DNA from: Cyclobacteriaceae bacterium
GTDB lineage: Bacteria > Bacteroidota > Bacteroidia > Cytophagales > Cyclobacteriaceae
Assembly: GCA_016787725.1 (NCBI GenBank)
Contig: JAEUTZ010000021.1
Location: 496,001-560,000, forward strand
Length of the DNA stretch: 64,000 bases
Direction of reading: 5' to 3'
Both the position numbers and the translations under genes were made by a program. Below, piece after piece: positions 1 through 64,000 of this stretch (the first letter of the stretch is position 1; every line of letters begins with the position of its first letter). The notes below the pieces were generated by a model. That model did not search any database and was not told the origin of the DNA. It was given only the letters and a program-made list of their open reading frames with translations.

Positions 1-1133
1 AAATCTTTTAATAGACTCAATAATGTATAGATATCCTCACTTCCTTTCAGGCCACGTTCAGATGTAGCCATAATAAGATTTAGGTCTTGTTCCTTCTTGT
101 TAGGGTCACGATTTGGGTCGATAATGTCAAAAAGTGTGGAAATAGAATCTTCCGAAAATCCTTTTACAGTAAGTTCTTCTCTGACTTTATCTTTTCCAAC
201 TTTATCCAACTTATCAATTGCTGTAAAAAGATCAGATTCCTTTCCTTTCGCATTTAAAAAATCAGCGAGACCACCCAATATTCCTCTATGGTTAACTTTA
301 ATAGTGTAATCACTTATACCCAATACCCGAAACACCTCTTTGATCATCAGAATAATTTCCGCTTCGCAGATCAAAGAATCCGTTCCCACCACATCGGCAT
401 CGCATTGATAAAACTCGCGGTAGCGTCCTTTCTGTGGCCGGTCGGCCCGCCACACGGGTTGTATCTGATAACGCTTAAACGGAAAAGTGATTTCATGCCG
501 GTTCATCACCACGTACCGGGCAAAAGGAACTGTAAGGTCGTAACGAAGGCCTTTTTCTGAAATATCACTAGCGTTATTATAAATATCATTATCAGTAAGA
601 TTTGATACTAGCTTACTTGATAGTTGGGTTATTGATAAGTAACCTGTTTTTGTTGGGTAGATCTTTAAAGTTGCATTTGTTTCTATGAGGGAATCAAAAA
701 TCAACTGCTTATTTGATCTGACTACTTCAAGCAAGTTGAATATTTCCGCATCTGGATTTTCACGAATAAATTTTTCTAGATAATCTTTCAATTCTTGCTC
801 AAATCTGATCTCATCTCTTTTTTCAAATGTCAATTTTTCAAATGGCCCTTTATAAAAGCCAAACAGAAATTCAACCAATTTATCTCTCAGTATTACCTTG
901 GACTTTATTTTTTTCGAAAAGTCACCAGAATTAAGAATCTTAAATAACAACTGATCGCCTTCTTCTCCATACTTCCCAGTCAGGGTAGTCAGATTCTCCA
1001 TGGCTGGGGTTTCCAATGGCTGGAAGCCATAGGTTTGAAATACCGTGCGGATGTGATCGAGGATAAACTGACGTTTGGCCATCTGAATCGGGCCAAAGTC
1101 GCGGGTGCCTTTGGGCAATGTGGGTTTTTCCAT
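1..1133 (-). CDS. hisS: Histidyl-tRNA synthetase (3' part outside window), with large internal insertion
   Basis: Charges tRNA-His with histidine in the cytoplasm. The frame is open from the ATG at 1133 to the left edge (377 codons), so the C-terminal part is missing. The N-terminus (PKGTRDFGP), the motif 1 region (ETPAMENL, KYGEEGDQLLFKI) and motif 2 (RYDLTVPFARY, then PVWRADRPQKGRYREFYQCD) are typical of Bacteroidota HisRS. Between LNSGDFS (about residue 73) and ISEKGLRYDL (about residue 192) lie roughly 118 residues where relatives, as I recall them, have about 20-25. The frame stays open throughout, so this is an in-frame insertion of about 95 residues, not a decayed gene. The insertion is visibly AT-richer than the motif 1 and motif 2 regions on either side. 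The catalytic motifs are intact, so the enzyme is probably active. Confidence 0.93.
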   Translation of the reverse strand, partial: MEKPTLPKGTRDFGPIQMAKRQFILDHIRTVFQTYGFQPLETPAMENLTTLTGKYGEEGDQLLFKILNSGDFSKKIKSKVILRDKLVEFLFGFYKGPFEKLTFEKRDEIRFEQELKDYLEKFIRENPDAEIFNLLEVVRSNKQLIFDSLIETNATLKIYPTKTGYLSITQLSSKLVSNLTDNDIYNNASDISEKGLRYDLTVPFARYVVMNRHEITFPFKRYQIQPVWRADRPQKGRYREFYQCDADVVGTDSLICEAEIILMIKEVFRVLGISDYTIKVNHRGILGGLADFLNAKGKESDLFTAIDKLDKVGKDKVREELTVKGFSEDSISTLFDIIDPNRDPNKKEQDLNLIMATSERGLKGSEDIYTLLSLLKD

Positions 1134-1229
1134 ACTAAAACGCAGCAATTTAAGCACATCGCCCACAGAATCACTGATTTTAAATTGAAATAATCCACCC
1201 CATAGGCGCTGAAAATCGCAAAACCTGAT

Positions 1230-1237
1230 TATTTTTG
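1230..1237 (+). promoter_or_regulatory. Bacteroidota -7 promoter element
   Basis: TATTTTTG matches the Bacteroidota -7 consensus TAnnTTTG and lies 23 bp before the ATG of the small basic protein at 1261. I see no clear TTTG at -33. The short leader it implies is normal for the phylum. Confidence 0.4.
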
Positions 1238-1260
1238 CGCCCTATTAAAAATCAGAAGTC

Positions 1261-1416
1261 ATGTCTGTTACCCGATTGAAAAGAAAGAACCGCAAGGATA
1301 AGGCAAAAGCGGCCCGCAGAAGAACCGATTTGAAAAATCAAAACTTCAAGCCCGTAGCGAAAGGGGTTGATATAGAGAAGATCAAGGAAGAATTCAAAGC
1401 TAAAAAGGCCAAGTAA
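1261..1416 (+). CDS. Small basic protein, 51 residues
   Basis: An ATG-to-TAA frame encodes 51 residues, rich in Lys and Arg (starts MSVTRLKRKNRKDK, ends EFKAKKAK). It follows a good -7 element and is followed within 20 bp by a strong terminator, so it is its own transcription unit, divergent from hisS. I recall similar short basic proteins as conserved hypotheticals in Cytophagales, but I cannot name a family. The charge suggests RNA, ribosome or DNA binding, which is inference only. Confidence 0.75.
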   Translation: MSVTRLKRKNRKDKAKAARRRTDLKNQNFKPVAKGVDIEKIKEEFKAKKAK

Positions 1417-1435
1417 TTCTCATTGAATGTATGAT

Positions 1436-1470
1436 AAGCCAGCAGGGTGCGCTCTGTTGGCTTTTTTTTT
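1436..1470 (+). terminator. Rho-independent terminator
   Basis: AAGCCAGCAG and CTGTTGGCTT form a 10-bp stem (one G-U pair), directly followed by a run of nine T. It ends the small basic protein gene. Confidence 0.85.
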
Positions 1471-1487
1471 ATCACCCTGAACCCTTC

Positions 1488-1994
1488 TCAAGTCAATGTT
1501 CCCCGTTTGCCTAATTCAATCACCTCCAGTTTGGATACAATCGTATCGCTGATCTCCAGCCTGATCATGGTTTTAATGGAGTGAAATCCCTGATTGCCGG
1601 CCGCGCCCGGATTTATGTAAAGCATGTTCCCATAAGCCGGATCTTTCCTTACCCGAAGGATGTGCGAGTGCCCGCAAATGAAAATGTCCGGAACCCGGTC
1701 CTTCAGAATTCTTTTGATACGCGGATTGTAGTTGGGGGGCGCTCCGCCTATGTGCGTCATCCAGATGGTGAGTCCCTCGCAGGTAAACCAGAGGTCTTCG
1801 GGAAAGCGTGTTCGTATTGCTTGATCATCGATATTTCCAAACACCGCCCGAAATGGTTTTACTTTTTCCAAGACTTCTGCCACGCCATCGCCAAGATCAC
1901 CGGCATGCCAGATCTCGTCACAGTCCTTAAAGGAATCGACTACTTTCGCATCCAGGAAACTGTGGGTGTCTGACAATAATCCAATACGCGTCAT
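1488..1994 (-). CDS. YfcE/MJ0936-type metallophosphoesterase
   Basis: Predicted cytoplasmic phosphodiesterase of the calcineurin-like family, 168 residues, a normal length for the YfcE/MJ0936 branch. The dimetal ligands are all visible: SDTH at residues 8-11, HAGD, FGNID, MTHIGG and GHSH, followed by the family's NPGA turn. The physiological substrate of this branch is not known with certainty. The gene follows the M14 peptidase gene by 28 bp on the same strand, so the two may be cotranscribed. Confidence 0.9.
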   Translation of the reverse strand: MTRIGLLSDTHSFLDAKVVDSFKDCDEIWHAGDLGDGVAEVLEKVKPFRAVFGNIDDQAIRTRFPEDLWFTCEGLTIWMTHIGGAPPNYNPRIKRILKDRVPDIFICGHSHILRVRKDPAYGNMLYINPGAAGNQGFHSIKTMIRLEISDTIVSKLEVIELGKRGTLT

Positions 1995-2022
1995 CCTGTT
2001 GCTTCTAACGAATTCGTGTAGT

Positions 2023-4782
2023 TCAATTGCCGAGGTGATCCCAGTTTATCAGCACATTCCAAACGAGGGGGGCATCATGATGATTAAGGAACCGGTGGAG
2101 GGGGTCAAAAGTAAAGGCAATTACCCGGCCCGTACCGACAGGGACATTAAAGATACCCCCATGCCCAATAATGGTTTGATCATTGCGCACCATGCCGGAC
2201 AATACATAGGGTGGATCTTTCTTTTCTTCCTTTTTTTCTTTAACGGGTTTTCGGTCGGGCATACCCATAATGAGGCCGGTGTATTCCACTTCATCTTTCA
2301 ACGGCTTGGTTCCGTATTGCATGACCATCATGTTCCGGTTATATTTTTCAACCTGGTAAAGCGGTCCATTGCCCCGAAACACATGAAACAGTTCCGGGTA
2401 ACCGTATAAAATGGGACTGTTGGATTGACGGGCTTTTACCTGCACAAAGGAACCCGGATGGAAAAGTCCTTGTGCGTCATACGGACGCAAATCACGGGCA
2501 ATTCCGGTTTCGGCAGCCATGCGTGTAGAATTATCCAGGGTCACTAATACACCACCACCATCCACAAACAATTTCAATTGATGCATACCATCCAGTCCCG
2601 GTCCGCCTGTCATGTCGGGGGTAGAATCAGGAGTTCCATGAGAAGGGAACTCGGTAGTTTTTGTGTAGGGCATCGGACCGTAGTTGGAACTGACTCCATA
2701 GATGAAATCGCTCACCTGTCCGCCCATTCGGGGAACCAGAATGACATCAAATTTTTTCCGCAATTCACCGGCTTTCAAGTCATCCTTATCAATGGAGGTG
2801 TATGGAATACCACGTTGCTCAAATGTAAATCGCGACCAGCCTTCGTCCTGCGTGTTAAACCAGCTATGGTAAATGGCAACCCGGGGGAGGACTACTTCAT
2901 GTTGTTTTCCTCCAGGCATGGAAGATGATCCCATCAGATCGAGTGCAAACTGGTTCCGGATCTGGTCGGCCTGCGCTTTGGTAATTTCTCTGAAGACCAG
3001 CGAGCCCGCTGGCAAGGTATCGGCACCCAGAATTTGTTGTTCATCGGTAATGATAAGTTTCGCCTTCTTATTCTGCGATTTAATCCAATACAAGGCCGGC
3101 AATACCGTGTTTTGGGCTCTGTACTTCAGCAGGTAGTTGGATCCACTCCCGGTGATTTCACCAACATATTTAACATCCTGTGTAAGCATCTTTAAATCAT
3201 TGCGATTGTACTTCAGGCTATCTTGGGTTGTTACATCCACGCCATAATTGAGACCCAACGTCCAGCCGATGTCATCATAGGGTGGAAACTTGGCTTCTTT
3301 GGGATAGTTCTGTTTGGTAAGCAGGGTTACCGCCAGATCGCGGTACGGCTGATCCATCAGAACTACATACTCACCAGAAGATTCATGCACTTCAATGCCT
3401 TGCACCCGCAATTGATTAACCAGGTACACGGCCATGGCCGGGTCGCGTTGCTTTTTCGGAATAACAAAAGCTTTGATGGCTTCTTCTTTTCCCCGCTTAA
3501 TATTATTGATACCCTTCTGATAATAGTTGCGAAGTAATAATCGGCTGTTATCAGCCGTGTACGTGAGAGAAGCCAATACCCCTGCTTGCATGTAGTTGGT
3601 ATTATTTCGGCTCGACCAATTGACCCACTCGGTGGGGGGAGCGGGCCGGTACCATTCGCGGCTGGTGGCGGGATCGCCTGCATAGCGCTGATTCGACAGA
3701 TTGCGGAGATAGGTGTTGGCTCCGGCATTTCCAAACGTTTCGTAAAAGCGACCAATGCTGTTGTGATTGTTTGCCACCCACATGGCATATCCCGGCCACC
3801 AACCATCAAAGAATGCCCAGGTGAATGTTCCCGGCAATCCCTGTGCAGCCAACGTAGTGATGTCGTGATTGGCCATCACTTGCCATTCTCCTATGGCGAT
3901 GGGATCCATGTTATCGTTATAGGGTCCTGTACCGGTGCTGATGTATAACAAGGGCACCGACTCGTGTAAGTCCAGCATGACGGATGGGTGCCAGTCAAAA
4001 TAGATTTTGTAGATGGCTTTGGACAGGGCTTGTGAAACCTGAATACCATCGCGGTTATTATCATGAAACACATATTTACCCCAATAGGGTGCACTGCGTC
4101 TGAACCCATCATCATATTCTTTTCTTGCTTTAGTATAGCGGTAGTACCAATCCACCTGCTTATCGCGACCATCAGGCTCGGAGACGGGATTGATCAACAC
4201 AATTACGTTGTCGCGGATGTTTTTTATGTCTTCCGCCTGACTGGTTACCAGGCGATAGGCCAGTTCCATCAGCATTTCAGGGGAGCCCATTTCGGTAGAA
4301 TGTAACCCACCATTCAGATAGAAGATTGGTTTACTATCGGCTATGAGCTTTTCGGCATCGGCAGGGGTCGTAGTTCGGGGATCTGCCAGCTTGGCGAGCT
4401 GCTGTTTATAATGATCCAACCGGTTGATGGATTCCTGGCTGGCAATGATGACCAGGTTAATGTCACGGCCCTCTTCAGATACCCCAACCCGTTCAACCTT
4501 AATTAAAGGTGAAGCTTTTGCAAGTTCCTGATAGTAGGCATATATCTCAGTGGTACGGTGCATCACACCCGGAGCCCCAATGATCTGCCCAAAGTATTTG
4601 CGGGGGGAAGGAACATTGGCATCATCAGGAAGATTGAGTACGGAGGCCGGTAAAAAGCGCGGATCGGTTGTGTACTCAATGATTTTTTTATTGTACTCCT
4701 CGTCAATGGATTGGCCAAGGACGGTGGAGTGTATTCCGGTAAGTAGGAGGAAGGTGAAAAGGGAATGAATAGTTTTTTTCAT
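2023..4782 (-). CDS. Secreted M14-family zinc carboxypeptidase, very long
   Basis: A 919-residue exported peptidase. Residues 1-24 form a signal peptide ending VLGQS. The M14 zinc site is visible: HSTE at 161-164 (His161, Glu164) and the third ligand His273 in LDLHES, with the NPVSEPDGR substrate-pocket stretch near 198. The catalytic domain covers roughly residues 60-420. The C-terminal half looks like a glutamine-amidotransferase-like fold with no obvious nucleophile, and a charged linker (KEKKEEKKD) lies near residue 865. M14 peptidases of this size are common in Bacteroidota and are thought to degrade scavenged peptides in the periplasm or outside the cell. The exact specificity cannot be read from sequence. 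Confidence 0.9.
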   Translation of the reverse strand: MKKTIHSLFTFLLLTGIHSTVLGQSIDEEYNKKIIEYTTDPRFLPASVLNLPDDANVPSPRKYFGQIIGAPGVMHRTTEIYAYYQELAKASPLIKVERVGVSEEGRDINLVIIASQESINRLDHYKQQLAKLADPRTTTPADAEKLIADSKPIFYLNGGLHSTEMGSPEMLMELAYRLVTSQAEDIKNIRDNVIVLINPVSEPDGRDKQVDWYYRYTKARKEYDDGFRRSAPYWGKYVFHDNNRDGIQVSQALSKAIYKIYFDWHPSVMLDLHESVPLLYISTGTGPYNDNMDPIAIGEWQVMANHDITTLAAQGLPGTFTWAFFDGWWPGYAMWVANNHNSIGRFYETFGNAGANTYLRNLSNQRYAGDPATSREWYRPAPPTEWVNWSSRNNTNYMQAGVLASLTYTADNSRLLLRNYYQKGINNIKRGKEEAIKAFVIPKKQRDPAMAVYLVNQLRVQGIEVHESSGEYVVLMDQPYRDLAVTLLTKQNYPKEAKFPPYDDIGWTLGLNYGVDVTTQDSLKYNRNDLKMLTQDVKYVGEITGSGSNYLLKYRAQNTVLPALYWIKSQNKKAKLIITDEQQILGADTLPAGSLVFREITKAQADQIRNQFALDLMGSSSMPGGKQHEVVLPRVAIYHSWFNTQDEGWSRFTFEQRGIPYTSIDKDDLKAGELRKKFDVILVPRMGGQVSDFIYGVSSNYGPMPYTKTTEFPSHGTPDSTPDMTGGPGLDGMHQLKLFVDGGGVLVTLDNSTRMAAETGIARDLRPYDAQGLFHPGSFVQVKARQSNSPILYGYPELFHVFRGNGPLYQVEKYNRNMMVMQYGTKPLKDEVEYTGLIMGMPDRKPVKEKKEEKKDPPYVLSGMVRNDQTIIGHGGIFNVPVGTGRVIAFTFDPLHRFLNHHDAPLVWNVLINWDHLGN

Positions 4783-4887
4783 AGTGCTTCGAAATGGAAT
4801 GCCGAAGGTATGGCACTTTCCGTATCGATAGTGATAAGACTGGACAAACGGCTAAGATTAGGTATAATCTGCAGGAAATAATTGGGC

Positions 4888-4923
4888 GTAAAAAAAACCA
4901 GTCCACGTACGAGCGGACTGGTT
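4888..4923 (-). terminator. Rho-independent terminator of the helicase gene
   Basis: AACCAGTCC and GGACTGGTT form a perfect 9-bp stem with a 10-nt loop. On the minus strand it is followed by a T run (seven or more A on the plus strand). It lies 25 bp beyond the helicase stop codon. Confidence 0.88.
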
Positions 4924-4947
4924 GCTATTTAAAAATATTCTGTTTGC

Positions 4948-6276
4948 TTAATAATTTCTTTCCACCGAAATGCTTCTCCAATCCCGACTTGGCCTGCGGG
5001 AAGGTGCGGACGTGTTGGATTTACGGGTTGAGTTTGAAGCAGAACTTTGTTTATATCCGTGTCTCCGCGAATCATTACTCCGTTGCGGTTTGGACTCGGG
5101 TGTTTTAACAGAGGCAGCCCCGGTCATCGGGTAGGGGTTGGTTTCGGCAACCGGCACCGATTTACCAATCAGTTTTTGAATGTCTTTCAAGTAGGCTTTC
5201 TCTTCGGCATCACAGAATGAAATCGAAATCCCGCTGGCTCCGGCACGACCTGTACGGCCAATGCGATGCACATACGTTTCGGGTACGTTCGGTAATTCAA
5301 AATTGATCACGTGCGAAAGTTCATCAATATCAATACCGCGGGCTGCGATATCCGTGGCCACCAGCACGCGCGTTTTCTGCGCTTTGAAGTTGCTGAGTGC
5401 CCGTTGTCTGGCATTTTGAGATTTGTTGCCGTGTATCGCTTCGGCCATCACACCGGCCCGGTTCAGGTCTTTTGCCACACGGTCGGCTCCATGTTTGGTG
5501 CGTGTAAAAACCAGGGCGGTGTTGATGTCGGTATTATTCAGCAAATGCAACAGCAGATGGCGTTTATTCCCTTTGTCAACAAAATAAATTTCTTGTCTTA
5601 CGGTGTTGGCAGTTGACGACACAGGCGTTACTTCAACCCGTACCGGATTTGTTAAAATGGTATCCGCCAACTTTGCAATTTCAGGGGGCATGGTAGCCGA
5701 GAAGAAAATGGTCTGTCGTTTAGCGGGGATGCGACCGATAATTTTTTTAACATCATGAATAAAGCCCATGTCCAGCATGCGATCGGCTTCATCCAGTACA
5801 AACATCGTTAGCTTATCAAGCCGCACATAGCGCTGATCCATCAGATCGAGCAACCGGCCGGGGGTAGCTACCAGAATATCCACACCGGCACGGAGCGCAT
5901 CGGTTTGAGATTTTTGAGGAACACCTCCAAAGATCACGGTGTGCCGCAAGCGCAACAGCTTTCCATAGGCAGAAATACTTTCACCGATTTGAATGGCGAG
6001 CTCCCGGGTTGGAGTCAGGATCAAGGCTTTGATTCCTTCCGGTCCTTTTTTATACAATTCATCCTGATGCAGCAATTGCAACATCGGCAGTGAGAATGCG
6101 GCCGTCTTACCGGTACCGGTTTGCGCACAGCCTAATAAGTCTTTGCGTTGTAATAGCACCGGAATGGCTTGTTCCTGAATGGGTGTTGGTTTAACGTATC
6201 CTTCGGCTTTTAACGATTTAAGAATAGGTTCAATGAGATTTAAATTTTCGAACATGTTTTGTGAGTTGAATGACAC
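4948..6276 (-). CDS. DEAD-box RNA helicase, RhlE-like
   Basis: ATP-dependent RNA helicase, probably acting in ribosome assembly or RNA turnover. All core motifs are present: Q motif ([14 protein letters not shown]), motif [32 protein letters not shown] and [10 protein letters not shown]. After about residue 375 comes a basic, Ser- and Arg-rich tail, typical of RhlE-type proteins and probably RNA-binding. The listed start gives [12 protein letters not shown]; the ATG seven codons further in (MFENLNL) is equally plausible. The gene has a leader of about 110 nt containing a hairpin, plus its own -7 element and terminator. Confidence 0.93.
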
Positions 6277-6352
6277 AGTAATCTGTGCAGTAAATAAAAA
6301 AATGATTTTAAATGTTTGACGCCTCTTGGCTCATTTCCGACTTAGCGGCACC

Positions 6353-6373
6353 GCAGAAAGGGCTTTTCTGCGA
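6353..6373 (-). promoter_or_regulatory. Hairpin in the helicase leader
   Basis: CGCAGAAA and TTTCTGCG form a perfect 8-bp stem around a 5-nt loop. It lies between the predicted -7 element and the helicase start, so it would be part of the 5' UTR. There is no T run, so it is not a standard terminator. A role in autoregulation or cold response is only a guess. Confidence 0.4.
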
Positions 6374-6394
6374 GAATTTGGAGGAGTGATACAC

Positions 6395-6402
6395 AAAGGT
6401 AG
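6395..6402 (-). promoter_or_regulatory. Bacteroidota -7 promoter element for the helicase
   Basis: Read on the minus strand this is TACCTTTG, a full match to TAnnTTTG, between the patatin gene and the helicase. Transcription would start near 6388 and give a leader of about 110 nt. No clear -33 TTTG is visible. Confidence 0.42.
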
Positions 6403-6420
6403 TGAAATAAACGGTATCTG

Positions 6421-7293
6421 TTAGAGGGGCGTTGCTTTATAAGCTGTATGAAATGCCTGCCTGCCCACCTCAATGATTTCATTCGCCCGGTAAAATTCAA
6501 ACACCCCACACGCATTTCGTGAGATGTTCACGACCAGATCCGGCTTGTGGATCGCAATCATAATCTCCGTCAACCGGTCCTGAGTCATGTCATATGATTT
6601 ATTTAAAAGATCAAATAAGCCAAGACTTTCCGCGGTTGTATCTCCGCTGTTGTCAAACCTGGGAAGGTAGGTTTTGATTGCATCCAACATCTTCAAGTAA
6701 GCGGCACGTTCCTGATTTTCTTCCACAGCATTTGTGAGAGAACTGGGAAGGTTGGCATTCAGGTTTACTGCTACAACATAATCTCCATGCTCTTTATGAA
6801 TCAGATTTATGGGCAAAGGATTAAGTACCCCACCATCCACCAGGGTGGCTTTATCCCACCGTACGGGAGTCAGAATGGTGGGAATGGCAATCGAAGCCCG
6901 GAGGGCCCTGAACAAACTTCCGGTTCGGTAATGAATTTCCTTTTCATGGGTGATGTCGGTAGCCACTGCTGTGAAGGGGATTTTAAAGTTCTCAATTGCA
7001 TGATCACCAATAAATTCCTCCATGGCTTTAAATACGCGCTCTCCTTTTACAAAACCCTGCGCAGATAACGTGAAGTCTAATAATCGGAATACATCGAGGC
7101 GGCTGAGTTTGATGAGCCAATGTTTGTATTCGGGCAGGTAGCCAGCACAATAAATTCCGCCCACCACAGCACCCATGGAACAGCCCACCACCTCAACAAT
7201 TTCAAATCCTGATTTTTCGAGTTCTTCAATCACCCCAATGTGGGCCATCCCCCGCGCACCACCACTGCCCAAAACAAGTCGCACCTTTTTCAT
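6421..7293 (-). CDS. Patatin-like phospholipase
   Basis: Predicted acyl hydrolase with a Ser-Asp dyad, 290 residues. Visible motifs are the oxyanion loop GSGGARG (9-15), the nucleophile elbow GCSMG with Ser39, and the DGG catalytic Asp at 153 (LVDGGVLNPLPI). There is no signal peptide, so it is probably cytoplasmic or membrane-associated, as in the RssA/YchK-like group. It is transcribed in the same direction as the helicase but has its own -7 element. Confidence 0.92.
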   Translation of the reverse strand: MKKVRLVLGSGGARGMAHIGVIEELEKSGFEIVEVVGCSMGAVVGGIYCAGYLPEYKHWLIKLSRLDVFRLLDFTLSAQGFVKGERVFKAMEEFIGDHAIENFKIPFTAVATDITHEKEIHYRTGSLFRALRASIAIPTILTPVRWDKATLVDGGVLNPLPINLIHKEHGDYVVAVNLNANLPSSLTNAVEENQERAAYLKMLDAIKTYLPRFDNSGDTTAESLGLFDLLNKSYDMTQDRLTEIMIAIHKPDLVVNISRNACGVFEFYRANEIIEVGRQAFHTAYKATPL

Positions 7294-7316
7294 AGCGATC
7301 GAATCATTTCAGCCTT

Positions 7317-7324
7317 CAAATTTA
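7317..7324 (-). promoter_or_regulatory. Bacteroidota -7 promoter element for the patatin gene
   Basis: TAAATTTG on the minus strand fully matches TAnnTTTG and lies 24 bp before the patatin start. A T-rich TGTTTC stretch about 22 bp upstream could serve as a weak -33. Confidence 0.45.
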
Positions 7325-7428
7325 AAATCGGAAATTTTACGAGAAACAGGGCATGCTGGTTTCATAGCAATACCAATAGGAAGAAGTTCTTGCAGTGAAA
7401 AAATAATACTGATATTTTTTACGATGAA

Positions 7429-8298
7429 CTAAAAATCGCGACCCGTTTTTTCATCATCCGGTGGATTTTGAAACACCACCAATGGAATGCTCGTATACAT
7501 GGCGAGTTTTTTTGTCAAGCTGGGGTTGTAGAACTTCTCAAAAAAGTTTCGCTTGTGTGTTGAAAGAGCAACCATATCCACCGCCTCTTGCTGAATGATG
7601 GATTCTAAGCCCATACTCACGTTGTGATCGTTTACAATTTTCTGCGAAATTTTGGCATATTGACTGGCTCGTTCAGCTTCAAGCTGAAATTTCTCCATTG
7701 ATTTCTCTACCGTCTCATTTTCCTCATGAACGGAAGTATCCACATGACCAAGCACGATTTCGGAACCAAAGGCTGCCGCCAGTCTTGACAAACGTACAAT
7801 TCCCTGAATGTCGTGGTATGAGAAATTGGTGGCAAAAAGAATCTTTTCTGGTTTTTTAAATGCGCACGTAGAAGGGATGCACAGTACCGGACACATTGAT
7901 TTTTCCACAACCGAGGCCGTATTGCTACCAAAAAGAGTCCGGGTAAGATTGCTGGCGCCAAGCGTGCCCATCACAATCAGATCTGCTTTTAACTCAAGGG
8001 ATGCCTTCAAGATCTCTTCCACGGCTTCCCCCACCAATACCTGTAGTTGGCAATTGATTTGCTCGTATTCCTTCTTCAGGGTAGTTCGAATAACTTCCAG
8101 CTTTTCAGTTGCATCTCTTCGTGCATCACCAATTTCATCGGTTATCAATGCGCCAACTACATTCCCGCGCGAAACGATAGGAGTATAAACGTGCAATAAA
8201 ACAATTCGAGATCCGGAGATAGCGGCTATTTCAGCTGCATATTCGAGGGCATTGTTTGCATTGGTTGAGAAATCGGTGGGTACCAAAATAGTATTCAT
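7429..8298 (-). CDS. Universal stress protein with two UspA domains
   Basis: Cytoplasmic stress protein, about 289 residues, with two tandem UspA domains. Domain 1 (MNTILVPTDFSTNANNAL) carries the ATP-binding GTLGASNLTRTLFGS signature. Domain 2 starts around KILFATNFS and has a degenerate nucleotide loop (STHKRNFFEKFYNPSLT). The frame extends ten codons further upstream to 8328, but the fold starts at MNTILVPTD, so I chose the ATG at 8298. An 18-bp perfect palindrome about 50 bp upstream is a likely regulator site. Confidence 0.9.
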   Translation of the reverse strand: MNTILVPTDFSTNANNALEYAAEIAAISGSRIVLLHVYTPIVSRGNVVGALITDEIGDARRDATEKLEVIRTTLKKEYEQINCQLQVLVGEAVEEILKASLELKADLIVMGTLGASNLTRTLFGSNTASVVEKSMCPVLCIPSTCAFKKPEKILFATNFSYHDIQGIVRLSRLAAAFGSEIVLGHVDTSVHEENETVEKSMEKFQLEAERASQYAKISQKIVNDHNVSMGLESIIQQEAVDMVALSTHKRNFFEKFYNPSLTKKLAMYTSIPLVVFQNPPDDEKTGRDF

Positions 8299-8345
8299 GG
8301 GTAAGTTATTAGCTTCCGTAATATGCATTGGGTTAGGGGCAAATC

Positions 8346-8363
8346 AAATGACCATGGTCATTT
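8346..8363. promoter_or_regulatory. 18-bp perfect palindrome, candidate Crp/Fnr-family operator
   Basis: AAATGACCATGGTCATTT is its own reverse complement. It sits between the divergent Usp and FKBP genes. The core TGACCnnGGTCA resembles Fnr/HcpR-type half-sites as I recall them. If TATTACGG (minus strand, 8323-8316) is the usp -7 element, the palindrome centre is about 45 bp upstream of the start point, near a class II activator position. Confidence 0.5.
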
Positions 8364-8444
8364 TTATAGGCTTACGGGGTCCAATAGTAAAATATTAATG
8401 AAATTTTTTATTGCTTTGCGCGTTGAAATCAAAAAGCTGGAGAA

Positions 8445-9341
8445 ATGAGAGGAATAGTTTGGATCGCCTTTTTTGTGGGATTGGGAGTGTTGGTATCAGC
8501 GTGTTTAAATGTTGATTCGGATAAGACGCTATCCTTTGAAGAGCAATGGAAACAGGATACGACCGCTATTGGAGTCTTTTTAAGGAAGGAAAACATTCCT
8601 GCAATGAAAGATGCCAGCGGAGTTAGTTTTATCATTGATTCGCTAGGGTCCGGATTTCCGCCTAAAGTTTCAAGTTCGGTTCGGTTCAAGTATACAGGCA
8701 GGCTACTGTCGGGACAGATTTTTGAGCAAAATACGGTGACGGCCGATGTGAAAGACATGATTACTGGCATGCAAATAGGCCTTTCACTCATGCCAAAAGG
8801 AAGTAAAGCTAGAATATACATCCCTTCCGGTTTTGCCTATGGTAATTCCACCGTCAATGCAATCCCGGCCAATTCGAATCTGATTTTTGAGATTCAGTTG
8901 CTGGATGTAATTATTACAGAGGTTGAGAAACAACGTTTGGCTACTGATACAGTGGCCATTGATGAGTACCTGACAAACAATGCCCTTCCATTTATTGCAG
9001 ATAAAACAGGATTGCGGTATAACATTACTACACTGGGCACCGGCCCCATTCCAACTTTATATAATAAGGTGAGAATCAAGTATACCGGCAAAATTCTATT
9101 CAATGAAACGGTTTTTTACAGCGGCACGAATGGTCCTACGGAGGTTTTTGACAGCCGCGTGATTAACTACATCTTTGGATTTCAGGCAGCATTAACTAAA
9201 ATGCCTGTAGGGAGTAAGGCTACCTTATATGTTCCTTCCGGCCTGGGATTTGGCAACCAGATTACGCAAGGATCAGGCGTTCAAGTACCTGCTAACTCCA
9301 ATCTGTCTTATGAGATGGAATTATTGGAAATCGTGGAATAA
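8445..9341 (+). CDS. Lipoprotein with two FKBP-type prolyl isomerase domains
   Basis: A 298-residue exported lipoprotein: a hydrophobic leader ends in VSAC, giving lipidated Cys20. Two FKBP domains follow, each with the VRFKYTG/VRIKYTG strand, an MPxGSKA turn, the YxPSGxxxGN flap and a final FEIQLL/YEMELL strand. Several usual active-site residues differ: the core Trp is replaced by Met (MITGMQIGL) in domain 1 and by Phe (IFGFQAAL) in domain 2, and the Asp of the VFD motif is lost. It is likely a periplasmic chaperone with reduced or altered isomerase activity (inference). Confidence 0.88.
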   Translation: MRGIVWIAFFVGLGVLVSACLNVDSDKTLSFEEQWKQDTTAIGVFLRKENIPAMKDASGVSFIIDSLGSGFPPKVSSSVRFKYTGRLLSGQIFEQNTVTADVKDMITGMQIGLSLMPKGSKARIYIPSGFAYGNSTVNAIPANSNLIFEIQLLDVIITEVEKQRLATDTVAIDEYLTNNALPFIADKTGLRYNITTLGTGPIPTLYNKVRIKYTGKILFNETVFYSGTNGPTEVFDSRVINYIFGFQAALTKMPVGSKATLYVPSGLGFGNQITQGSGVQVPANSNLSYEMELLEIVE

Positions 9342-9394
9342 TTCTTTAATTCGACTACTCCCATCGCCATCCATCTGAGTTTCCTGACCCTTGG

Positions 9395-9402
9395 TAGATT
9401 TG
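9395..9402 (+). promoter_or_regulatory. Bacteroidota -7 promoter element
   Basis: TAGATTTG fully matches TAnnTTTG and lies 53 bp before the start at 9456. A convincing -33 is not visible. Confidence 0.42.
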
Positions 9403-9455
9403 GGGTAGCAGGGAAATTTTAAATGCATTAGGTTGATTCCCATCATTAAACTCAT

Positions 9456-10052
9456 ATGAAGTCTATTGCCACAATCCTCATCATGCTTAGTTCCCTCTAC
9501 GGCATGGCACAACCGGCTGCAAAAGCCATTGAAGACAAGAATCTGGGATTGCAAGATCGCTACCAGGTAATGAAAAACAATTCACAGACCTATGAGGATT
9601 ATAAAGTGATCAAGGAATATATTCTGGAAGGCTTCTGGAAGATCACCACCGATTCGTTCCAACTCAAACAGAATCAGTTAGCCGAGGCAAAGCAACGAAT
9701 CACCACCCTGGAAACGGAACTAATGAATTCGCAGAATGAATTGAAAAGTCATCAGGCAAACGTAGAAGGGTTGGTCTATGACAGTAAGCACATCGCTGTT
9801 TTCGGAATCCCATTCAACAAAGGAGTTTTTCTGGTGATTGGTGCTGCGCTGGTAGCCGGACTCGTAGTGCTGGTAGTGGCTATAGCCGGCAGAATGAAAC
9901 TCTTGAATTCGGAGATGACCGAGAAAGCGTTGATAGCAGAGAGTATTTCGCTCGAGTTTGAAGACTACAAGCGGAAAGCCCTTGAGAAACAGACAAAACT
10001 TTCGCGCGAGTTGCAGAACGAACGCAACAAGTTAGTGGAGTTGAGAAAGTAA
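9456..10052 (+). CDS. Membrane protein with coiled coils (Bacteroidota-specific family)
   Basis: A 198-residue protein with an N-terminal signal peptide (to about GMAQ), a heptad-rich region around residues 60-105, one strong transmembrane helix near 123-146 (GVFLVIGAALVAGLVVLVVAIAG) and a second charged coiled coil to the C-terminus. I recall this family in Bacteroidota under the misleading label tRNA (guanine-N1)-methyltransferase. No methyltransferase motif is visible here. Function unknown; the layout suggests an envelope scaffold protein. Confidence 0.8.
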   Translation: MKSIATILIMLSSLYGMAQPAAKAIEDKNLGLQDRYQVMKNNSQTYEDYKVIKEYILEGFWKITTDSFQLKQNQLAEAKQRITTLETELMNSQNELKSHQANVEGLVYDSKHIAVFGIPFNKGVFLVIGAALVAGLVVLVVAIAGRMKLLNSEMTEKALIAESISLEFEDYKRKALEKQTKLSRELQNERNKLVELRK

Positions 10053-10082
10053 CCATCTGCACATTTATTTTTTTTATTCCAC

Positions 10083-10100
10083 CAGTTGTTACGACAACTG
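10083..10100. repeat. Short perfect inverted repeat
   Basis: CAGTTGT and ACAACTG flank a TACG tetraloop. It lies between the coiled-coil gene and the DUF3857 gene, so it may be a weak terminator or a leader hairpin. No T run follows. Confidence 0.45.
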
Positions 10101-10136
10101 AATAGTATTATTTTAATGCACCTTAAAGTAATACTT

Positions 10137-12110
10137 ATGAGAGTTATTTTAGTTATTTTTTTTCTTACCCCTTTTATCTTAGCAGGTGCACAGAATAATA
10201 ATGGCTTTCCTCTTGGGAATGTTACAGTTGAACAACTTCAGATGAAAGTATACCCCAAAGACACAAGTGCGAATGCAGTTTTATTGGACGAATTTGGAGA
10301 AGCATACATTGACAATGGAGGAGATAACAATTTAATTCTGGAGTACAAAGCCAAGTTTAAGATTCTGTCGAAAACCGGATTAGAAGAAGCTAATTTCAGA
10401 ATTCCGCTTTATAAAAATGGTTCACGAAAACAATTCATTCAAAAGATAACAGCAACAACATATAACTTAAGTAACAATTCTATTGTTGCTACTAAACTGA
10501 ATCCTAAGGAGGATGTGTTTACTACCGAAGTTTCTGAACATTGGAATGAGATTTCATTTACTCTTCCAGCAGTAGTCGTAGGATCAGTTTTTGAAGTGAG
10601 TTATAAATTAGAATCACCATTTTTATTTAATTTCTGGCCTTGGAAATTCCAGTCACACTTACCCAAAGTGAGAAGTGAATATTGGGCAAAGATTCCGGGA
10701 AATTATGTTTATAATATAGCCTTCAAAGGATTTCTGCAATTAAGTCTAAATCAATCAAGTATTGTAAAGGACTGTTTTACCCCCGGTGATGGACGATACA
10801 AGGCAGAATGTGCCTTATACAAATACATGATTAAGGATGTTCCTGCTTTTATAGAAGAGGATTTTATGACAGCCAAAAGCAACTTTATTTCCTCAATAGA
10901 TTATGAATTATCAGAAATCAGATTCTTTGATGGACGTGTGGAGAAGTACACCAAAACATGGAAAGATGTTGATTCAGAGTTGATAAATGATGAAACCTTT
11001 GGGAAGCAAATTAAGAAAGCACGAAATCTGCACGAGAAAAAAGTGCTTGCACTTGTCTCAACCATAACGGATGCATCGCAAAAAGCAAAAGTAGTTTATG
11101 AATATATAAGGAATTGGTATCGATGGAACGGTGACTATGGCAAATATACTTCTCAGGATGTAAGAAATTCTTTCGAAAAGCAGGAAGGAAATATAGGAGA
11201 CATCAATTTGGCATTGATTGGGGCACTTCAGGCGGCTGGCTTAAATGCAGACCCCGTAATCCTTGCAACGCGAGATTTTGGATTGCCACACCAACTTTTT
11301 CCAATCATTTCGGAATTCAACTACGTGGTTGCAAGGATCGAAAACAGTGATCCAGTTATGCTTGATGCCACAGAGGTCTTACTGCCTTATGGAATGTTGC
11401 CTGAACGATGCTTGAATGGTAAAGGTAGATTGATTAGCAAGGTGGTTGAGGAGAGCAGGTGGGTAGATATTCGTCCCTCACAAAAAAAGATAAAGAAGAT
11501 TTTATTGGATTTGACTTTAGAGAATGATGCTTTTAAGGGATTGCTTACCATAACTTCAAGTGGATATGAGGCATTTGAAAAACGAACAAAGATTATTGAT
11601 GCGGGTTCAGAGCAAGCTTACTTTCAGAGAATTCAAAGTACTTTCCATGAGATTGTATTGTCTGACTACAAGGTCGATAATTTTAAAGACCCCGATCAAC
11701 CATTAGTTGAAACTTTTGGATTTGAAATGAAAGTTGATCAAATGGGAGCTAAAAAACTTTATTTAAATCCATTTCTCATTGATCGTTGGCAGAACAATCC
11801 ATTCAGGTCTAATCAACGATTCTATCCGGTAGACTTTGGTGCTCCGGTTGAATCAACTTTTCATCTGACACTAAACTTTCCACCGCAATATTTCATTGAG
11901 GAAAATCTTGAGAATTCTGCATATACTCTCCCGGGTAATGGAGGAAGATTCTTGCTCAATGCAACATCTTTGGAAAATAAATTGTCCGTAACAAGTATTA
12001 TCACCTTAAACAAAATGGTATACACATCAAATGAGTATTACTCACTTAAAGAATTGTTCAATAGAATAATCGAAAGTCAAAACTCGCAAATAGTTTTTTC
12101 GCAAAAGTAA
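10137..12110 (+). CDS. DUF3857 / transglutaminase-like exported protein
   Basis: About 657 residues from the ATG at 10137. The frame is open 17 codons further upstream, but the signal peptide (MRVILVIFFLTPFILAGAQ) begins here. An N-terminal DUF3857 beta-domain (to about residue 230) precedes a transglutaminase-like region (YEYIRNWYRWNGDYGKY, then DINLALIGALQAAGLNADPVIL). A Cys is missing at the usual nucleophile position before the NLAL stretch (GNIGDINLAL), so it is probably a non-catalytic member. A C-terminal DUF3858-like beta domain follows. Base composition is clearly AT-richer than in the neighbouring genes, which may indicate separate ancestry. Confidence 0.82.
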   Translation: MRVILVIFFLTPFILAGAQNNNGFPLGNVTVEQLQMKVYPKDTSANAVLLDEFGEAYIDNGGDNNLILEYKAKFKILSKTGLEEANFRIPLYKNGSRKQFIQKITATTYNLSNNSIVATKLNPKEDVFTTEVSEHWNEISFTLPAVVVGSVFEVSYKLESPFLFNFWPWKFQSHLPKVRSEYWAKIPGNYVYNIAFKGFLQLSLNQSSIVKDCFTPGDGRYKAECALYKYMIKDVPAFIEEDFMTAKSNFISSIDYELSEIRFFDGRVEKYTKTWKDVDSELINDETFGKQIKKARNLHEKKVLALVSTITDASQKAKVVYEYIRNWYRWNGDYGKYTSQDVRNSFEKQEGNIGDINLALIGALQAAGLNADPVILATRDFGLPHQLFPIISEFNYVVARIENSDPVMLDATEVLLPYGMLPERCLNGKGRLISKVVEESRWVDIRPSQKKIKKILLDLTLENDAFKGLLTITSSGYEAFEKRTKIIDAGSEQAYFQRIQSTFHEIVLSDYKVDNFKDPDQPLVETFGFEMKVDQMGAKKLYLNPFLIDRWQNNPFRSNQRFYPVDFGAPVESTFHLTLNFPPQYFIEENLENSAYTLPGNGGRFLLNATSLENKLSVTSIITLNKMVYTSNEYYSLKELFNRIIESQNSQIVFSQK

Positions 12111-12111
12111 C

Positions 12112-12540
12112 TTATATTTTTGTGGCGAGCCTGCTGGTGAGCCTCCATTGCTTCTTATAGCGAACATATACTTCTGAGTAGAGCAGGTTAAGTTTAAATT
12201 CTGTTTTGTCTGGCATAAGGCCTTTAAACGTTCCCTTTCCTGTTACAATGGCCACCTCGGTTCCATAAAAAACTACGTCAGATTCTGTAATTGAAACAGC
12301 CGTATAGTTAAGTTTGTTGGATTTCAAATCATCAATTACTTCCTGTTTGGTTTGAATCCAGCCGTTGGAGTGAATGTACTTCACCCGGTCATCCATGAGC
12401 CAATTCAAAGAGTCGTAGTTTTTAGAAATCAACCAGGTAAATTTTTGGCGATGCAGTCGATCAACTTCAGCAACTCCTTTTTGTTGTTGCCCGTATGCCA
12501 ACCCGGAAATAAATAATAGCAACCATAAAATGACCTTCAT
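12112..12540 (-). CDS. Exported NTF2-like (DUF4440) protein
   Basis: A 142-residue protein with a clear signal peptide (cut after LAYGQ) and one NTF2/SnoaL-like cone fold: RLHRQKFTWLISKNYDSLNWLM, DVVFYGTEVAIVTGKGTF, LLYSEVYVRYKKQWRLTSR. Such DUF4440 proteins are small ligand-binding or hydrolase-like domains without a fixed catalytic motif. It ends 1 bp after the convergent DUF3857 gene and lies 9 bp downstream of the GH16 gene, so it is probably cotranscribed with the latter. Confidence 0.82.
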   Translation of the reverse strand: MKVILWLLLFISGLAYGQQQKGVAEVDRLHRQKFTWLISKNYDSLNWLMDDRVKYIHSNGWIQTKQEVIDDLKSNKLNYTAVSITESDVVFYGTEVAIVTGKGTFKGLMPDKTEFKLNLLYSEVYVRYKKQWRLTSRLATKI

Positions 12541-12549
12541 AAGCTTACA

Positions 12550-13332
12550 TTATTGATAAACTCGTACATAATCCACTTCCATACGCTGCGGCCAGATCGC
12601 AGGATCAATTCCTTCCTTGCCGCCCCAATTGCCGCCCACCGCTATATTCATGATCAGGTGAAAGGGTTGATCAAAGGGCCACCCTTTGAAGTCATCCTTC
12701 GGATCCCGATTTACCGTATGATACAATTTTTCGTCTATAAAGAAATCAATTTTATCCTTCGTCCAGTCAATCGCATACACATGAAATTCATCCATGCAAT
12801 CGGCCACCGTAACCTTTCCTTCTTTTTGTGTTCCCTTAACATGATTATAAGCTTCGGTATGGATCGTACCATGAATCACCCCCGGGTCATAGCCAACATG
12901 CTCCATAATATCAATCTCGCCACTTTCGGGCCAGCCGCCATATTTCCAGTCGGTGGAGAGCATCCAGATGGCGGGCCAGGTGCCTTTGCCACGCGGTAAC
13001 TTTGCTTTTACTTCAATCCGGCCATAAAGCCAGTCGCCTTTGTGCTTGCTTACGATGCGTGTGGAAGTGTATGCTTTTCCACCCAGCGAATCCTGATGTG
13101 CCTCAATGATCAGATTTCCGTTTTCTACCCGCACGTTTTTCAAATCCTGGGTATAAAATTGTGCTTCGTTATTTCCCCAGCCACACACATTGGGGCAGCC
13201 ATCTCCCAGGTCATAGTTCCATTTGGTAGAATCCGGGGAACCGGAATAGTCAAATTCATCAAACCATACAGGCTTGTTCTGACAGCCGATCACAATGAGG
13301 ATAACCAGCCCAAGGGGTAAGTAGCGCTTCAT
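12550..13332 (-). CDS. GH16 family endo-beta-glucanase lipoprotein
   Basis: Glycoside hydrolase family 16, about 260 residues, probably cutting beta-1,3 or mixed-linkage glucans such as laminarin at the cell surface. The catalytic ExDxxE motif is intact in SGEIDIMEHVG, and the aromatic cleft residues WPAIWML and the C-terminal VDYVRVYQ strand are typical. The frame runs 47 codons further upstream, but the lipoprotein signal (MKRYLPLGLVILIVIGC, Cys17) sets the start at 13332. No SusC/SusD genes are nearby, so it is not part of a visible polysaccharide utilisation locus. Confidence 0.9.
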   Translation of the reverse strand: MKRYLPLGLVILIVIGCQNKPVWFDEFDYSGSPDSTKWNYDLGDGCPNVCGWGNNEAQFYTQDLKNVRVENGNLIIEAHQDSLGGKAYTSTRIVSKHKGDWLYGRIEVKAKLPRGKGTWPAIWMLSTDWKYGGWPESGEIDIMEHVGYDPGVIHGTIHTEAYNHVKGTQKEGKVTVADCMDEFHVYAIDWTKDKIDFFIDEKLYHTVNRDPKDDFKGWPFDQPFHLIMNIAVGGNWGGKEGIDPAIWPQRMEVDYVRVYQ

Positions 13333-13414
13333 GTCTTTTTCTTTGGATAAAATTAGAAAAATCCTGTAACCAATTTGATTACCTTCAGTTTCCCTGCACA
13401 AGAACCTGTGAAAT

Positions 13415-13990
13415 TTGGAAGCGCTTTCCGATAATGCCTTGATGGTGAAGGTTAAAGATGGGGACCTCGACAAGCTGGGTCTGCTCTTTGAACGCTATAA
13501 AAGACCGTTGTATGGTTTCTTTTATGGCCTCAACCGCGAGCCCGAACTGAGCGAGGACCTCGTGCAAAATACCTTCTTGCGGATCATGAAGTACCGCCAC
13601 CTCTTTCGCGGAGAATCTGCCGGCCGGGCAGACGGGGGTGACTTCCGGGCCTGGATGTTCCACATTGCGCGAAATGTGAATTACGACCATCACCGTAAAA
13701 ACAAAGTCAAGGCTTCTGAGGACCTCGAACATTGGCAACACCGGATCGGCCACGATGAAAATCTGTCCTCCGAAATTCAGCAGCGAGAAGAACAAACCAT
13801 GTTGCTGCAGGCACTGGACCGGCTGCCTGCGGATAAACGCGAGATCCTGCTCTTGAGCAAATTTGAGGAGAAGAAGTACAGCGAAATCGGAATCGTGCTG
13901 GGGTGCAGCGAAGGCGCTGTGAAAGTAAAGGTGTTCAGGGCACTCCAAGAGCTTAAGGTGATTTACAAACAGTTGGAACGCATTAATTGA
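13415..13990 (+). CDS. ECF-type RNA polymerase sigma factor
   Basis: A 191-residue sigma-70 family protein. Region 2 is visible as LFERYKRPLYGFFYGL and DLVQNTFLRIMKYR, region 4 as LPADKREILLLSKFEEKKYSEIGIVLGCSEGAVKVKVFRALQEL. The frame starts with TTG (giving MEALSDNALM); the first ATG is at 13442, which would remove nine residues that look like genuine N-terminal sequence. Six bp downstream is a protein with an anti-sigma layout, followed by two envelope proteins, so this is probably a stress-responsive regulator of its own operon. Confidence 0.9.
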   Translation: MEALSDNALMVKVKDGDLDKLGLLFERYKRPLYGFFYGLNREPELSEDLVQNTFLRIMKYRHLFRGESAGRADGGDFRAWMFHIARNVNYDHHRKNKVKASEDLEHWQHRIGHDENLSSEIQQREEQTMLLQALDRLPADKREILLLSKFEEKKYSEIGIVLGCSEGAVKVKVFRALQELKVIYKQLERIN

Positions 13991-13996
13991 CTCGGT

Positions 13997-14773
13997 ATGG
14001 AAAAGAAGCAGATCGATGAATTGATTGAAAAGTACAATGAGGGCCTCGCTGACCCATCGGAAGTACAGATGTTGGAGCACCTGATTGAATCGGGCATCGT
14101 AGACCTGACACAATTGCGGGAGTTGCAACTACTGGATAAACAATTTCAATCACTGGCCACGCCAACACCTTCGTTGCGACTGGACGATCAATTTTATGCT
14201 GCACTGGCCAGGGAAAAGAGAGATTCAACGACCCGAAGGATTTCATTTCCTTCATGGAGTACGTTGTTTCCAAGGCTGGCGGTTGCAGCCGTCTTGATGG
14301 TGGTGGGTTTCTCAGCAGGGTACTTTCTTCAATCACCCCATCAGCAAGCGGAAGTAAGCCAATTGACAAATGAGGTAAGTCAATTGAAAGAGATGATAAT
14401 GCTTTCATTGCTCGAGAAGGAATCGGCTTCGCAGCGATTGAAAGCTGTTAGTTTAACCAGCGACATGACACAAGCCAGCGAAAAAGTTACAGATGCGTTA
14501 TTGGTAACACTCAATCAGGACGAAAATGTGAATGTTCGTCTGGCCGCGTTGGAGGCCCTCACGCCCTACGTAAAACAAAGCGAAGTGCGGGCACGGTTAA
14601 TCGAATCTATCCAGGTTCAGGATTCACCCCTGGTGCAGGTTGCCCTGGCCGAACTTATGGTTGCTATCCAGGAGAAGAAATCCGTGGATGCATTCCGGCA
14701 ATTGCTGGAGAGGGAGAGTACCCCAAAGGAAGTGAAAACCAAAATATCAGAGAGTATTAAAATTCTAATTTAA
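13997..14773 (+). CDS. Putative anti-sigma factor with C-terminal HEAT repeats
   Basis: 258 residues, six bp after the sigma factor gene. The N-terminal 50 residues (IDELIEKYNEGLADPSEVQMLEHLI) resemble the short helical sigma-binding segment of Bacteroidota anti-sigma factors. A transmembrane helix lies near residues 92-112 (RLAVAAVLMVVGFSAGYFL), then a short coiled coil, then HEAT-like repeats (DENVNVRLAALEALTPYV, SPLVQVALAELMVAI). The predicted topology is N-terminus in the cytoplasm and HEAT domain in the periplasm, where it could sense envelope state. The anti-sigma role is inferred from position and layout. Confidence 0.78.
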   Translation: MEKKQIDELIEKYNEGLADPSEVQMLEHLIESGIVDLTQLRELQLLDKQFQSLATPTPSLRLDDQFYAALAREKRDSTTRRISFPSWSTLFPRLAVAAVLMVVGFSAGYFLQSPHQQAEVSQLTNEVSQLKEMIMLSLLEKESASQRLKAVSLTSDMTQASEKVTDALLVTLNQDENVNVRLAALEALTPYVKQSEVRARLIESIQVQDSPLVQVALAELMVAIQEKKSVDAFRQLLERESTPKEVKTKISESIKILI

Positions 14774-14803
14774 CTAGCCCGAATGGGCGTAAAAGAAAGA
14801 AGT

Positions 14804-15691
14804 ATGAAATCAACCATAACGGCAGTGTTCCTGTTCATGCAGTATTGGGTATTTTCTCAATCTTTTACAGAAAAGATCAATAAGGAATTGATGTTTGAGA
14901 AGAAAGGAGTCAACAATGCTTTGTTGATCGCCAACATCAATGGTTCAGTAACGGTGACTGGCTATGATGGCGAGAAAATAATGGTGGAAGTAACCCGAAC
15001 CATCAAAGCCAAAACGCCAGAGCGATTGGAGAATGCGAAAGCACATATCCGGTTGGGATTTCTGGATCGTGCGGATACGTTGATTTTTTATACAGAAGGG
15101 CTTTGCAGTCGGTTTGGTAAAACTTCCAAAAAGAAAGGCGACTGGACCCATAAAAATGGATGGGGATATCTGTGGAGCGAAGGCAAGGATGATTGTGATG
15201 AGAAGGCAGACTATTCATTTGATTATGTTGTAAGAGTGCCTAAGTCAGTCAATTTACTCGTGAGCACAGTAAATCAGGGGGATCTTAAAATTGAAAATGT
15301 GGCCGGAGGCGTTGTGGCTAATAATGTGAATGGAAGCATCGAGCTCACCGGGCTATCACGGGAGGCATCGGCACATACGATTAATGGGGATGTCGATATT
15401 TCTTATGAGAAAAATCCACAGAAGCCTTGTCGTTTTTATACGTTGAATGGCGATATCAATGCCTGGTTTCAAAAGGGATTAGCGGCCGAGTTGAGTTTCG
15501 AAAGTTTTAATGGAGAGTTGTACACCAATGTAAACGGTTTGGAGTCGTTACCGGTGCAAATGGAGAAGGAATCCACAAAAAATGGTGTCAAGTATAAAAT
15601 TAATGGAAACCGATTCAAGATCGGAGCTGGCGGGGTGCTGCTGGACTTCGAAACGTTTAATGGAAATGTGTATTTGAAAGAGAAAATTTAA
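14804..15691 (+). CDS. Exported DUF4097-like beta-helix protein
   Basis: About 295 residues from the ATG at 14804, where the signal peptide starts (cut near WVFSQ); the frame also has an ATG seven codons upstream. The body shows repeated short strands of the DUF4097/DUF4098 type (NINGSVTVTGYDGEKIMVEVTR, LKIENVAGGVVANNVNGSIE, then NGDVDI and NGDINA units), a right-handed beta-helix. It is third in the sigma/anti-sigma unit and followed by a second DUF4097 protein 12 bp later. Function unknown; the family is common in such operons. Confidence 0.82.
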   Translation: MKSTITAVFLFMQYWVFSQSFTEKINKELMFEKKGVNNALLIANINGSVTVTGYDGEKIMVEVTRTIKAKTPERLENAKAHIRLGFLDRADTLIFYTEGLCSRFGKTSKKKGDWTHKNGWGYLWSEGKDDCDEKADYSFDYVVRVPKSVNLLVSTVNQGDLKIENVAGGVVANNVNGSIELTGLSREASAHTINGDVDISYEKNPQKPCRFYTLNGDINAWFQKGLAAELSFESFNGELYTNVNGLESLPVQMEKESTKNGVKYKINGNRFKIGAGGVLLDFETFNGNVYLKEKI

Positions 15692-15703
15692 AAGTTGTTG
15701 ACT

Positions 15704-16504
15704 ATGAAAAAGGTGTTATTGATAATCGTGTTGATGAGTGGTGTGGTATCTGGGTTTGGTCAAAATTCGGGCGAGTTCCCGGTTCCGATCAGTGATCCGG
15801 CTAAACGGGGAAAACTAAAAGTGGATATTCATTATGGGTCTGTTTTCATTAAGGGCAGTCCGCGAAAAGATGTACTGGTACGCTATACTGAACTGGATGA
15901 CCGGTCGGGCAAGAAGACTACCGAGAAGGATGGACTGAAGCGCATCAGTGGTGGCTCGTTGGACCTGGAAGTATCGGAGAAGGATAACTATGTTGTTGTG
16001 GAATCCAGTTCCTGGACGAACCGGATGAAAGTAGAAGTAGAGGTACCGGTTGGGTTTGATGTCAAGGCCAGTTCCTACAACGATGGAGACATTTTTGTAG
16101 AAAACATTCAGGGCGAGGTGGAGATTACATCTTACAATGGAGAAATTGAAGCGCATAAAATTTCCGGCTCGGTGGTTGCGAGTACGTACAATGGCGAAAT
16201 CAAAGTAACCTTTGATAAAGTAACCGAAGGCGTGCCAATGTCTTACTCCACATACAATGGAGATATTGACATCACCTATCCGGCTAACCTGAAAGCGACC
16301 TTCAAAATGAAGACCGGACAAGGCGAAATTCTGAGTGGCTTTGATATGACCTTGATTAAAACAGGCCCCATTCAGAAAAAGGATTCCGGTTCGGGCACGT
16401 ACAAAGTTACCGTGGATGAGTGGGTGAAGGGAGAAGTAAATGGTGGTGGAGCCGAGATTTCCATGCGCAATTATAATGGCGATGTAATTATCCGGAAGAA
16501 ATAG
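15704..16504 (+). CDS. Exported DUF4097 protein
   Basis: About 266 residues from the ATG at 15704. An in-frame TTG three codons earlier is less likely because the signal peptide begins at MKKVLLIIVLMSG and is cut near GFGQN. Regular beta-helix rungs with the pattern SYNGEIE, TYNGEIK, TYNGDID and NYNGDVI make it a clear DUF4097 member and a paralogue of the preceding gene. It is the last gene before a bidirectional terminator. Confidence 0.85.
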   Translation: MKKVLLIIVLMSGVVSGFGQNSGEFPVPISDPAKRGKLKVDIHYGSVFIKGSPRKDVLVRYTELDDRSGKKTTEKDGLKRISGGSLDLEVSEKDNYVVVESSSWTNRMKVEVEVPVGFDVKASSYNDGDIFVENIQGEVEITSYNGEIEAHKISGSVVASTYNGEIKVTFDKVTEGVPMSYSTYNGDIDITYPANLKATFKMKTGQGEILSGFDMTLIKTGPIQKKDSGSGTYKVTVDEWVKGEVNGGGAEISMRNYNGDVIIRKK

Positions 16505-16539
16505 TTCACGCGTTGTTGATGAACGCTCATCTACCAGGA

Positions 16540-16567
16540 AATGCCGGGCTTGCCCGGTATTTTTTTA
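16540..16567. terminator. Bidirectional terminator
   Basis: ATGCCGGGC and GCCCGGTAT pair over 9 bp (one G-U) around a TT loop, with T7 after it on the plus strand and a short A/T stretch on the other side. It separates the convergent DUF4097 and DUF2214-type genes. Confidence 0.85.
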
Positions 16568-17014
16568 CTCGATTGAAAGTCCGATTCCTTTGGCCATCAA
16601 CCCTGCCAGGATTGGGATAATGAACAACAGGAGCAGTTCCAATCGCAGCAACAAGAAAATGGATTTCGGTATAGAAACAAGGTCATCCGGGTTACCCTTC
16701 CGATTCTTTAGAAAGAAGATGGTGGGGTAGATTGAACACAACCCGATCAGCACGAACAAGGTGAGTTTGGTATGAAAGATCCAGTTTTTTGAATAATAAT
16801 CTGTGGGTTTGCCAATGCCGCCTAACCACAACGTAAGCCCAACGCCCAGCAGGAGTAGCGCGGCCAGTCCGTAAATGCCGTCAATGTTAGCGAGTCGGCC
16901 AATTTCTTTTCGGGTAAGCTGAGGTTTTAACAACAAATGTTCTGAAACCAAAGTACCAACTATGGCAAAAATGCTGATGAAGTGCAGGTAGCGGAGGACA
17001 ATTTCGATTGTCAT
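16565..17014 (-). CDS. DUF2214-type integral membrane protein
   Basis: 149 residues with four predicted transmembrane helices: near 5-27, 47-67, 78-102 and 118-143. Motifs YLHFISIFAIVGTLVSEHLLLK and NWIFHTKLTLFVLIGLCS fit the DUF2214 family of four-helix membrane proteins. The conserved His (HFISI, HTKLT) recall haem-binding membrane proteins, but a haem role is speculative. Confidence 0.75.
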   Translation of the reverse strand: MTIEIVLRYLHFISIFAIVGTLVSEHLLLKPQLTRKEIGRLANIDGIYGLAALLLLGVGLTLWLGGIGKPTDYYSKNWIFHTKLTLFVLIGLCSIYPTIFFLKNRKGNPDDLVSIPKSIFLLLRLELLLLFIIPILAGLMAKGIGLSIE

Positions 17015-17098
17015 GCAGGAATCAATTTAAAATTATAACGACTACTGTTAAATCCGCAATTAGAGAATTCGAAGCTCAAAAATCAATACTACTCCAGG

Positions 17099-18199
17099 TT
17101 ACACCTTAAAAAAGATCTGCTTCCGGTAAAGGAAGTAGCACAGCCCCCACTCCAAACTAAAAATGCAAAGGGGGGTAATAACCATCATCACTGCTTCCGG
17201 TGTATTAATAAATGTCATCAACCCGTTGGTAATGGCGCCCACATACCCGTTAAACCACCGGCCCCCAACAATCTCGAAGAAGAGATAAAGGAAAATGGAA
17301 TTCATTCCAACGATGGTAAAGAATTTCAAGTGGCTGCGATGTTGCCGGATGTCAATCCACCAATAAGCCGCAGCCAGCGCCAACAAACACCAACCCCCTG
17401 AAACGAATACAAAGGAACTGGTGGCAATTCGTTTGATGATGGGTGTAATCGTCCAATCCAGGCTATAACCCAAGAGCAGACTTGCAACTGCCGCGATGAC
17501 AAGCGATCGCACTTTTTTGGTGTTTATTTCCTCGCTCAAGAGTAGCTTTCCTGTCATTGCACCCCAAATGGTGTGAGCCGCTGTGGGCAGGCAGTTAATG
17601 GCTACCCAACCATCACCATTAATTTTACTCATAAAGATCAGGTCCATGAAATTGCCAAAGTTGTGCTGATCGGTAAAGGGCTGATCAAACCCCGGAACAT
17701 TCGTGAAACGATACAACACCTCCGTCAATAGTAACAAACCTAAACTCACCCCTAATTGACTTGCCACTGACCATCGGAAAATCAGGAAAGCCACCAACGT
17801 GGTGAATGCGAGTTGGGTAAGTACATCCCATAACTCGAAGGAAAGCCCACCGGGTCGCACCGCATAGTCCAGCACACCCCAGAAGAAAAGCCAGCTGCTT
17901 CGCTTCAGTGTTTTTATCAATTGGTCTTTCCACGGAACACCGGCTTGGGTCTGTCGGTGTAAGGAATAGGCCAAAGCTGTGCCCGCAATAAACATGAAGC
18001 CGGGTTGAATCAGATCCCAAAACCGAAGCCCATGCCAGGGATGGTGCATGAATTGCAGGAAGAAATTCTGAACGAAACTGCCTTCGGTTATCTCAAAGAG
18101 ATTGTCGTAGAGCCTTGTACTCTCTAAAGCTAATAAAACCATGATAAAACCACGGAGGAAATCCAGCGAGAGCAGGCGATTTGACTTTAATTGCATCAA
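17099..18199 (-). CDS. Membrane protein of the HGSNAT/DUF5009 (YeiB-like acyltransferase) group
   Basis: 366 residues with about ten transmembrane helices. The opening NRLLSLDFLRGFIMVLLAL and the HPWHGLRFWDLIQPGFMFIAG stretch match the heparan-alpha-glucosaminide N-acetyltransferase-like family. These membrane enzymes transfer acetyl groups across the membrane to sugars, but the substrate here is unknown. The start is the ATG at 18199 or the next codon, also ATG. Confidence 0.82.
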   Translation of the reverse strand: MMQLKSNRLLSLDFLRGFIMVLLALESTRLYDNLFEITEGSFVQNFFLQFMHHPWHGLRFWDLIQPGFMFIAGTALAYSLHRQTQAGVPWKDQLIKTLKRSSWLFFWGVLDYAVRPGGLSFELWDVLTQLAFTTLVAFLIFRWSVASQLGVSLGLLLLTEVLYRFTNVPGFDQPFTDQHNFGNFMDLIFMSKINGDGWVAINCLPTAAHTIWGAMTGKLLLSEEINTKKVRSLVIAAVASLLLGYSLDWTITPIIKRIATSSFVFVSGGWCLLALAAAYWWIDIRQHRSHLKFFTIVGMNSIFLYLFFEIVGGRWFNGYVGAITNGLMTFINTPEAVMMVITPLCIFSLEWGLCYFLYRKQIFFKV

Positions 18200-18322
18200 T
18201 GAAACACTCGATTAACAGCCGGCAGAAACGGGAACCGAGTCGTTGAGCGTGGTAGTACGCACACGGATGGAACTACAGACCGGGCTATGCTTACCGTGGT
18301 GATTGGATGCGTTACTTAGTTG

Positions 18323-18395
18323 AGCGGGAAACGGGATTCGAACCCGCGACTTTCAGCTTGGGAAGCTGACACTCTACCAACTGAGCTACTCCCGC
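18323..18395 (-). tRNA. tRNA-Gly (anticodon CCC)
   Basis: Read on the minus strand, all arms pair: acceptor GCGGGAG with TTCCCGC, D stem GCTC with GAGT, anticodon stem TCAGC with GCTGA around the loop TTCCCAA (anticodon CCC), and T stem GCGGG with CCCGT around TTCGAAT. The discriminator is T, as expected for tRNA-Gly. The 3' CCA is not encoded. It decodes GGG. Confidence 0.95.
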
Positions 18396-18468
18396 TTAAT
18401 TATTTTCGAAGATGAGATTTCCGCATGAAAATTCAAAATGATTTGGGTCGAATAATTAGAAGCATCGA

Positions 18469-19698
18469 TTACTTCAACGCTGCTAATCGCTGCAACAAGG
18501 GGGGATGCGAGTAGTGAAAAAACACATACCACGGATGTGGATACAGATTACTCAACGAATCAACGGAAAGTTTTTTCAAGGCGTTGGATAACGCGTTTCC
18601 ATCAAAAGTTTCTTTGGCATACGCATCCGCTTCAAACTCATTTTTTCGGCTTAACATACTCATCAGCAAACCCGTAATTCCCGAGATCGGAGAGAAAAGA
18701 ATACCAAAGGCGATGAGGTTCAGGTGAATGGCTTGGTGTTGTCCACCCAGGGCCAGCGAAAGATTCTCGTTAAAAACCATTCGTGATAAAATGAAAAGCA
18801 CGAAAAAAACCTGCACGATGGAGATCAGGTAACTCCACACAATGTGTTTCTTTTTAAAATGCCCCACCTCATGCGCCAGCACCGCTACCAGTTCTTCCGT
18901 GGTGTGATTATTAATTAATGTATCGTACAGCACGATCTTCTTCTTTTTACCCATCCCCGAAAAAAACGCATTCGCTTTGGCCGAACGCTTTGACCCATCC
19001 ATGACAAAGATATTGTCCAGCGGAAAATCAACTTTGTTCGCGAAGGCAGTGATAGCGGTTTTCAACTCTCCTTCTGCCAGTGGGGTAAGTTTGTTGAACA
19101 AGGGTAATATCAGAGTTGTATAAAACATGTTAACGAACAGGATAAACAAGGCTGCCACCAGGCCAAACCAGATCCAGAAGTTGGGTCCGATCCAATACAC
19201 CAGGTACATCAACAACGTCAGCAAGACACCGCCCACCAATGCACCTAATACATATCCTTTTAATTTATCCGTAATAAATGTACGGAGGGTGGTTTTATTG
19301 AATCCGAACTTTTCTTCAATCACAAAGGTGCTGTACCACTGAAACGGGATGGTGAGCAGGTCGGAGGCAATCATGATCACACCAAAGAAAACAAGCGCCA
19401 ATGCAATGGGATGGAGAATAAGCGGTCTCAACAAACCATCCAACCAACCAAATCCGCCCAGGGCCAGCATCGCGATGGATAAAACAAAACTGAATCCGGA
19501 CGTAATGAAAGAGAACCGCATTCGCTCGCGCTGATACGTCAACGACTTTTCGTACTTCTCTTTGTTATAGAACGCTTCAATGTCAGAGGGTATATCCGGC
19601 CGAAGGGCTTTCAGGTTAATGTAGTCCAATACCTGATCGAACACATACGTGACAACCGATATAATTAAGATGACGACTAAAATAGTTGTTGGAGACAT
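18469..19698 (-). CDS. M48 family metalloprotease (Ste24/CAAX-protease-like)
   Basis: 409-residue integral membrane zinc protease. The HExxH site is in LAHEVGHFKKKH, with the third ligand in the NEFEADAYA stretch (ExxxD). The transmembrane layout and the GFNKTTL loop match the Ste24p/CAAX prenyl protease 1 branch. In bacteria these enzymes probably clear misfolded membrane proteins. It starts 7 bp after argH on the same strand and so may be read through from the arginine operon. Confidence 0.9.
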   Translation of the reverse strand: MSPTTILVVILIISVVTYVFDQVLDYINLKALRPDIPSDIEAFYNKEKYEKSLTYQRERMRFSFITSGFSFVLSIAMLALGGFGWLDGLLRPLILHPIALALVFFGVIMIASDLLTIPFQWYSTFVIEEKFGFNKTTLRTFITDKLKGYVLGALVGGVLLTLLMYLVYWIGPNFWIWFGLVAALFILFVNMFYTTLILPLFNKLTPLAEGELKTAITAFANKVDFPLDNIFVMDGSKRSAKANAFFSGMGKKKKIVLYDTLINNHTTEELVAVLAHEVGHFKKKHIVWSYLISIVQVFFVLFILSRMVFNENLSLALGGQHQAIHLNLIAFGILFSPISGITGLLMSMLSRKNEFEADAYAKETFDGNALSNALKKLSVDSLSNLYPHPWYVFFHYSHPPLLQRLAALK

Positions 19699-19705
19699 TC
19701 CTGAA

Positions 19706-21037
19706 TTACTTTATCAACTTCCCTAACGCATCATGCACCCTTGCAAAACCAAATCGACCCATCACCTGTTCGAAGGTATTTTTTATTTTGTCATTCATCA
19801 GGTTGCCAAGGCTACCCTCATGGGTATGATTCAGGTTGGTGGAGTGGGTGAACTTGCCCTGTTCTATTTCTAATCCCACTTTTTTATAAGCATCGCGGAA
19901 GGGGATGCCCGATAAAACCAGCTTATTCACTTCCTCTACACTAAAGAGGTATTTGTATTTCTCATCTTGCAGGAGGTTGTCGTTGACATGGATTGCTGAG
20001 ATCATCAGGTGGGTCATTCGCAGGCAATCTTTCAAGGTTTGTATGGCCGGGAACAACTTATCTTTTAATAATTGTAAATCACGGTGGTAGCCCGAAGGAA
20101 GATTGGTTGTAATCAACGTGAGTTCATTCGGCAAGGCTTGCAGGCTGTTGCATTTCGCGCGGACCAATTCAAAAACATCCGGATTTTTTTTGTGCGGCAT
20201 GATACTCGATCCGGTTGTCAGTTCATCCGGGAAGGAGATAAAGGCAAAATTCTGGTTGAGAAACAGCGTGCAATCCATGGCCAACTTTCCCAGGGTAGCG
20301 GCTACCATACTCATGCTTTGCGCCAGGATGCGTTCCGTTTTTCCACGCCCCATTTGCGCATACACTACATTGTAGTGCAAATCATCAAATCCAAGTAAGT
20401 GGGTCGTCAGGGTGCGATTGAGTGGAAAGGAAGATCCATATCCGGCTGCCGACCCTAATGGATTTTTGTTCACCACCTGGTAAGCTGCATGTACGGTAAT
20501 AAGATCATCGGCCAGGCTTTCGGCATAGGCACCAAACCACAATCCGAAGGAAGAAGGCATGGCTAATTGCAAATGGGTATAACCCGGCAGCAGTTTATCT
20601 TTATGTTTCTCACTTTGCGCGATCAGCAATTCAAAAACCTGGTGGATGGACAGAGTGAGTTGCTCGATTTCGTGCCGCAGGTAAAGTTTAATATCCACCA
20701 ATACTTGATCATTGCGCGACCGGCCACTGTGAATTTTCTTTCCCACTTCACCGAGCTTTCGTGTAAGCAGGAGTTCGACCTGCGAGTGAACGTCTTCAAC
20801 ACCGGGTTCAATCGCGAACTTACCCGCCTTGATTTCATTATAGATTACTTTCAATTCCCGGCTTAGCATTTCGAGTTCGGCCCGGGTCAACAAACCAATC
20901 GTTTCGAGCATGGTGATGTGGGCCAGCGATCCCATCACATCGAATGGAGCAAGCTGCAAATCCAGCAGGTTATCCAATCCGGTGGTAAAGTCGGTAACGG
21001 CTGTTAACGATTCCTTGTCTTTGCTCCAGAGTTTCAT
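19706..21037 (-). CDS. argH: Argininosuccinate lyase
   Basis: Final step of arginine synthesis: splits argininosuccinate into arginine and fumarate. 443 residues. The family signature GSSIMPHKKNPD is present near 276-287 (catalytic Ser278), with HSGRSRNDQV (103-112) and the GYTHLQ catalytic His155. It lies 70 bp after the Nudix gene on the same strand as the other arg genes. Confidence 0.96.
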   Translation of the reverse strand: MKLWSKDKESLTAVTDFTTGLDNLLDLQLAPFDVMGSLAHITMLETIGLLTRAELEMLSRELKVIYNEIKAGKFAIEPGVEDVHSQVELLLTRKLGEVGKKIHSGRSRNDQVLVDIKLYLRHEIEQLTLSIHQVFELLIAQSEKHKDKLLPGYTHLQLAMPSSFGLWFGAYAESLADDLITVHAAYQVVNKNPLGSAAGYGSSFPLNRTLTTHLLGFDDLHYNVVYAQMGRGKTERILAQSMSMVAATLGKLAMDCTLFLNQNFAFISFPDELTTGSSIMPHKKNPDVFELVRAKCNSLQALPNELTLITTNLPSGYHRDLQLLKDKLFPAIQTLKDCLRMTHLMISAIHVNDNLLQDEKYKYLFSVEEVNKLVLSGIPFRDAYKKVGLEIEQGKFTHSTNLNHTHEGSLGNLMNDKIKNTFEQVMGRFGFARVHDALGKLIK

Positions 21038-21107
21038 TTCCGATCCGAGTTCCTATTTTAAATTATTGAGTCACTAAGGTAAGGAAGTTTTGTATCCTTT
21101 GACTTGC

Positions 21108-21683
21108 TTATAGAACCTGGTGCAGCCTCAGGTAGTGAAGCAACAGGATGGTTTTGCCATCCTTAATTTCACCGGTTTCAATCATCTCAAGGGCCCGCTC
21201 AAAGGGTAATTCCAGAACTTCAATATCTTCATGGCCCACCAATCCGCCACCGGTGGAAGTTTTCATTTCGTTCGAGTATTCGGCAATGAAAAAATAAACG
21301 AGCTCGGTCACGGAACCCGGAGACATGTAAACCTCCATAATCTTCTTTACCTCTTTCAAGGTAAAACCGGTCTCTTCTTCGGTTTCCTTGCGAATACAAT
21401 CTTCCGGATTATCCAGATCCAACAAGCCGGCACAGGATTCAATCAACATTCCATCGGTATTTCCATTGACGTAAGTGGGCAACCGGAACTGACGGGTTAG
21501 TATGACGGTTTTTGAATTCTTATTATATAATAATATGGTAGCTCCATTTCCACGATCGTAAGCTTCCCGGTTTTGCTGAGTCCAGGTGCCGGATTTTGTC
21601 TGATAGTCGTACGTAATCTTTTTCAGAACATACCAATTGTCAGAAAGGATTTCAGTCTTCTGAATTCGAACGCGTGGGTTCAT
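21108..21683 (-). CDS. Nudix hydrolase (NudK/ADP-sugar pyrophosphatase-like)
   Basis: 191-residue cytoplasmic hydrolase of nucleoside-diphosphate-linked molecules. The Nudix box is recognisable in [20 protein letters not shown] with TGF following (Lys replaces the usual Arg of REUxEE). The N-terminal region ([16 protein letters not shown], then [12 protein letters not shown]) resembles the GDP-mannose pyrophosphatase NudK group. Its ATG overlaps the stop of the preceding deacylase (TAATG), so the two are translationally coupled. That is an unexpected guest in an arginine operon. Confidence 0.9.
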
Positions 21684-22741
21684 TAGAGTAATTTTTCGAG
21701 TAAGGCAATGTACGAGTCAATACCGGATTCAATTTCATGTACATAGATAAACTCATCGGCACTGTGCGACCGGGCCGAATCCCCCGGCCCCATTTTGATG
21801 GAGGGCACCGGGATCAAGGCCTGATCGGAAGTGGTAGGCGAACCGTACAATTTCTTACCGAGGGCTTTTCCGGCAAGAACCAAGGGATGATTTTGATCAA
21901 TACCTGAAGGACGAAGTCGCAGGGATCGCGGGTTAACGACACACGAAACATGTTGCTTTATGGTTTCCAGAATTTCTTCGAGCGTATAAGCATCAGTTGC
22001 CCGCACATCCACCGTAAACCTGCATTCAGCCGGCACCTGGTTGTGCGCCTGACCAGCATGAATAACCGTTACCGACATTTTTACCGGTCCGAGGGCGGAA
22101 GAGTTTTTTGGAAATTGATACGTGCGAAACCACTCAATGTCTTTCAACGATTCGTAAATAGCATTCACGCCTTCTTCGCGGGCGGCATGACCGGCTTTTC
22201 CTTTAGCGATACAATCCAAAACAAGCAATCCCTTTTCTGCAACAGCAATATCGGTTAGCGTGGGTTCGCCCACGATGGCGCAATCAATTTTTGGCAAGTC
22301 GTTCCAGATCAGTTCAATCCCCCCGGGGCCTGAAATTTCTTCTTCGGCTGTGGCCGCCAATACGAGATTGTACTTGAGATTGGGCGTCATGTAGAAATAG
22401 AAAAAAGTCAGGATCAGCGAAACCAGGGGGCCACCCGCATCGTTGCTGCCCAATCCATACAATTTTCCACCCTCGATATCCGCAGAAAATGGGTTGCGGG
22501 TATAGGCCGGGTTGGGCTTTACGGTGTCGTGATGTGAGTTGAGGAGGAGGGTGGGTTTAGCGGCATCAAAGAATTTGTTCATCGCCCACACATTATTGCC
22601 TTTCCGAATGGCTTCGATGCCATGGTGCTTGCAGAAACTCATCAGCAAGCCTGCAGTCTTATCTTCTTCTTTGCTGAAGGAAGGAACAGAAATAAGCTGG
22701 TGGAGTAAATCCGTGGCAATATTGGCGAGGTGCTCTCTCAT
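21683..22741 (-). CDS. M20-family deacylase, probable N-acylcitrulline/acylornithine deacylase (ArgE')
   Basis: 352-residue zinc amidohydrolase. Metal ligands are visible: His70/Asp72 in NSHHDTVKP, Asp101 in GLGSNDAGG, Glu133-Glu134 in TAEEE, and a C-terminal [14 protein letters not shown]. In the Bacteroidota pathway ArgF' carbamoylates an acylated ornithine, so this enzyme should remove the acyl group from acylcitrulline to give citrulline. It overlaps argB by 4 bp (ATGA), so both are tightly coupled. It could also act on acylornithine or on the DapE substrate; context favours the arginine role. Confidence 0.88.
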
Positions 22742-23529
22742 GCCTGGGTGATGAGCGTACCCTGTGTATCGTAGCCAATGTTGGCCAGCAGATTGGTATG
22801 TTCACCGATCAACACTTCCTTCACTCCCGATTGTATGGCATGAAAGGCGTTCTCAAGTTTGGGAAGGATGCCATCGTGAAATGCGCCTTGTTGCAATAAT
22901 TCCTGATAGCGGGCATAATTCAGAGTGCGAATCACCGAATCTTCTTTTGAAACATCCTGAAGCACGCCTTGCCTTTCAAAACAAAAGATCAACCGTACAT
23001 CAAAGTGCTTGCTTAATGAAATGGCGAGCACCGAAGCAATGGTATCAGCGTTGGTATTCAGCATAACCCCATTTTCATGTGTTAGGGGTGCGAATACCGG
23101 AATCACATTTTGCTTCAACAGAAAATATAACAAGGTGCTGTTAACGCTATCCGGAATAATGTCACCCACATATCCGAAATCAACTTCGCCAACGGGGCGC
23201 TTGGTGGCTTTGATGAGGTTGCCATCAGCGCCCGTCACACCCAGGGCATTGCAATGATGAGATTGCAACGTAGCCACTATTTGTTTATTAACGAGCCCAC
23301 CATACACCATCGTTACCAGATCCAATGTTGGGGCATCGGTAATCCTTCTTCCTTTTACATAGTGGGATTGAATACCTAATTGATCCCCCAGTTTGGTCGC
23401 AATTTTACCCCCGCCATGAATCAGAATCTTAGGCGATTGAATCGAGGCAAAATCCCGGAGAAATCCCTTTAAGGCCTTCTCATCGTCCAGCACATTACCA
23501 CCAATTTTTATGATGTAGAGTTTATTCAT
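22738..23529 (-). CDS. argB: N-acylglutamate kinase (ArgB)
   Basis: Phosphorylates N-acyl-glutamate, second step of the acylated arginine pathway. 263 residues of the amino-acid-kinase fold: IKIGGNVLDD at the N-terminus, HGGGKIAT, KGRRITD, GVTGADGNLI, and NADTIASVLA near 170. Whether the acyl group is acetyl or succinyl cannot be read directly; see argF'. It is coupled to the downstream deacylase. Confidence 0.93.
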   Translation of the reverse strand: MNKLYIIKIGGNVLDDEKALKGFLRDFASIQSPKILIHGGGKIATKLGDQLGIQSHYVKGRRITDAPTLDLVTMVYGGLVNKQIVATLQSHHCNALGVTGADGNLIKATKRPVGEVDFGYVGDIIPDSVNSTLLYFLLKQNVIPVFAPLTHENGVMLNTNADTIASVLAISLSKHFDVRLIFCFERQGVLQDVSKEDSVIRTLNYARYQELLQQGAFHDGILPKLENAFHAIQSGVKEVLIGEHTNLLANIGYDTQGTLITQA

Positions 23530-23569
23530 AGTATGTCTGCATAAAATCTAACTACGTATGTCTTACTAC

Positions 23570-24523
23570 TTATGTCTGTTTAAGCAGTTCCGCCAATACG
23601 GCTTGTGCTGCCCACACGCGGTTACCCGCTTGTAGTGTTACCATGCTGTTGGGGCCATCCAGAATTTCATCGCTTACTTCCACATTTCTGCGGACGGGTA
23701 AACAATGCATGATCTTGGCATTGTTTGTAAGAGCAAGTTTTTCATTTGTGAGCATCCACTCCGGGTCATTGCAATAAATCTTGCCGTAATCCTGGTAGGT
23801 GCTCCAGTTTTTTACATAAACAATGTCGGCATCCTTTAACGCTTCATCCTGATCGTGGGTGATGGTTGCCCCGTTCGTGAATTTAGAATCCAACTCGTAA
23901 TCTTCCGGATGGGTAATTACAAAATCAGCGTTGCCCCAGGCAGTGATCCATTGTGAAAAACTGTTAGCCACACATTGCGGCAAGGCTTTCACATGCGGAG
24001 CCCAGGTCATCACAATCTTTGGTTTTCTTTTTTCTTTAAAAGTCTCCTGGATGGTGATTAAGTCGGTCAGGCTTTGCAAGGGATGCAGGGTTGCACTCTC
24101 CAAACTCAGAATCGGCACCCCTGCATATTTGATAAACTGGTTGATGTAAAGTTCGCTGTAATCGTCTGTTTTGTTTTTGAGCGATGGAAAAGTTCGAACC
24201 CCCAGGATATCGAAATATTTTCCTAATACGGGAGCAGCTTCTTTCACATGTTCCACGGTGGATCCGCTCATGATGGCCTCATCTTCAAACTCCAACGCCC
24301 AGCCGTCCTGGCCAACATTAAAAACAATTGCATCCATGCCCAGATTTTTGGCTGCCAGCTGGGTACTGATGCGAGTTCGCATACTGGGATTGAGAAACAG
24401 CATGCCCAGTCGCTTGCGCTGGCCGAGGGTGGCGTCTTTAAAGGGATCGGCCTTAAACGCCAAAGCATTGGTTACCAGTTGTGAAATGGCGCTGACTTCA
24501 TGAACAGACAGGAAGTTCTTCAT
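23570..24523 (-). CDS. argF': N-acylornithine carbamoyltransferase (ArgF', AOTCase/SOTCase family)
   Basis: Transfers the carbamoyl group from carbamoyl phosphate to an N-acylated ornithine, replacing classical ArgF. 317 residues. Carbamoyl-phosphate site SMRTR at 47-51, HPLQSLTD, and HCLPVRRN near the C-terminus. Overall it closely resembles the Bacteroides fragilis enzyme. Residue 90, which decides between acetyl (Glu) and succinyl (Pro in B. fragilis) substrates, is Val here in STVEHVKEA. As I recall, Glu-to-Val at this site turned the Xanthomonas enzyme into a succinylornithine transcarbamylase, so the predicted substrate is N-succinyl-L-ornithine. Its start overlaps the argD stop by 4 bp. 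Confidence 0.93.
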   Translation of the reverse strand: MKNFLSVHEVSAISQLVTNALAFKADPFKDATLGQRKRLGMLFLNPSMRTRISTQLAAKNLGMDAIVFNVGQDGWALEFEDEAIMSGSTVEHVKEAAPVLGKYFDILGVRTFPSLKNKTDDYSELYINQFIKYAGVPILSLESATLHPLQSLTDLITIQETFKEKRKPKIVMTWAPHVKALPQCVANSFSQWITAWGNADFVITHPEDYELDSKFTNGATITHDQDEALKDADIVYVKNWSTYQDYGKIYCNDPEWMLTNEKLALTNNAKIMHCLPVRRNVEVSDEILDGPNSMVTLQAGNRVWAAQAVLAELLKQT

Positions 24524-25656
24524 AGCACGGCAGTCTGTTTAAGTTCAGCCGCGAGGGCTTCAAGAAAAATGTCGGCTTCTGCTTTCGTTAATGCCAGGGA
24601 GGGAAGTAAGCGCACGGTATTCGGTTTAGCTTCGCCTGTAAATATAGAGTGTTTAAAGAGTAAGTCCTTTCGTAAACCGGCAAGAGAATCGGGCAGGTCA
24701 AATCCAATCATCAGACCCTTGCCACGAATGTGCAGGATGGCGGGAAAGGTGGCGAGTTGTTCCATCCAATAAGTGCCAAGTTTCGCAGCGTTAGCCATTA
24801 GCTCTTGCCCATCAATCACTTCCAGTACCGCCAGACCGGCCGCGCAGGCCAGGTAGTTACCGCCAAAGGTGGTACCGAGCATACCGCTCCAAGGTTTAAT
24901 CGTGGGATGAATGAGAACGCCTCCGATCGGAAACCCGTTGCCCATCCCTTTCGCAATCGTGATCAGATCAGCTTCGATGCCGGCATGCTGGTGCGCAAAG
25001 AATTTTCCCGTGCGTCCATAGCCTGATTGCACTTCATCCAGAATCAAAAGCGCACCTGCTTTTTTACATTCGGAAACCAGCAGTCTCAAGAAAGAATCAT
25101 CGGGCAGTTGAATTCCACCTACCCCTTGAATGCCTTCAATGATCACGGCTGCTACTTCTTCGTTGATTGCATTCCTGAAGGCATCCACATCATTTAACGG
25201 GAGAAACACAATCTCATGGCCGGCATTGAATGGCGCTACAATTTTTGGATTGTCTGTAGCGGCCACGGCACCCGAAGTACGGCCATGAAATGCCTTCTTA
25301 AACGCAATGATCTTTTTTCGTCCGGTAACAAAAGAGGCCAGCTTCAGCGCATTTTCATTGGCTTCGGCACCCGAATTGCAAAGAAATAGGTGGTGACCGG
25401 GATACCCGGAAAGTTGACCGAGTTTCTCCGCTAACTTTTCTTGTAGTGAATTTTTTACACTGTTGGAGTAAAAACTGATCTGATCCAACTGACTCTTCAA
25501 GGCCTCCACAAACCGCGGGTGGTTGTGCCCGATGGAGATCACCGCGTGCCCGCCATAAAGATCCAGGTATTTTTTTCCTTCCCGATCCCACAACCAGGAA
25601 CCACTGGCCTTTACCGGCTCGATGGCGAAGAGGGGATAAACATCGAATAGTTTCAC
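24520..25656 (-). CDS. argD: N-acylornithine aminotransferase
   Basis: PLP-dependent transaminase making N-acylornithine from the semialdehyde and glutamate. 378 residues. NSGAEANENALK (95-106), the Asp-containing LDEVQSGYGRTG (Asp207) and the PLP lysine Lys236 in ITIAKGMGNGFP are all present. The start codon is GTG at 25656. The region just before it is the 3' arm of the inverted repeat that flanks the IVP gene, so the leader of argD is formed by that element. Confidence 0.94.
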   Translation of the reverse strand: MKLFDVYPLFAIEPVKASGSWLWDREGKKYLDLYGGHAVISIGHNHPRFVEALKSQLDQISFYSNSVKNSLQEKLAEKLGQLSGYPGHHLFLCNSGAEANENALKLASFVTGRKKIIAFKKAFHGRTSGAVAATDNPKIVAPFNAGHEIVFLPLNDVDAFRNAINEEVAAVIIEGIQGVGGIQLPDDSFLRLLVSECKKAGALLILDEVQSGYGRTGKFFAHQHAGIEADLITIAKGMGNGFPIGGVLIHPTIKPWSGMLGTTFGGNYLACAAGLAVLEVIDGQELMANAAKLGTYWMEQLATFPAILHIRGKGLMIGFDLPDSLAGLRKDLLFKHSIFTGEAKPNTVRLLPSLALTKAEADIFLEALAAELKQTAVL

Positions 25657-25660
25657 AAGG

Positions 25661-25691
25661 TTAAAAGTAAAAAGTTGAAAGTATAAAGTTA
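25661..25691 (+). repeat. Left arm of the inverted repeat flanking the IVP gene
   Basis: The core AAAGTTGAAAGTATAAAGT (from about 25671) is the partner of the arm at 26044-26079. It overlaps the IVP stop codon (25689-25691). Confidence 0.8.
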
Positions 25692-26042
25692 GGCCCGCAC
25701 TTTTTTTATAAGTGAAATGAGCATGGCTTTTATCTCGTTGGTTAATGAATTGATTTTCTCAAAATCTTCTCTAGTCAAGTATTCCAGCTCGTGACTTAAA
25801 AGAAGTAAGTATTCTACCTCCTGAGATGATCCAAAAGCTGATGGTAGATAATTGGCAAAGTCTTTTTTTGTTGACTTTCCTGCCCCCTCTGCAATGTTGG
25901 AAGGTATTGAAGCTGCTGCTCTTCTTAACTGATTGGTAAGTCCAAATTGTTCCTCTTTGGGAAATACTTTCGTGTACTTGTAAACAAGCAGAACATGCTG
26001 ATGCGCCTTTTGCCACACGATCAATTCTTTATAATTCTGCAT
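25689..26042 (-). CDS. Four-helix-bundle protein of the S23/23S rRNA intervening-sequence family
   Basis: 117 residues matching the IVP/S23 (four helix bundle) family throughout: ELIVWQKAHQHVLLVYKYTK, FPKEEQFGLTNQLRRAA, SIPSNIAEGAGK, then SFGSSQEVEYLLLL-type pattern in the third helix. Members are typically encoded inside 23S rRNA intervening sequences, or as stand-alone genes of unknown role. The protein is thought to form a pentameric helical bundle and possibly bind RNA. It is AT-richer than the arg genes around it, has no metabolic link to them, and is framed exactly by inverted repeats, so it looks like an insertion. Confidence 0.92.
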   Translation of the reverse strand: MQNYKELIVWQKAHQHVLLVYKYTKVFPKEEQFGLTNQLRRAAASIPSNIAEGAGKSTKKDFANYLPSAFGSSQEVEYLLLLSHELEYLTREDFEKINSLTNEIKAMLISLIKKVRA

Positions 26043-26043
26043 T

Positions 26044-26079
26044 TGACTTTACACTTTCAACTTTAAACTTTAAACTTAA
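26044..26079 (+). repeat. Right arm of the inverted repeat flanking the IVP gene
   Basis: Reverse complement core AAAGTTGAAAGTGTAAAGTCA, preceded by two more AAAGTTT units. It starts 2 bp before the IVP ATG and includes the argC stop codon (26076-26078). Confidence 0.8.
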
Positions 26080-27053
26080 AAAGCTGTTCCCTTCAACCTT
26101 AGCCCTTCCGTCTCCTCCAATCCAAACATCAAATTCATATTCTGCACCGCCTGGCCACTGGCTCCTTTTAACAAGTTGTCGGTAATGGAATGAATGGCGA
26201 GTTTGTCACCCACTTTTTCCAGGTTGATTAAACACTTGTTGGTATTCACGACTTGTTTCAGATCGATGGTCTCTCGGATAACATGCGTAAACGGATGGGG
26301 TGCATAATAGTCTTCATAAAGTTTAATAATCGCTTCCAGAGAAAGCGCGGTCGTAACCAGCGAGGTCACGAAAATTCCACGGGTAAAATCACCCCGCCAC
26401 GGCACAAAATGAACGGCTTCCGAAAAACCCGGTTGCAACGCCTTTAATGTTTGATAAATCTCGCCCAGGTGTTGGTGCGTGAGGGTCTTATAAGCCGAAA
26501 TGTTATTGGCACGCCAGGTAAAATGCGTGGTGTCTTGCAACTTTTGACCGGCCCCCGTAGACCCGGTAATTCCCGTGGTATGAACTTCCTTCAGGATTCC
26601 GGCTTTCGCCAACGGCAACAAGCCTAACTGAATGGTAGTGGCAAAGCACCCGGGGTTAGCAACGTTCTTGGCAGCCGTGATCTTCTCGCGCTGATATTCC
26701 GGCAGCCCGTAAACAAATTCACGATCACCGGTTTTATTATTCAATCGAAAATCATTACCCAAATCAATAATACGTGTGGCAGCCGGAAAGATATGTTCAT
26801 CCAATAACTTTTTACTTTCTCCATGGCTCATGCACAGAAACAAAACATCAACCGCGGGGTTGAAATCTGCAGAATAGAGGAGGTCCGTTTCCCCTAATAA
26901 ATCCGTGTGGGTTGACGTAACCGGTTTGCCGGCCTGACTTCGACTTTGTACAAAAGCGACCTCCACGTACGGATGATTCAGCAACAACCGCAGCGTTTCT
27001 CCCCCCGTGTATCCGGCACTGCCAATGATCCCGACTTTAATTTTTTCCTTCAT
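26076..27053 (-). CDS. argC: N-acyl-gamma-glutamyl-phosphate reductase
   Basis: NADPH-dependent reductase making the glutamate semialdehyde derivative. 325 residues, with the nucleotide-binding GIIGSAGYTGGETLRLL at the N-terminus and the catalytic Cys136 in NPGCFAT. The last codons and the stop lie in the arm of the downstream inverted repeat, so insertion of the IVP element set the present C-terminus (KGTAF). Confidence 0.94.
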   Translation of the reverse strand: MKEKIKVGIIGSAGYTGGETLRLLLNHPYVEVAFVQSRSQAGKPVTSTHTDLLGETDLLYSADFNPAVDVLFLCMSHGESKKLLDEHIFPAATRIIDLGNDFRLNNKTGDREFVYGLPEYQREKITAAKNVANPGCFATTIQLGLLPLAKAGILKEVHTTGITGSTGAGQKLQDTTHFTWRANNISAYKTLTHQHLGEIYQTLKALQPGFSEAVHFVPWRGDFTRGIFVTSLVTTALSLEAIIKLYEDYYAPHPFTHVIRETIDLKQVVNTNKCLINLEKVGDKLAIHSITDNLLKGASGQAVQNMNLMFGLEETEGLRLKGTAF

Positions 27054-27082
27054 CTATTTAACGCTAACTGCTTCAAGCATTT

Positions 27083-27138
27083 AAGCTGAAAGCTCTGATT
27101 GTCCTACTATAAGCATCTCACTTTAGAGCTTTCCGCTT
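27083..27138. repeat. Gene-less inverted repeat between argG and argC
   Basis: AAGCTGAAAGCTCT at 27083-27096 and AGAGCTTTCCGCTT at 27125-27138 are inverted copies with 13 of 14 matches, around a 28-nt loop. The second arm encodes the last residues and the stop codon of argG. The pattern (AAG-T/C-TGAAAG) resembles the arms around the IVP gene, so it may be a small relative or remnant of that element. Confidence 0.65.
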
Positions 27139-28328
27139 TCCGCTTCTCCTTTTACTTGATGATAAATCGCCACCTGATTCCCGAATATTTTAGTAAACCC
27201 TTTCACATCGTCCCCCGTCCAGCCCAGGTTCATTTCACCGTACTTGCCAAACTTAGCCGACATCAAGTCATACCTCGACTCAATGCCATTGATTTGAAAC
27301 CGGTAGGGATGTAAGGTAATCGAAACTTCACCCGTTACGTTGTGCTGCGAACTGGTTAGGAAGGCCTCCAGATCGCGCATCACCGGGTCGAGGTATTGAC
27401 CCTCGTGCAGCCAGTTGCCATAAAACTGGGCGAGTTGATCTTTCCAGCTAAGCTGCCACTTCGTAAGCACGTGCTTCTCCAATGCGTGATGTGCTTTGAT
27501 GATCAACACGGGTGCGGCCGCTTCAAACCCTACGCGACCTTTAATGCCAATAATCGTATCGCCCACATGAATGTCGCGACCGATTCCATATGGGCCGGCC
27601 ACGGCTTGCAACGCATGGATCGCCTCTACCGGATGTGAAAACGACTTTCCATTCACCTTCACCAATTGCCCTTTCTCAAAACCCACCTTCACATCTTCAC
27701 TTCCACGTTTAGTAACCTGTGTGGGCCACGCTTCTTCGGGAAGTTGCCCCAGGGAGTTCAATGTTTCCTTTCCTCCTACCGATGTTCCCCAGATACCTTT
27801 GTTAATGGAGTAACGGGCTTTCTCGGCACTGAAGTGGATTCCTTTTGCCTTCAGATAATTCACTTCTTCCTCGCGGCTTAGTTTCTTATCCCGGATGGGG
27901 GTAATGATTTCAGCGGTTGGGTGAAGGATCTGGATGATCATGTCAAACCGCACCTGATCATTCCCGGCACCCGTACTTCCATGGGCAACGGCATCAGCTT
28001 TCAGTTCTTTCGCATAAGTCGCAGCCGCCAATGCCTGGCTCATCCGCTCGGCACTCACGCTGAGTGGGTAGGTACCGTTTTTCAACACGTTTCCGAAAAC
28101 CAGGAACTTGATTACCTTCTCGTAATAGTTTTTGGTTTCATCCACCGTTTTGTGCGAGGCCACCCCCAGGCTCAGCGCGCGCTTCTCAATTTCCTTAACT
28201 TCTTCGGCACCGAAGCCCCCGGTATTCACCGTCAGGGTATGAACTTCATATCCCAGGTCCTTGGCCAAATAAATCGCGCAGTAGGAGGTATCCAACCCTC
28301 CGCTAAATGCCAGTACAACTTTTTTCAT
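27123..28328 (-). CDS. argG: Argininosuccinate synthase
   Basis: Joins citrulline and aspartate using ATP. About 401 residues from the ATG at 28328; the frame has a start six codons upstream, but the conserved N-terminus is MKKVVLAFSGGLDTSYC with the P-loop-like AFSGGLDTS. Further signatures: HGSTGAGNDQVRF and GIWGTSVGG. The final residues (GEAESGKL) are encoded inside an inverted repeat and look like an extension acquired from it. Confidence 0.95.
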   Translation of the reverse strand: MKKVVLAFSGGLDTSYCAIYLAKDLGYEVHTLTVNTGGFGAEEVKEIEKRALSLGVASHKTVDETKNYYEKVIKFLVFGNVLKNGTYPLSVSAERMSQALAAATYAKELKADAVAHGSTGAGNDQVRFDMIIQILHPTAEIITPIRDKKLSREEEVNYLKAKGIHFSAEKARYSINKGIWGTSVGGKETLNSLGQLPEEAWPTQVTKRGSEDVKVGFEKGQLVKVNGKSFSHPVEAIHALQAVAGPYGIGRDIHVGDTIIGIKGRVGFEAAAPVLIIKAHHALEKHVLTKWQLSWKDQLAQFYGNWLHEGQYLDPVMRDLEAFLTSSQHNVTGEVSITLHPYRFQINGIESRYDLMSAKFGKYGEMNLGWTGDDVKGFTKIFGNQVAIYHQVKGEAESGKL

Positions 28329-28397
28329 GGTCTCATCCCCGCGCATCTCAACAGAAGTAGCGCGTTGTTGGGTATTTTAAAATTTAAAATGGGTGAA

Positions 28398-29144
28398 TTA
28401 CCAAAAGAACAGGAAACTCATGAACGAGGACTTCTTGCCCTCTTCACCTTCCTTTTTCTTCCAGCCTTTCAGCAACACAAACTGCTTGAACCGAACCCAG
28501 CGTTCAAAAAGCTTGAAGTTGCCTTTGAACTCACGCTTGCGATGATGTTCCAATTCACCTTCAGGCGTTACAACCGTCTTAGCCAACTCGGCTTTCTTAC
28601 GGGCATCTTCCACCGGGTCGAAAAGCATGGCCGTGCACATGCAGTTCTTCCGCTCCTTGCTCATGAGAATTTCATAGTTCACACAGCTGCGGCAGCCTTT
28701 CCAGAACTCCTCATCGGTGGTTAACTCAGCATAGGTGACGGGTTCGTATCCAAGATCGGAGTTAATCTTCATCACCGCCAAACCCGTGGTTAACCCAAAG
28801 ATCTTGGCATGGGGGTACTTCTTGCGGGAGAGTTCAAAGACTCTGCGTTTTATTTCCGTAGCCACACCCGACTTGCGGAAGGGTGGGGCAACTATAAGGC
28901 CGGAGTTGGCAACATACTTCTCGTGTTCCCACGCTTCGATGTAGCAAAAGCCTACCCAGGTACCGTCCTTAGTCAGGGCGATAACGGCTTTGCCTTCCTC
29001 CATTTTCATTTTTACATAGTCGGGCGAGCGTTTGGCAATACCGGTGCCTCGCGCTTTCGCGGATTCGGCCATCTCATTGGTGATGGTCTCTGCGTAATGG
29101 GTGTCGTCACCCGTAGCAGGTCTGACAATTATATGATTATCCAA
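28398..29144 (-). CDS. GNAT acyltransferase, probable N-acyl(succinyl)glutamate synthase
   Basis: 248 residues. The N-terminal two thirds are a GNAT fold (IIVRPATGDDTHYAET; acyl-CoA loop VAPPFRKSGVATEI, 85-98). The C-terminal part has four Cys (151, 154, 168, 170) spaced like a zinc ribbon, followed by a basic tail. It is the first gene of the arginine cluster. I recall a homologous protein of Bacteroides thetaiotaomicron (BT3761) being assigned by mutant fitness as N-succinylglutamate synthase. This matches the Val90 signature in ArgF'. The start is TTG at 29144; an in-frame stop lies five codons upstream and no ATG is available before the GNAT fold. Confidence 0.85.
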   Translation of the reverse strand: MDNHIIVRPATGDDTHYAETITNEMAESAKARGTGIAKRSPDYVKMKMEEGKAVIALTKDGTWVGFCYIEAWEHEKYVANSGLIVAPPFRKSGVATEIKRRVFELSRKKYPHAKIFGLTTGLAVMKINSDLGYEPVTYAELTTDEEFWKGCRSCVNYEILMSKERKNCMCTAMLFDPVEDARKKAELAKTVVTPEGELEHHRKREFKGNFKLFERWVRFKQFVLLKGWKKKEGEEGKKSSFMSFLFFW

Positions 29145-29515
29145 AGTTGTTTCGTGTTAATGGGTTGATTGAAATCAAAATGCTTGAAAGCACTTCAGGC
29201 GTGATCCGCCTCGCGGACCCGCCATACGATTGTTAGTAAGAGAAGGTATCAGATTCTGATTTGCCTTCGAAAGCATCTGAACCCCGGACGGGGCAGGCAA
29301 TCGGACATGAGCGTGTTGGCCGGAAGGGCGTGGCTGAACATTATGTCAGCGGGCTCAAGGAGTGTGGTGGTTGTTTTCAATTTCTGTGTTTGCGTTTAAA
29401 TCGTCAGATAAAAGGCATTCAAAAAATGTTTTTACAAAATTAATGGATTAAAAAACGATTATTTCAATAGTTGGTTCATTTTTATACCAAGTTTTTTTGG
29501 AAGCGGGTCTTGGAC
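29145..29515. other. Divergent intergenic region upstream of the arginine cluster
   Basis: 371 bp between the arginine cluster and the DedA gene. It must hold promoters for both directions. I see a 6-1-6 palindrome (ATCAGA-T-TCTGAT, about 29249-29261), a small TGCTT/AAGCA hairpin near 29180 and an AT-rich stretch from 29400. A 60-codon frame at 29261-29443 has no gene-like features. No ARG box that I can recognise. Confidence 0.5.
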
Positions 29516-30082
29516 ATGGAAAACTTTCTCGATCAATACGGATACCTGGCACTGCTGCTCGGCACCTTTCTGGAAGGTGAAACGGCTATTCTCGTAGCCT
29601 CCTCGCTCATCTACCACGGTCTCTTTGAGTTTCCGTATACAGTCATTGTAGCCTTTCTTGGTTCGTTTGCCAGCGATTGGATTTACTACTTGATCGGCCG
29701 ATTGAACGGGAAGTACTTCCTGGCGAAACGACCTCACCTGGCAACCAAGGTGAAACCGGTTACCGACTTCTTTCACAAGCACAAATTTCAGATCCTGTTC
29801 AGCTACCGGTTTCTCTATGGATTCCGGATCATCATTCCGCTGGTAGTGGGCATGAGCGGTCTTCGTCCGGCCGCCTACCTCTTTTACAGTACGATATCCG
29901 GGTTGATCTGGGCAACGCTCGTTAGCACCACCGGCTATTGGGTGGGTCGGTGGCTGGATCTCAAGACCCAGGTGTTTGAAGAAAACTTCCTCTACATCAT
30001 GCTGGGTTTTGGTAGTCTTGGACTACTCATCGGATTCACCGTCCGTTGGGCTGCATCGAGAAGCATGGCCATTCCGGAATAG
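29516..30082 (+). CDS. DedA-family membrane protein
   Basis: About 188 residues from the ATG at 29516 (a TTG 15 codons upstream is less likely because the family starts near MENFLDQYGYLALLLGTFLEGE). The DedA signatures FLEGE, the FLGSFASDWIYYLIGRLNG stretch and YRFLYGFRIIIPLVVGMSG (conserved Arg and Pro in the re-entrant loop) are present. Members take part in recycling of lipid carriers such as undecaprenyl phosphate, and in membrane energetics. It converges on the FtsX permease gene with a 30-bp gap. Confidence 0.9.
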   Translation: MENFLDQYGYLALLLGTFLEGETAILVASSLIYHGLFEFPYTVIVAFLGSFASDWIYYLIGRLNGKYFLAKRPHLATKVKPVTDFFHKHKFQILFSYRFLYGFRIIIPLVVGMSGLRPAAYLFYSTISGLIWATLVSTTGYWVGRWLDLKTQVFEENFLYIMLGFGSLGLLIGFTVRWAASRSMAIPE

Positions 30083-30112
30083 TCCTCAACGTTCGGTAAG
30101 AGGATTTATTCC

Positions 30113-32572
30113 CTACTCATACCGAAGCGTAGACGATGGGTTTGTCATCGCAGCCTTTACGGTTTGCGAACTCACGGTAATCAACGCCAGTAAAACAGCT
30201 CCGATAGCCGCCAGTACATAGATGGCCAGATTCATATCCACGTGGTAAGCGAAACTGTCCAGCCACTGCTGCATGAAGTACCAGGCCACGGGCCAGGCAA
30301 TCAGGTTGGCAACTACAATCAGCATCACAATTTCCCTCGATAGCAATGCCAGAATACTTGGTACCGATGCCCCCAATACTTTCCGGATGCCAATCTCTTT
30401 TACCCGTTGCAAGGTGTTGAAGGTGGCTAAGCCGAATAATCCCAGACAAGCGATGAAGATGGCAAGACCGGAGAAAATGGTGAACAACTGATTTTGTTTT
30501 TGCTCGGCTTCGTACAGACGTTGATATCCCTCACTTAAGAAAGTGTAGTCATAGGGCCGGTTGGGTAAAAACTCTTTCCATACTTTTTCAATGTGCTCTA
30601 ACCCAGCTTGCATCTGGTTACCCGATATCCGTACGGATAAATTATTGAAGTTGTCGGGCCGGGCTACGAATACAATCGGAATAATCGCCTGGTGCAGGGA
30701 TTCAAAATGGAAGTCGTTGACCACGCCAACGAGTTTACCCTGGGTGCCACCATACTTAAAGTCCTTATCGAGTCCATCAGAAAGATTTTGCCAACCATAG
30801 GCTTTGGCTGCGGTTTCATTCACGATAAAGGCAAGCGAGTCATCGTTGGTAATATCGCGCGATAGATCGCGTCCTGCGGCCATTTCCATCCCATACGTTC
30901 TGAAAAACTCCTCATCAATCGCCACATACTTGGTCGTTACCGTGGAGTTAACAAGACTGTCGCCCTTCGTGATCAGGGGCGGCCCGGAACTATCCAGCAA
31001 CCGACCCGTGGGGATGCGGGATGACCGGCCTGCATTTTCGATGGCTGAAGATTTCAGCAACTCATTATAAAAGGCATCGTAGTTGTCGGCAAGGTCGCGA
31101 CCATAATAAGTGAAAATTACTACCTGGTCTTTATCATAGCCCAGCGTACGGGTATTTAAAAAATTTAATTGCTGAAAGGTGATCGCAGTCGCGATAAGCA
31201 GGACAATAGAAATAGCAAACTGAGCCACCACCAAGGACTTTCGTACCAATCCCTTTCCTTTTACAGATCCTTGTTGTCCTTTCAATACCAGTGCCGGTTT
31301 GAATCCGGACAGGACAAAGGCCGGGTACAGTCCAGCGACCATGCCTACTACCACTGCGAAACCAACTAACCCAACTAATAATGGCCAGTTGGTGATGGGA
31401 TTAAGCGATAACTCTTTTCCTGTGAAAGTATTGAGCCAGGCGATGGATAATCCGGCCATGGCAATTGATCCTACCAGGGCGAAAAAGGAAATCATGACGG
31501 ACTCGCTTAAATATTGACTCACCAGTTGGGTTTTGAAAGCACCTACCACTTTACGCAAGCCTACTTCTTTCGCACGTTTGGTGGCCCGGGCTGTAGACAG
31601 GTTGATGAAGTTGAAACACGCAATCAGGATGATGAAAATCCCAATCACCGCCATCATGCGTACATTGTTGATATTACCATTGACCTCTAACTCGTCATCG
31701 AGGTGTGAGTACAGGTGGATGTCCGTCAGTTTCTGTAAAAACAGGGTAGTCGATTGTGAAGCTTTGAAATCGGGTGGGGCGCCAAAGTTGGTGCGCGCGT
31801 AGGTGGCAAAGTGACGTTCCATAAAGTCAGTGAAACCAGCTTCAACCTTGGCGGGATCGGCACCTTCTTCCAACAACACATACGTTCCAAAAGCATTATT
31901 GCCCCAACTCGTCTCCAAACGGGTGCGGCCGTAGATGTTATCATCGTGCAGGGTGCTGAATGAAACCAGGAATTCAGGGTGCCAGTGGGATTGATTTGGA
32001 AAATCTTTATATAATCCCGTTACTTCCAGATCAAGCTGATTGTTGACGCGCAATCGCTTGCCAATTACATCTTCCGAATCAAAGTACTTTCGCGCGGCCG
32101 TCTGAGAAAGCATCGCTGTCAAGGGCCGTGTCAATGCTGTGGTCGGGTCACCCGACACTACGTCAATATCAAAAATCCGGAAGAGGTCAGGCTCCACAAT
32201 AAACACCTGCTCTTCGATAAAATTTTTAACCAGCTCGCCATCCTTTTCCAGGCCAATGGTCAAATTAAAGTTGACAGTACGGGCCAGCACCTCAATCTCC
32301 CCGAAATCATTTTTCAAAAGCGGTCCGATGGGCGGGGCTACATTGGCCAGGTGCAGGTTGGGCACACCGTCTTTACTTAAAAAGTTGCGGGTAACCCGGT
32401 AGGTCCGGTCGGCTTTCGCATGATACCGGTCATAACTCAATTCATCCGCTACAAAAACATAGATCAGGATGCAACACATCATGGCCAGGGCCAGGCCGGC
32501 AATGTTGATGAAGGCCGTCAGTTTGTTTCGAAAGATAGAGCGGAAGGCTACTTTCAGATAATTGCGAATCAT
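30113..32572 (-). CDS. FtsX/MacB-type ABC permease (stand-alone)
   Basis: About 819 residues from the ATG at 32572; the frame extends 20 codons upstream, but MIRNYLKVAFRSIFRNKLTAFINI is the family's usual opening. Layout: helix 1, a MacB periplasmic core domain (about 45-280), three helices (FIILIACFNFINLSTARA with KRAKEVGLRKVVGA), a second periplasmic domain and three final helices (RVKEIGIRKVLGAS). This double-MacB form is typical for Bacteroidota, where it may export peptides or antibiotics. No ATPase gene is adjacent, so its partner must be encoded elsewhere. Confidence 0.9.
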   Translation of the reverse strand: MIRNYLKVAFRSIFRNKLTAFINIAGLALAMMCCILIYVFVADELSYDRYHAKADRTYRVTRNFLSKDGVPNLHLANVAPPIGPLLKNDFGEIEVLARTVNFNLTIGLEKDGELVKNFIEEQVFIVEPDLFRIFDIDVVSGDPTTALTRPLTAMLSQTAARKYFDSEDVIGKRLRVNNQLDLEVTGLYKDFPNQSHWHPEFLVSFSTLHDDNIYGRTRLETSWGNNAFGTYVLLEEGADPAKVEAGFTDFMERHFATYARTNFGAPPDFKASQSTTLFLQKLTDIHLYSHLDDELEVNGNINNVRMMAVIGIFIILIACFNFINLSTARATKRAKEVGLRKVVGAFKTQLVSQYLSESVMISFFALVGSIAMAGLSIAWLNTFTGKELSLNPITNWPLLVGLVGFAVVVGMVAGLYPAFVLSGFKPALVLKGQQGSVKGKGLVRKSLVVAQFAISIVLLIATAITFQQLNFLNTRTLGYDKDQVVIFTYYGRDLADNYDAFYNELLKSSAIENAGRSSRIPTGRLLDSSGPPLITKGDSLVNSTVTTKYVAIDEEFFRTYGMEMAAGRDLSRDITNDDSLAFIVNETAAKAYGWQNLSDGLDKDFKYGGTQGKLVGVVNDFHFESLHQAIIPIVFVARPDNFNNLSVRISGNQMQAGLEHIEKVWKEFLPNRPYDYTFLSEGYQRLYEAEQKQNQLFTIFSGLAIFIACLGLFGLATFNTLQRVKEIGIRKVLGASVPSILALLSREIVMLIVVANLIAWPVAWYFMQQWLDSFAYHVDMNLAIYVLAAIGAVLLALITVSSQTVKAAMTNPSSTLRYE

Positions 32573-32717
32573 GGGCGAGGGTTTTCGGCTATGACAATCC
32601 GTAACTAAGGTTGTATTACCGGCCAAAGACAAATATTAGTCCATAAAGTTGCACCCATCCTGTTTTTGGCTTGACGGGATAGAATTCCTTCTTAATTTGG
32701 AATCTAAAACCTCAATT

Positions 32718-34418
32718 ATGTATATCCAGGGAGATGCTACCAAAGAAATGACCTACGATGCGATTGTCATTGGGTCGGGTATGAGTGGGGGCTGGGCCGC
32801 CAAAGAACTGTGCGATAACGGACTGAAAACGCTCGTACTCGAACGCGGCCGTGAGGTAAAGCACCTGCAGGATTACCCCACCACCAACATGCACCCCTGG
32901 GAGTTTCCCTATCGCATGCGACTTCCGCTGGAAATGGAAGAACCGAACCCGATCGTGGGCCGGTGCTATGCCTTTAACGATACCACCGAACACTTTTTTG
33001 TAAAAGATAACGAGCATCCATACATCCAGGAAAAGCCGTTCGACTGGATTCGGGGCTACCAAACCGGAGGCAAGTCGCTGTTGTGGGCGCGCCAGGTGCA
33101 GCGGTGGAGTCGCTTTGAATTTGAAGCGCCCGGCCGCGATGGGTTTGCTGTGGACTGGCCCATTCGATATGAGGACCTCGCCCCCTGGTATTCCTATGTC
33201 GAAAAGTTTGTGGGCATCAGCGGCAACCGCGATGGTCTGGAGACCCTGCCCGACAGTGAAGTGATGAAAGCATGGGAGAGCAACTGTGTCGAGCAACACA
33301 TTCAGAAAAAGATTCTGGAAGCTTACAAAGACCGCAACGTAGTGATGGGGCGGTGTGCGCATTTAACCGAACCCCAGGAAATTCATAAGCAGCAAGGCCG
33401 CGGCCAATGCCAGGCCCGTACGTTGTGCGAGCGCGGCTGTCCGTTTGGCGGCTACTTTAGCTCCAATTCATCCACCTTACCCTGGGCCATGCGCACCGGC
33501 AACATGACGTTGCGTCCCTTCTCGGTGGTGCACTCGATTCTGTATGATGAAAAGAAAGGAAAAGCAGCGGGTGTACGGGTCATTGACGCCAACACCAAGG
33601 AAGTATTCGATTACTATGCGCGCATCATTTTTGTAAATGCAGCTTGTCTCAATACAAATTTGATTTTATTGAACTCCACCTCCAGTCGGTTCCCGAACGG
33701 ATTGGGCAACGACAATGGAATCTTGGGTAAGTATGTTGCCTTTCACAACTATCGTGGCTCCGTGAGCGCTACCTTCGAAGGCTATGAAGACACGTATTAT
33801 TATGGGCGCAGGCCTACGCAATTGATGATGCCCTCGTTTCGGAATGTACGCAAGCAGGAAGAAGACTTTATGCGGGGTTACATGAGCTTCTACGGTGCTT
33901 CGCGAATGAATTCAGGTTCGCAAGGGATAGGAGCCGAGCTTAAAGAATCCATCGCCAAACCCGGCACCTGGGCCGTGAGCATGATGATGCAGGGCGAAAC
34001 CGTGCCGATCGAAAGCAACCACGTGCGCCTGAGCCCCGACCAGAAAGATGCCTGGGGGATTCCGCAACTGATCACTGCCATTGAACATACCGACAACGAT
34101 GAGAAAGTGAAAGAAGACTTTTTAGTGCAGGCCCAGGAGATGCTGGACAAGGCGGGCTGCAAAAACATTCGTCCGCACGACAGCAAGCAAGCGCCCGGTC
34201 TGGATATCCATGAGATGGGTGGCGTGCGCATGGGGCGCGACCCGAAGACTTCATTGCTCAACAAGTGGAATCAATTTCACGCGTGCAGGAATGTGTTTGT
34301 TACCGATGGCGCCTGCATGACCAGCGTAGGCAATCAGAATCCATCACTTACGTTCATGGCATTAACCGCCCGCGCGGCAAACTATGCTGTGGCGGAAGCG
34401 AAGAAGGGGAATTTGTGA
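32718..34418 (+). CDS. GMC-family FAD oxidoreductase
   Basis: 566 residues from the ATG at 32718 (frame open 23 codons upstream). The FAD-binding motif is YDAIVIGSGMSGGWAAKEL near the N-terminus; C-terminal catalytic His in DIHEMGGVRMG and Asn in VGNQNPSLT. A Cys cluster (CQARTLCERGCPFGGY) is typical of the gluconate 2-dehydrogenase/sorbitol dehydrogenase-like branch, which oxidises sugars or sugar acids and passes electrons to the membrane. The usual small subunit (gluconate 2-dehydrogenase subunit 3) is not adjacent. I see no Tat or Sec signal. Confidence 0.9.
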   Translation: MYIQGDATKEMTYDAIVIGSGMSGGWAAKELCDNGLKTLVLERGREVKHLQDYPTTNMHPWEFPYRMRLPLEMEEPNPIVGRCYAFNDTTEHFFVKDNEHPYIQEKPFDWIRGYQTGGKSLLWARQVQRWSRFEFEAPGRDGFAVDWPIRYEDLAPWYSYVEKFVGISGNRDGLETLPDSEVMKAWESNCVEQHIQKKILEAYKDRNVVMGRCAHLTEPQEIHKQQGRGQCQARTLCERGCPFGGYFSSNSSTLPWAMRTGNMTLRPFSVVHSILYDEKKGKAAGVRVIDANTKEVFDYYARIIFVNAACLNTNLILLNSTSSRFPNGLGNDNGILGKYVAFHNYRGSVSATFEGYEDTYYYGRRPTQLMMPSFRNVRKQEEDFMRGYMSFYGASRMNSGSQGIGAELKESIAKPGTWAVSMMMQGETVPIESNHVRLSPDQKDAWGIPQLITAIEHTDNDEKVKEDFLVQAQEMLDKAGCKNIRPHDSKQAPGLDIHEMGGVRMGRDPKTSLLNKWNQFHACRNVFVTDGACMTSVGNQNPSLTFMALTARAANYAVAEAKKGNL

Positions 34419-34576
34419 AAGAGCATTATTGGAGAGGTGGGATCAAAAGACAAGTACTGGAAGGGAGACTCCAACTTAATCATCTTAATTTTATAAGTGA
34501 TAGCTGCTATTTGTCAATTCAACAAAGCCCCATTTATCATTCAAGTAAGAGAAGTCAAGTAAATTTTCATGCCGAT

Positions 34577-34616
34577 AACAAAAGAGTCATGCATTAAGGC
34601 ACATGACTCTTTTGTT
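34577..34616. terminator. Bidirectional terminator
   Basis: A perfect 15-bp inverted repeat (AACAAAAGAGTCATG and its complement) around a 10-nt loop lies between the convergent GMC and M16 genes. The A/T-rich outer part of the stem supplies T-rich 3' ends in both directions. Confidence 0.85.
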
Positions 34617-34632
34617 CATCAATGATGCTACT

Positions 34633-37428
34633 TTATTTCTTCTCAGCGGCTTTCTCTTTTGCTTTAGCAAAATCGCCTGCCATTACAATCGAGATGTTTT
34701 CATAGCGCAATGTTTTTTTAATGGCGGAATTGATTTCAGAATGAGTAAGTGCCAGAACTTTCTTTTCCAACGCCTCATCCCAGGAGTAATCGCGGCCGTT
34801 GAACAAATAATTATTTAGTGTGGAGGCTACAGATCCATCTTGAGCACGGTTAATAGAATTGGCCTGCATCCATCCGGATTTAGCAGCAACCACTTCCTCT
34901 TCGGTAAAACCTTCGTTAATGGCCTTAAGAATCTCTTCTTTGAACACTTCCTCCAGGCGTGCTCCGTTTTCAGGGGCGTAAATAGCATATGCACTAAATG
35001 ATCCAACATTATCAAGTGTGCCGGCAAAGAAGTTAGAACCCACACCATAACTCAGGCCTTCTTTCCCGCGAATCCGCGAAAACAACCGCGAGGCTGTGCC
35101 GCCTCCCAGCATGTAGTGGCCCAATACCAGGGCGGGGTAATCTGGATTTGTGTCATTGAACTCCCAACTGTATTGTGCTGTCATGAAAGCGTTGGCTTTG
35201 TCTGGGGTTTCAATCTTTTCATTGATAGGCTGAACGGGTTTGATCCTGGCCTCCAAACGTTTAAAGTTTGCTGGACTCTTCCAGGTGCCGAACAACTGCG
35301 TGGTGAGCCCACCGATTTCGGCTGCGTCAAAATCACCAACCACAGAGAGAGTGGCATTGTTGGTTCCATAAAAATCTTTATGAAATTTTTTTACATCTTC
35401 CAGCTTCAGATTTTTTATAGCGTCAATGGATTCATCAAAACTTTCGGCATAGCGTGGATCGCCTTTGGAGTAAGGTGATGTGTATTTTGATATCCGGTTA
35501 AAAGCAACTGCGGTGGGCTCTCTCCGCTGTGATTCAATTCCGGCAATGGATTCGCTCTTCAGTTTTTCAAATTCATCCGTTGGGAATGAAGGCTCCTTTA
35601 AGATTTGTTCTATTAGCTTAATTACCTCGGGCAGGTTGGGCCGAGTGGTTTCAATATTCACCGCAACAGAAGTAGCGCCACCAAAAAAATTAACCCGAGC
35701 CTTCAATCGGTCAAATTCATCTTTTATTTGCTGACGCGTGAGTTTGGTGGTGCCTTTGTCTAACATGCGAGCTGCGAATTGCCCTGCAGTTCCTTTATTC
35801 TGAAGATTATGTTCATCACCAAAGCGCAACGTGAACCGTGCTTGCACTGATTCACCACGGGTTTTCTTGTGCAGCAAAGCTGTTTTCATTCCATTAGGAG
35901 CAACGTTGCGCACCGTGCGGGCTTCAATGTTAGCTGGGGAGGGATCAAAGGCTTCACCCTCGGAGACTGCCGCTTTTCCCTTATAATCTTTCACCAATTC
36001 GTCTACATTGGGCTCAGAGGGAATTTCTGCACGCACCGGTTTGTTGTCGGGAACAAACATACCTACCACCCGGTTGTCTTCTTTAAAATAGTAATTGGCT
36101 ACCCGTTGAACATCTTCCGGAGTAACTTTTTCGAGTTGGTCCCGATACAGGAAGAACAACCTCCAATCACCCATGGAAATAAACTCACTCATCAGAATGC
36201 CAACCCGATCAGGGTTATTAAAATTTAATTCAATTTGTTTTAATAAAGCCGTCTTGGCCCGGTCCACTTCTTCTTTGGAAGGTGGATTTGTGGCCAGTTC
36301 ATTAAATGTTTGTATCATTGATTTTCTAGCGTCCTCAATCGAATTTTCCTTGGGTACTTGAGCAAAAACCAGGGTAACGCCTGGCTCTTTTAATTGGAAG
36401 GGCCATGAGAAGACAGAGGTAGCCTTTTTGGTATCCACCAGAGATTTATAGATGCGGCCCGAAGGAGCGTTGGATAATACTTCCATTAACACACTGATCG
36501 GTGCATAATCCGGATGGGTACCGGAACAAATTTTATGCAGAACGGATAGCCATTGTACATCACCCACCCGTCTTACAGTTACAGTACGTTCGCCATCCTG
36601 AACCGGATCTCGGGTATAGAAGGTACTTAACTCACGGATTGGTTTTTGAATCGGTCCGAAATATTCATTTACCATGTTAAGTGTTTTGGATTCTTCAAAT
36701 TTTCCAGCCACCACCAGCACAGCGTTATCAGGCTGATAGTACTTTTTATAGAAGGCCTGAAGCCGGTCAATAGATACATTTTCAATATCTGCCCGTGAGC
36801 CGATGGTGGATTTTCCGTAATTATGCCACTCAAATGCAGTGGCCATGGTACGCTGCCACAATACCCGTATGGGATTATTCTCACCGGATTCAAACTCGTT
36901 TCGCACCACAGTCATTTCACTGTCCAGATCTTTTTTTGCTATGAATGAATTCACCATCCGGTCAGCTTCCATCTCCAGTGCCCACTTCAGATTTTCATCT
37001 GTAGCCGAAAGAATTTCAAAATAATTAGTGCGGTCAAACGAGGTGGTGCCATTAAAATTTCCACCGCGGTCTTCTAACTCTTTCATAATATTCATTGGAT
37101 ATTTAGGCGTCCCTTTGAACACAAGATGTTCCAGCAGGTGAGCCATGCCCGTTTCCCCATAGTTTTCATGTTTGGAACCAACGAGGTAAGTTACATTCAC
37201 AGTAAAAGTCTGTTTGGATTGATCGGGAAACAACAACACACGAAGCCCGTTGGCCAACCTGTATTCGGTAATACCTTCAACAGAGGTAATTTTAACGGGA
37301 GGAGGGACCAGGATTTTTTCCTCCACCGATGGACTCTCTGGCTTGTTGCTCGTTGCTTTTCTTTTCTGCGCAAAAACCTGCGTTACAAAAAGAATCAAAA
37401 CAGCACATGCTGCTACACGGTATTTCAT
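34633..37428 (-). CDS. Exported M16-family zinc peptidase, two-module form
   Basis: 931 residues. A signal peptide ends near TQVFAQ. The inverted zinc motif HxxEH is present in GMAHLLEHLVFKGT in the N-terminal module, with the downstream Glu in the NEFESGE stretch. The second module lacks the zinc motif, as is usual for the fused form. Pitrilysin/insulinase-like peptidases of this type degrade peptides in the periplasm. Confidence 0.92.
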   Translation of the reverse strand: MKYRVAACAVLILFVTQVFAQKRKATSNKPESPSVEEKILVPPPVKITSVEGITEYRLANGLRVLLFPDQSKQTFTVNVTYLVGSKHENYGETGMAHLLEHLVFKGTPKYPMNIMKELEDRGGNFNGTTSFDRTNYFEILSATDENLKWALEMEADRMVNSFIAKKDLDSEMTVVRNEFESGENNPIRVLWQRTMATAFEWHNYGKSTIGSRADIENVSIDRLQAFYKKYYQPDNAVLVVAGKFEESKTLNMVNEYFGPIQKPIRELSTFYTRDPVQDGERTVTVRRVGDVQWLSVLHKICSGTHPDYAPISVLMEVLSNAPSGRIYKSLVDTKKATSVFSWPFQLKEPGVTLVFAQVPKENSIEDARKSMIQTFNELATNPPSKEEVDRAKTALLKQIELNFNNPDRVGILMSEFISMGDWRLFFLYRDQLEKVTPEDVQRVANYYFKEDNRVVGMFVPDNKPVRAEIPSEPNVDELVKDYKGKAAVSEGEAFDPSPANIEARTVRNVAPNGMKTALLHKKTRGESVQARFTLRFGDEHNLQNKGTAGQFAARMLDKGTTKLTRQQIKDEFDRLKARVNFFGGATSVAVNIETTRPNLPEVIKLIEQILKEPSFPTDEFEKLKSESIAGIESQRREPTAVAFNRISKYTSPYSKGDPRYAESFDESIDAIKNLKLEDVKKFHKDFYGTNNATLSVVGDFDAAEIGGLTTQLFGTWKSPANFKRLEARIKPVQPINEKIETPDKANAFMTAQYSWEFNDTNPDYPALVLGHYMLGGGTASRLFSRIRGKEGLSYGVGSNFFAGTLDNVGSFSAYAIYAPENGARLEEVFKEEILKAINEGFTEEEVVAAKSGWMQANSINRAQDGSVASTLNNYLFNGRDYSWDEALEKKVLALTHSEINSAIKKTLRYENISIVMAGDFAKAKEKAAEKK

Positions 37429-37633
37429 AGGTAATATTAAGTTGATGAGATTGGAATTTAAGCGAAGCCGCCCGGAATCACAAGTATTTCAGGGGGCTGA
37501 TTGCGAAAAAATTGAGAAAGCATAGCTGGAGCTTAAGAATCCAACAACGCTTCCAGGTCACTATTTATGCAGCAAGCCGCCTATGCTTAACATCTTTCGT
37601 CTGGTACCGATAGTTATCTTTGCACCTTTCTTC

Positions 37634-38866
37634 ATGACCCGCGGCCAGTACGTTTTATTGATTCTCATTCTTGGGGCCCTTTCCACCATCAGTCCGTTTT
37701 CGATTGACATGTACCTGCCGGGGTTTCCGGCCATCGCCAGCGATTTGGGCGTTAGCATTGCGCAGGTACAATTGTCGCTTACGGCTTACCTCATTGGCAT
37801 TGCCATCGGGCAATTGGTTTACGGACCCATGCTCGATCGCTTCGGTAGAAAGAAACCGTTGTACATCGGGTTGGTGATCTACATCATCAGCTCGGTGATT
37901 TGTGCCTTCTCCACTTCATTACAATCGCTGGTAGTGATGCGTTTCTTGCAGGCCCTGGGCGGGTGTGCAGGCATGGTGGCGGCACAGACGTTGGTTCGGG
38001 ATCTGTTTCCGGCACGCAAAACCGCCCAGGCATTTTCTTCCATCATTCTGGTGATTGCTGTTTCACCTATGATTGCCCCCACCGTGGGCGGCTACATCAC
38101 CACGGCTTACGGATGGCCTGCTGTGTTTATGGTGTTAACACTCCTTACGTTTCTGATTTTATTAGCCGCTTACTTCCTCTTGCCTGAAGGTAAGCCGGCC
38201 GATCCCGAAATTTCCTTGAAGCTCCCTGCTATCCTTTCCAATTTTGCATTGGTATTGAAGCAGCCGCAGTTCATCATGTATGCCGTGGCCGGTGGTATTG
38301 CCATGTCGGCTCCGTTTGCGTACATCGCTGCCTCGGCCGATGTGTTTTTAAATTTGTTCCAGGCCACCGAGCGCCAGTACGGTTGGATCTTTGCCTTTGT
38401 GGCTTCGGGCATGATTGGGTCAGCTCAATTCAATCATCTGTTATTGAAAAGATTCACCAGTCAACAATTGGTAAAGTACGCGCTGATGTACCAGACTACC
38501 GTAGGGATGATTTTGGTGATGGGGGTAGTATTGGACTGGTTTAACCTGATCGGGCTTACGATCTGTATTTTTTTGTTCGTGTTAGGTCAGGGTCTGGCGG
38601 GGCCCAACAGCTCGGCATTGGCGCTGGCTCCGTTTACCAAACATGCGGGCAGTGCTGCCTCATTGCTCGGCAGTTTCAGAATGCTGGTGGGTGGATTGAT
38701 TACCGTGGTGGTCAGTGCCTGGCACGATGGCACCGCCTTGCCCATGGTGGCGGGTATGACCTTTGTTGTTATCCTGGGCGGAATCATTTTGGCGACCGCC
38801 AACGTAGTGGTGCGGTACCGTGCCCGCAAGCGCGTAGTGGAAGATGAGCCGGCCGTTTTACTTTAA
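37634..38866 (+). CDS. MFS efflux transporter, Bcr/CflA type
   Basis: About 410 residues with twelve predicted transmembrane helices. The start is placed at MTRGQYVLLILILGALSTISPFSIDMYLPGFP (the frame is open 17 codons further upstream). The conserved FSIDMYLPGFPAIA opening, the MFS loop DRFGRKKPLYIG and FLQALGGCAGMVAAQTLVRDLF are characteristic of the Bcr/CflA multidrug-export subfamily. Substrate unknown. Confidence 0.92.
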   Translation: MTRGQYVLLILILGALSTISPFSIDMYLPGFPAIASDLGVSIAQVQLSLTAYLIGIAIGQLVYGPMLDRFGRKKPLYIGLVIYIISSVICAFSTSLQSLVVMRFLQALGGCAGMVAAQTLVRDLFPARKTAQAFSSIILVIAVSPMIAPTVGGYITTAYGWPAVFMVLTLLTFLILLAAYFLLPEGKPADPEISLKLPAILSNFALVLKQPQFIMYAVAGGIAMSAPFAYIAASADVFLNLFQATERQYGWIFAFVASGMIGSAQFNHLLLKRFTSQQLVKYALMYQTTVGMILVMGVVLDWFNLIGLTICIFLFVLGQGLAGPNSSALALAPFTKHAGSAASLLGSFRMLVGGLITVVVSAWHDGTALPMVAGMTFVVILGGIILATANVVVRYRARKRVVEDEPAVLL

Positions 38867-38894
38867 GGTGGCAAGGGTAGGAGTCACCCAAAAT

Positions 38895-38926
38895 AACCTT
38901 GTCGATGCGTTTGCACCAACAAGGTT
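38895..38926. terminator. Probable bidirectional terminator
   Basis: AACCTTGT and ACAAGGTT form a perfect 8-bp stem with a 16-nt loop, followed by TTAT. It lies between the convergent MFS and toroid-protein genes. Confidence 0.6.
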
Positions 38927-38963
38927 TTATGTTCACTTCGTTTCTGTCAGATCAATTCTCCCC

Positions 38964-40268
38964 TTAGTTTTTTCCTAATTCCATCAAGGCGTCAACATCT
39001 TTATTGATGGACAGAATTAGCAAACAGGTAGCGGTACAAAATACCGGACTGGTAATGCAATGGTGGCCGCTCCAACTGCCGTCATCATTCTGAATGCTCA
39101 ACATACGGCCCGATATATTATCATACCAATTCTTCCAGGTAGTGTCTTTGCTGATGATCAACCCTTCGCCAGTTTGCAGGTAGCTGAGAAATTCTTCACC
39201 TCCGTTATTGCCAAATCCCTGCATGACATCTTCCTTTTGTGCCTGCACTTTCGCGGATTGATATACTTCGTAAGCCGTTGAATATTTTATGGCTTCATCT
39301 TCTGCGAAACCAATCTTGCTTAAATTTTCAGCCGTAGCAGGCGCATTGGGCGCAAGGCGGCCATCCTGTTTAGCTTTGGAAATTTCTTCCTCCACTTTGC
39401 GGGCTTCTTTGGCACTGGCCCGGGCCGAACCTGTTACGGAATAGAGCATAATCCCCGCCCCCAGCGCGGTGTTCACATCCCCGGTCTTTGCATTGTAATT
39501 GTTTTTCTGAAAGGCGCGCGATCTTGCTAATCCTTCTGCGTCCACGGCTGCCCCCTGCGCCTGGGCTGCTTCCAGTGCATTACTGGCAAAAGAAGATTGT
39601 AGCACCCCCGCCCAGCCCGATCCACTGGTGCTGCCATTGGGGTCTTGCGCCTGTTGAATTTTTGTTACACACGTGTTCAGGTTTTTCTTTACCCGTGCAT
39701 GGAGCTGAGGCTGATCTTCCAGGTAAGGAATCAGGTTGCAGAGAAACTGAGCCGTTAAGATCACATCAATATTGGCGCCCAACTTGGTCTGTATTTGAGT
39801 GCCCTGAAGGTGCGTGATGTTCAGGTTATCCGGAGTGGTCATTTCAATGGCAGTGAGCAAATAGGTTAACGCTGCGGAGAGTTGTTTTGAATAAGGCCCT
39901 GAATGAAGGGTGGAACCGCTGCGCAGGATCGCCATGGCAACCATGCTGGTTGTGGCCGGATCCGGTTGTACCGCGTGCGGATCCATGACATCCTGCCGGT
40001 GATGACTTCCGGCACCCCAACCGCCATTGGCATTTTGAGCGCGTGCAACCCACGCAAGGCCTTGGTTGATTGCAGTGTTCACCCGCACCGGTGTTTTGTA
40101 TCGAAAACTTGAATCCGAACGTTCTTCACCCATGATGGTGCGGAACACGCACCCCCGCGGAATGCTTTTATAAGTTGTGTAGCGCTTTGTGACTTCCTTC
40201 GTTCGGGAGAAGGAAAGTAAAACCCCAAGGGCCACCAGGCCGAGCAGGGCAATCAGTATTTTTTTCAT
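38964..40268 (-). CDS. Exported alpha/alpha-toroid protein (prenyltransferase/squalene-cyclase-like repeats)
   Basis: 434 residues with an N-terminal signal-anchor (MKKILIALLGLVALGVLLSF). QW-like repeats typical of alpha/alpha-toroid proteins are visible: AQNANGGWGAGSHH near 80, NGSTSGSGWAGV, and SIQNDDGSWSGHHC near the C-terminus. The DxDD or DCTA motifs of real terpene cyclases are absent, so it is probably not a cyclase. It may bind or process a substrate outside the cytoplasm. Low-complexity Ala/Lys stretches separate the repeats. Confidence 0.7.
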   Translation of the reverse strand: MKKILIALLGLVALGVLLSFSRTKEVTKRYTTYKSIPRGCVFRTIMGEERSDSSFRYKTPVRVNTAINQGLAWVARAQNANGGWGAGSHHRQDVMDPHAVQPDPATTSMVAMAILRSGSTLHSGPYSKQLSAALTYLLTAIEMTTPDNLNITHLQGTQIQTKLGANIDVILTAQFLCNLIPYLEDQPQLHARVKKNLNTCVTKIQQAQDPNGSTSGSGWAGVLQSSFASNALEAAQAQGAAVDAEGLARSRAFQKNNYNAKTGDVNTALGAGIMLYSVTGSARASAKEARKVEEEISKAKQDGRLAPNAPATAENLSKIGFAEDEAIKYSTAYEVYQSAKVQAQKEDVMQGFGNNGGEEFLSYLQTGEGLIISKDTTWKNWYDNISGRMLSIQNDDGSWSGHHCITSPVFCTATCLLILSINKDVDALMELGKN

Positions 40269-40439
40269 AATAGATTTTATTTATCCAGATGCAGCTCAAG
40301 AAACAATTCCATAACCGGATGACCTCTTTTTTCAAAGTAGCAAGAACAACTACCACCATAGGGGTTATTACCGGCCGCCTTATTTGAAGTCTGGATTTGC
40401 GATCTGTCCACAATTCCTGTAAATGCCGTAATTTAGGTC

Positions 40440-42029
40440 ATGGTTATACGCTCTGTGAATGTGATAAACAAACTCTTTCTAAGCACGCTTGCGGTATTGA
40501 TTTTGTTTGGTTGCCAGCAACCCTCGCATCAAAACAAATTGATGTTGGCTCGAGAAGGAGGGATCAAACCCCGAAATGTAATTTTCATCTTGACAGACGA
40601 CCATCGGTATGACTTCATGGGCTTCACGGGCAAAGTGCCGTGGTTGAAAACCCCAAACCTGGACCGGCTCGCAAACGAAGGCGCTTACTTTGAAAATGCA
40701 TTTGTAACCACCGCCTTGTGTTCTCCCAGCCGGGCTTCTATTTTAACAGGATTGTTTTCGCACACCCACACGGTAGTTGACAACCTGGCACCGAGTCCGG
40801 ATAGTTTAATTTTCTTTCCACAATATTTACAAGAGGCGGGTTATCAAACCGCTTTCTTTGGCAAATGGCACATGGGTGGAGAAACGGATGCACCGCGACC
40901 AGGCTTTACGCACTGGGAGAGTTTCAAGGGGCAGGGCGTTTATTATAAACCTACCCTGAATATCAATGGCCAACACGTCACCTATTCCGACTCCACGTAC
41001 ATCACGGATCTGTTAACCGAGCACGCGGTCAGTTGGCTGGAGCAACGCGATCCCTCCAAACCGTTTTTTATGTATTTGTCGCACAAAGCAGTGCATTCCG
41101 AATTCGCCCCGGCACAACGTCATGTAAATAAATACCAGGATGAACCCATTTCATTACCACCTTCTTTTCGCACCTCCGATGTGCCGGTGAGCGGGAAGCA
41201 ATCTACCAACCGTGATCTGGAGCGGGAAGTGGGTGGCAAGAAGCCGCTGTCGGGGGCTGAATATTATGGAGAAGGCCGCACTCCGGATTGGCAAAAGATG
41301 CAGCGTGAAAGTTGGCACGGTGTAGACTACATGTATCACGGGGCCATCTCCTTCCCTGATTTTTACAGGCGCTATTGCGAAACCTTGTTGGGTGTGGATG
41401 AAAGTGTGGGCACGGTGCTCGATTACCTGGATAAGAATGGGTTGAGAGAATCTACGTTGGTCATCTACATGGGCGACAACGGATTCTCTTTTGGCGAACA
41501 TGGACTCATCGACAAACGACATTTTTATGAAGAGTCGGCTAAAGTGCCTTTTTTGATTCGTTGTCCGGAGTTGTTTGATGGCAATGCCCGACCGAAGGCC
41601 ATGATTCAAAACATTGATGTGGCACCAACCATTTTGGCAGCAGCCGGTCTTCAGACGCCCAGCCACTTTCAGGGCCAATCGATCTTACCGTTGTTGCAGG
41701 AAGGATCGGCAGTTTGGCGCGATAAAATCTTTTACGAGTATTACTGGGAGTTTGATTTTCCGCAAACGCCCACCATGCATGGGGTGCGCACGGATCGCTA
41801 CAAGTTGATTCGATACCATGGCATTTGGGATACCAACGAATTTTATGATTTGCAGGAAGACCCGCACGAAATGAATAACCTCATTGCCAGTCCCGAACAC
41901 CAGCCGATGATCGAAGCGTTGTCGGCTTCCATTTACGATTGGTTAGAAGAAACCGGGGGCATGCAGATTCCATTGAAGCGCACGGTGAAGCAGCGATTTG
42001 GGGATCATCGCAATCAGGGTACATACTGA
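40440..42029 (+). CDS. Lipoprotein sulfatase (S1 family, Cys-type)
   Basis: 529 residues. The leader ends in LFGC, so it is probably a lipoprotein. The formylglycine signature CSPSRAS is intact (ALCSPSRASILTG), as are the metal-binding NVIFILTDDHRYD, GKWHMGG and YMGDNGF motifs. The Cys must be oxidised to formylglycine by a maturase that is not encoded in the window. Substrates of such Bacteroidota enzymes are usually sulfated polysaccharides. Confidence 0.93.
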   Translation: MVIRSVNVINKLFLSTLAVLILFGCQQPSHQNKLMLAREGGIKPRNVIFILTDDHRYDFMGFTGKVPWLKTPNLDRLANEGAYFENAFVTTALCSPSRASILTGLFSHTHTVVDNLAPSPDSLIFFPQYLQEAGYQTAFFGKWHMGGETDAPRPGFTHWESFKGQGVYYKPTLNINGQHVTYSDSTYITDLLTEHAVSWLEQRDPSKPFFMYLSHKAVHSEFAPAQRHVNKYQDEPISLPPSFRTSDVPVSGKQSTNRDLEREVGGKKPLSGAEYYGEGRTPDWQKMQRESWHGVDYMYHGAISFPDFYRRYCETLLGVDESVGTVLDYLDKNGLRESTLVIYMGDNGFSFGEHGLIDKRHFYEESAKVPFLIRCPELFDGNARPKAMIQNIDVAPTILAAAGLQTPSHFQGQSILPLLQEGSAVWRDKIFYEYYWEFDFPQTPTMHGVRTDRYKLIRYHGIWDTNEFYDLQEDPHEMNNLIASPEHQPMIEALSASIYDWLEETGGMQIPLKRTVKQRFGDHRNQGTY

Positions 42030-42128
42030 CGGAAAATAAGATCCGATGGATTTCCAAAAATTTAGTGGTAATCAAGTGCAACCTTTCCGGAATGGTTCGG
42101 TACTGTCATAAGAGCCAACCCCGCCACC

Positions 42129-44492
42129 ATGCTTAAAAACTACTTCCGCACCGCAATCCGAAATATTGTAAGGAATAAACTTTTCTCATCGCTCAATGTC
42201 CTGGGCCTTGCGTTTGGAATGGGCAGCGCACTGATCATTTTTCTTTGGGTGAAGGATGAATGGTCAGTCGACCGTTTTCACAAAAACTCGTCCCGGCTAT
42301 ACCGGGTGATGGAAAACCAGCGCTATTCAGACGGGCGGGTTTATACATTCGCCTCCACCCCGGGGCCCATGGCGCCCTTTATTAAAGAGAAATTCCCAGA
42401 AATTGAACGGGCTTCACGATTTACCTGGCAGGTGACCAATCTGTTTCAGCACGAAGACAAATCGTTTTATCAGCATGGCCGGTATGCGGATCCGGATTTT
42501 ATTCAGATGTTTGATTTCAACCTGAAGTATGGAGATCCGGCAACGGCCCTCAACGGAAAAAACAACATCATCATCAGCCGCGCAATGGCAACACGGTTCT
42601 TCAATACCGAAGAGGCGGTTGGCAAATTGTTGGTGATGAACACGAATCAAACCTATGTCGTATCAGGTGTATTGGAAACCATCCCCGCTCAAAGTTCCAT
42701 CACCTTCGAATACCTGTTGCCCTTTCAGGTTTTTTGGGATGTTAACAAAGGATGGTTGGATCAATGGGGCAACAACAATATTCACACATACCTCCAGTTG
42801 GCAGCAGGTGTGAATGCATTGGAGTTCGAGAAAAAATTAAAGTACGAAGTCCGTGAACACAACAAGGAGTCCAATGTGGAGTTGTTTATTCAACCGTTTG
42901 GTGATGCTTATCTCCACGGTCAATTTGAAGAAGGGAAGCTAACCGGTGGCCGCATCGAATACGTTCGGATCTTCTTTGTCGTGGCGTTGTTTGTGCTGGC
43001 CATTGCCTGCATTAACTTCATGAACCTGGCCACCGCACAAGCCACCAAACGGGCGAAGGAAGTAGGGTTACGAAAAGTGATTGGAGCCGTACCCCACCAG
43101 GTGTTTCGCCAATTTATGGGCGAATCATTTCTGACTGTATTGCTGGCAGCCGTGCTGGCCTTTGTGCTAGTGGCCTTACTAATCCCCGCATTCAATGACC
43201 TCACCGGAAAACAACTGAGCCTCAACTTACTGGATTATCGCATCCTGCTAATTGCCTTCGGGTTGATTTTCTTCACCTCCTTTTTGGCGGGCAGTTATCC
43301 CGCACTCTTTATCGCTGAATTTAAACCGGTGCAGGTACTGAAAGGACAACTGAAGAGTGGTTCCAATGCCGCCTTTTTCCGAAAGTCACTGGTAGTGGTA
43401 CAATTTAGTTTGTCCATCATCTTAATCATCAGCACAATCGTTGTATATCGGCAAATGGACTATATGCAAAATCGCGACATCGGCTTCGACCGCGAGAATG
43501 TCTTTTATCTCTGGATGGAAGGTAGTGTAGCCCCCAAGTTTGAAACCGTGCGGAACCGGTTGTTGCAGGAACCCGGCATAGAAGGCGTAACCATGTCCAG
43601 TCAATTGCCGATCGATATTGGAAACTCCACCATGGGATTGGAATGGGAAGGGAAAGACCCGGAAACGGAGATCTTGTTCACCAACATCGATGTCGACTAT
43701 GAATTCATTCAAACGATGAAGATGGAAATGGTGGAAGGCCGCCCGTTTGATCGCACCATCATTTCGGATAGTGTGAGTTACATCGTCAATCAGCAGGCAG
43801 CCGAAAAGTTTGGATTTCAAACCGGTACGGCTAATCAGGATTTAACCATGTGGGACCGCAAAGGGAAAATCGTTGGCGTGGTAAAGGATTTCAACTTTGG
43901 GTCGCTGCATGCTGCCATCGAACCGTTGGTGATGCGCATTCCACAGCAGGTCAACTTCGGCTGTATGCTCGTGCGGGCAAAACCGAATGAAACGGCTGCC
44001 GCCTTAAGCGCGGTTGAGAAAATCTGGAAGGAGTATGCACCGGGATACCCCTATAAATACTCCTTCCTCAATCAGGATTGGGAAGAGTTTTACAAGGCCG
44101 AAGGTCAGCGCGGTAAAATTTTCAATGGGTTAGCATTCCTGTCCATCCTCATCTCATGCCTGGGTTTGTTTGGGTTGTCGGCCTACTCGGCCGAACGGAG
44201 AATCAAGGAAATGGGTATACGCAAGGTTCTGGGCGCCTCGGTCACCGGGTTAGTACAACGTATGGGGACGGAGTTTGCTATGCTGGTGGCTCTCGCTGCA
44301 TTAATCGGTTGCCCGGTAGGCTGGTACATCATGGATAGCTGGCTGGGCAATTATCCGTACCGTGTAGAAGTAGGATGGATAACGCTGGTGATCGCCACTG
44401 TAGCCTGTTTGGTCGTGTCGGTAGCCACCGTTACCTATCACTCTCTGAAAGCATCGCTGGTAAATCCGGCTCAGTCGCTTCGGTATGAATGA
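42129..44492 (+). CDS. FtsX/MacB-type ABC permease (stand-alone)
   Basis: 787 residues, the same two-module layout as the permease at 30.1-32.6 kb: opening MLKNYFRTAIRNIVRNKLFSSLNV, first MacB periplasmic domain, helices with INFMNLATAQATKRAKEVGLRKVIGA, second domain, and RRIKEMGIRKVLGASV near the end. The two proteins are paralogues. No ATPase gene is adjacent. It lies 99 bp after the sulfatase on the same strand. Confidence 0.9.
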   Translation: MLKNYFRTAIRNIVRNKLFSSLNVLGLAFGMGSALIIFLWVKDEWSVDRFHKNSSRLYRVMENQRYSDGRVYTFASTPGPMAPFIKEKFPEIERASRFTWQVTNLFQHEDKSFYQHGRYADPDFIQMFDFNLKYGDPATALNGKNNIIISRAMATRFFNTEEAVGKLLVMNTNQTYVVSGVLETIPAQSSITFEYLLPFQVFWDVNKGWLDQWGNNNIHTYLQLAAGVNALEFEKKLKYEVREHNKESNVELFIQPFGDAYLHGQFEEGKLTGGRIEYVRIFFVVALFVLAIACINFMNLATAQATKRAKEVGLRKVIGAVPHQVFRQFMGESFLTVLLAAVLAFVLVALLIPAFNDLTGKQLSLNLLDYRILLIAFGLIFFTSFLAGSYPALFIAEFKPVQVLKGQLKSGSNAAFFRKSLVVVQFSLSIILIISTIVVYRQMDYMQNRDIGFDRENVFYLWMEGSVAPKFETVRNRLLQEPGIEGVTMSSQLPIDIGNSTMGLEWEGKDPETEILFTNIDVDYEFIQTMKMEMVEGRPFDRTIISDSVSYIVNQQAAEKFGFQTGTANQDLTMWDRKGKIVGVVKDFNFGSLHAAIEPLVMRIPQQVNFGCMLVRAKPNETAAALSAVEKIWKEYAPGYPYKYSFLNQDWEEFYKAEGQRGKIFNGLAFLSILISCLGLFGLSAYSAERRIKEMGIRKVLGASVTGLVQRMGTEFAMLVALAALIGCPVGWYIMDSWLGNYPYRVEVGWITLVIATVACLVVSVATVTYHSLKASLVNPAQSLRYE

Positions 44493-45155
44493 TTAAGGTT
44501 GGCTGATTTTCTCAGCCGATAGGGTGAGCCACTTTTTATTTCGTTGTACGAGATACTCAACAGTACCGAAAAAGAAGATCGTATATCCCAGGAGTTCAAT
44601 TCCTTCTTCGGATGCGTTCTTAACCCACCGGTGTGAATCGGTAAAAGTTTCGCCCATCAGGTTGTACCACAGGTAGTGCAAACCATACAAACGCGAGAAG
44701 ATCATCACAATCAGCATTCCGGAAAGCACAAATCCAAAGGCTGGTGTGCGCAAAAATTTTCGGGCCGGTTTCAGAAACGTCTCGTTATTCTGATAAACGA
44801 AGTAAGCGGTCGCACCGGCAATCAGTGCCACGAGCACTTGCCAGGCACCGATAAAAATTGTGTGAAAAAAATTATTGAACTCCCGAACGAGCAGCATCAA
44901 ACAAAAACCACAGGCGGCAATAGCAAACCCGCGCACCTTACGATCGTGCTGGGCAACCACCAGGAAAATAATACTGCTCAGGAAAAGAAAGGTTTGCTGT
45001 AAATATTCGGTGTACGATTTCTCACCAAACTTTTCGTCTGAGCGATCGGAGAGTGAATCCAATAGCATCAGATACCAGATGCCCGCCAGCATAGTGGCGA
45101 ATACGCATATCCGGAGCAGGCAGAACAGGATTGGAGATTCGTGGAGTTTCCGCAT
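44493..45155 (-). CDS. Integral membrane protein of unknown function
   Basis: About 220 residues from the ATG at 45155 (frame open nine codons upstream). Six hydrophobic helices are visible, among them LLRICVFATMLAGIWYLMLL, TFLFLSSIIFLVVAQ, GFAIAACGFCLMLLV, AWQVLVALIAGATAYFVY and AFGFVLSGMLIVMIFSRLYG. A conserved-looking REFNNFF and ASEEGIELLGY recur near membrane borders. I do not recognise the family. Confidence 0.7.
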   Translation of the reverse strand: MRKLHESPILFCLLRICVFATMLAGIWYLMLLDSLSDRSDEKFGEKSYTEYLQQTFLFLSSIIFLVVAQHDRKVRGFAIAACGFCLMLLVREFNNFFHTIFIGAWQVLVALIAGATAYFVYQNNETFLKPARKFLRTPAFGFVLSGMLIVMIFSRLYGLHYLWYNLMGETFTDSHRWVKNASEEGIELLGYTIFFFGTVEYLVQRNKKWLTLSAEKISQP

Positions 45156-45350
45156 GGTCAACGATTGTACATAGTTGGGCAAATTTAAAGATAGGATTTC
45201 GAAGCCTGCAAATGCTTCAATTCATGAAATAATCCAGAAAAAAGGGGGCTGGCATAACTACCAAATTTTGGTGCAGGATGTTTGGCATACCGGTTGCCTA
45301 TCTATTCCCGGAAGGCTTTGGCTTTCTTGTTCAACTAAAACTGCAAGAGT

Positions 45351-45959
45351 ATGAAAACTGGAAATGCAATGTATGTAGGATTGCTGGTGTTCCTATTTGG
45401 AACTACGGCAGGGGCGCAACACCGGGAGTGGGAAAGTGAAAAGGAGCGCGATCATAAACGCGGAGATGAAATTGCTGCCGGCCATCACCGAGGTGATTAT
45501 CACCGCAACAAGCCGGATGAAAAGGACCGGTATGATCGGAACAGGAACGATCATAATCAACGGGGTGTGGAAAGGAATGAGCGCAACCACTATGACCGTC
45601 ATGATAACCGCAATTCAGCGTGGTTCAATGCCGACTACCGTTGGGGTGGTTACAAACGCTATGTAACCTACAAGCATCACCGTCATCAACGGCCGCACTG
45701 GGCTCCATGGTATGGGTATAACTATAATACCCGGTATATCTTTTATGAAGAGTATAACATCTACTACGACTGTCACCGCGATCGGTTCATCTTGTGGACA
45801 GGACGCAATTGGGTGGCAACCACCCGGGTACCCCAAGTCATGGCACGCATCGATTTTAATCGCTCCCGGGTGAGTGGAGTGGATTACTGGGAGGATGACT
45901 TTGACTTTTACCTGCAGCGTAGGCGGCCGGCCTACGTAACCATCCAGGCAGCATGGTAA
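45351..45959 (+). CDS. Exported His/Arg/Asp-rich protein
   Basis: 202 residues. A signal peptide (to about TTAGAQ) is followed by about 70 residues of very polar low complexity dominated by His, Arg, Asn, Asp and Glu, then an aromatic-rich C-terminal half (WFNADYRWGGYKRY, YNTRYIFYEEYNIYYDC). The terminal region may be a folded domain. The His- and Asp-rich segment could bind metal ions, but that is a guess. No family recognised. Confidence 0.7.
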   Translation: MKTGNAMYVGLLVFLFGTTAGAQHREWESEKERDHKRGDEIAAGHHRGDYHRNKPDEKDRYDRNRNDHNQRGVERNERNHYDRHDNRNSAWFNADYRWGGYKRYVTYKHHRHQRPHWAPWYGYNYNTRYIFYEEYNIYYDCHRDRFILWTGRNWVATTRVPQVMARIDFNRSRVSGVDYWEDDFDFYLQRRRPAYVTIQAAW

Positions 45960-45985
45960 GAAGGCTACACCAATTTTTTAAAGAC

Positions 45986-46025
45986 AAGCAGGGGTTGTCA
46001 GCATGCGTTGCCAGCCTCTGCTTTT
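45986..46025 (+). terminator. Rho-independent terminator
   Basis: AAGCAGGGGTTG and CAGCCTCTGCTT form a 12-bp stem with two G-U pairs, followed by TTTT. It ends the His/Arg/Asp-rich protein gene. Confidence 0.72.
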
Positions 46026-46035
46026 CAGAATCCGT

Positions 46036-46515
46036 CTACTTCGATTTCGTATACAAAAACTCTGTTCGATCCAACTTGCCATTCTTCTCCTGCTCCAACA
46101 CCGCGAGAAGTTGATCGGTACTGACGCGCTCATAACCCAGGCGCGTTTTTTTATCAACCGCTTCAAATACGCATTTGGTGGGAGTAAGCTCGATGAGCAC
46201 ATATTCGTACGGGTTGTCTTTATCCTCCCAACCAATGCTGCCCGGATTAAAGTGGCGAAGCTTCATCGTAGGAACTCCCGCTTTTAATTCAATTAACACA
46301 AATTCATAAAACAACGCCTTACCATTTTTCACACACCGGAAGGTACACATCATGTTGTCGCCAAGCGGTTCACTCCAATACTCTTCAATATCTTCCCAAT
46401 CCATTTTTCCGCGCCATTCGCCAGCGAAAAAGCTCAGTTGACTCATGTTGGCCGTAACTTGCGCTACGGAAACCGAAGAGAGCAGTGTAAACAAGACAAT
46501 AAAAATTTTCTTCAT
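46036..46515 (-). CDS. Exported DUF6265-type protein
   Basis: 159 residues, signal peptide to about SSVSVAQ. LSFFAGEWRGKMDWEDIEEYWSEPLG and MKLRHFNPGSIGWEDKD match the DUF6265 family of small exported beta-barrel-like proteins of unknown function. It starts 3 bp after the AAA ATPase gene and is probably cotranscribed. Confidence 0.8.
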   Translation of the reverse strand: MKKIFIVLFTLLSSVSVAQVTANMSQLSFFAGEWRGKMDWEDIEEYWSEPLGDNMMCTFRCVKNGKALFYEFVLIELKAGVPTMKLRHFNPGSIGWEDKDNPYEYVLIELTPTKCVFEAVDKKTRLGYERVSTDQLLAVLEQEKNGKLDRTEFLYTKSK

Positions 46516-46518
46516 AGA

Positions 46519-48300
46519 TTAACTTTTACCTGTTCTGAATCCTAACCGGGGGCGATTCGATTTACCTTCTTTTATCTCAAACTCTTTCACATCATCATAA
46601 ATGATCCGCTCCATCAACTCAGGTGTGCGTTCTTCTTTTTTCATGGATGCCAGGCGAAGGTGCTGGTTTTTTACCGATTCACCCACCACTTGCCGCACGG
46701 TGCGGGCATTGCCAAAATGATCATCACGCTCCGCGTGGATGAAATCAAAATAACTTTCCAGATGCTTGCGTGCAGCCTCTTCAGGTTTAACACCTTCTTT
46801 CTTAAAAAGCATGTCCGCAATGGTCAGCATTTCTTCCGGAGAATAATCTTCAAAGGCAAAGTATTTGTCAAAGCGCGACTTCAACCCGGGGTTCGATTCA
46901 ATAAATTGATGCATGTTCTCGGTATATCCGGCTACAATCACGCCAAATTTGCCGCGCATATCTTCCATTCGCTTCAGAATGATCTGAATAGCTTCACCTC
47001 CAAAATCGTATTGTGAACCTTTTCCCTGAGCCAATGAATAAGCCTCATCAATAAACAGAACTCCCCCCATGGCTTCGGTGATCTTTTCCCCGGTCTTGAT
47101 CGCAGTCTGCCCCACATACCCGGCCACCAGTCCTTCACGATCCACTTCCACCAAATGGCCTTTCTCTAAAATGCCCAACCCCTTGTACACTTTGGCCAGA
47201 ATTCTCGCCACCGTGGTTTTGCCGGTGCCCGGATTGCCGGTAAATACGGTGTGCAAGGAAAATTTATTGAGTACATCTTTTCCGGTTTCCTGATAAAACC
47301 GAACCAGCTTCACCATTTCATTCACTTCGGTCTTGATGTTTTCCAACCCTGTTAACGAATTCAATTCATTCAGGCTTTCAAACAGGATATCATCAAGACT
47401 CTTGTTGGTGGAGGGGGTGGCTGTGTGGATGGGTTGTTGGTGCAGTTGTCCCGAATCCGTAATCACCGCGGCAGCGCCTTCTTCAAAACTATCGCCTACC
47501 TGAAACGGAACGGTGGCGATCAAGGCATCCAGAAACACCACCTCCATCGTATAGGCATCACTCTTCCACCGCCCGGGGGCTTCTCCGCCCCAGCCCGGAT
47601 AAATGGTGTATACTTGCCCGGAGGTATTGGCGGTAACATACGTCAGGTATGCATTGCTGCCTTTGGGTTGCCCTGCTTTATCATAAAAGTTAAAGAAGAT
47701 TTCTGCATAGTAATCTTTATCAACCTTGTTCCTGAACTTGAATTCACTCCACACGTACCGCGTGTCGCGCTGACTGAACTTCTTCACATACTTTTTTTGC
47801 TCCACCGCATGGGCATTGCCATCGCCCTCAAAGAGTTTAATCGACTCAATATCGAAGAAGAGATTTTCACCGGGCTGCGAAGGCCCAACATCTTCCACAT
47901 AGAATTTGGCCTCACCTACCAGTACGTCATCCACATAGGCTTCCCACACGTAATCCCCTTTCAACCAGTAGGATCCCGGATTGGCCTGGCCCCACGAATC
48001 GCGGATGTACACAATGTTCTCTTCCTTCAACACCTTGCGTTTCTGCTCCAGGTTGCACAACTCAGTTTTCTGTGCACCTTTCAATGAAAAACATTTCAGG
48101 CGAACGCTGGTCTCCCATTCCTCCTCATCAAACAGTTTGTTAAAAAAGGAAAACTCAACCCGCAAAAAGGTGGTTTCGAAGCGATCATACACTTTGCGGT
48201 ATTTTTTAGTGGCATCGGCCATCCATTCGTCTGACGAATGAATTTTAATGCCCCGAAACTTATATTTGATAGGCATTTGTTTTGGCGTTTCCATACTCAT
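46519..48300 (-). CDS. AAA+ ATPase (CbbX/SpoVK/EccA-like) with N-terminal beta-domains
   Basis: 593 residues from the ATG at 48300 (frame open 26 codons upstream). The C-terminal half is a CbbX/EccA-type AAA+ domain: Walker A GNPGTGKT, Walker B GGVLFIDEAYSL, arginine-finger region GLKSRFDKYFAFEDY, and a helical lid (GNARTVRQVV). The N-terminal ~260 residues contain two similar predicted beta-sandwich segments (KVYDRFETTFLRVEF... and YVWSEFKFRNKVDKDYYAEIFF...), each with aromatic strands and a VW/WG pattern. I do not recognise these domains. The AAA module could remodel a partner bound by them. Confidence 0.85.
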   Translation of the reverse strand: MSMETPKQMPIKYKFRGIKIHSSDEWMADATKKYRKVYDRFETTFLRVEFSFFNKLFDEEEWETSVRLKCFSLKGAQKTELCNLEQKRKVLKEENIVYIRDSWGQANPGSYWLKGDYVWEAYVDDVLVGEAKFYVEDVGPSQPGENLFFDIESIKLFEGDGNAHAVEQKKYVKKFSQRDTRYVWSEFKFRNKVDKDYYAEIFFNFYDKAGQPKGSNAYLTYVTANTSGQVYTIYPGWGGEAPGRWKSDAYTMEVVFLDALIATVPFQVGDSFEEGAAAVITDSGQLHQQPIHTATPSTNKSLDDILFESLNELNSLTGLENIKTEVNEMVKLVRFYQETGKDVLNKFSLHTVFTGNPGTGKTTVARILAKVYKGLGILEKGHLVEVDREGLVAGYVGQTAIKTGEKITEAMGGVLFIDEAYSLAQGKGSQYDFGGEAIQIILKRMEDMRGKFGVIVAGYTENMHQFIESNPGLKSRFDKYFAFEDYSPEEMLTIADMLFKKEGVKPEEAARKHLESYFDFIHAERDDHFGNARTVRQVVGESVKNQHLRLASMKKEERTPELMERIIYDDVKEFEIKEGKSNRPRLGFRTGKS

Positions 48301-48415
48301 ACCGCTTTTATTTTTATCAATCCAAGATAAGCAAATCGGGATAGCCGAAGGAAAGGATTTCGGGGAAAATATGCTCACACTCGATTCTGCGCGAAAGCAT
48401 CTTAATTAAGTGGTT

Positions 48416-49780
48416 TTAAAAGATCGCATGGCCTACCTGGATCAACCCATAGCCGGCCACCACCAAAATGGAGAGGATGCTGATCCAGAATAACAGATTG
48501 TAAAACCAGCCCGTAGGTAATTCCTGTGCGCGCTGATACTTGAAGTGCCAACCGGCATACACCACTAATAGCAACATCACCGACCCAATAATGCCTCCGG
48601 AGAGCACCATGAGGACCGGGAGTTCAAAATATAGAAACAACAAAGCCCAGATCAGAGGAAACAACAACGCCAATACCGACACCATCTGTTTACGCTTTTG
48701 CAGATCTGAAAAATTAAACCAGCCCAATAATCCAAACAGGTCGGTGAAAATGCGGGTCCACGCGGCAAGTGTGGCATACACGCTGGAGAACAAGACAAAG
48801 AAAGCACCGACCAGGTACATCGTCTTCACCCCGGTACCCAACGATTGTGTATAGATCAAGGCCAATGCTTCAATCACTCCGTTTCCATTGGGCACCGTTT
48901 CTCTTCCAAAGAGAATGGCGGCACCCAGCAAGTAAAAGGCAGTGGTAACGATGGTATAGATGACCATCGCCACCATCGCATCCAGGTACATCACGTTAAT
49001 CCAGCCCTGCGCCCGTTGCTTCCAGGCGGGTGAATGATCAGGAACTCCGGCATATCGGGCATACCCTTTTTCAATACACCAGTAATTGTAGGCGATGATC
49101 TCATCGCTGGCTACTCCGGTAATTCCAAAGGCGCCCAGTGCAATTCCAATTTCTTCTCCGGTCAGGTTGAGCCGGAAGCCGGTAATCACGTCACCGATCG
49201 TAAACGCAAATTCTGTATGTTGCAGCGTCATCAATGAGGTCAGGGTAAACACGGTGAACATGGCAATCATAAAGAGCGAAATTTTTTCTACCCATCCATA
49301 ACGGCCATTAAAAATCAGGAGTGCTGCAATGCCTGCGATAAGAAAGGTCCAGATGGAGATACCAATTTCTGGGAGTAGCAATTGCATGACCACCGCGGAA
49401 CTACCGAGGATGCCACCAATTTGTACCACTTTCAATAGTTGGAGTAGAAAATATACCCAAAGGGTCCAATTGGCCTTTCCAATGCGTGTCCCTGGTAATT
49501 TATTAAAAGCCTGCATCGAAGTTTCGCCCGTAAGGATGGCATGCCGGCCAAACTCAAGTTGAATGGCCACTTTCGCCAGGCAACTGATCACGATAATCCA
49601 CAGCGCTGCATAACCGGCTCGCGCTCCCAGCACCGTGGTGGCAATCAACTCACCCGAGCCAACAATGGACGCAGAAAGAATGAATCCCGGCCCCAGAAAT
49701 TTCAGTCGACCCAGCATCGTAGTGGGCGGTGTGCGAATCGATTGATTGCTGATCTGGTAGGGGTCAGTGAGCATGGCCAT
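48416..49780 (-). CDS. Nramp-like transporter lacking the canonical metal-site motifs
   Basis: 454 residues, about eleven transmembrane helices of the Nramp fold (opening LGRLKFLGPGFILSASIVGSGELIATTVLGARAGY). The helix 1 motif DPGN of true Nramp transporters is GSGE here, and the helix 6 MPHN motif is missing (GAFGITGVASDEIIAYNYW). The Mn/Fe ligands Asp, Asn and Met are therefore absent. The annotation as divalent metal transporter is uncertain; it may move another ion or a small solute. Confidence 0.82.
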   Translation of the reverse strand: MAMLTDPYQISNQSIRTPPTTMLGRLKFLGPGFILSASIVGSGELIATTVLGARAGYAALWIIVISCLAKVAIQLEFGRHAILTGETSMQAFNKLPGTRIGKANWTLWVYFLLQLLKVVQIGGILGSSAVVMQLLLPEIGISIWTFLIAGIAALLIFNGRYGWVEKISLFMIAMFTVFTLTSLMTLQHTEFAFTIGDVITGFRLNLTGEEIGIALGAFGITGVASDEIIAYNYWCIEKGYARYAGVPDHSPAWKQRAQGWINVMYLDAMVAMVIYTIVTTAFYLLGAAILFGRETVPNGNGVIEALALIYTQSLGTGVKTMYLVGAFFVLFSSVYATLAAWTRIFTDLFGLLGWFNFSDLQKRKQMVSVLALLFPLIWALLFLYFELPVLMVLSGGIIGSVMLLLVVYAGWHFKYQRAQELPTGWFYNLLFWISILSILVVAGYGLIQVGHAIF

Positions 49781-49821
49781 ACCGGAAGCTACATATCTTT
49801 ACAGGGATGCACAAGGTCATG

Positions 49822-49879
49822 CTATAGAATAGAAACGCCACGGGCATCTTTGGCAGCACTTCGGTCAAGGAGTCGAAAA
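49822..49879 (-). repeat. Copy 2 of a 59-bp degenerate repeat
   Basis: On the minus strand it runs from TTTTCGACTCC to the stop-like CTATAG. About 42 of 59 positions match the copy at 50021-50079, with one deleted base. It stands alone, not joined to a recognisable gene. Confidence 0.6.
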
Positions 49880-50020
49880 CGGGTGAACTCCTATGACAAA
49901 AAGCTCAATGTCACAATCGTAGCCATACGCGATTGGGGGAAGTAGCAACGGAACAAATTGTTTGTATAAGGATAAAGCCAAAAGATTAAAAAACCGGAAG
50001 CTGATCAGATCAAATCATAA

Positions 50021-50079
50021 TTATAGCACCGAAACCCCATTCGCATCGGTTGTCAACACTTCTGTCAGATAATCGAAAA
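50021..50079 (-). repeat. Copy 1 of a 59-bp degenerate repeat
   Basis: On the minus strand it runs from TTTTCGATTATC to the TAA of the DUF2461 fragment. Shared blocks with copy 2 are TTTTCGA, TGAC, GAAGTG, GATGC, GTTTC and CTATA. Confidence 0.6.
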
Positions 50080-50185
50080 AAGGTCGAGCGTGCAGATACC
50101 GGTCTTTGTTTTTCTGGAACCACTCCCGGTTGTTGTTGCGGGCAAGTGCTTTAAGAAAGTCGAGGGTAGATTTTTCGATCGTCAT
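50021..50185 (-). pseudogene. N-terminal fragment of a DUF2461 protein
   Basis: An ATG-to-TAA frame of 54 codons. Residues 4-35 (EKSTLDFLKALARNNNREWF, then QKNKDRYLHARP) match the N-terminus of the DUF2461 family, whose members are normally above 200 residues. From about residue 36 the sequence (FFDYLTEVLTTDANGVSVL) no longer resembles the family and coincides with the 59-bp repeat. The gene appears cut by whatever brought the repeat. It might still be translated as a short peptide. Confidence 0.75.
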
Positions 50186-50272
50186 ACAAAGGACCATTAA
50201 ACGTGTGCTTCTTCAACAATAGAAGATCGGGTCTAAAAATAGACACGATCTTCTGTATTATCGAATGCAAGT

Positions 50273-50944
50273 TCAAGATTCCAAAAGGGCAATCATTTTT
50301 TCGGCCACACCTTTAGCCGAAGCCGGGTTTTGTCCGGTTACCAAACGACCATCGGCTACGCTGTTGGCTTGCCAAGGCGTTACCGAGAGAAACCGGGCAC
50401 CTTTTTCCTTCAACGCACTTTCCAGCAAGAAAGGCACATCGTTTTTTGCATAACCTTCTTCCTCCGCATTGCTGAACGCTGCGATGGTTTTGCCTTTGAT
50501 CAGGGGAGTACCATCGTTCAGGTTCACATGAAGCAACGATACGGGCCCGTGGCATACTGCACCAACCACGGCACCGCGATCGTAGGTTTCAGCAATTGCT
50601 TTTTGGATCACTTCGTTTTGCGGCATGTCTACCATGGGTCCGAGTCCACCGGGAACGAAAATGGCATCGTAGCTTTTCACGTTCACGTCCGCAATCTTTT
50701 TGCTGCTCTTCATCGCTTTCAATCCATCACCGTTCAGAAACACAACGTTCAGCGGATCGTCTATCAGGTTCAGGCCATCAATGGGAGGTTCGCCTCCTTG
50801 CACACTGGCAAAGTCAATGTCGTACCCCTTTTGTTTGAATTCGTGATACGGGTGCGATACTTCTGGCAGGTAATTTCCGGTAGGTCTGTTTTTCGGGCCA
50901 ATCTGTGAGGCGCTGGATACAATGAATAATACTTTCTTTTTCAT
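50273..50944 (-). CDS. DJ-1/PfpI-family protein (class I glutamine amidotransferase-like)
   Basis: About 223 residues. The nucleophile elbow Cys is in VVGAVCHGP, and the preceding EvsHPYHEFKQKGYDIDFAS contains the family Glu. The GNYLPEVSHPYHEF stretch is typical of the Hsp31/yeast Hsp31-like branch, which includes glyoxalase III-type chaperones acting on methylglyoxal damage. Two ATG codons (50950 and 50944) are possible; MKKKVLFIV favours the second. It follows the ABM gene on the same strand. Confidence 0.9.
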   Translation of the reverse strand: MKKKVLFIVSSASQIGPKNRPTGNYLPEVSHPYHEFKQKGYDIDFASVQGGEPPIDGLNLIDDPLNVVFLNGDGLKAMKSSKKIADVNVKSYDAIFVPGGLGPMVDMPQNEVIQKAIAETYDRGAVVGAVCHGPVSLLHVNLNDGTPLIKGKTIAAFSNAEEEGYAKNDVPFLLESALKEKGARFLSVTPWQANSVADGRLVTGQNPASAKGVAEKMIALLES

Positions 50945-51036
50945 AGTCATGTTTATTTGTGTTAATCAATCATTTTAAAGTGGAAGCTGATTCCATTCCG
51001 TGCGCATCAGAATTTTTTCAGCCGATGAGTTACTTG

Positions 51037-51339
51037 TTAAAAATCGAAGGGCTTTACCCGCATCACGTGCCGTTCTTCGAGCAACGGTATGATGGTGCCC
51101 AACGCTAAGGCTTGAAAATGCGCTGAGTCGCGATGCGCCTGTGCAGCCTGTTCATGCTTGTAGATTTCGTATAGCAGAATGACATGGTCAACATCAGCCA
51201 GTTGGTGAGCACGATAAAGTTCGTTGCCTTCTTCGGCACGGCTTTGTACGGCAAGTTTTTTCAGCGCTTCTAAAACGGCTGGAAGATTTCCTGCTTTCAC
51301 TTTCCAGCGGGCGATAACGTACACGGATTGATTGCTCAT
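51037..51339 (-). CDS. Antibiotic-biosynthesis-monooxygenase (ABM) domain protein
   Basis: 100 residues from the ATG at 51339; the long upstream open frame overlaps the promoter region and a divergent regulator gene and is not part of the gene. The dimeric alpha-beta-barrel pattern VYVIARWKVKAGNLPAVLEALKKLAVQSRAEEGNELYRAHQ and EIYKHEQAAQAHRDSAHFQAL is typical. Such quinol- or aldehyde-related monooxygenases often accompany redox stress genes; here it heads a two-gene unit with DJ-1. Confidence 0.88.
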   Translation of the reverse strand: MSNQSVYVIARWKVKAGNLPAVLEALKKLAVQSRAEEGNELYRAHQLADVDHVILLYEIYKHEQAAQAHRDSAHFQALALGTIIPLLEERHVMRVKPFDF

Positions 51340-51359
51340 AGTTTCTTGGTTTGTTGATT

Positions 51360-51367
51360 CAAAGGTA
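51360..51367 (-). promoter_or_regulatory. Bacteroidota -7 promoter element for ABM/DJ-1
   Basis: TACCTTTG on the minus strand, 20 bp before the ABM start. A 6-bp inverted repeat GGAGCG/CGCTCC (51368-51385) directly upstream could bind the divergent regulator. Confidence 0.48.
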
Positions 51368-51492
51368 GGAGCGGCCCTTCGCTCCAGCGATTGAGGTACG
51401 GTAAGTTGTAAACCAAAATAATTGATGTATGATAAGAAGTAAGGGGAGTGGCTCTTTTGTTGTACCTTATCACTGGATAATACCAACGCATC

Positions 51493-52035
51493 ATGCTGCC
51501 ACTCACTGAAAAGGAACTGGAAAAACTTGTAAATAATTTTGAGCCACGTGTTGTACCAAAGAAAACCATACTCGTACAAGCGGGCAAGGCAGCGGACGAA
51601 ATTTATTATCTCAGATCGGGATGTATTCGCTTGTACTACCTGAAAGAAGGCGTTGATATTTCAGCTTATTTTTTTACAGAGAAGATGTTTGCCGGTGCTT
51701 ACGATAGCTTTATCACACAAACACCCAGCCGGCATTACCTGGAAACAACCGAGGACAGTGAAATACGATCCATTTCCTATCCAAGCTTTCAACGCTTGTT
51801 ACGGGAGTATCCGGAACTGAATGCAGTCGTGCGTAAGATTCTCGAAGAAAGATTTGTTGATCTGCATAACTTATTTACCTCGCAAATTCTGGATAGTCCT
51901 GAAGAACGATATCAAAACCTGATGACACATCGACCGGATTTGCTTAACCGCATTCCACAGCATCAATTGGCAACTTTTTTAGGAGTAACACCGGTTTCAT
52001 TAAGCCGGATCCGAAGCCGGATCTCGAAAAAGTAA
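51493..52035 (+). CDS. Crp/Fnr-family regulator (1 of 4)
   Basis: 180 residues. The N-terminal cyclic-nucleotide-binding-like beta-roll is visible (KKTILVQAGKAADEIYYLRSGCIRLYYL), then the dimer helix and a compact HTH (HQLATFLGVTPVSLSRIRSRI). The Arg/Glu pair that binds cAMP and the Fnr Cys cluster are not evident. It is divergent from ABM/DJ-1 over 153 bp and is the probable regulator of that pair. Confidence 0.9.
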   Translation: MLPLTEKELEKLVNNFEPRVVPKKTILVQAGKAADEIYYLRSGCIRLYYLKEGVDISAYFFTEKMFAGAYDSFITQTPSRHYLETTEDSEIRSISYPSFQRLLREYPELNAVVRKILEERFVDLHNLFTSQILDSPEERYQNLMTHRPDLLNRIPQHQLATFLGVTPVSLSRIRSRISKK

Positions 52036-52087
52036 CGCTGGTTTGTTTTATTATCTTTTGTTATCGTATGGGAGTATACGAGAGGGA

Positions 52088-52095
52088 TACTTTTG
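52088..52095 (+). promoter_or_regulatory. Bacteroidota -7 promoter element for the MBL-fold gene
   Basis: TACTTTTG fits TAnnTTTG, 24 bp before the ATG at 52119. A small inverted repeat CGTAT/ATACG at 52065-52080 lies where a regulator could bind. Confidence 0.42.
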
Positions 52096-52118
52096 TTCCA
52101 TCAAATTATTAAATTAAG

Positions 52119-53030
52119 ATGGAACACAAGGTAGTAAGCGAAAATAGCACGTCACGGTTGCCACACTATACCAACGTCAGCACCACCGTAAGACTTCGGG
52201 GAAAAGAGGTGAAGATTCACGGCCTGTGCACCGGAATGGTAGCTGTAAAGACAAACTTTAAAACAAAAAAAGGGTTTGGTGAGCTGGCGAAGCTCAACAT
52301 CGTGCTGGACAGACATTATACCCACTATCTGCCCATTTGGGTTTGGGTAGTTGAACATCCCGAAGGTACCATCGTTGTCGATACCGGAGAAAATACGGCT
52401 GTCAATGCGTTGGACCAATACCTCCGTGCTGAAAGCTGGTTTTTACGATTCCAATTCCGGAATGCGGCAAAATTTGTAGTTAAGGAACAAGATGAGCTGC
52501 CCTATCAACTAAAACACATTAACGAGAGGATGCCAGACATAAAGCTGGTGGTCCTAACCCACCTGCATTTAGATCATACCGATGGCTTGAAGTTCTTTCC
52601 GCGGCAAGAAGTTATCGTGAGTGATCACGAGTACCGGTACGCACAAAACAACATGGTGAGCACCTATCCGGTCTGGTTCAACCCTAACCGGGTGCGGTAT
52701 CAGGCAAATAAAATTGACATCTTTAATGACGCTTATCCCATTACGGCTGCTGAAGATCTGTTGTACATTCCCACACCCGGGCATACCCGGGGCCACAGCT
52801 CGGTGCTGTTTAGAACCGATGAGTACGATATTATCTTTGCCGGAGATAGTTCCTATTCGCAAGAGCAGGTCTTAACCGGACAACTGGCGGGGGTGCAGGT
52901 CGATTACGCAAAATCGCGCCAAACGTATAACCAATTGCTTGCCTATGCAGCTAGGCGTAAGTCCATTTATTTGCCTACCCACGATGAGCAAGCCGGTCAA
53001 CGATTGGTTGACAAGACATTTTTGATTTGA
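52119..53030 (+). CDS. MBL-fold metallo-hydrolase (AHL-lactonase-like)
   Basis: 303 residues. The dinuclear zinc motif HxHxDH is present in LTHLHLDHTDG, with further ligands in TPGHTRGHSS and FAGDSSYS and a final THDEQ. The spacing and the N-terminal VVEHPEGTIVVDTGEN match the N-acyl-homoserine-lactonase-like branch of the metallo-beta-lactamase superfamily. Actual lactonase activity cannot be inferred safely. It follows Crp/Fnr regulator 1 on the same strand but has its own -7 element. Confidence 0.88.
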   Translation: MEHKVVSENSTSRLPHYTNVSTTVRLRGKEVKIHGLCTGMVAVKTNFKTKKGFGELAKLNIVLDRHYTHYLPIWVWVVEHPEGTIVVDTGENTAVNALDQYLRAESWFLRFQFRNAAKFVVKEQDELPYQLKHINERMPDIKLVVLTHLHLDHTDGLKFFPRQEVIVSDHEYRYAQNNMVSTYPVWFNPNRVRYQANKIDIFNDAYPITAAEDLLYIPTPGHTRGHSSVLFRTDEYDIIFAGDSSYSQEQVLTGQLAGVQVDYAKSRQTYNQLLAYAARRKSIYLPTHDEQAGQRLVDKTFLI

Positions 53031-53066
53031 GCGGTTTTTCGCAGGATTGGCTACGGTTCTCAGCGT

Positions 53067-53420
53067 TCAGATCACCAACTGCCAGGCTCCAAAAAATGCA
53101 GCACCGGTAATTAACAGCCATGAGTGCACATCTTTGAATTCATTTTTCGGATGCATTAAAAAAAGCACATGCAAAATCAGGTGAACGATAAAAAATACGC
53201 TCATCCCAAAAATCAGGCGATGCTGGTAAAGCGGGTCAACTAAGAAGATAAAGAGCAGCGCATACAACACCAGATGCGCCCATAAGAAAACAGCAAAGCC
53301 CGCCCGGTCATCGAGGGCGGATAATCCCGGGAAGATTCTCCATTCACGACAGCGAATGGCGTCCATCTCATGCATAAGAATCAATGCAAGCCCGACATAA
53401 AAAGGAGAAAAACCACTCAT
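53067..53420 (-). CDS. DUF6713-type small membrane protein
   Basis: 117 residues with four predicted transmembrane helices. YVGLALILMHEMDAIRCREWRIF and LILHVLFLMHPKNEF carry His residues at membrane borders, resembling DUF6713. It starts 3 bp after the stop of Crp/Fnr regulator 2, so the two are cotranscribed. Confidence 0.75.
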   Translation of the reverse strand: MSGFSPFYVGLALILMHEMDAIRCREWRIFPGLSALDDRAGFAVFLWAHLVLYALLFIFLVDPLYQHRLIFGMSVFFIVHLILHVLFLMHPKNEFKDVHSWLLITGAAFFGAWQLVI

Positions 53421-53423
53421 CAG

Positions 53424-54032
53424 CTACTTCATTTTTTGTTTACGAATACGACTCAGACTTTCCGGGGTAATACCTAAGTAGGAAGCGATCTGGTAATTTT
53501 TAACGCGTTGATCAAGATTAGGATAGTGTCTCAAAAAATCTTCGTACCGGTCTTCGGCTGTATCTTTCAGGTTGGATAAAATTCGTTTTTGAAAAGCCAC
53601 GAAGGCATTTTCTAATTTTCGAAGGAAGAATGATTCCAGCTGGGGAACCTGTTGATACAATCGGACTAGATCAGCTTTTTGAACACTTAATAAAATGGAT
53701 TCCTCAAGGCTCTCTACCTGGCATACCGCAGGTACACCCGAGTAGTACGAAATGAAATCACTGGCCCACCATTCTTCCACTGCAAACTGCACGGTGTATT
53801 CGCGGTCTTTTTCATCATCTGGTAAAAACGTGCGCAAACACCCCTGCACCACATAGTATTGTTTAGTAACCACACTGCCGGCTTTTACCACCAGCGAATG
53901 TGATTTATAATGTTCCACGTTGAAATACTGTTTACACACCTCAAAATCTTCGTAGCTGATTTTGCTATAGCGGTTAATATGCTGCAGTAAAGAGCCATAA
54001 GCGAGGGCGTTTGTCATGGTTTCAGGGAACAT
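53424..54032 (-). CDS. Crp/Fnr-family regulator (2 of 4)
   Basis: 202 residues. Beta-roll (HSLVVKAGSVVTKQYYVVQGCLRTFL), dimer helix (LESFFLRKLENAFVAFQKRIL) and C-terminal HTH YQIASYLGITPESLSRIRKQ. It is divergent from the esterase gene across 131 bp and upstream of the DUF6713 gene. The effector-binding residues of Crp are not conserved. Confidence 0.9.
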   Translation of the reverse strand: MFPETMTNALAYGSLLQHINRYSKISYEDFEVCKQYFNVEHYKSHSLVVKAGSVVTKQYYVVQGCLRTFLPDDEKDREYTVQFAVEEWWASDFISYYSGVPAVCQVESLEESILLSVQKADLVRLYQQVPQLESFFLRKLENAFVAFQKRILSNLKDTAEDRYEDFLRHYPNLDQRVKNYQIASYLGITPESLSRIRKQKMK

Positions 54033-54163
54033 TTAACTAAATTAATAGTGTTAGTTTTAGAGGCAATGGATAGTAACAATAAGATTTCGTGAAAATGGTA
54101 AATCGTCCCATTAAACCTTATTCAAGAGGAATTGTCTTAAGTGGTCGATATTAATTTTTTGTT

Positions 54164-55117
54164 ATGTCCAAAGCTAACTTGCTATTTTCTATTGTTTCTC
54201 TTTTCATTGCTTGTACCACAGAAGACGAGGCGCCACCTTTAGATTTCCCTGAATTCGTAAACGGTGCCTTTGCCTTTCAAGGTAATCAGCGGAAATATAT
54301 CCTGCACATTCCCGATAGTTATGATGGTCGAACCAGTGTTCCCTTGGTAGTCTTTTTACATGGTGGTGGCGGCAATGCCCAAACGGCCCAGGGCTTCACT
54401 AATTTCAATCAAGTGTCTGATGACAACGGTTTTCTCATGCTGTACCCACAGGCTTTTTTCGAAACCGCTCCCGATAGCTATGCCTGGGCCGATGGACGCG
54501 GCCTTGCTCCCGACAAGTTAGGCATTGACGATGTGGGATTTATCGATGCGTTGGTAACAGCGTTGAAAAGTGAATATAAAATTGACAATCAACGTGTTTA
54601 CCTATGCGGATTCTCCAATGGCAGTTTTTTATCACAACGTATTGCCTTCCAAAAGAATGACCAATACGCAGCCATCGGCACACTGGGTGGAACCATGAGC
54701 GAGCGTTTGTATGATGATGGAGACCCGGGTCGGGCAATTCCCATGATGTATGTATTCGGCACAGCCGATCCCCTCGTTCCCTATGAAGGTGGTTATGTTT
54801 CAGGCAACACCTCCCTGGAACCCGTGAAAGGGGTTGAAGAGGCTGTTGCTTACTGGAAGGCAAACAATTCTTGCCTTACAACCGAGAGCAAATTGGATGT
54901 GCCCAACATGAATACCACCGACAACTCAACGGTAGAGGTATATCAATACACCAACTGCAGCTGCAAGGCTATCGTAAAATTCTATAAAGTAATCGGTGCA
55001 GGCCACACATGGCCGGGCGTTCTACTTCCCGCGGGCCATTCCTTTGGCGAAACCAATATGGATATGCAAGCCGGTGTGGAACTGTGGAATTTTTTTAAGC
55101 AGTTTACGCGGTGTTAG
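54164..55117 (+). CDS. Esterase of the PHB-depolymerase/feruloyl-esterase family (lipoprotein)
   Basis: 317 residues. The lipobox is LFIAC near residue 17. The alpha/beta-hydrolase triad is visible: oxyanion region VVFLHGGGGNA, nucleophile elbow GFSNG, Asp in FGTADPLVPY and His in GAGHTWPG. The family hydrolyses polyester or feruloyl-polysaccharide esters. Several Cys (NCSCK) may form disulfides in the exported protein. Confidence 0.88.
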   Translation: MSKANLLFSIVSLFIACTTEDEAPPLDFPEFVNGAFAFQGNQRKYILHIPDSYDGRTSVPLVVFLHGGGGNAQTAQGFTNFNQVSDDNGFLMLYPQAFFETAPDSYAWADGRGLAPDKLGIDDVGFIDALVTALKSEYKIDNQRVYLCGFSNGSFLSQRIAFQKNDQYAAIGTLGGTMSERLYDDGDPGRAIPMMYVFGTADPLVPYEGGYVSGNTSLEPVKGVEEAVAYWKANNSCLTTESKLDVPNMNTTDNSTVEVYQYTNCSCKAIVKFYKVIGAGHTWPGVLLPAGHSFGETNMDMQAGVELWNFFKQFTRC

Positions 55118-55150
55118 TAATTTGTTGAAATAATTAATCTGCAATCACCT

Positions 55151-55759
55151 TCAAAACTCCTTCCAGATTCTTGCACCCACGCGAATCACCGGTGTCAGTT
55201 CAAAAGTGGGCATCGTATAGGTTTGCCCATTCATAAAGCCCACTTGTTTCTCGCTTCTGAAATACGTGTGAACGCCCGGTTGAACATAAAAGGTGCGCCC
55301 GATAAAAAACTGGTAGCTGAGACCAAGTCCCACATCATGAGAAATGACATCCTGGGTTTCAGTAGTAGCTAGTTGCTTGATCTGAAAAGCATGGTACTCG
55401 TAATACCCATACAGCTCTAGATTTTTCCAGAGGTTATAACCAAGAAAAAGGCCCGGAGAGGGTTCGTAATACCGCTCATATCCTTCCACAGGTCCCTCCG
55501 GACTACCTTCATCTGAATTGTAGGTGCCCCCGTTAATGAGGCTCACCCGAACCCGGAATTTATCGTATCGGTACCCGACACCAACATGATAGCCCCCGTA
55601 GAAAAACATGGGGAAGAGGGATTCCACTTCAAAGGCTTGGTGCACGTTGTAGTTGGGCGGGTCTGGATTCCAAAAGGAGCCTGTTGATTTCAAACTGTCC
55701 TGACCATGAACGATGCCAATTGTAAAATATAAAACGAGACCGAGGAGTTGCTTTTTCAT
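55151..55759 (-). CDS. Exported beta-barrel protein, unknown function
   Basis: About 202 residues from the ATG at 55759, with signal peptide MKKQLLGLVLYFTIGIVHGQ. The body consists of alternating amphipathic strands (YGGYHVGVGYRYDKFRVRVSLI, GLGLSYQFFIGRTFYVQPGVHTYF) and ends in VIRVGARIWKEF, where the aromatic terminal residue fits an outer membrane barrel. The frame is open 16 codons upstream of this start. Confidence 0.72.
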   Translation of the reverse strand: MKKQLLGLVLYFTIGIVHGQDSLKSTGSFWNPDPPNYNVHQAFEVESLFPMFFYGGYHVGVGYRYDKFRVRVSLINGGTYNSDEGSPEGPVEGYERYYEPSPGLFLGYNLWKNLELYGYYEYHAFQIKQLATTETQDVISHDVGLGLSYQFFIGRTFYVQPGVHTYFRSEKQVGFMNGQTYTMPTFELTPVIRVGARIWKEF

Positions 55760-55844
55760 TGTGTTTGATTTTAGTGACTCATTTGTTGTTCGTAAAAGTT
55801 GAAACAAATGTCACTGCAGGAAGCCAGGTATGGGATGACCTATG

Positions 55845-56444
55845 TTAAGAAATAGCTTTTTGTGCCAGTTTGGCGCGAAGGCGGCTCAGGCTTTCGGGCT
55901 TTATTCCAATCATTGAAGCAATGTATTTCTGAGGCACTTTCTCAAGAAACTTCGGATAGTGCTTCATAAAATAGAGATAACGTTGTTCGGCATCGCTGGC
56001 CAGTTGCTGGTACACGCGGTCTTCAAAGCCGATAACGGTAAACTCCATTACCCGGAGCCAGAACGATCGCAATAGTTCATGTTGTTGGTATTGCTCCATC
56101 CAAACGGCCTTAGGAATGGTCCACAAGCGGCACGGGGTAATGGCTTGCAGGTAATGGCTGCAAGGTTTGGCGAGAATAAAACTGCCCAGTGAGGTAACAA
56201 ATTCATGTTCCAGACTTATCCAGCGCGTTACCTCTTCGCCTTCGTGGAGGTAGTAGTGCCGGATCATCCCCGATTCAATAAACCCAATCCGCTGACATAC
56301 CTGATCTTTTCGAACAAAGAAATCGTCTGTTTGAAGTTCCTGATAGTCAAAATGCTGAAAGAAATCATGAGCCTGGCTTGCATCAATAGGAATGACCTGT
56401 TGCAACACCTGCGTGAATAGGCGGAGAGGTTTTTCCGGAGTCAT
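55845..56444 (-). CDS. Crp/Fnr-family regulator (3 of 4)
   Basis: 199 residues. Beta-roll (DDFFVRKDQVCQRIGFIESGMIRHYYL) and HTH (KYIASMIGIKPESLSRLRAKLA). It lies upstream of the beta-barrel gene on the same strand and divergent from the SRPBCC gene across 319 bp. Confidence 0.9.
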   Translation of the reverse strand: MTPEKPLRLFTQVLQQVIPIDASQAHDFFQHFDYQELQTDDFFVRKDQVCQRIGFIESGMIRHYYLHEGEEVTRWISLEHEFVTSLGSFILAKPCSHYLQAITPCRLWTIPKAVWMEQYQQHELLRSFWLRVMEFTVIGFEDRVYQQLASDAEQRYLYFMKHYPKFLEKVPQKYIASMIGIKPESLSRLRAKLAQKAIS

Positions 56445-56763
56445 TTTCGAAGCGAATTAAGCACATTGAAAATAGCGGCTTTCCATCAAAATGGAAGTAA
56501 GGTACTCCAACTTTCATCCGGAAGATTGCAGGCACTTACCGCCAAAAAAAAGGTGGCCTGGTGACGTGGAGTAGGTAGATGATTTTGTTTAAGGTTTAAA
56601 CTGTCGGAAACCGAATATCCTTAACAATATTCCATCTGGGATCAAACTGGGGTAAGGAGGTTGATAGGATTGGTGATGGTTCCAGTTCACTCTATATGAG
56701 AACTAAACATTTGTTATCGTAGCCGACTTTCGGGCAGGTATACATTTATGAAAAAAAAATAAT
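56445..56763. other. Divergent intergenic region
   Basis: 319 bp between Crp/Fnr regulator 3 and the SRPBCC gene. It contains a CCGA/TCGG mini-hairpin near 56733 and a TACATTTA word (one mismatch to TAnnTTTG) near 56751. No reliable gene. Confidence 0.45.
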
Positions 56764-57300
56764 ATGAAAACTGCCCTGTTGCTGACTTCTGGATTTTTGG
56801 CCTCCTTTTTTGCGGTAGCTCAATCAAGCGACTACCTAATTAATTGGCCTCTGGAATATGAGCCTTCCAGGAGTAAATTTTTTGTTCACAATGAGATTGA
56901 AATACAGGCCGCTCCTGAAAAGGTATGGGCCCTTTTGGTGGATGCCGAAGCCTGGCCCGAGTGGTATGAAGGAGCCAGCAACGTTGCCATTACTAGTTCG
57001 GAAACAACCGTATTGGAAAAGGAAGCCATCTTTCAATGGAATACAATGGGGTTAGCTTTTAAGTCCACGGTCAAAGAATTTGAGGCACCCTATCGGTTGA
57101 GTTGGGAATCTAAAAAGAAGAGCATTCAAGGCTATCACGCGTGGCTCATCATTCCTACGGCCACAGGCTGCCGGGTTATTACCGATGAATCTCAAAATGG
57201 CTGGCTTACGTTTTTTGAAAAAACATTTCAACGCAAAAAGCTAAAGCGCCTGCATGAGGTGTGGCTTAGGGAATTGAAGAAAAAGTCCGAACAACCATGA
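56764..57300 (+). CDS. Exported SRPBCC (START-like) protein
   Basis: 178 residues, signal peptide to about FAVAQ. The START/Bet v1-like fold is recognised by EIEIQAAPEKVWALLVDAEAWPEWYEGASN, a central FQWNTMGLAFKSTVKEFEAPYRLSW, and the final long helix. Members bind hydrophobic ligands or act as polyketide-type cyclases. An exported version is less common. Confidence 0.82.
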   Translation: MKTALLLTSGFLASFFAVAQSSDYLINWPLEYEPSRSKFFVHNEIEIQAAPEKVWALLVDAEAWPEWYEGASNVAITSSETTVLEKEAIFQWNTMGLAFKSTVKEFEAPYRLSWESKKKSIQGYHAWLIIPTATGCRVITDESQNGWLTFFEKTFQRKKLKRLHEVWLRELKKKSEQP

Positions 57301-57310
57301 GTAAAATAGG

Positions 57311-57350
57311 AACTGGGTGAACAAGTCATTATAGACTTGTTTACCCAGTT
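57311..57350. terminator. Long hairpin between convergent genes
   Basis: AACTGGGTGAACAAGTC and GACTTGTTTACCCAGTT pair over 17 bp with one G-U, around a 6-nt loop. It lies between SRPBCC and DoxX genes. There is no long T run, so termination may depend on the stem alone. Confidence 0.7.
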
Positions 57351-57360
57351 TAAAGTGGCC

Positions 57361-57777
57361 TTATCCAATCACACGTTTATCGGTTGCAACATACCGGGCA
57401 AAGCCCAGCAATGCCCCCATGACCATTATATTTCGAAACACGTTAATCAATTCCATTTCTTTCTCTCTCGCCAGCGTATCAGCCATCATGACCGCATCTA
57501 ATTCATGGCCCAGGGCGCGGGGCAGGTGCACGAGCAGCGCCATGAGTAAAACATATAAGGCCATGAATGAATAGGCCAGCTTATCATACTTACCAAGCAC
57601 TGCACTGATGATAAAAAGTACAATGCATACCAGGGTAAAATAATTCCAGAAAAGCGGAAAGGGAAGGTAGGCTGGTACAAAGGAAGCTCCTACTTCGGGT
57701 TTGCCCAGATGCAAGCCTACATACAATAAAAAGGAGAGCGGAAACAAGTAGCGCCCGATGTTAAATAGCTTGTCCAT
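57361..57777 (-). CDS. DoxX-like membrane protein
   Basis: About 138 residues from the ATG at 57777; the longer open frame upstream overlaps the YCII gene and is not needed. Four hydrophobic helices (YLFPLSFLLYVGLHL, PLFWNYFTLVCIVLFIISAVLG, AYSFMALYVLLMALLV, IMVMGALLGFARY) fit the DoxX family. It starts 4 bp after the YCII stop and closes the HxlR-Crp-YCII-DoxX unit. Confidence 0.8.
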   Translation of the reverse strand: MDKLFNIGRYLFPLSFLLYVGLHLGKPEVGASFVPAYLPFPLFWNYFTLVCIVLFIISAVLGKYDKLAYSFMALYVLLMALLVHLPRALGHELDAVMMADTLAREKEMELINVFRNIMVMGALLGFARYVATDKRVIG

Positions 57778-57781
57778 GGTG

Positions 57782-58129
57782 TTAAATTTCAAAAGGTGAT
57801 ACTTCGCGTATTTCAGTAAACCCTGCAGGGTTCTGAAGGATGGGGCACGAAGTTGCCCACGCCTTAACCTCACTCAGAGTTTTTGCTTTGCAGAGGAGGT
57901 AGCCGGTAACCATTTGTCTTTCTTTAATAGCCGGAGCGTCTGTAATTCCCGTATTCCCCACCGTAACTCCTTCCCACTGAATAGGCTTGGTAGAGATCAG
58001 GTTTCCGCTTCTGGCAAGGGTTCCAATCCAGGTTTGCCAGGCTGACATGGCTGCTTTCATTTTTTCGGGGTCTGCCTGATAGTGGCCATCACCCGATTCA
58101 TTCCAGAACAATAAGAGGTACTCTTTCAT
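57782..58129 (-). CDS. YCII-family (YciI-like) protein
   Basis: About 115 residues from the ATG at 58129. MKEYLLLFWNESGDGHYQADPEKMKAAMSAWQTWIGTL and ATSCPIL fit the YCII ferredoxin-like fold (DGPF/YciI group). Biochemical role unclear. The partner genes (Crp/Fnr regulator and DoxX) point to a stress-related unit. Confidence 0.85.
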   Translation of the reverse strand: MKEYLLLFWNESGDGHYQADPEKMKAAMSAWQTWIGTLARSGNLISTKPIQWEGVTVGNTGITDAPAIKERQMVTGYLLCKAKTLSEVKAWATSCPILQNPAGFTEIREVSPFEI

Positions 58130-58202
58130 AAAGTTTTTGTTTTGTTTGATGATGTAAACTTCATGAAGTACCCCTACCGGACTCTTGACAAATGTCAAGA
58201 TG

Positions 58203-58817
58203 TTAAATTTTTGATTTCAGGCGGGTAAGCGTTTCTGCACTGATACCGAGGTAAGAGGCTATCATTTTGCTGGTAAGGCGTGCCATAATTTTAGGTTTGT
58301 GCTCCATCATCCATTTGATACGATCCAGCGCATCCATGCTGGTGAGCGTGTTTACCCGGTACACGGTGTTGTTGTACGAAACTTCGAGAATTTGTTTATA
58401 GATCGCGCCAAACTGAGGGACCTCCTTTGTTAACTTCTGGAAGCTCTCATAATGAATCTGCAAAAGTTTAGTGGGTTCTGCGCACCGGATGTATTCGCTG
58501 GAGGGTGTCTGATTTTGAAAACCGAAAATATCCGTTGCCCATTGCTCTTCAATATAAAATTCGCGGGTTGATTCCATTCCGTGTTTATCAGTAACAAACA
58601 CCTGCAGACAACCCGCTACAATAAAGTAGACATACTTGCATACCTCACCGGGCTGGAGAAGAAAATCGCCTCTTTTAGTAATCCGTTCTTCAAAGTGGGG
58701 TAAAACAACATCCACGTTGTCGGGGAGCTTACCCAGCCGGTTGGTAATATGTTGTCTTAAAACGTCAATCATCGTAATCCCAGGAGTAAACTGCCGAAAA
58801 TCTGATTTATCATTCAT
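58203..58817 (-). CDS. Crp/Fnr-family regulator (4 of 4)
   Basis: 204 residues. Beta-roll (ITKRGDFLLQPGEVCKYVYFIVAGCLQVFV) and HTH (KMIASYLGISAETLTRLKSK). Its start overlaps the end of the HxlR gene by 8 bp, so the two regulators are cotranscribed and translationally coupled. Confidence 0.9.
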   Translation of the reverse strand: MNDKSDFRQFTPGITMIDVLRQHITNRLGKLPDNVDVVLPHFEERITKRGDFLLQPGEVCKYVYFIVAGCLQVFVTDKHGMESTREFYIEEQWATDIFGFQNQTPSSEYIRCAEPTKLLQIHYESFQKLTKEVPQFGAIYKQILEVSYNNTVYRVNTLTSMDALDRIKWMMEHKPKIMARLTSKMIASYLGISAETLTRLKSKI

Positions 58818-59139
58818 TGTGTTGCTTTGCCCAAACTTGTATTTGTGTAAACACCGGCTTCAATGCAAACCCTTTTTCGGTCAGTGAATATTCCACCGTT
58901 GGAGGAACGGAGGCAAAGGCATTTCGGGAAATGATCTTCGATTTTTCAAGGGACTTCAGTTCTTTTACCAACATGCGCGTGCTGATACCGCTGATGGAAC
59001 GCTCCAGTTCGGAGAACCGTTTCTTCCCGTCCATTAATGTGTAGATGATGGCGAAGGCCCACTTACCACCCATTAAATCCAACGTTTTTCGTACCGGACA
59101 AGGTTGAGTGGAAATTAATCGTGAATTATTTTTTAACAT
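58810..59139 (-). CDS. HxlR-family transcriptional regulator
   Basis: 109 residues with a winged helix: CPVRKTLDLMGGKWAFAIIYTLMDGKKRFSELERSI, then TRMLVKELKSLEKSKII and VEYSLTEKG. Cys14 in the CPVRKTL segment is at the position that senses reactive electrophiles or disulfide stress in HypR/QorR-like members. Divergent from pirin across 138 bp, a common HxlR-target arrangement. Confidence 0.92.
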   Translation of the reverse strand: MLKNNSRLISTQPCPVRKTLDLMGGKWAFAIIYTLMDGKKRFSELERSISGISTRMLVKELKSLEKSKIISRNAFASVPPTVEYSLTEKGFALKPVFTQIQVWAKQHNE

Positions 59140-59250
59140 AACATCGTATACATCAGCATTACTTCCCTTGTTGTTACCGGGTAACCTCCAGGTTCCCTCT
59201 TGAATGACTGAACCATTATCCTGACCTTCACACGGTAGTTACAACAACCA

Positions 59251-59258
59251 TAATTTTG
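59251..59258 (+). promoter_or_regulatory. Bacteroidota -7 promoter element for the pirin gene
   Basis: TAATTTTG fits TAnnTTTG and lies 20 bp before the pirin ATG. A TTACC-G-GGTAA palindrome further upstream (about 59195-59206) could be the HxlR site. Confidence 0.45.
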
Positions 59259-59277
59259 AATTTGTTTATTCAGCAGG

Positions 59278-60108
59278 ATGAAAAAGAAAGTAATCAATAG
59301 TACAGCGCTTCAATTTACACCTGATTTCCCGGGTTTGCAGGGCGTAACTCTTATGGCACGCCAATTTCCAATTGAACCGTTCCTGGTCTTTACCGAATTC
59401 AGAATGGACTGCCCGGTTTTTGGGCCTCATCCGCATGCGGGTATCAGTGTGATGACGTACCTGCTTCCCGATAGTGAAGGTAGTTTTATCAATCGTGACA
59501 GTCAGGGCGACTTCAGTACCATTGAACCCGGAGGGTTGCATATAACCCAGGCCGGCAGCGGAATTCACCATGATGAATTTCCAAAAATAACCGGTGTTGA
59601 GGCGCATGGCTTTCAGATTTGGATCAACCACCATTCGAAAAGCCGAAATGTTGCACCCCGGGCAATGCATGCCAATGCCCATGAAATTCCGGAAATTGCA
59701 ACACCTTCCTATCGGGTGCGCGTTGTGCACGGAACGTTTGCCAATCAATCCGCACCGCACAAACTTGTTACAGACATCTCGTTGTTGCACGTATTTCTTA
59801 ACCCGCTTCAAAAGATAGAAGTGCCCGTACAATCCATGGCTTTTCTGTACGAGCTAAGAGGAGTCGCAGCCTGCGATGGAACCTCATTATCCGCGCAACG
59901 AATACTCAATTTTGAAGAAGCCGGTGACAGCGTGACGGTCGAGGCAGGAAGGGACGAGGTCGAATTTATAGTTGGAACCGGCACTCCGATCCAGGAACCC
60001 CTAGTTTATGGTGGCCCCTTTGTGATGACGACAGAACAACAAATGCTTGATGCTCAGGCACGCTATCGAAAAGGTGGAATGGGATACCTGCATCAGTATA
60101 AAGAATGA
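59278..60108 (+). CDS. Pirin-family protein
   Basis: 276 residues of the bicupin pirin fold. Metal-binding residues are recognised in FGPHPHAGISVMTYLL and HHDEF, and the family motif HGFQIWINHHSKSRNVAPRAMHA is present. Bacterial pirins include quercetin 2,3-dioxygenase-type enzymes and regulators; the function here is open. Probable target of the divergent HxlR regulator. Confidence 0.9.
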   Translation: MKKKVINSTALQFTPDFPGLQGVTLMARQFPIEPFLVFTEFRMDCPVFGPHPHAGISVMTYLLPDSEGSFINRDSQGDFSTIEPGGLHITQAGSGIHHDEFPKITGVEAHGFQIWINHHSKSRNVAPRAMHANAHEIPEIATPSYRVRVVHGTFANQSAPHKLVTDISLLHVFLNPLQKIEVPVQSMAFLYELRGVAACDGTSLSAQRILNFEEAGDSVTVEAGRDEVEFIVGTGTPIQEPLVYGGPFVMTTEQQMLDAQARYRKGGMGYLHQYKE

Positions 60109-60200
60109 GATTCTTAGCGAATTATCGAATTCACGCGTGGCACGTGCAGAAACTATTCTGGAAGACACCCAGGAATATTGTAAAATGACAGTATGGTTTG

Positions 60201-60229
60201 TAATCCGGGAATAATTTATTCCAGGATTA
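60201..60229. terminator. Hairpin overlapping the dehydrogenase stop codon
   Basis: TAATCCGGGAATA and TATTCCAGGATTA form a 13-bp stem with one mismatch, followed by TTTT on the plus strand. It lies between the convergent pirin and dehydrogenase genes and includes the latter's stop. Confidence 0.62.
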
Positions 60230-61216
60230 TTTTCGTTCAACCAACACACCCGGATTAACACAATACGGAACGTGCCCGCGCTGATAAAATGCAATGATGT
60301 TTTCGGCCGCTACGCGGGCCATGCCGTTGCGGGCTTCCACCGTGGCGGAACCGATGTGGGGCAGCACGGCCACCGTGGGCATCAACAACAACGGGTTGTC
60401 GGATTTCATCGGCTCGGGATTGGTTACATCCAGGCCGGCTCCCCAAATCGTACCTTGCTGCAGCGCTTCAATTAAATCGACTTCGTTATGCACTCCCCCG
60501 CGGGAAGTGTTAATGAAGATCGAAGTGGGTTTCATTCGCTTAAACACTTCTTTATTAAAGAGACCTTTGGTCTCTGCACTCAATACACTGTGCACCGACA
60601 GTACATCGCTTTCCCGGAGCAATTCATCGAATGAAACATAGCGGGCATTGAATTGCTGTTCAGCCTCCGCATTTCGACTTCGGTTGTGATAGATCACCTT
60701 CATGGAATAGGCACCCATGCACCGTTGCGCCATCACCTGGCCGATGCGGCCCATGCCAAAAATACCCAACGTCTTGCCGGTTAATTCCTGTCCCAGGTTT
60801 TTCAGCGGCTCAAATTGTTTCCACGCACCTTGCTGAATGGTCTTATGCAGGTAAAACATCTTGCGCGACACTGCGATCATCAACCCAAAGGCAACATCGG
60901 CTGTGGCATCGCTCAGCACATCGGGGGTGTTGCCTATCGGAATGCCCAGTCGGGTGGCTTCACCAACATCAATGTTGTCAAAGCCCACTGCAAATTGGGC
61001 GATGATGTCCAGGTGGCCGCATTGACTGAAAAAAGTTTTGTCAAGCTTGTCAGCACCGAGAGAAATCAGTGCATTAACCTGCTTGGCCCGTTCAATCAGA
61101 TCTGGTTGGGTCATAGGTCCTGCACCCGGCCACACTGAAACTTCAAACCCGGCCTTCATCAACAACTCCTGCGCCAGGGGGGGAATGATGCGTGTGATCA
61201 ATACTTTCTTCGACAT
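60227..61216 (-). CDS. D-2-hydroxyacid dehydrogenase (GRHPR-like)
   Basis: About 329 residues from the ATG at 61216. NAD(P)-binding GKTLGIFGMGRIGQVMAQRC; catalytic Arg in NTSRGG, Glu in GLDVTNPEP and His in LPHIGSATVEARNGM. It resembles glyoxylate/hydroxypyruvate reductases and glycerate dehydrogenases, which reduce 2-oxoacids. The exact substrate is not determined by these motifs. Confidence 0.92.
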   Translation of the reverse strand: MSKKVLITRIIPPLAQELLMKAGFEVSVWPGAGPMTQPDLIERAKQVNALISLGADKLDKTFFSQCGHLDIIAQFAVGFDNIDVGEATRLGIPIGNTPDVLSDATADVAFGLMIAVSRKMFYLHKTIQQGAWKQFEPLKNLGQELTGKTLGIFGMGRIGQVMAQRCMGAYSMKVIYHNRSRNAEAEQQFNARYVSFDELLRESDVLSVHSVLSAETKGLFNKEVFKRMKPTSIFINTSRGGVHNEVDLIEALQQGTIWGAGLDVTNPEPMKSDNPLLLMPTVAVLPHIGSATVEARNGMARVAAENIIAFYQRGHVPYCVNPGVLVERK

Positions 61217-61313
61217 GCACAAAGGTACGGCTTTCATCGGGGAAGTAGGAATGGTATCTTTAATTCAGGAAGCAGCATAATCGTAACTTTATTTTATCTG
61301 TTAACGCATCGCC

Positions 61314-62294
61314 ATGAAGTACAGGCAAGTATATTGGATTGGGTTGTTCGGGCTGTTGATGATAAGTCATGCGGAAGGTCAAGCGCCCAAGTCCTTTCAA
61401 AATGGTTCCATTACACTGTATTATGAAGAGCATGGCAGCGGCCCCCCGCTCTATATCTTATCCGGTGGTCCGGGTGAAGCTCCGGATCATCCCTACCGGC
61501 AGATCATCGATAGCTTGAAAACATTTTATACCTGTGTGCTGCTTCATCAACGCGGCTCGGGCTTGTCGCGCAACATACCCATTAATGCCGAAACCATTGC
61601 GATCAAAAACTATGTCGAGGATATTCACCGATTGCAGGAGTTGCGCAAGGATAAGCAAATAGCCCTGCTGGGGTATTCGTGGGGCGGCCTGTTGGTTCAG
61701 GCCTATGCAGCGCAATACCCCCGGTTAGTCTCGCACCTTTTCTTGCTGGCATCGGCACCCCCTTCCTACACGGTTTGGAATGTATTGTTCGACAATCAAT
61801 TTGCCAGACGCTCGCAGGCGGAGTTGGATTCAATGGTCCTGTTGCAAAATATTTTTTCCGTGCATACCGACCGTGAGCTGGATTCCCTGAAGCGTGTAGA
61901 TCCTGCTAATAAAGTTGTACACGCCTACAAAGCCTTTATGGCGATCCACATTCGCGCCATGTATTACGACAAACGAAATATTTCAAAGACAAATTTTGAA
62001 GCGTTATTCAATTCCTTCAACTTTCAACCAATACCCTTCATCGATCAGGAAGTGTTGGAAACAAAATGGGACATCACTGCAGCACTGAAAAAACTAAAGA
62101 CGCCTGCCCTCATCATCTATGGCCGGCAGGATGACCAGGGCGAATCCACGTTCTACTTACAGCAAACCAGTTTAAAGAACAGTGAAGTGCAGGTGATTGA
62201 ACAATGCGGTCACGAGATGATCGAGGAGCAGCCCGTTGCGTTTTTCACGATTCTCATGAACTACGTAAGACGCCAGCGCAGAAGTTCTCATTAG
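61314..62294 (+). CDS. Exported alpha/beta hydrolase (proline iminopeptidase-like)
   Basis: 326 residues with a signal peptide (cut near HAEGQ). ILSGGPGEAPDHPY is the proline-iminopeptidase-type HGGPG oxyanion motif; the nucleophile is Ser in LGYSWGG; Asp in IYGRQDDQG and His in EQCGHEMIEEQP complete the triad. It may cut N-terminal residues from peptides in the periplasm. Confidence 0.88.
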   Translation: MKYRQVYWIGLFGLLMISHAEGQAPKSFQNGSITLYYEEHGSGPPLYILSGGPGEAPDHPYRQIIDSLKTFYTCVLLHQRGSGLSRNIPINAETIAIKNYVEDIHRLQELRKDKQIALLGYSWGGLLVQAYAAQYPRLVSHLFLLASAPPSYTVWNVLFDNQFARRSQAELDSMVLLQNIFSVHTDRELDSLKRVDPANKVVHAYKAFMAIHIRAMYYDKRNISKTNFEALFNSFNFQPIPFIDQEVLETKWDITAALKKLKTPALIIYGRQDDQGESTFYLQQTSLKNSEVQVIEQCGHEMIEEQPVAFFTILMNYVRRQRRSSH

Positions 62295-62833
62295 GAGAGA
62301 ATCAGATCCGGAGTACGGATGCATTCGAAGGTAAGTACCAGCAGGGGGCAGGGCGAGAAAGGGATGCGGCTGAAGGAAGGCGGGTAGGGTGGCGAAGGTA
62401 CCGCATGGAGGTGCCGGTGGAAGTTTGCGTAGGGGGCATTTCTATTTTCTGTACGAGGCATTTTTACTTCCGGTATCGGTCAACGGGAAGACCCGTAAGC
62501 GGCAGCGTGGGCGAACGCGCGCAGTACGGCAATAGGCGATCAGCTTCATGATCAACAATCAAGAGGGGTAATGCCACCTCATGGCAGTGCCTTTTCCAGG
62601 ATTGACACGGGGTAAAGCGGGTGCTTCTCAGGGGCACTACCCGTGCTTGATGCGGGTAATGAGAGTACCGCTATTGATCAAACACCTGTTGACTGAAAGA
62701 ATGCCTGTAAACGAAGCGGATGCAATTCAGTTTCACGATGCAAGCAGTATTTATTTTCATCAAAAGTGATTCAACTCGGCAACCAGAATATCCTGGGTTT
62801 CCGTTGTATTACATAAAATAAATAACGACAACT
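62295..62833. other. 539-bp stretch without a recognisable gene
   Basis: The first half is purine- and G-rich on the plus strand; the rest is mixed. A 62-codon frame (62581-62769) and a longer overlapping frame from 62204 have no family resemblance. A small TACCCG/CGGGTA hairpin lies near 62639-62659. The AT-rich end (62800-62833) probably holds the promoter of the next gene. Confidence 0.5.
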
Positions 62834-63532
62834 ATGACCCATATCCAAAATGTAGATTCGTTCACCCAGGTGGTGGAGTTCTGCTCCGGGTTTGGAGGTG
62901 TTTATAATCCCGGTCAGACAAACCTCCAGTTACCTGCTTTGCGGAAGCAGTTGGAAGAGGTACGCATGCAGATCGAGTTGGTGAAGGTAGCAAAAGCACA
63001 ACTCGACTGGTTGGTGAATGAGCGGAGGTATGTTTTTGATCAGCTGCCCCGGTTGGCAGCCCGCATCATGCGTACACTGGAAGCATCAAGAGCTTCGGCT
63101 GAAATGCTGGCCGATGCCCGTCAATACGTTCGGGAGTTGGTAGGTAAGCCGAAAAGCCGGCCTGCCGAACAACCGGCAAGTCATCCTCATTCTCAGTTGG
63201 CGTTTACCAGCAAGGTAGACACGTTTATTAAGCTGATTGAAGCCTTGCAACGTGAGCCCTTATATAAGCCGAATGAACCTTACTTGCAGGTAAACAATCT
63301 GATGGCCCACGCTAATGGGTTGCAACAGATGAACAATCGGGTGGACCAGGCCCGCACTACGTACCGGTTTGCCATCATTAAGCGGAACCACTTGTTGTAC
63401 TTGGACTTTTATTCAGTTTCGAATACGTTGTGGGCGGTGAAGAAATACCTGCGCGCAGTGTTTGGCTGGGGAAGCCCAGAGTACAACCTGGTCCGCAAAT
63501 ACGAAATTGTGAAGCCAACACTCCGCAAGTAG
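62834..63532 (+). CDS. Uncharacterised Bacteroidota protein, mostly helical
   Basis: 232 residues, no signal peptide. The N-terminal VDSFTQVVEFCSGFGGVYNPGQTNLQLPALRKQL, the central KVDTFIKLIEALQREPLYKPNEPYLQVNNL and the end VKKYLRAVFGWGSPEYNLVRKYEI match a family of hypothetical proteins I recall from Flavobacteria, Pedobacter and Cytophagales, often in several copies per genome. Predicted as long helices with a mid-protein Pro-rich linker (about 115-130). Function unknown. Confidence 0.75.
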   Translation: MTHIQNVDSFTQVVEFCSGFGGVYNPGQTNLQLPALRKQLEEVRMQIELVKVAKAQLDWLVNERRYVFDQLPRLAARIMRTLEASRASAEMLADARQYVRELVGKPKSRPAEQPASHPHSQLAFTSKVDTFIKLIEALQREPLYKPNEPYLQVNNLMAHANGLQQMNNRVDQARTTYRFAIIKRNHLLYLDFYSVSNTLWAVKKYLRAVFGWGSPEYNLVRKYEIVKPTLRK

Positions 63533-63546
63533 CTTAGGTAGTTGCT

Positions 63547-63566
63547 GTCAGGTCTTACGACCTGAC
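63547..63566. repeat. Perfect hairpin, REP-like
   Basis: GTCAGGTC and GACCTGAC enclose a TTAC tetraloop, followed by further CTGAC/GTCAG words up to about 63603. It follows the stop of the helical protein by 15 bp. It may be a terminator stem or a dispersed repeat. Confidence 0.55.
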
Positions 63567-63725
63567 TGACCACCCTGCAGTCAGATCTTTCTTCCCTGAC
63601 TGAGGGTAGACTTTATCATACCCGCCACCAAACCCTGATATCTGTCATCCCACCACCTGACGGTGCACATGGAAAAATGACCGAAGCTTATGCATCTTCC
63701 GGGCGACTTCTAACTGTGTTTCGTC

Positions 63726-64000
63726 TATGGAAGCAACGCCCACCCAAACGCCCCGCAAACCCCGCGGCCGTGTAGAAATCGATATTCAGAAATGCAAAGG
63801 CTGCGAACTGTGCACCGAGGCTTGCAAAAAGCAGACACTCGTGCTGTCCGATGCCCTCAACATCAAAGGCTATCATTACATCATCGTCAACAACGAAGCC
63901 TGCAATGCCTGCCTCGATTGTGCACTGGTTTGCCCCGATGCGGTGATCACCGTGTACAAATTGCAACGCAGCAAAAGGGTCAACATCACCCCGCCCGACA
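63726..64000 (+). CDS. Dicluster ferredoxin, probable 2-oxoacid:ferredoxin oxidoreductase delta-type subunit (3' end outside window)
   Basis: 91 codons before the right edge. Two [4Fe-4S] motifs are visible: CKGCELCTEACKK and CNACLDCALVCPD, both CxxCxxCxxxC. After a 16-residue basic lead the fold starts with GRVEIDIQKCKGCELC. In Bacteroidota such a gene commonly precedes the VorB/KorA-type alpha, beta and gamma genes of 2-oxoglutarate or branched-chain oxoacid:ferredoxin oxidoreductase, which would lie beyond the window. Confidence 0.88.

Follow-up and report, generated by a model that had tools for sequence, protein, structure and literature searches.

Introduction

Intergenic heptanucleotide repeats of bacteria have been described for decades and their cause is not agreed (Mazel 1990, Mrazek 2007, as cited in later papers). 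The STRR heptanucleotides and heptamer hairpins of cyanobacteria, Xanthomonas and Beggiatoaceae are built from degenerate tandem 7-nt units (PMC4679880, PMC4692102, PMC2670836, PMC3488679, in excerpts). The same excerpts report 70 and 75 inverted heptamer pairs in two Xanthomonas genomes, and PMC4692102, as far as excerpted, gives only few such pairs for Nostoc PCC 7120. G-rich heptamers are found on the sense strand near stop codons and antisense near start codons (PMC4692102, same excerpts), like the arms described below. The arms of the present element, too, are tandem degenerate 7-nt units in intergenic DNA, as in an STRR. It differs in that the excerpted reports describe no enclosed gene and name no four-helix-bundle partner.

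The S23/IVP family occurs widely and is called functionally uncharacterised (PMC11270868, in the part available). In the 23S intervening sequences (IVS) an S23/IVP frame lies in the loop of a terminal stem, which has 28 bp in the available text of PMC4990558 and about 30 bp here; in contrast, the element between argC and argD resides in a protein operon, outside 23S rRNA. Eighteen 23S_rRNA_IVP genes were reported in cas loci (PMC3936711), and cas copies are also among our loci (L154, L156, L162). The available portion of that report treats the family as CRISPR-Cas-associated and does not mention arms. Among the matches listed in a literature search, which left subscription papers and preprints largely outside, no paper ties S23/IVP or GxxExxY proteins to tandem-repeat arms.

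The element between argC and argD

The window, i.e., the whole 64-kb stretch of DNA that was analysed, contains an operon-borne relative of the 23S IVS. It is situated in sense orientation between argC and argD:

24520..25656, minus strand: argD-type class-III aminotransferase, downstream host gene
25660..25689, minus strand: 3' arm (transcript sense), complementary heptads
25689..26042, minus strand: four-helix-bundle (IVP/S23, PF05635) coding sequence, 117 aa, stop codon 25689-25691
26046..26075, minus strand: 5' arm (transcript sense), tandem heptads AAAGTTT/AAAGTTG/AAAGTGT
26076..27053, minus strand: argC, upstream host gene, semialdehyde dehydrogenase domains
27075..27145, minus strand: heptad hairpin without a gene at the argG-argC junction, AAAGCGG/AAAGCTC words

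The 117-aa protein matches the PF05635 profile with E = 6.9e-39 (132.8 bits, cut-off 33.8) and TIGR02436 with 126.8 bits (cut-off 24). The arms have 30 nt each, are 87% complementary and 356 nt apart. When at least 26 of 30 complementary positions (ungapped) and a spacing of 250-600 nt are demanded, they are the sole pair in the window; the best pair in three shuffles of the window reaches 21 of 30. The start codon of the enclosed gene is 3 nt beyond the end of the 5' arm and the 3' arm shares one base with its stop codon. The host genes are close as well: the argC stop codon (26076-26078) adjoins the 5' arm and prolongs the heptad repeat, and the GTG annotated as the argD start is 3 nt past the end of the 3' arm. 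Rfam detects no rRNA within 24400-27600.

The arms are imperfect tandem heptads in which AAAGTT units follow each other at a step of 7 nt. With up to 2 mismatches, AAAGTTNAAAGTNNAAAGT has 6 overlapping matches versus 0.07 expected, and all 6 are in or at the edge of the arms. The RNA of 25640-26100 is predicted to fold with an inner helix of 19 bp and an outer helix of 11 bp (z = -2.24; 1 of 100 shuffles equally good); the duplex of both arms alone is calculated at -29.2 kcal/mol. A sequence-only reading of this DNA had placed gene and arms correctly within a few bases. Its 21-bp stem was about right. The repeats, which it let start 2 bp before the start codon, do adjoin that codon, with a gap of 3 nt, and the claimed overlap with the stop codon comes to one base. 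The hairpin at the argG-argC junction (27050-27155: -25.2 kcal/mol, z -1.7, 11 of 200 shuffles equally good) is possibly a relative of the element, weak when taken on its own.

Seven-base units and inverted arms in the protein family

PF05635 matches were found in 49 of 58 genomes searched at the order level, with 5 matches in the genome of the window itself. From the better matches 101 distinct genes with usable flanks were drawn. Self-similarity of the 100-nt flanks was scored at every lag from 2 to 14. At a score of at least 10, lag 7 appears in 44 of 101 genes, lag 14 in 37, lag 8 in 7 and every other lag in at most 1; lag 7 drops to 0 when the flanks are shuffled. Inverted arms, i.e., a pairing score of upstream versus downstream flank that reaches 15, are present in 58/101 versus 15/297 mismatched pairs from different loci. 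Other genes of the same loci have inverted arms in 9/463 cases and lag-7 flanks, at the same score, in 30/463. Thus, heptads are not exclusive to the PF05635 family. When each insertion site is represented by one element, a mean of 18.6 of 34 passes the pairing threshold.

The picture recurs far beyond the order. A global set comprises the best 80 of at least 586 relatives in a genome scan, from many phyla, 78 of them with both flanks. In these best 80 of at least 586, lag 7 is found in 47/78, lag 14 in 42, lag 8 in 9 and other lags in 1-3; inverted arms are seen in 52/78 versus 21/312 mismatched pairs. The neighbouring genes have inverted arms in 3/138 and lag-7 flanks in 17/138 cases. The best unit class is seven in 71 order-level genes, eight in 7, five in 5, nine in 2 and none in 16. 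The corresponding classes among the best 80 of at least 586 are seven in 61, eight in 8, five in 3, nine and eleven in 1 each, and none in 4. Below the pairing threshold remain 43/101 genes of the order-level set and 26/78 of the global set (best 80 of at least 586). In L031 and L154 the arms are, by eye, direct and not inverted repeats. A four-helix-bundle gene of a Muribaculaceae (L239) has nine-base arms of the TTGAAGTTG type.

The aligned stems have a median length of 32.5-35 nt. The letters of the arms vary between loci; the recurring property is the length of the unit. AAAGTT as a fixed recognition sequence, which the sequence-only reading had put forward as a possibility, is not supported, since the letters vary by locus and it is the spacing that stays constant; a fixed-sequence terminal repeat was rejected for the same variation in letters. 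The same arms, which that reading proposed to look for at other family genes, recur in design (58/101 and, in the best 80 of at least 586, 52/78) and not in letters.

Within the order the genes are embedded in co-oriented surroundings: both neighbours are on the strand of the gene in 92/101 versus 370/585 controls, which were all genes of the order-level loci (p = 4e-9). In the global set (best 80 of at least 586, 12/80 without a neighbour in the stretch) this holds for 54/80, not significant against that same control (p = 0.54). The 50,697 phage records contain no match of the family at E 1e-5.

Polarity of arms and arrays without the gene

The arms have a preferred polarity. Summed over three sets (arms of 101, 78 and 12 loci), G exceeds C in 100/118 extracted 5' arms and C exceeds G in 104/116 extracted 3' arms. 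Avoidance of self-pairing within an arm would not alone fix the G-rich 5' direction. Arrays devoid of a gene follow the same direction (p = 0.005). Between same-strand genes, those nearer the upstream stop codon are G-rich in 20 and C-rich in 9 cases, and those nearer the downstream start codon are G-rich in 6 and C-rich in 17. This count uses 52/58 arrays, those with equal G and C being uncounted; L148 was excluded because its arrays are very long. G-rich heptamers with the same placement are reported for Xanthomonas and Nostoc (PMC4692102, in excerpt).

Carrier genomes often contain such arrays without the gene. Outside long ORFs, six genomes with no more than one family gene gave 0 heptad arrays in 400 kb, and nine genomes that have at least five genes gave 39 in 1.2 Mb; 7 of the 9 have some, and the carriers G009 and G044 have none in 100 kb each. 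The number of arrays correlates with the number of genes over 15 genomes (Spearman 0.72, p = 0.003, not corrected for kinship). In the AT-rich genome G054 some arrays are of low complexity and other lags are raised too. A genome without a detected gene may nonetheless harbour heptads: G003 (77% complete, no gene found), one of the six gene-poor genomes, shows 6 AAAGTT-type matches genome-wide and 0 in the 20 kb sampled. The AAAGTT count over 58 genomes serves solely to provide this counter-example; it is not evidence for the element because the reversed-pattern control also matches heptad arrays.

Insertion sites, arms and protein lineages

The four-helix-bundle protein is under strong purifying selection: dN/dS could be estimated for 20 of 64 close pairs and has a median of 0.08. 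Within an element the two arms change together. Over seven sites, which hold 4-16 elements apiece and 63 in total, the match of arms within elements sums to 1010 versus 815 +/- 26, and 0 of 20,000 within-site permutations are as high.

In the protein tree, which has few columns and many forks open, the genes cluster by site, requiring 15 changes, against 58 when shuffled. Two sites, acdA and thiolase as named by reading the downstream protein, need 3 and 4 changes, so several lineages occur at each. Arms vary with the protein lineage: where two lineages share a site, their words differ. Extraction of arms succeeded for 65/101 elements. At the same site, pairs with a protein identity below 50% have an arm similarity of 0.23-0.25 (21 pairs), which is random-like; it increases to 0.43 at 50-60% identity (35 pairs) and to 0.53 above 60% (94 pairs). 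Elements at different sites with proteins more than 50% identical have arms only slightly alike (0.29-0.33, 90 pairs), and mean arm similarity between different sites is 0.22-0.33 overall. A comparison of 70-nt flanks had indicated that arms follow the site and not the protein; this was reversed with the extracted arms (65/101), and we attribute the flank result to conserved host coding sequence in the flank.

The argC-argD junction was readable in 28 genomes of the genus, and the gene is present in 9 of these, that of the window included, and missing in the rest. This comparison of relatives had been proposed as a check in the sequence-only reading. A tenth carrier, G020, is among the 101 order-level genes. 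In the tree, the ten proteins encoded at argC-argD in the genus form one group, with support of only 96/56. Six genomes have just 7-33 nt between argC and argD; G010, G025 and G027 have, by threshold, heptads at this junction without the gene. G013 and G024 are sisters by ArgD (support 100/99) and possess different lineages and different words at argC-argD. By eye, the two are alike at the end of argC as far as the stop codon and again at the start of argD, so they differ in the arms plus the gene. The suggestion that such elements spread as mobile units is supported only in part. In its favour are several lineages at some sites and the difference between sister species at argC-argD; against it, the genes group by site, no fixed end was seen, and no target duplication was seen when argC-argD junctions were read by eye.

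Other inserts use this junction as well. In G001 and G006 (L053, L058) an extra frame, proC-like by eye, is located beside the element between argC and argD. G002, G003, G005, G015 and G033 have similar inserts without the element.

Unit length and protein lineage across phyla

The length of the arm unit is coupled to the protein lineage across phyla, with exceptions; the coupling is not strict. In a tree with 139 labelled proteins (121 seven, 18 eight) the eight-base unit requires 9 changes versus 17.3 in shuffles, 0/500 as low. A careful tree of 74 global proteins, 67 of them labelled (59 seven, 8 eight) and 7 unlabelled, its bootstrap not fully settled, requires 3 changes versus 7.7 in shuffles, again 0/500 as low. 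One clade with support 100/93 unites 5 of the 8 eight-base proteins, all with 8-nt arms; it was first spotted in the 139-protein tree, whose set overlaps that of the 74-protein tree. Its members come from Nitrospirota, Bacteroidota (two families), Thermodesulfobacteriota and a lambdaproteobacterium. Other Bacteroidota, Nitrospirota and Thermodesulfobacteriota in the 74-protein tree have 7-nt arms. Exceptions are L231, with 8 nt, which stands beside a 7-nt protein at 100/93, and L044, for which the same applies in the 139-protein tree.

GxxExxY genes: a second family with arms

GxxExxY (PF13366) genes, which by their Pfam name have a predicted nuclease fold, are present in 42/58 relatives, and their arms occur in the same genomes as those of the PF05635 family. 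We analysed 40 of a longer list (L356-L395), 39 of them usable. Of these 39 usable loci, 28 have inverted arms versus 18/156 mismatched pairs. At a score of at least 8, the 40 of a longer list show lag 8 in 11/39, lag 9 in 9/39 and lag 10 in 5/39; lag 7 occurs in 1/39. The units are degenerate, 8-10 nt long, with CGCAAAG, CGCAGAG and CACAGAG as frequent words. The unit tracks the protein family, not the host. The polarity of the four-helix-bundle arms is not seen around GxxExxY genes.

Copies in 23S rRNA, cas loci and plasmids

Of 72,556 plasmid records, 25 have a family match, 23 of the 25 being cyanobacterial. Twelve of the 25 loci were inspected by eye. Inverted heptad arms are seen in seven of these (L156-L162), direct heptads in L154 and eight-base units in L163; L155 and L165 are ambiguous or very degenerate. 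In an Azospirillum plasmid record (L164:286-3348) a four-helix-bundle frame with heptad arms is located inside 23S rRNA, and the LSU model covers the locus on both sides of the gene with 2549 bits. These arms link the operon copies with the classical 23S intervening sequences. The 23S-IVS architecture initially recognised at argC-argD is borne out: arms of the same design recur in the family, and one copy is in the rRNA itself. Rfam reports no rRNA in any of the 26 of the 80 global loci that were searched, so L164 alone supports this link.

In the cyanobacterial plasmids L154, L156 and L162 the gene and heptad arrays are positioned between cas6 and cas4 and between cas10 and a cmr3-type gene. 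Host operons are cas and tra by annotation, and suf, thiolase and others by reading the downstream protein.

Mechanism and alternatives

What is new is the arm rule: a constant unit length, free letters, a preferred polarity and two arms that change together. The rule is coupled to the protein lineage, and a second family follows a different one. We consider it reasonably probable that the element is a selfish or commensal one-gene RNA-stem element of the IVS type, whose protein recognises the arm repeat. Once transcribed with the operon, the arms would pair over about 30 bp and hold the four-helix-bundle message in the loop of this stem. The protein, a pentamer by homology, would bind the repeats in a per-unit register, one protomer per 7-nt unit, and thereby stabilise, protect or spread the arms. 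RNase III would cut the stem, whose predicted length suits this enzyme, and part the argC and argD messages, leaving the host genes intact. Tandem slippage and arm-to-arm copying would rewrite the word and keep its length, and the element would persist because its place between the stop codon of one gene and the start codon of the next makes it almost harmless.

The PDB homologues 2GSC and 2RLD have five chains per entry, which suggests a biological pentamer. These five chains in two crystal entries, together with the median stem of 32.5-35 nt, are the ground on which one protomer per unit may be envisaged. TRAP (tryptophan RNA-binding attenuation protein) is a ring which reads evenly spaced RNA triplets, one per subunit; it is an unrelated protein and only a mechanistic analogy for the putative register. 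A protein reading the spacing in a stem which RNase III may cut appears to us the best reading.

A neutral origin is the most serious competitor, though we regard it as unlikely. Here, a polymerase slips by 7 nt, quasi-palindrome correction copies the arms and the gene is a tolerated passenger. Among long simple repeats, heptanucleotides are reported to outnumber all other classes in the majority of genomes studied, and the contact length of the polymerase has been proposed as the cause (PMC4679880 citing Mrazek 2007, as excerpted), and heptad arrays without the gene exist, also in G003, where no gene was found. Yet the unit length clusters by protein clade across phyla; that it tracks the protein family and not the host speaks most strongly against slippage as a full explanation. 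Moreover, PF13366 arms in the same genomes have 8-10 nt, and the arrays, 39 per 1.2 Mb in the nine gene-rich genomes, are absent from the 400 kb of the six gene-poor ones. Strong purifying selection, the clustering of the ten argC-argD proteins of the genus (96/56 only) and the position of the arms near stop and start codons would also agree with a regulator beneficial to the host, a TRAP-like autoregulated switch, not selfish, in which the protein binds the arms of its own message and tunes argC/argD. This we deem improbable: close relatives without the gene keep the operon, and the same family is found in unrelated operons (cas, tra, suf, thiolase, others).

Two readings that would assign the arms to a separate enzyme are less probable still. 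An ordinary DNA transposon or MITE with a transposase acting in trans, e.g., of the Y1/RAYT type, would account for terminal inverted repeats, for several copies per genome and for presence or absence between related species, but is very improbable, as the arm letters differ between sites, the nine-copy genome G018 has no Y1_Tnp match and the argC-argD junctions, by eye, show no target duplication. Insertion sequences and MITEs have fixed terminal repeats common to their copies; none are seen here (between-site similarity 0.22-0.33). REP/REPIN elements (RAYT) are GTAG-tagged fixed palindromes; the arm letters vary by locus. The genome of the window has two Y1_Tnp matches (E 6.6e-9 and 4.7e-6). 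Least probable of all is an accessory of a retroelement, with an Avd-like protein and a reverse transcriptase that copies the arms as in diversity-generating retroelements. Templated copying would explain that arms change together, and the bAvd and Avd models do match weakly (E 2.8e-6 and 1.4e-7, both under their cut-offs); this is the whole likeness to Avd/bAvd, the present protein attaining 31.8 bits against a cut-off of 80. No RVT_1 match is found in the genome of the window nor in G001, G018 and G025, which have 9, 9 and 10 family copies and are 96-98% complete. RVT_1 occurs in 23/58 genomes overall, including other carriers. Reverse transcriptase and Y1 transposase are not supported as general partners, no match being found for RVT_1 in these rich carriers and for Y1_Tnp in G018.

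The selfish or commensal stem element may be one case of something wider. Only tentatively, and as a joint proposition that may well be too broad, we consider a class of protein-specified, sequence-free mobile one-gene stems whose arms would be recognised or written by length and not by letters. The protein would measure steps of 7, 8 or about 9 nt like a ruler, with one subunit for each unit; the cargo would be a four-helix bundle or GxxExxY, perhaps others; and the 23S IVS, the cyanobacterial and xanthomonad heptads and hairpins without a gene would be members, relics or offshoots.

The heptad puzzle and the S23/IVP puzzle are joined by a unit length that goes with the protein lineage, with exceptions, and the former may have a protein behind it. 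This would explain the repeated appearance of the family as a supernumerary gene of operons (arg, cas, tra, others) and within fragmented 23S rRNA. For annotation it is a warning that function is not to be read from such gene neighbourhoods. If proteins select repeats by spacing alone, genetic elements would have a new means of maintaining their ends in the absence of a fixed sequence.

Further observations on heptad arrays

Two loci with unusual arrays deserve mention. L148:7113-13569 contains, at several places, very long heptad arrays of up to about 260 nt with GGGAGTT/CGTAGTT words. In L107:10404-11120 two heptad arrays enclose a pair of small frames; by eye this pair resembles what we take to be a toxin-antitoxin pair of the RelE/ParE type. 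It is possible that heptad arrays hold other cargo, as at L107.
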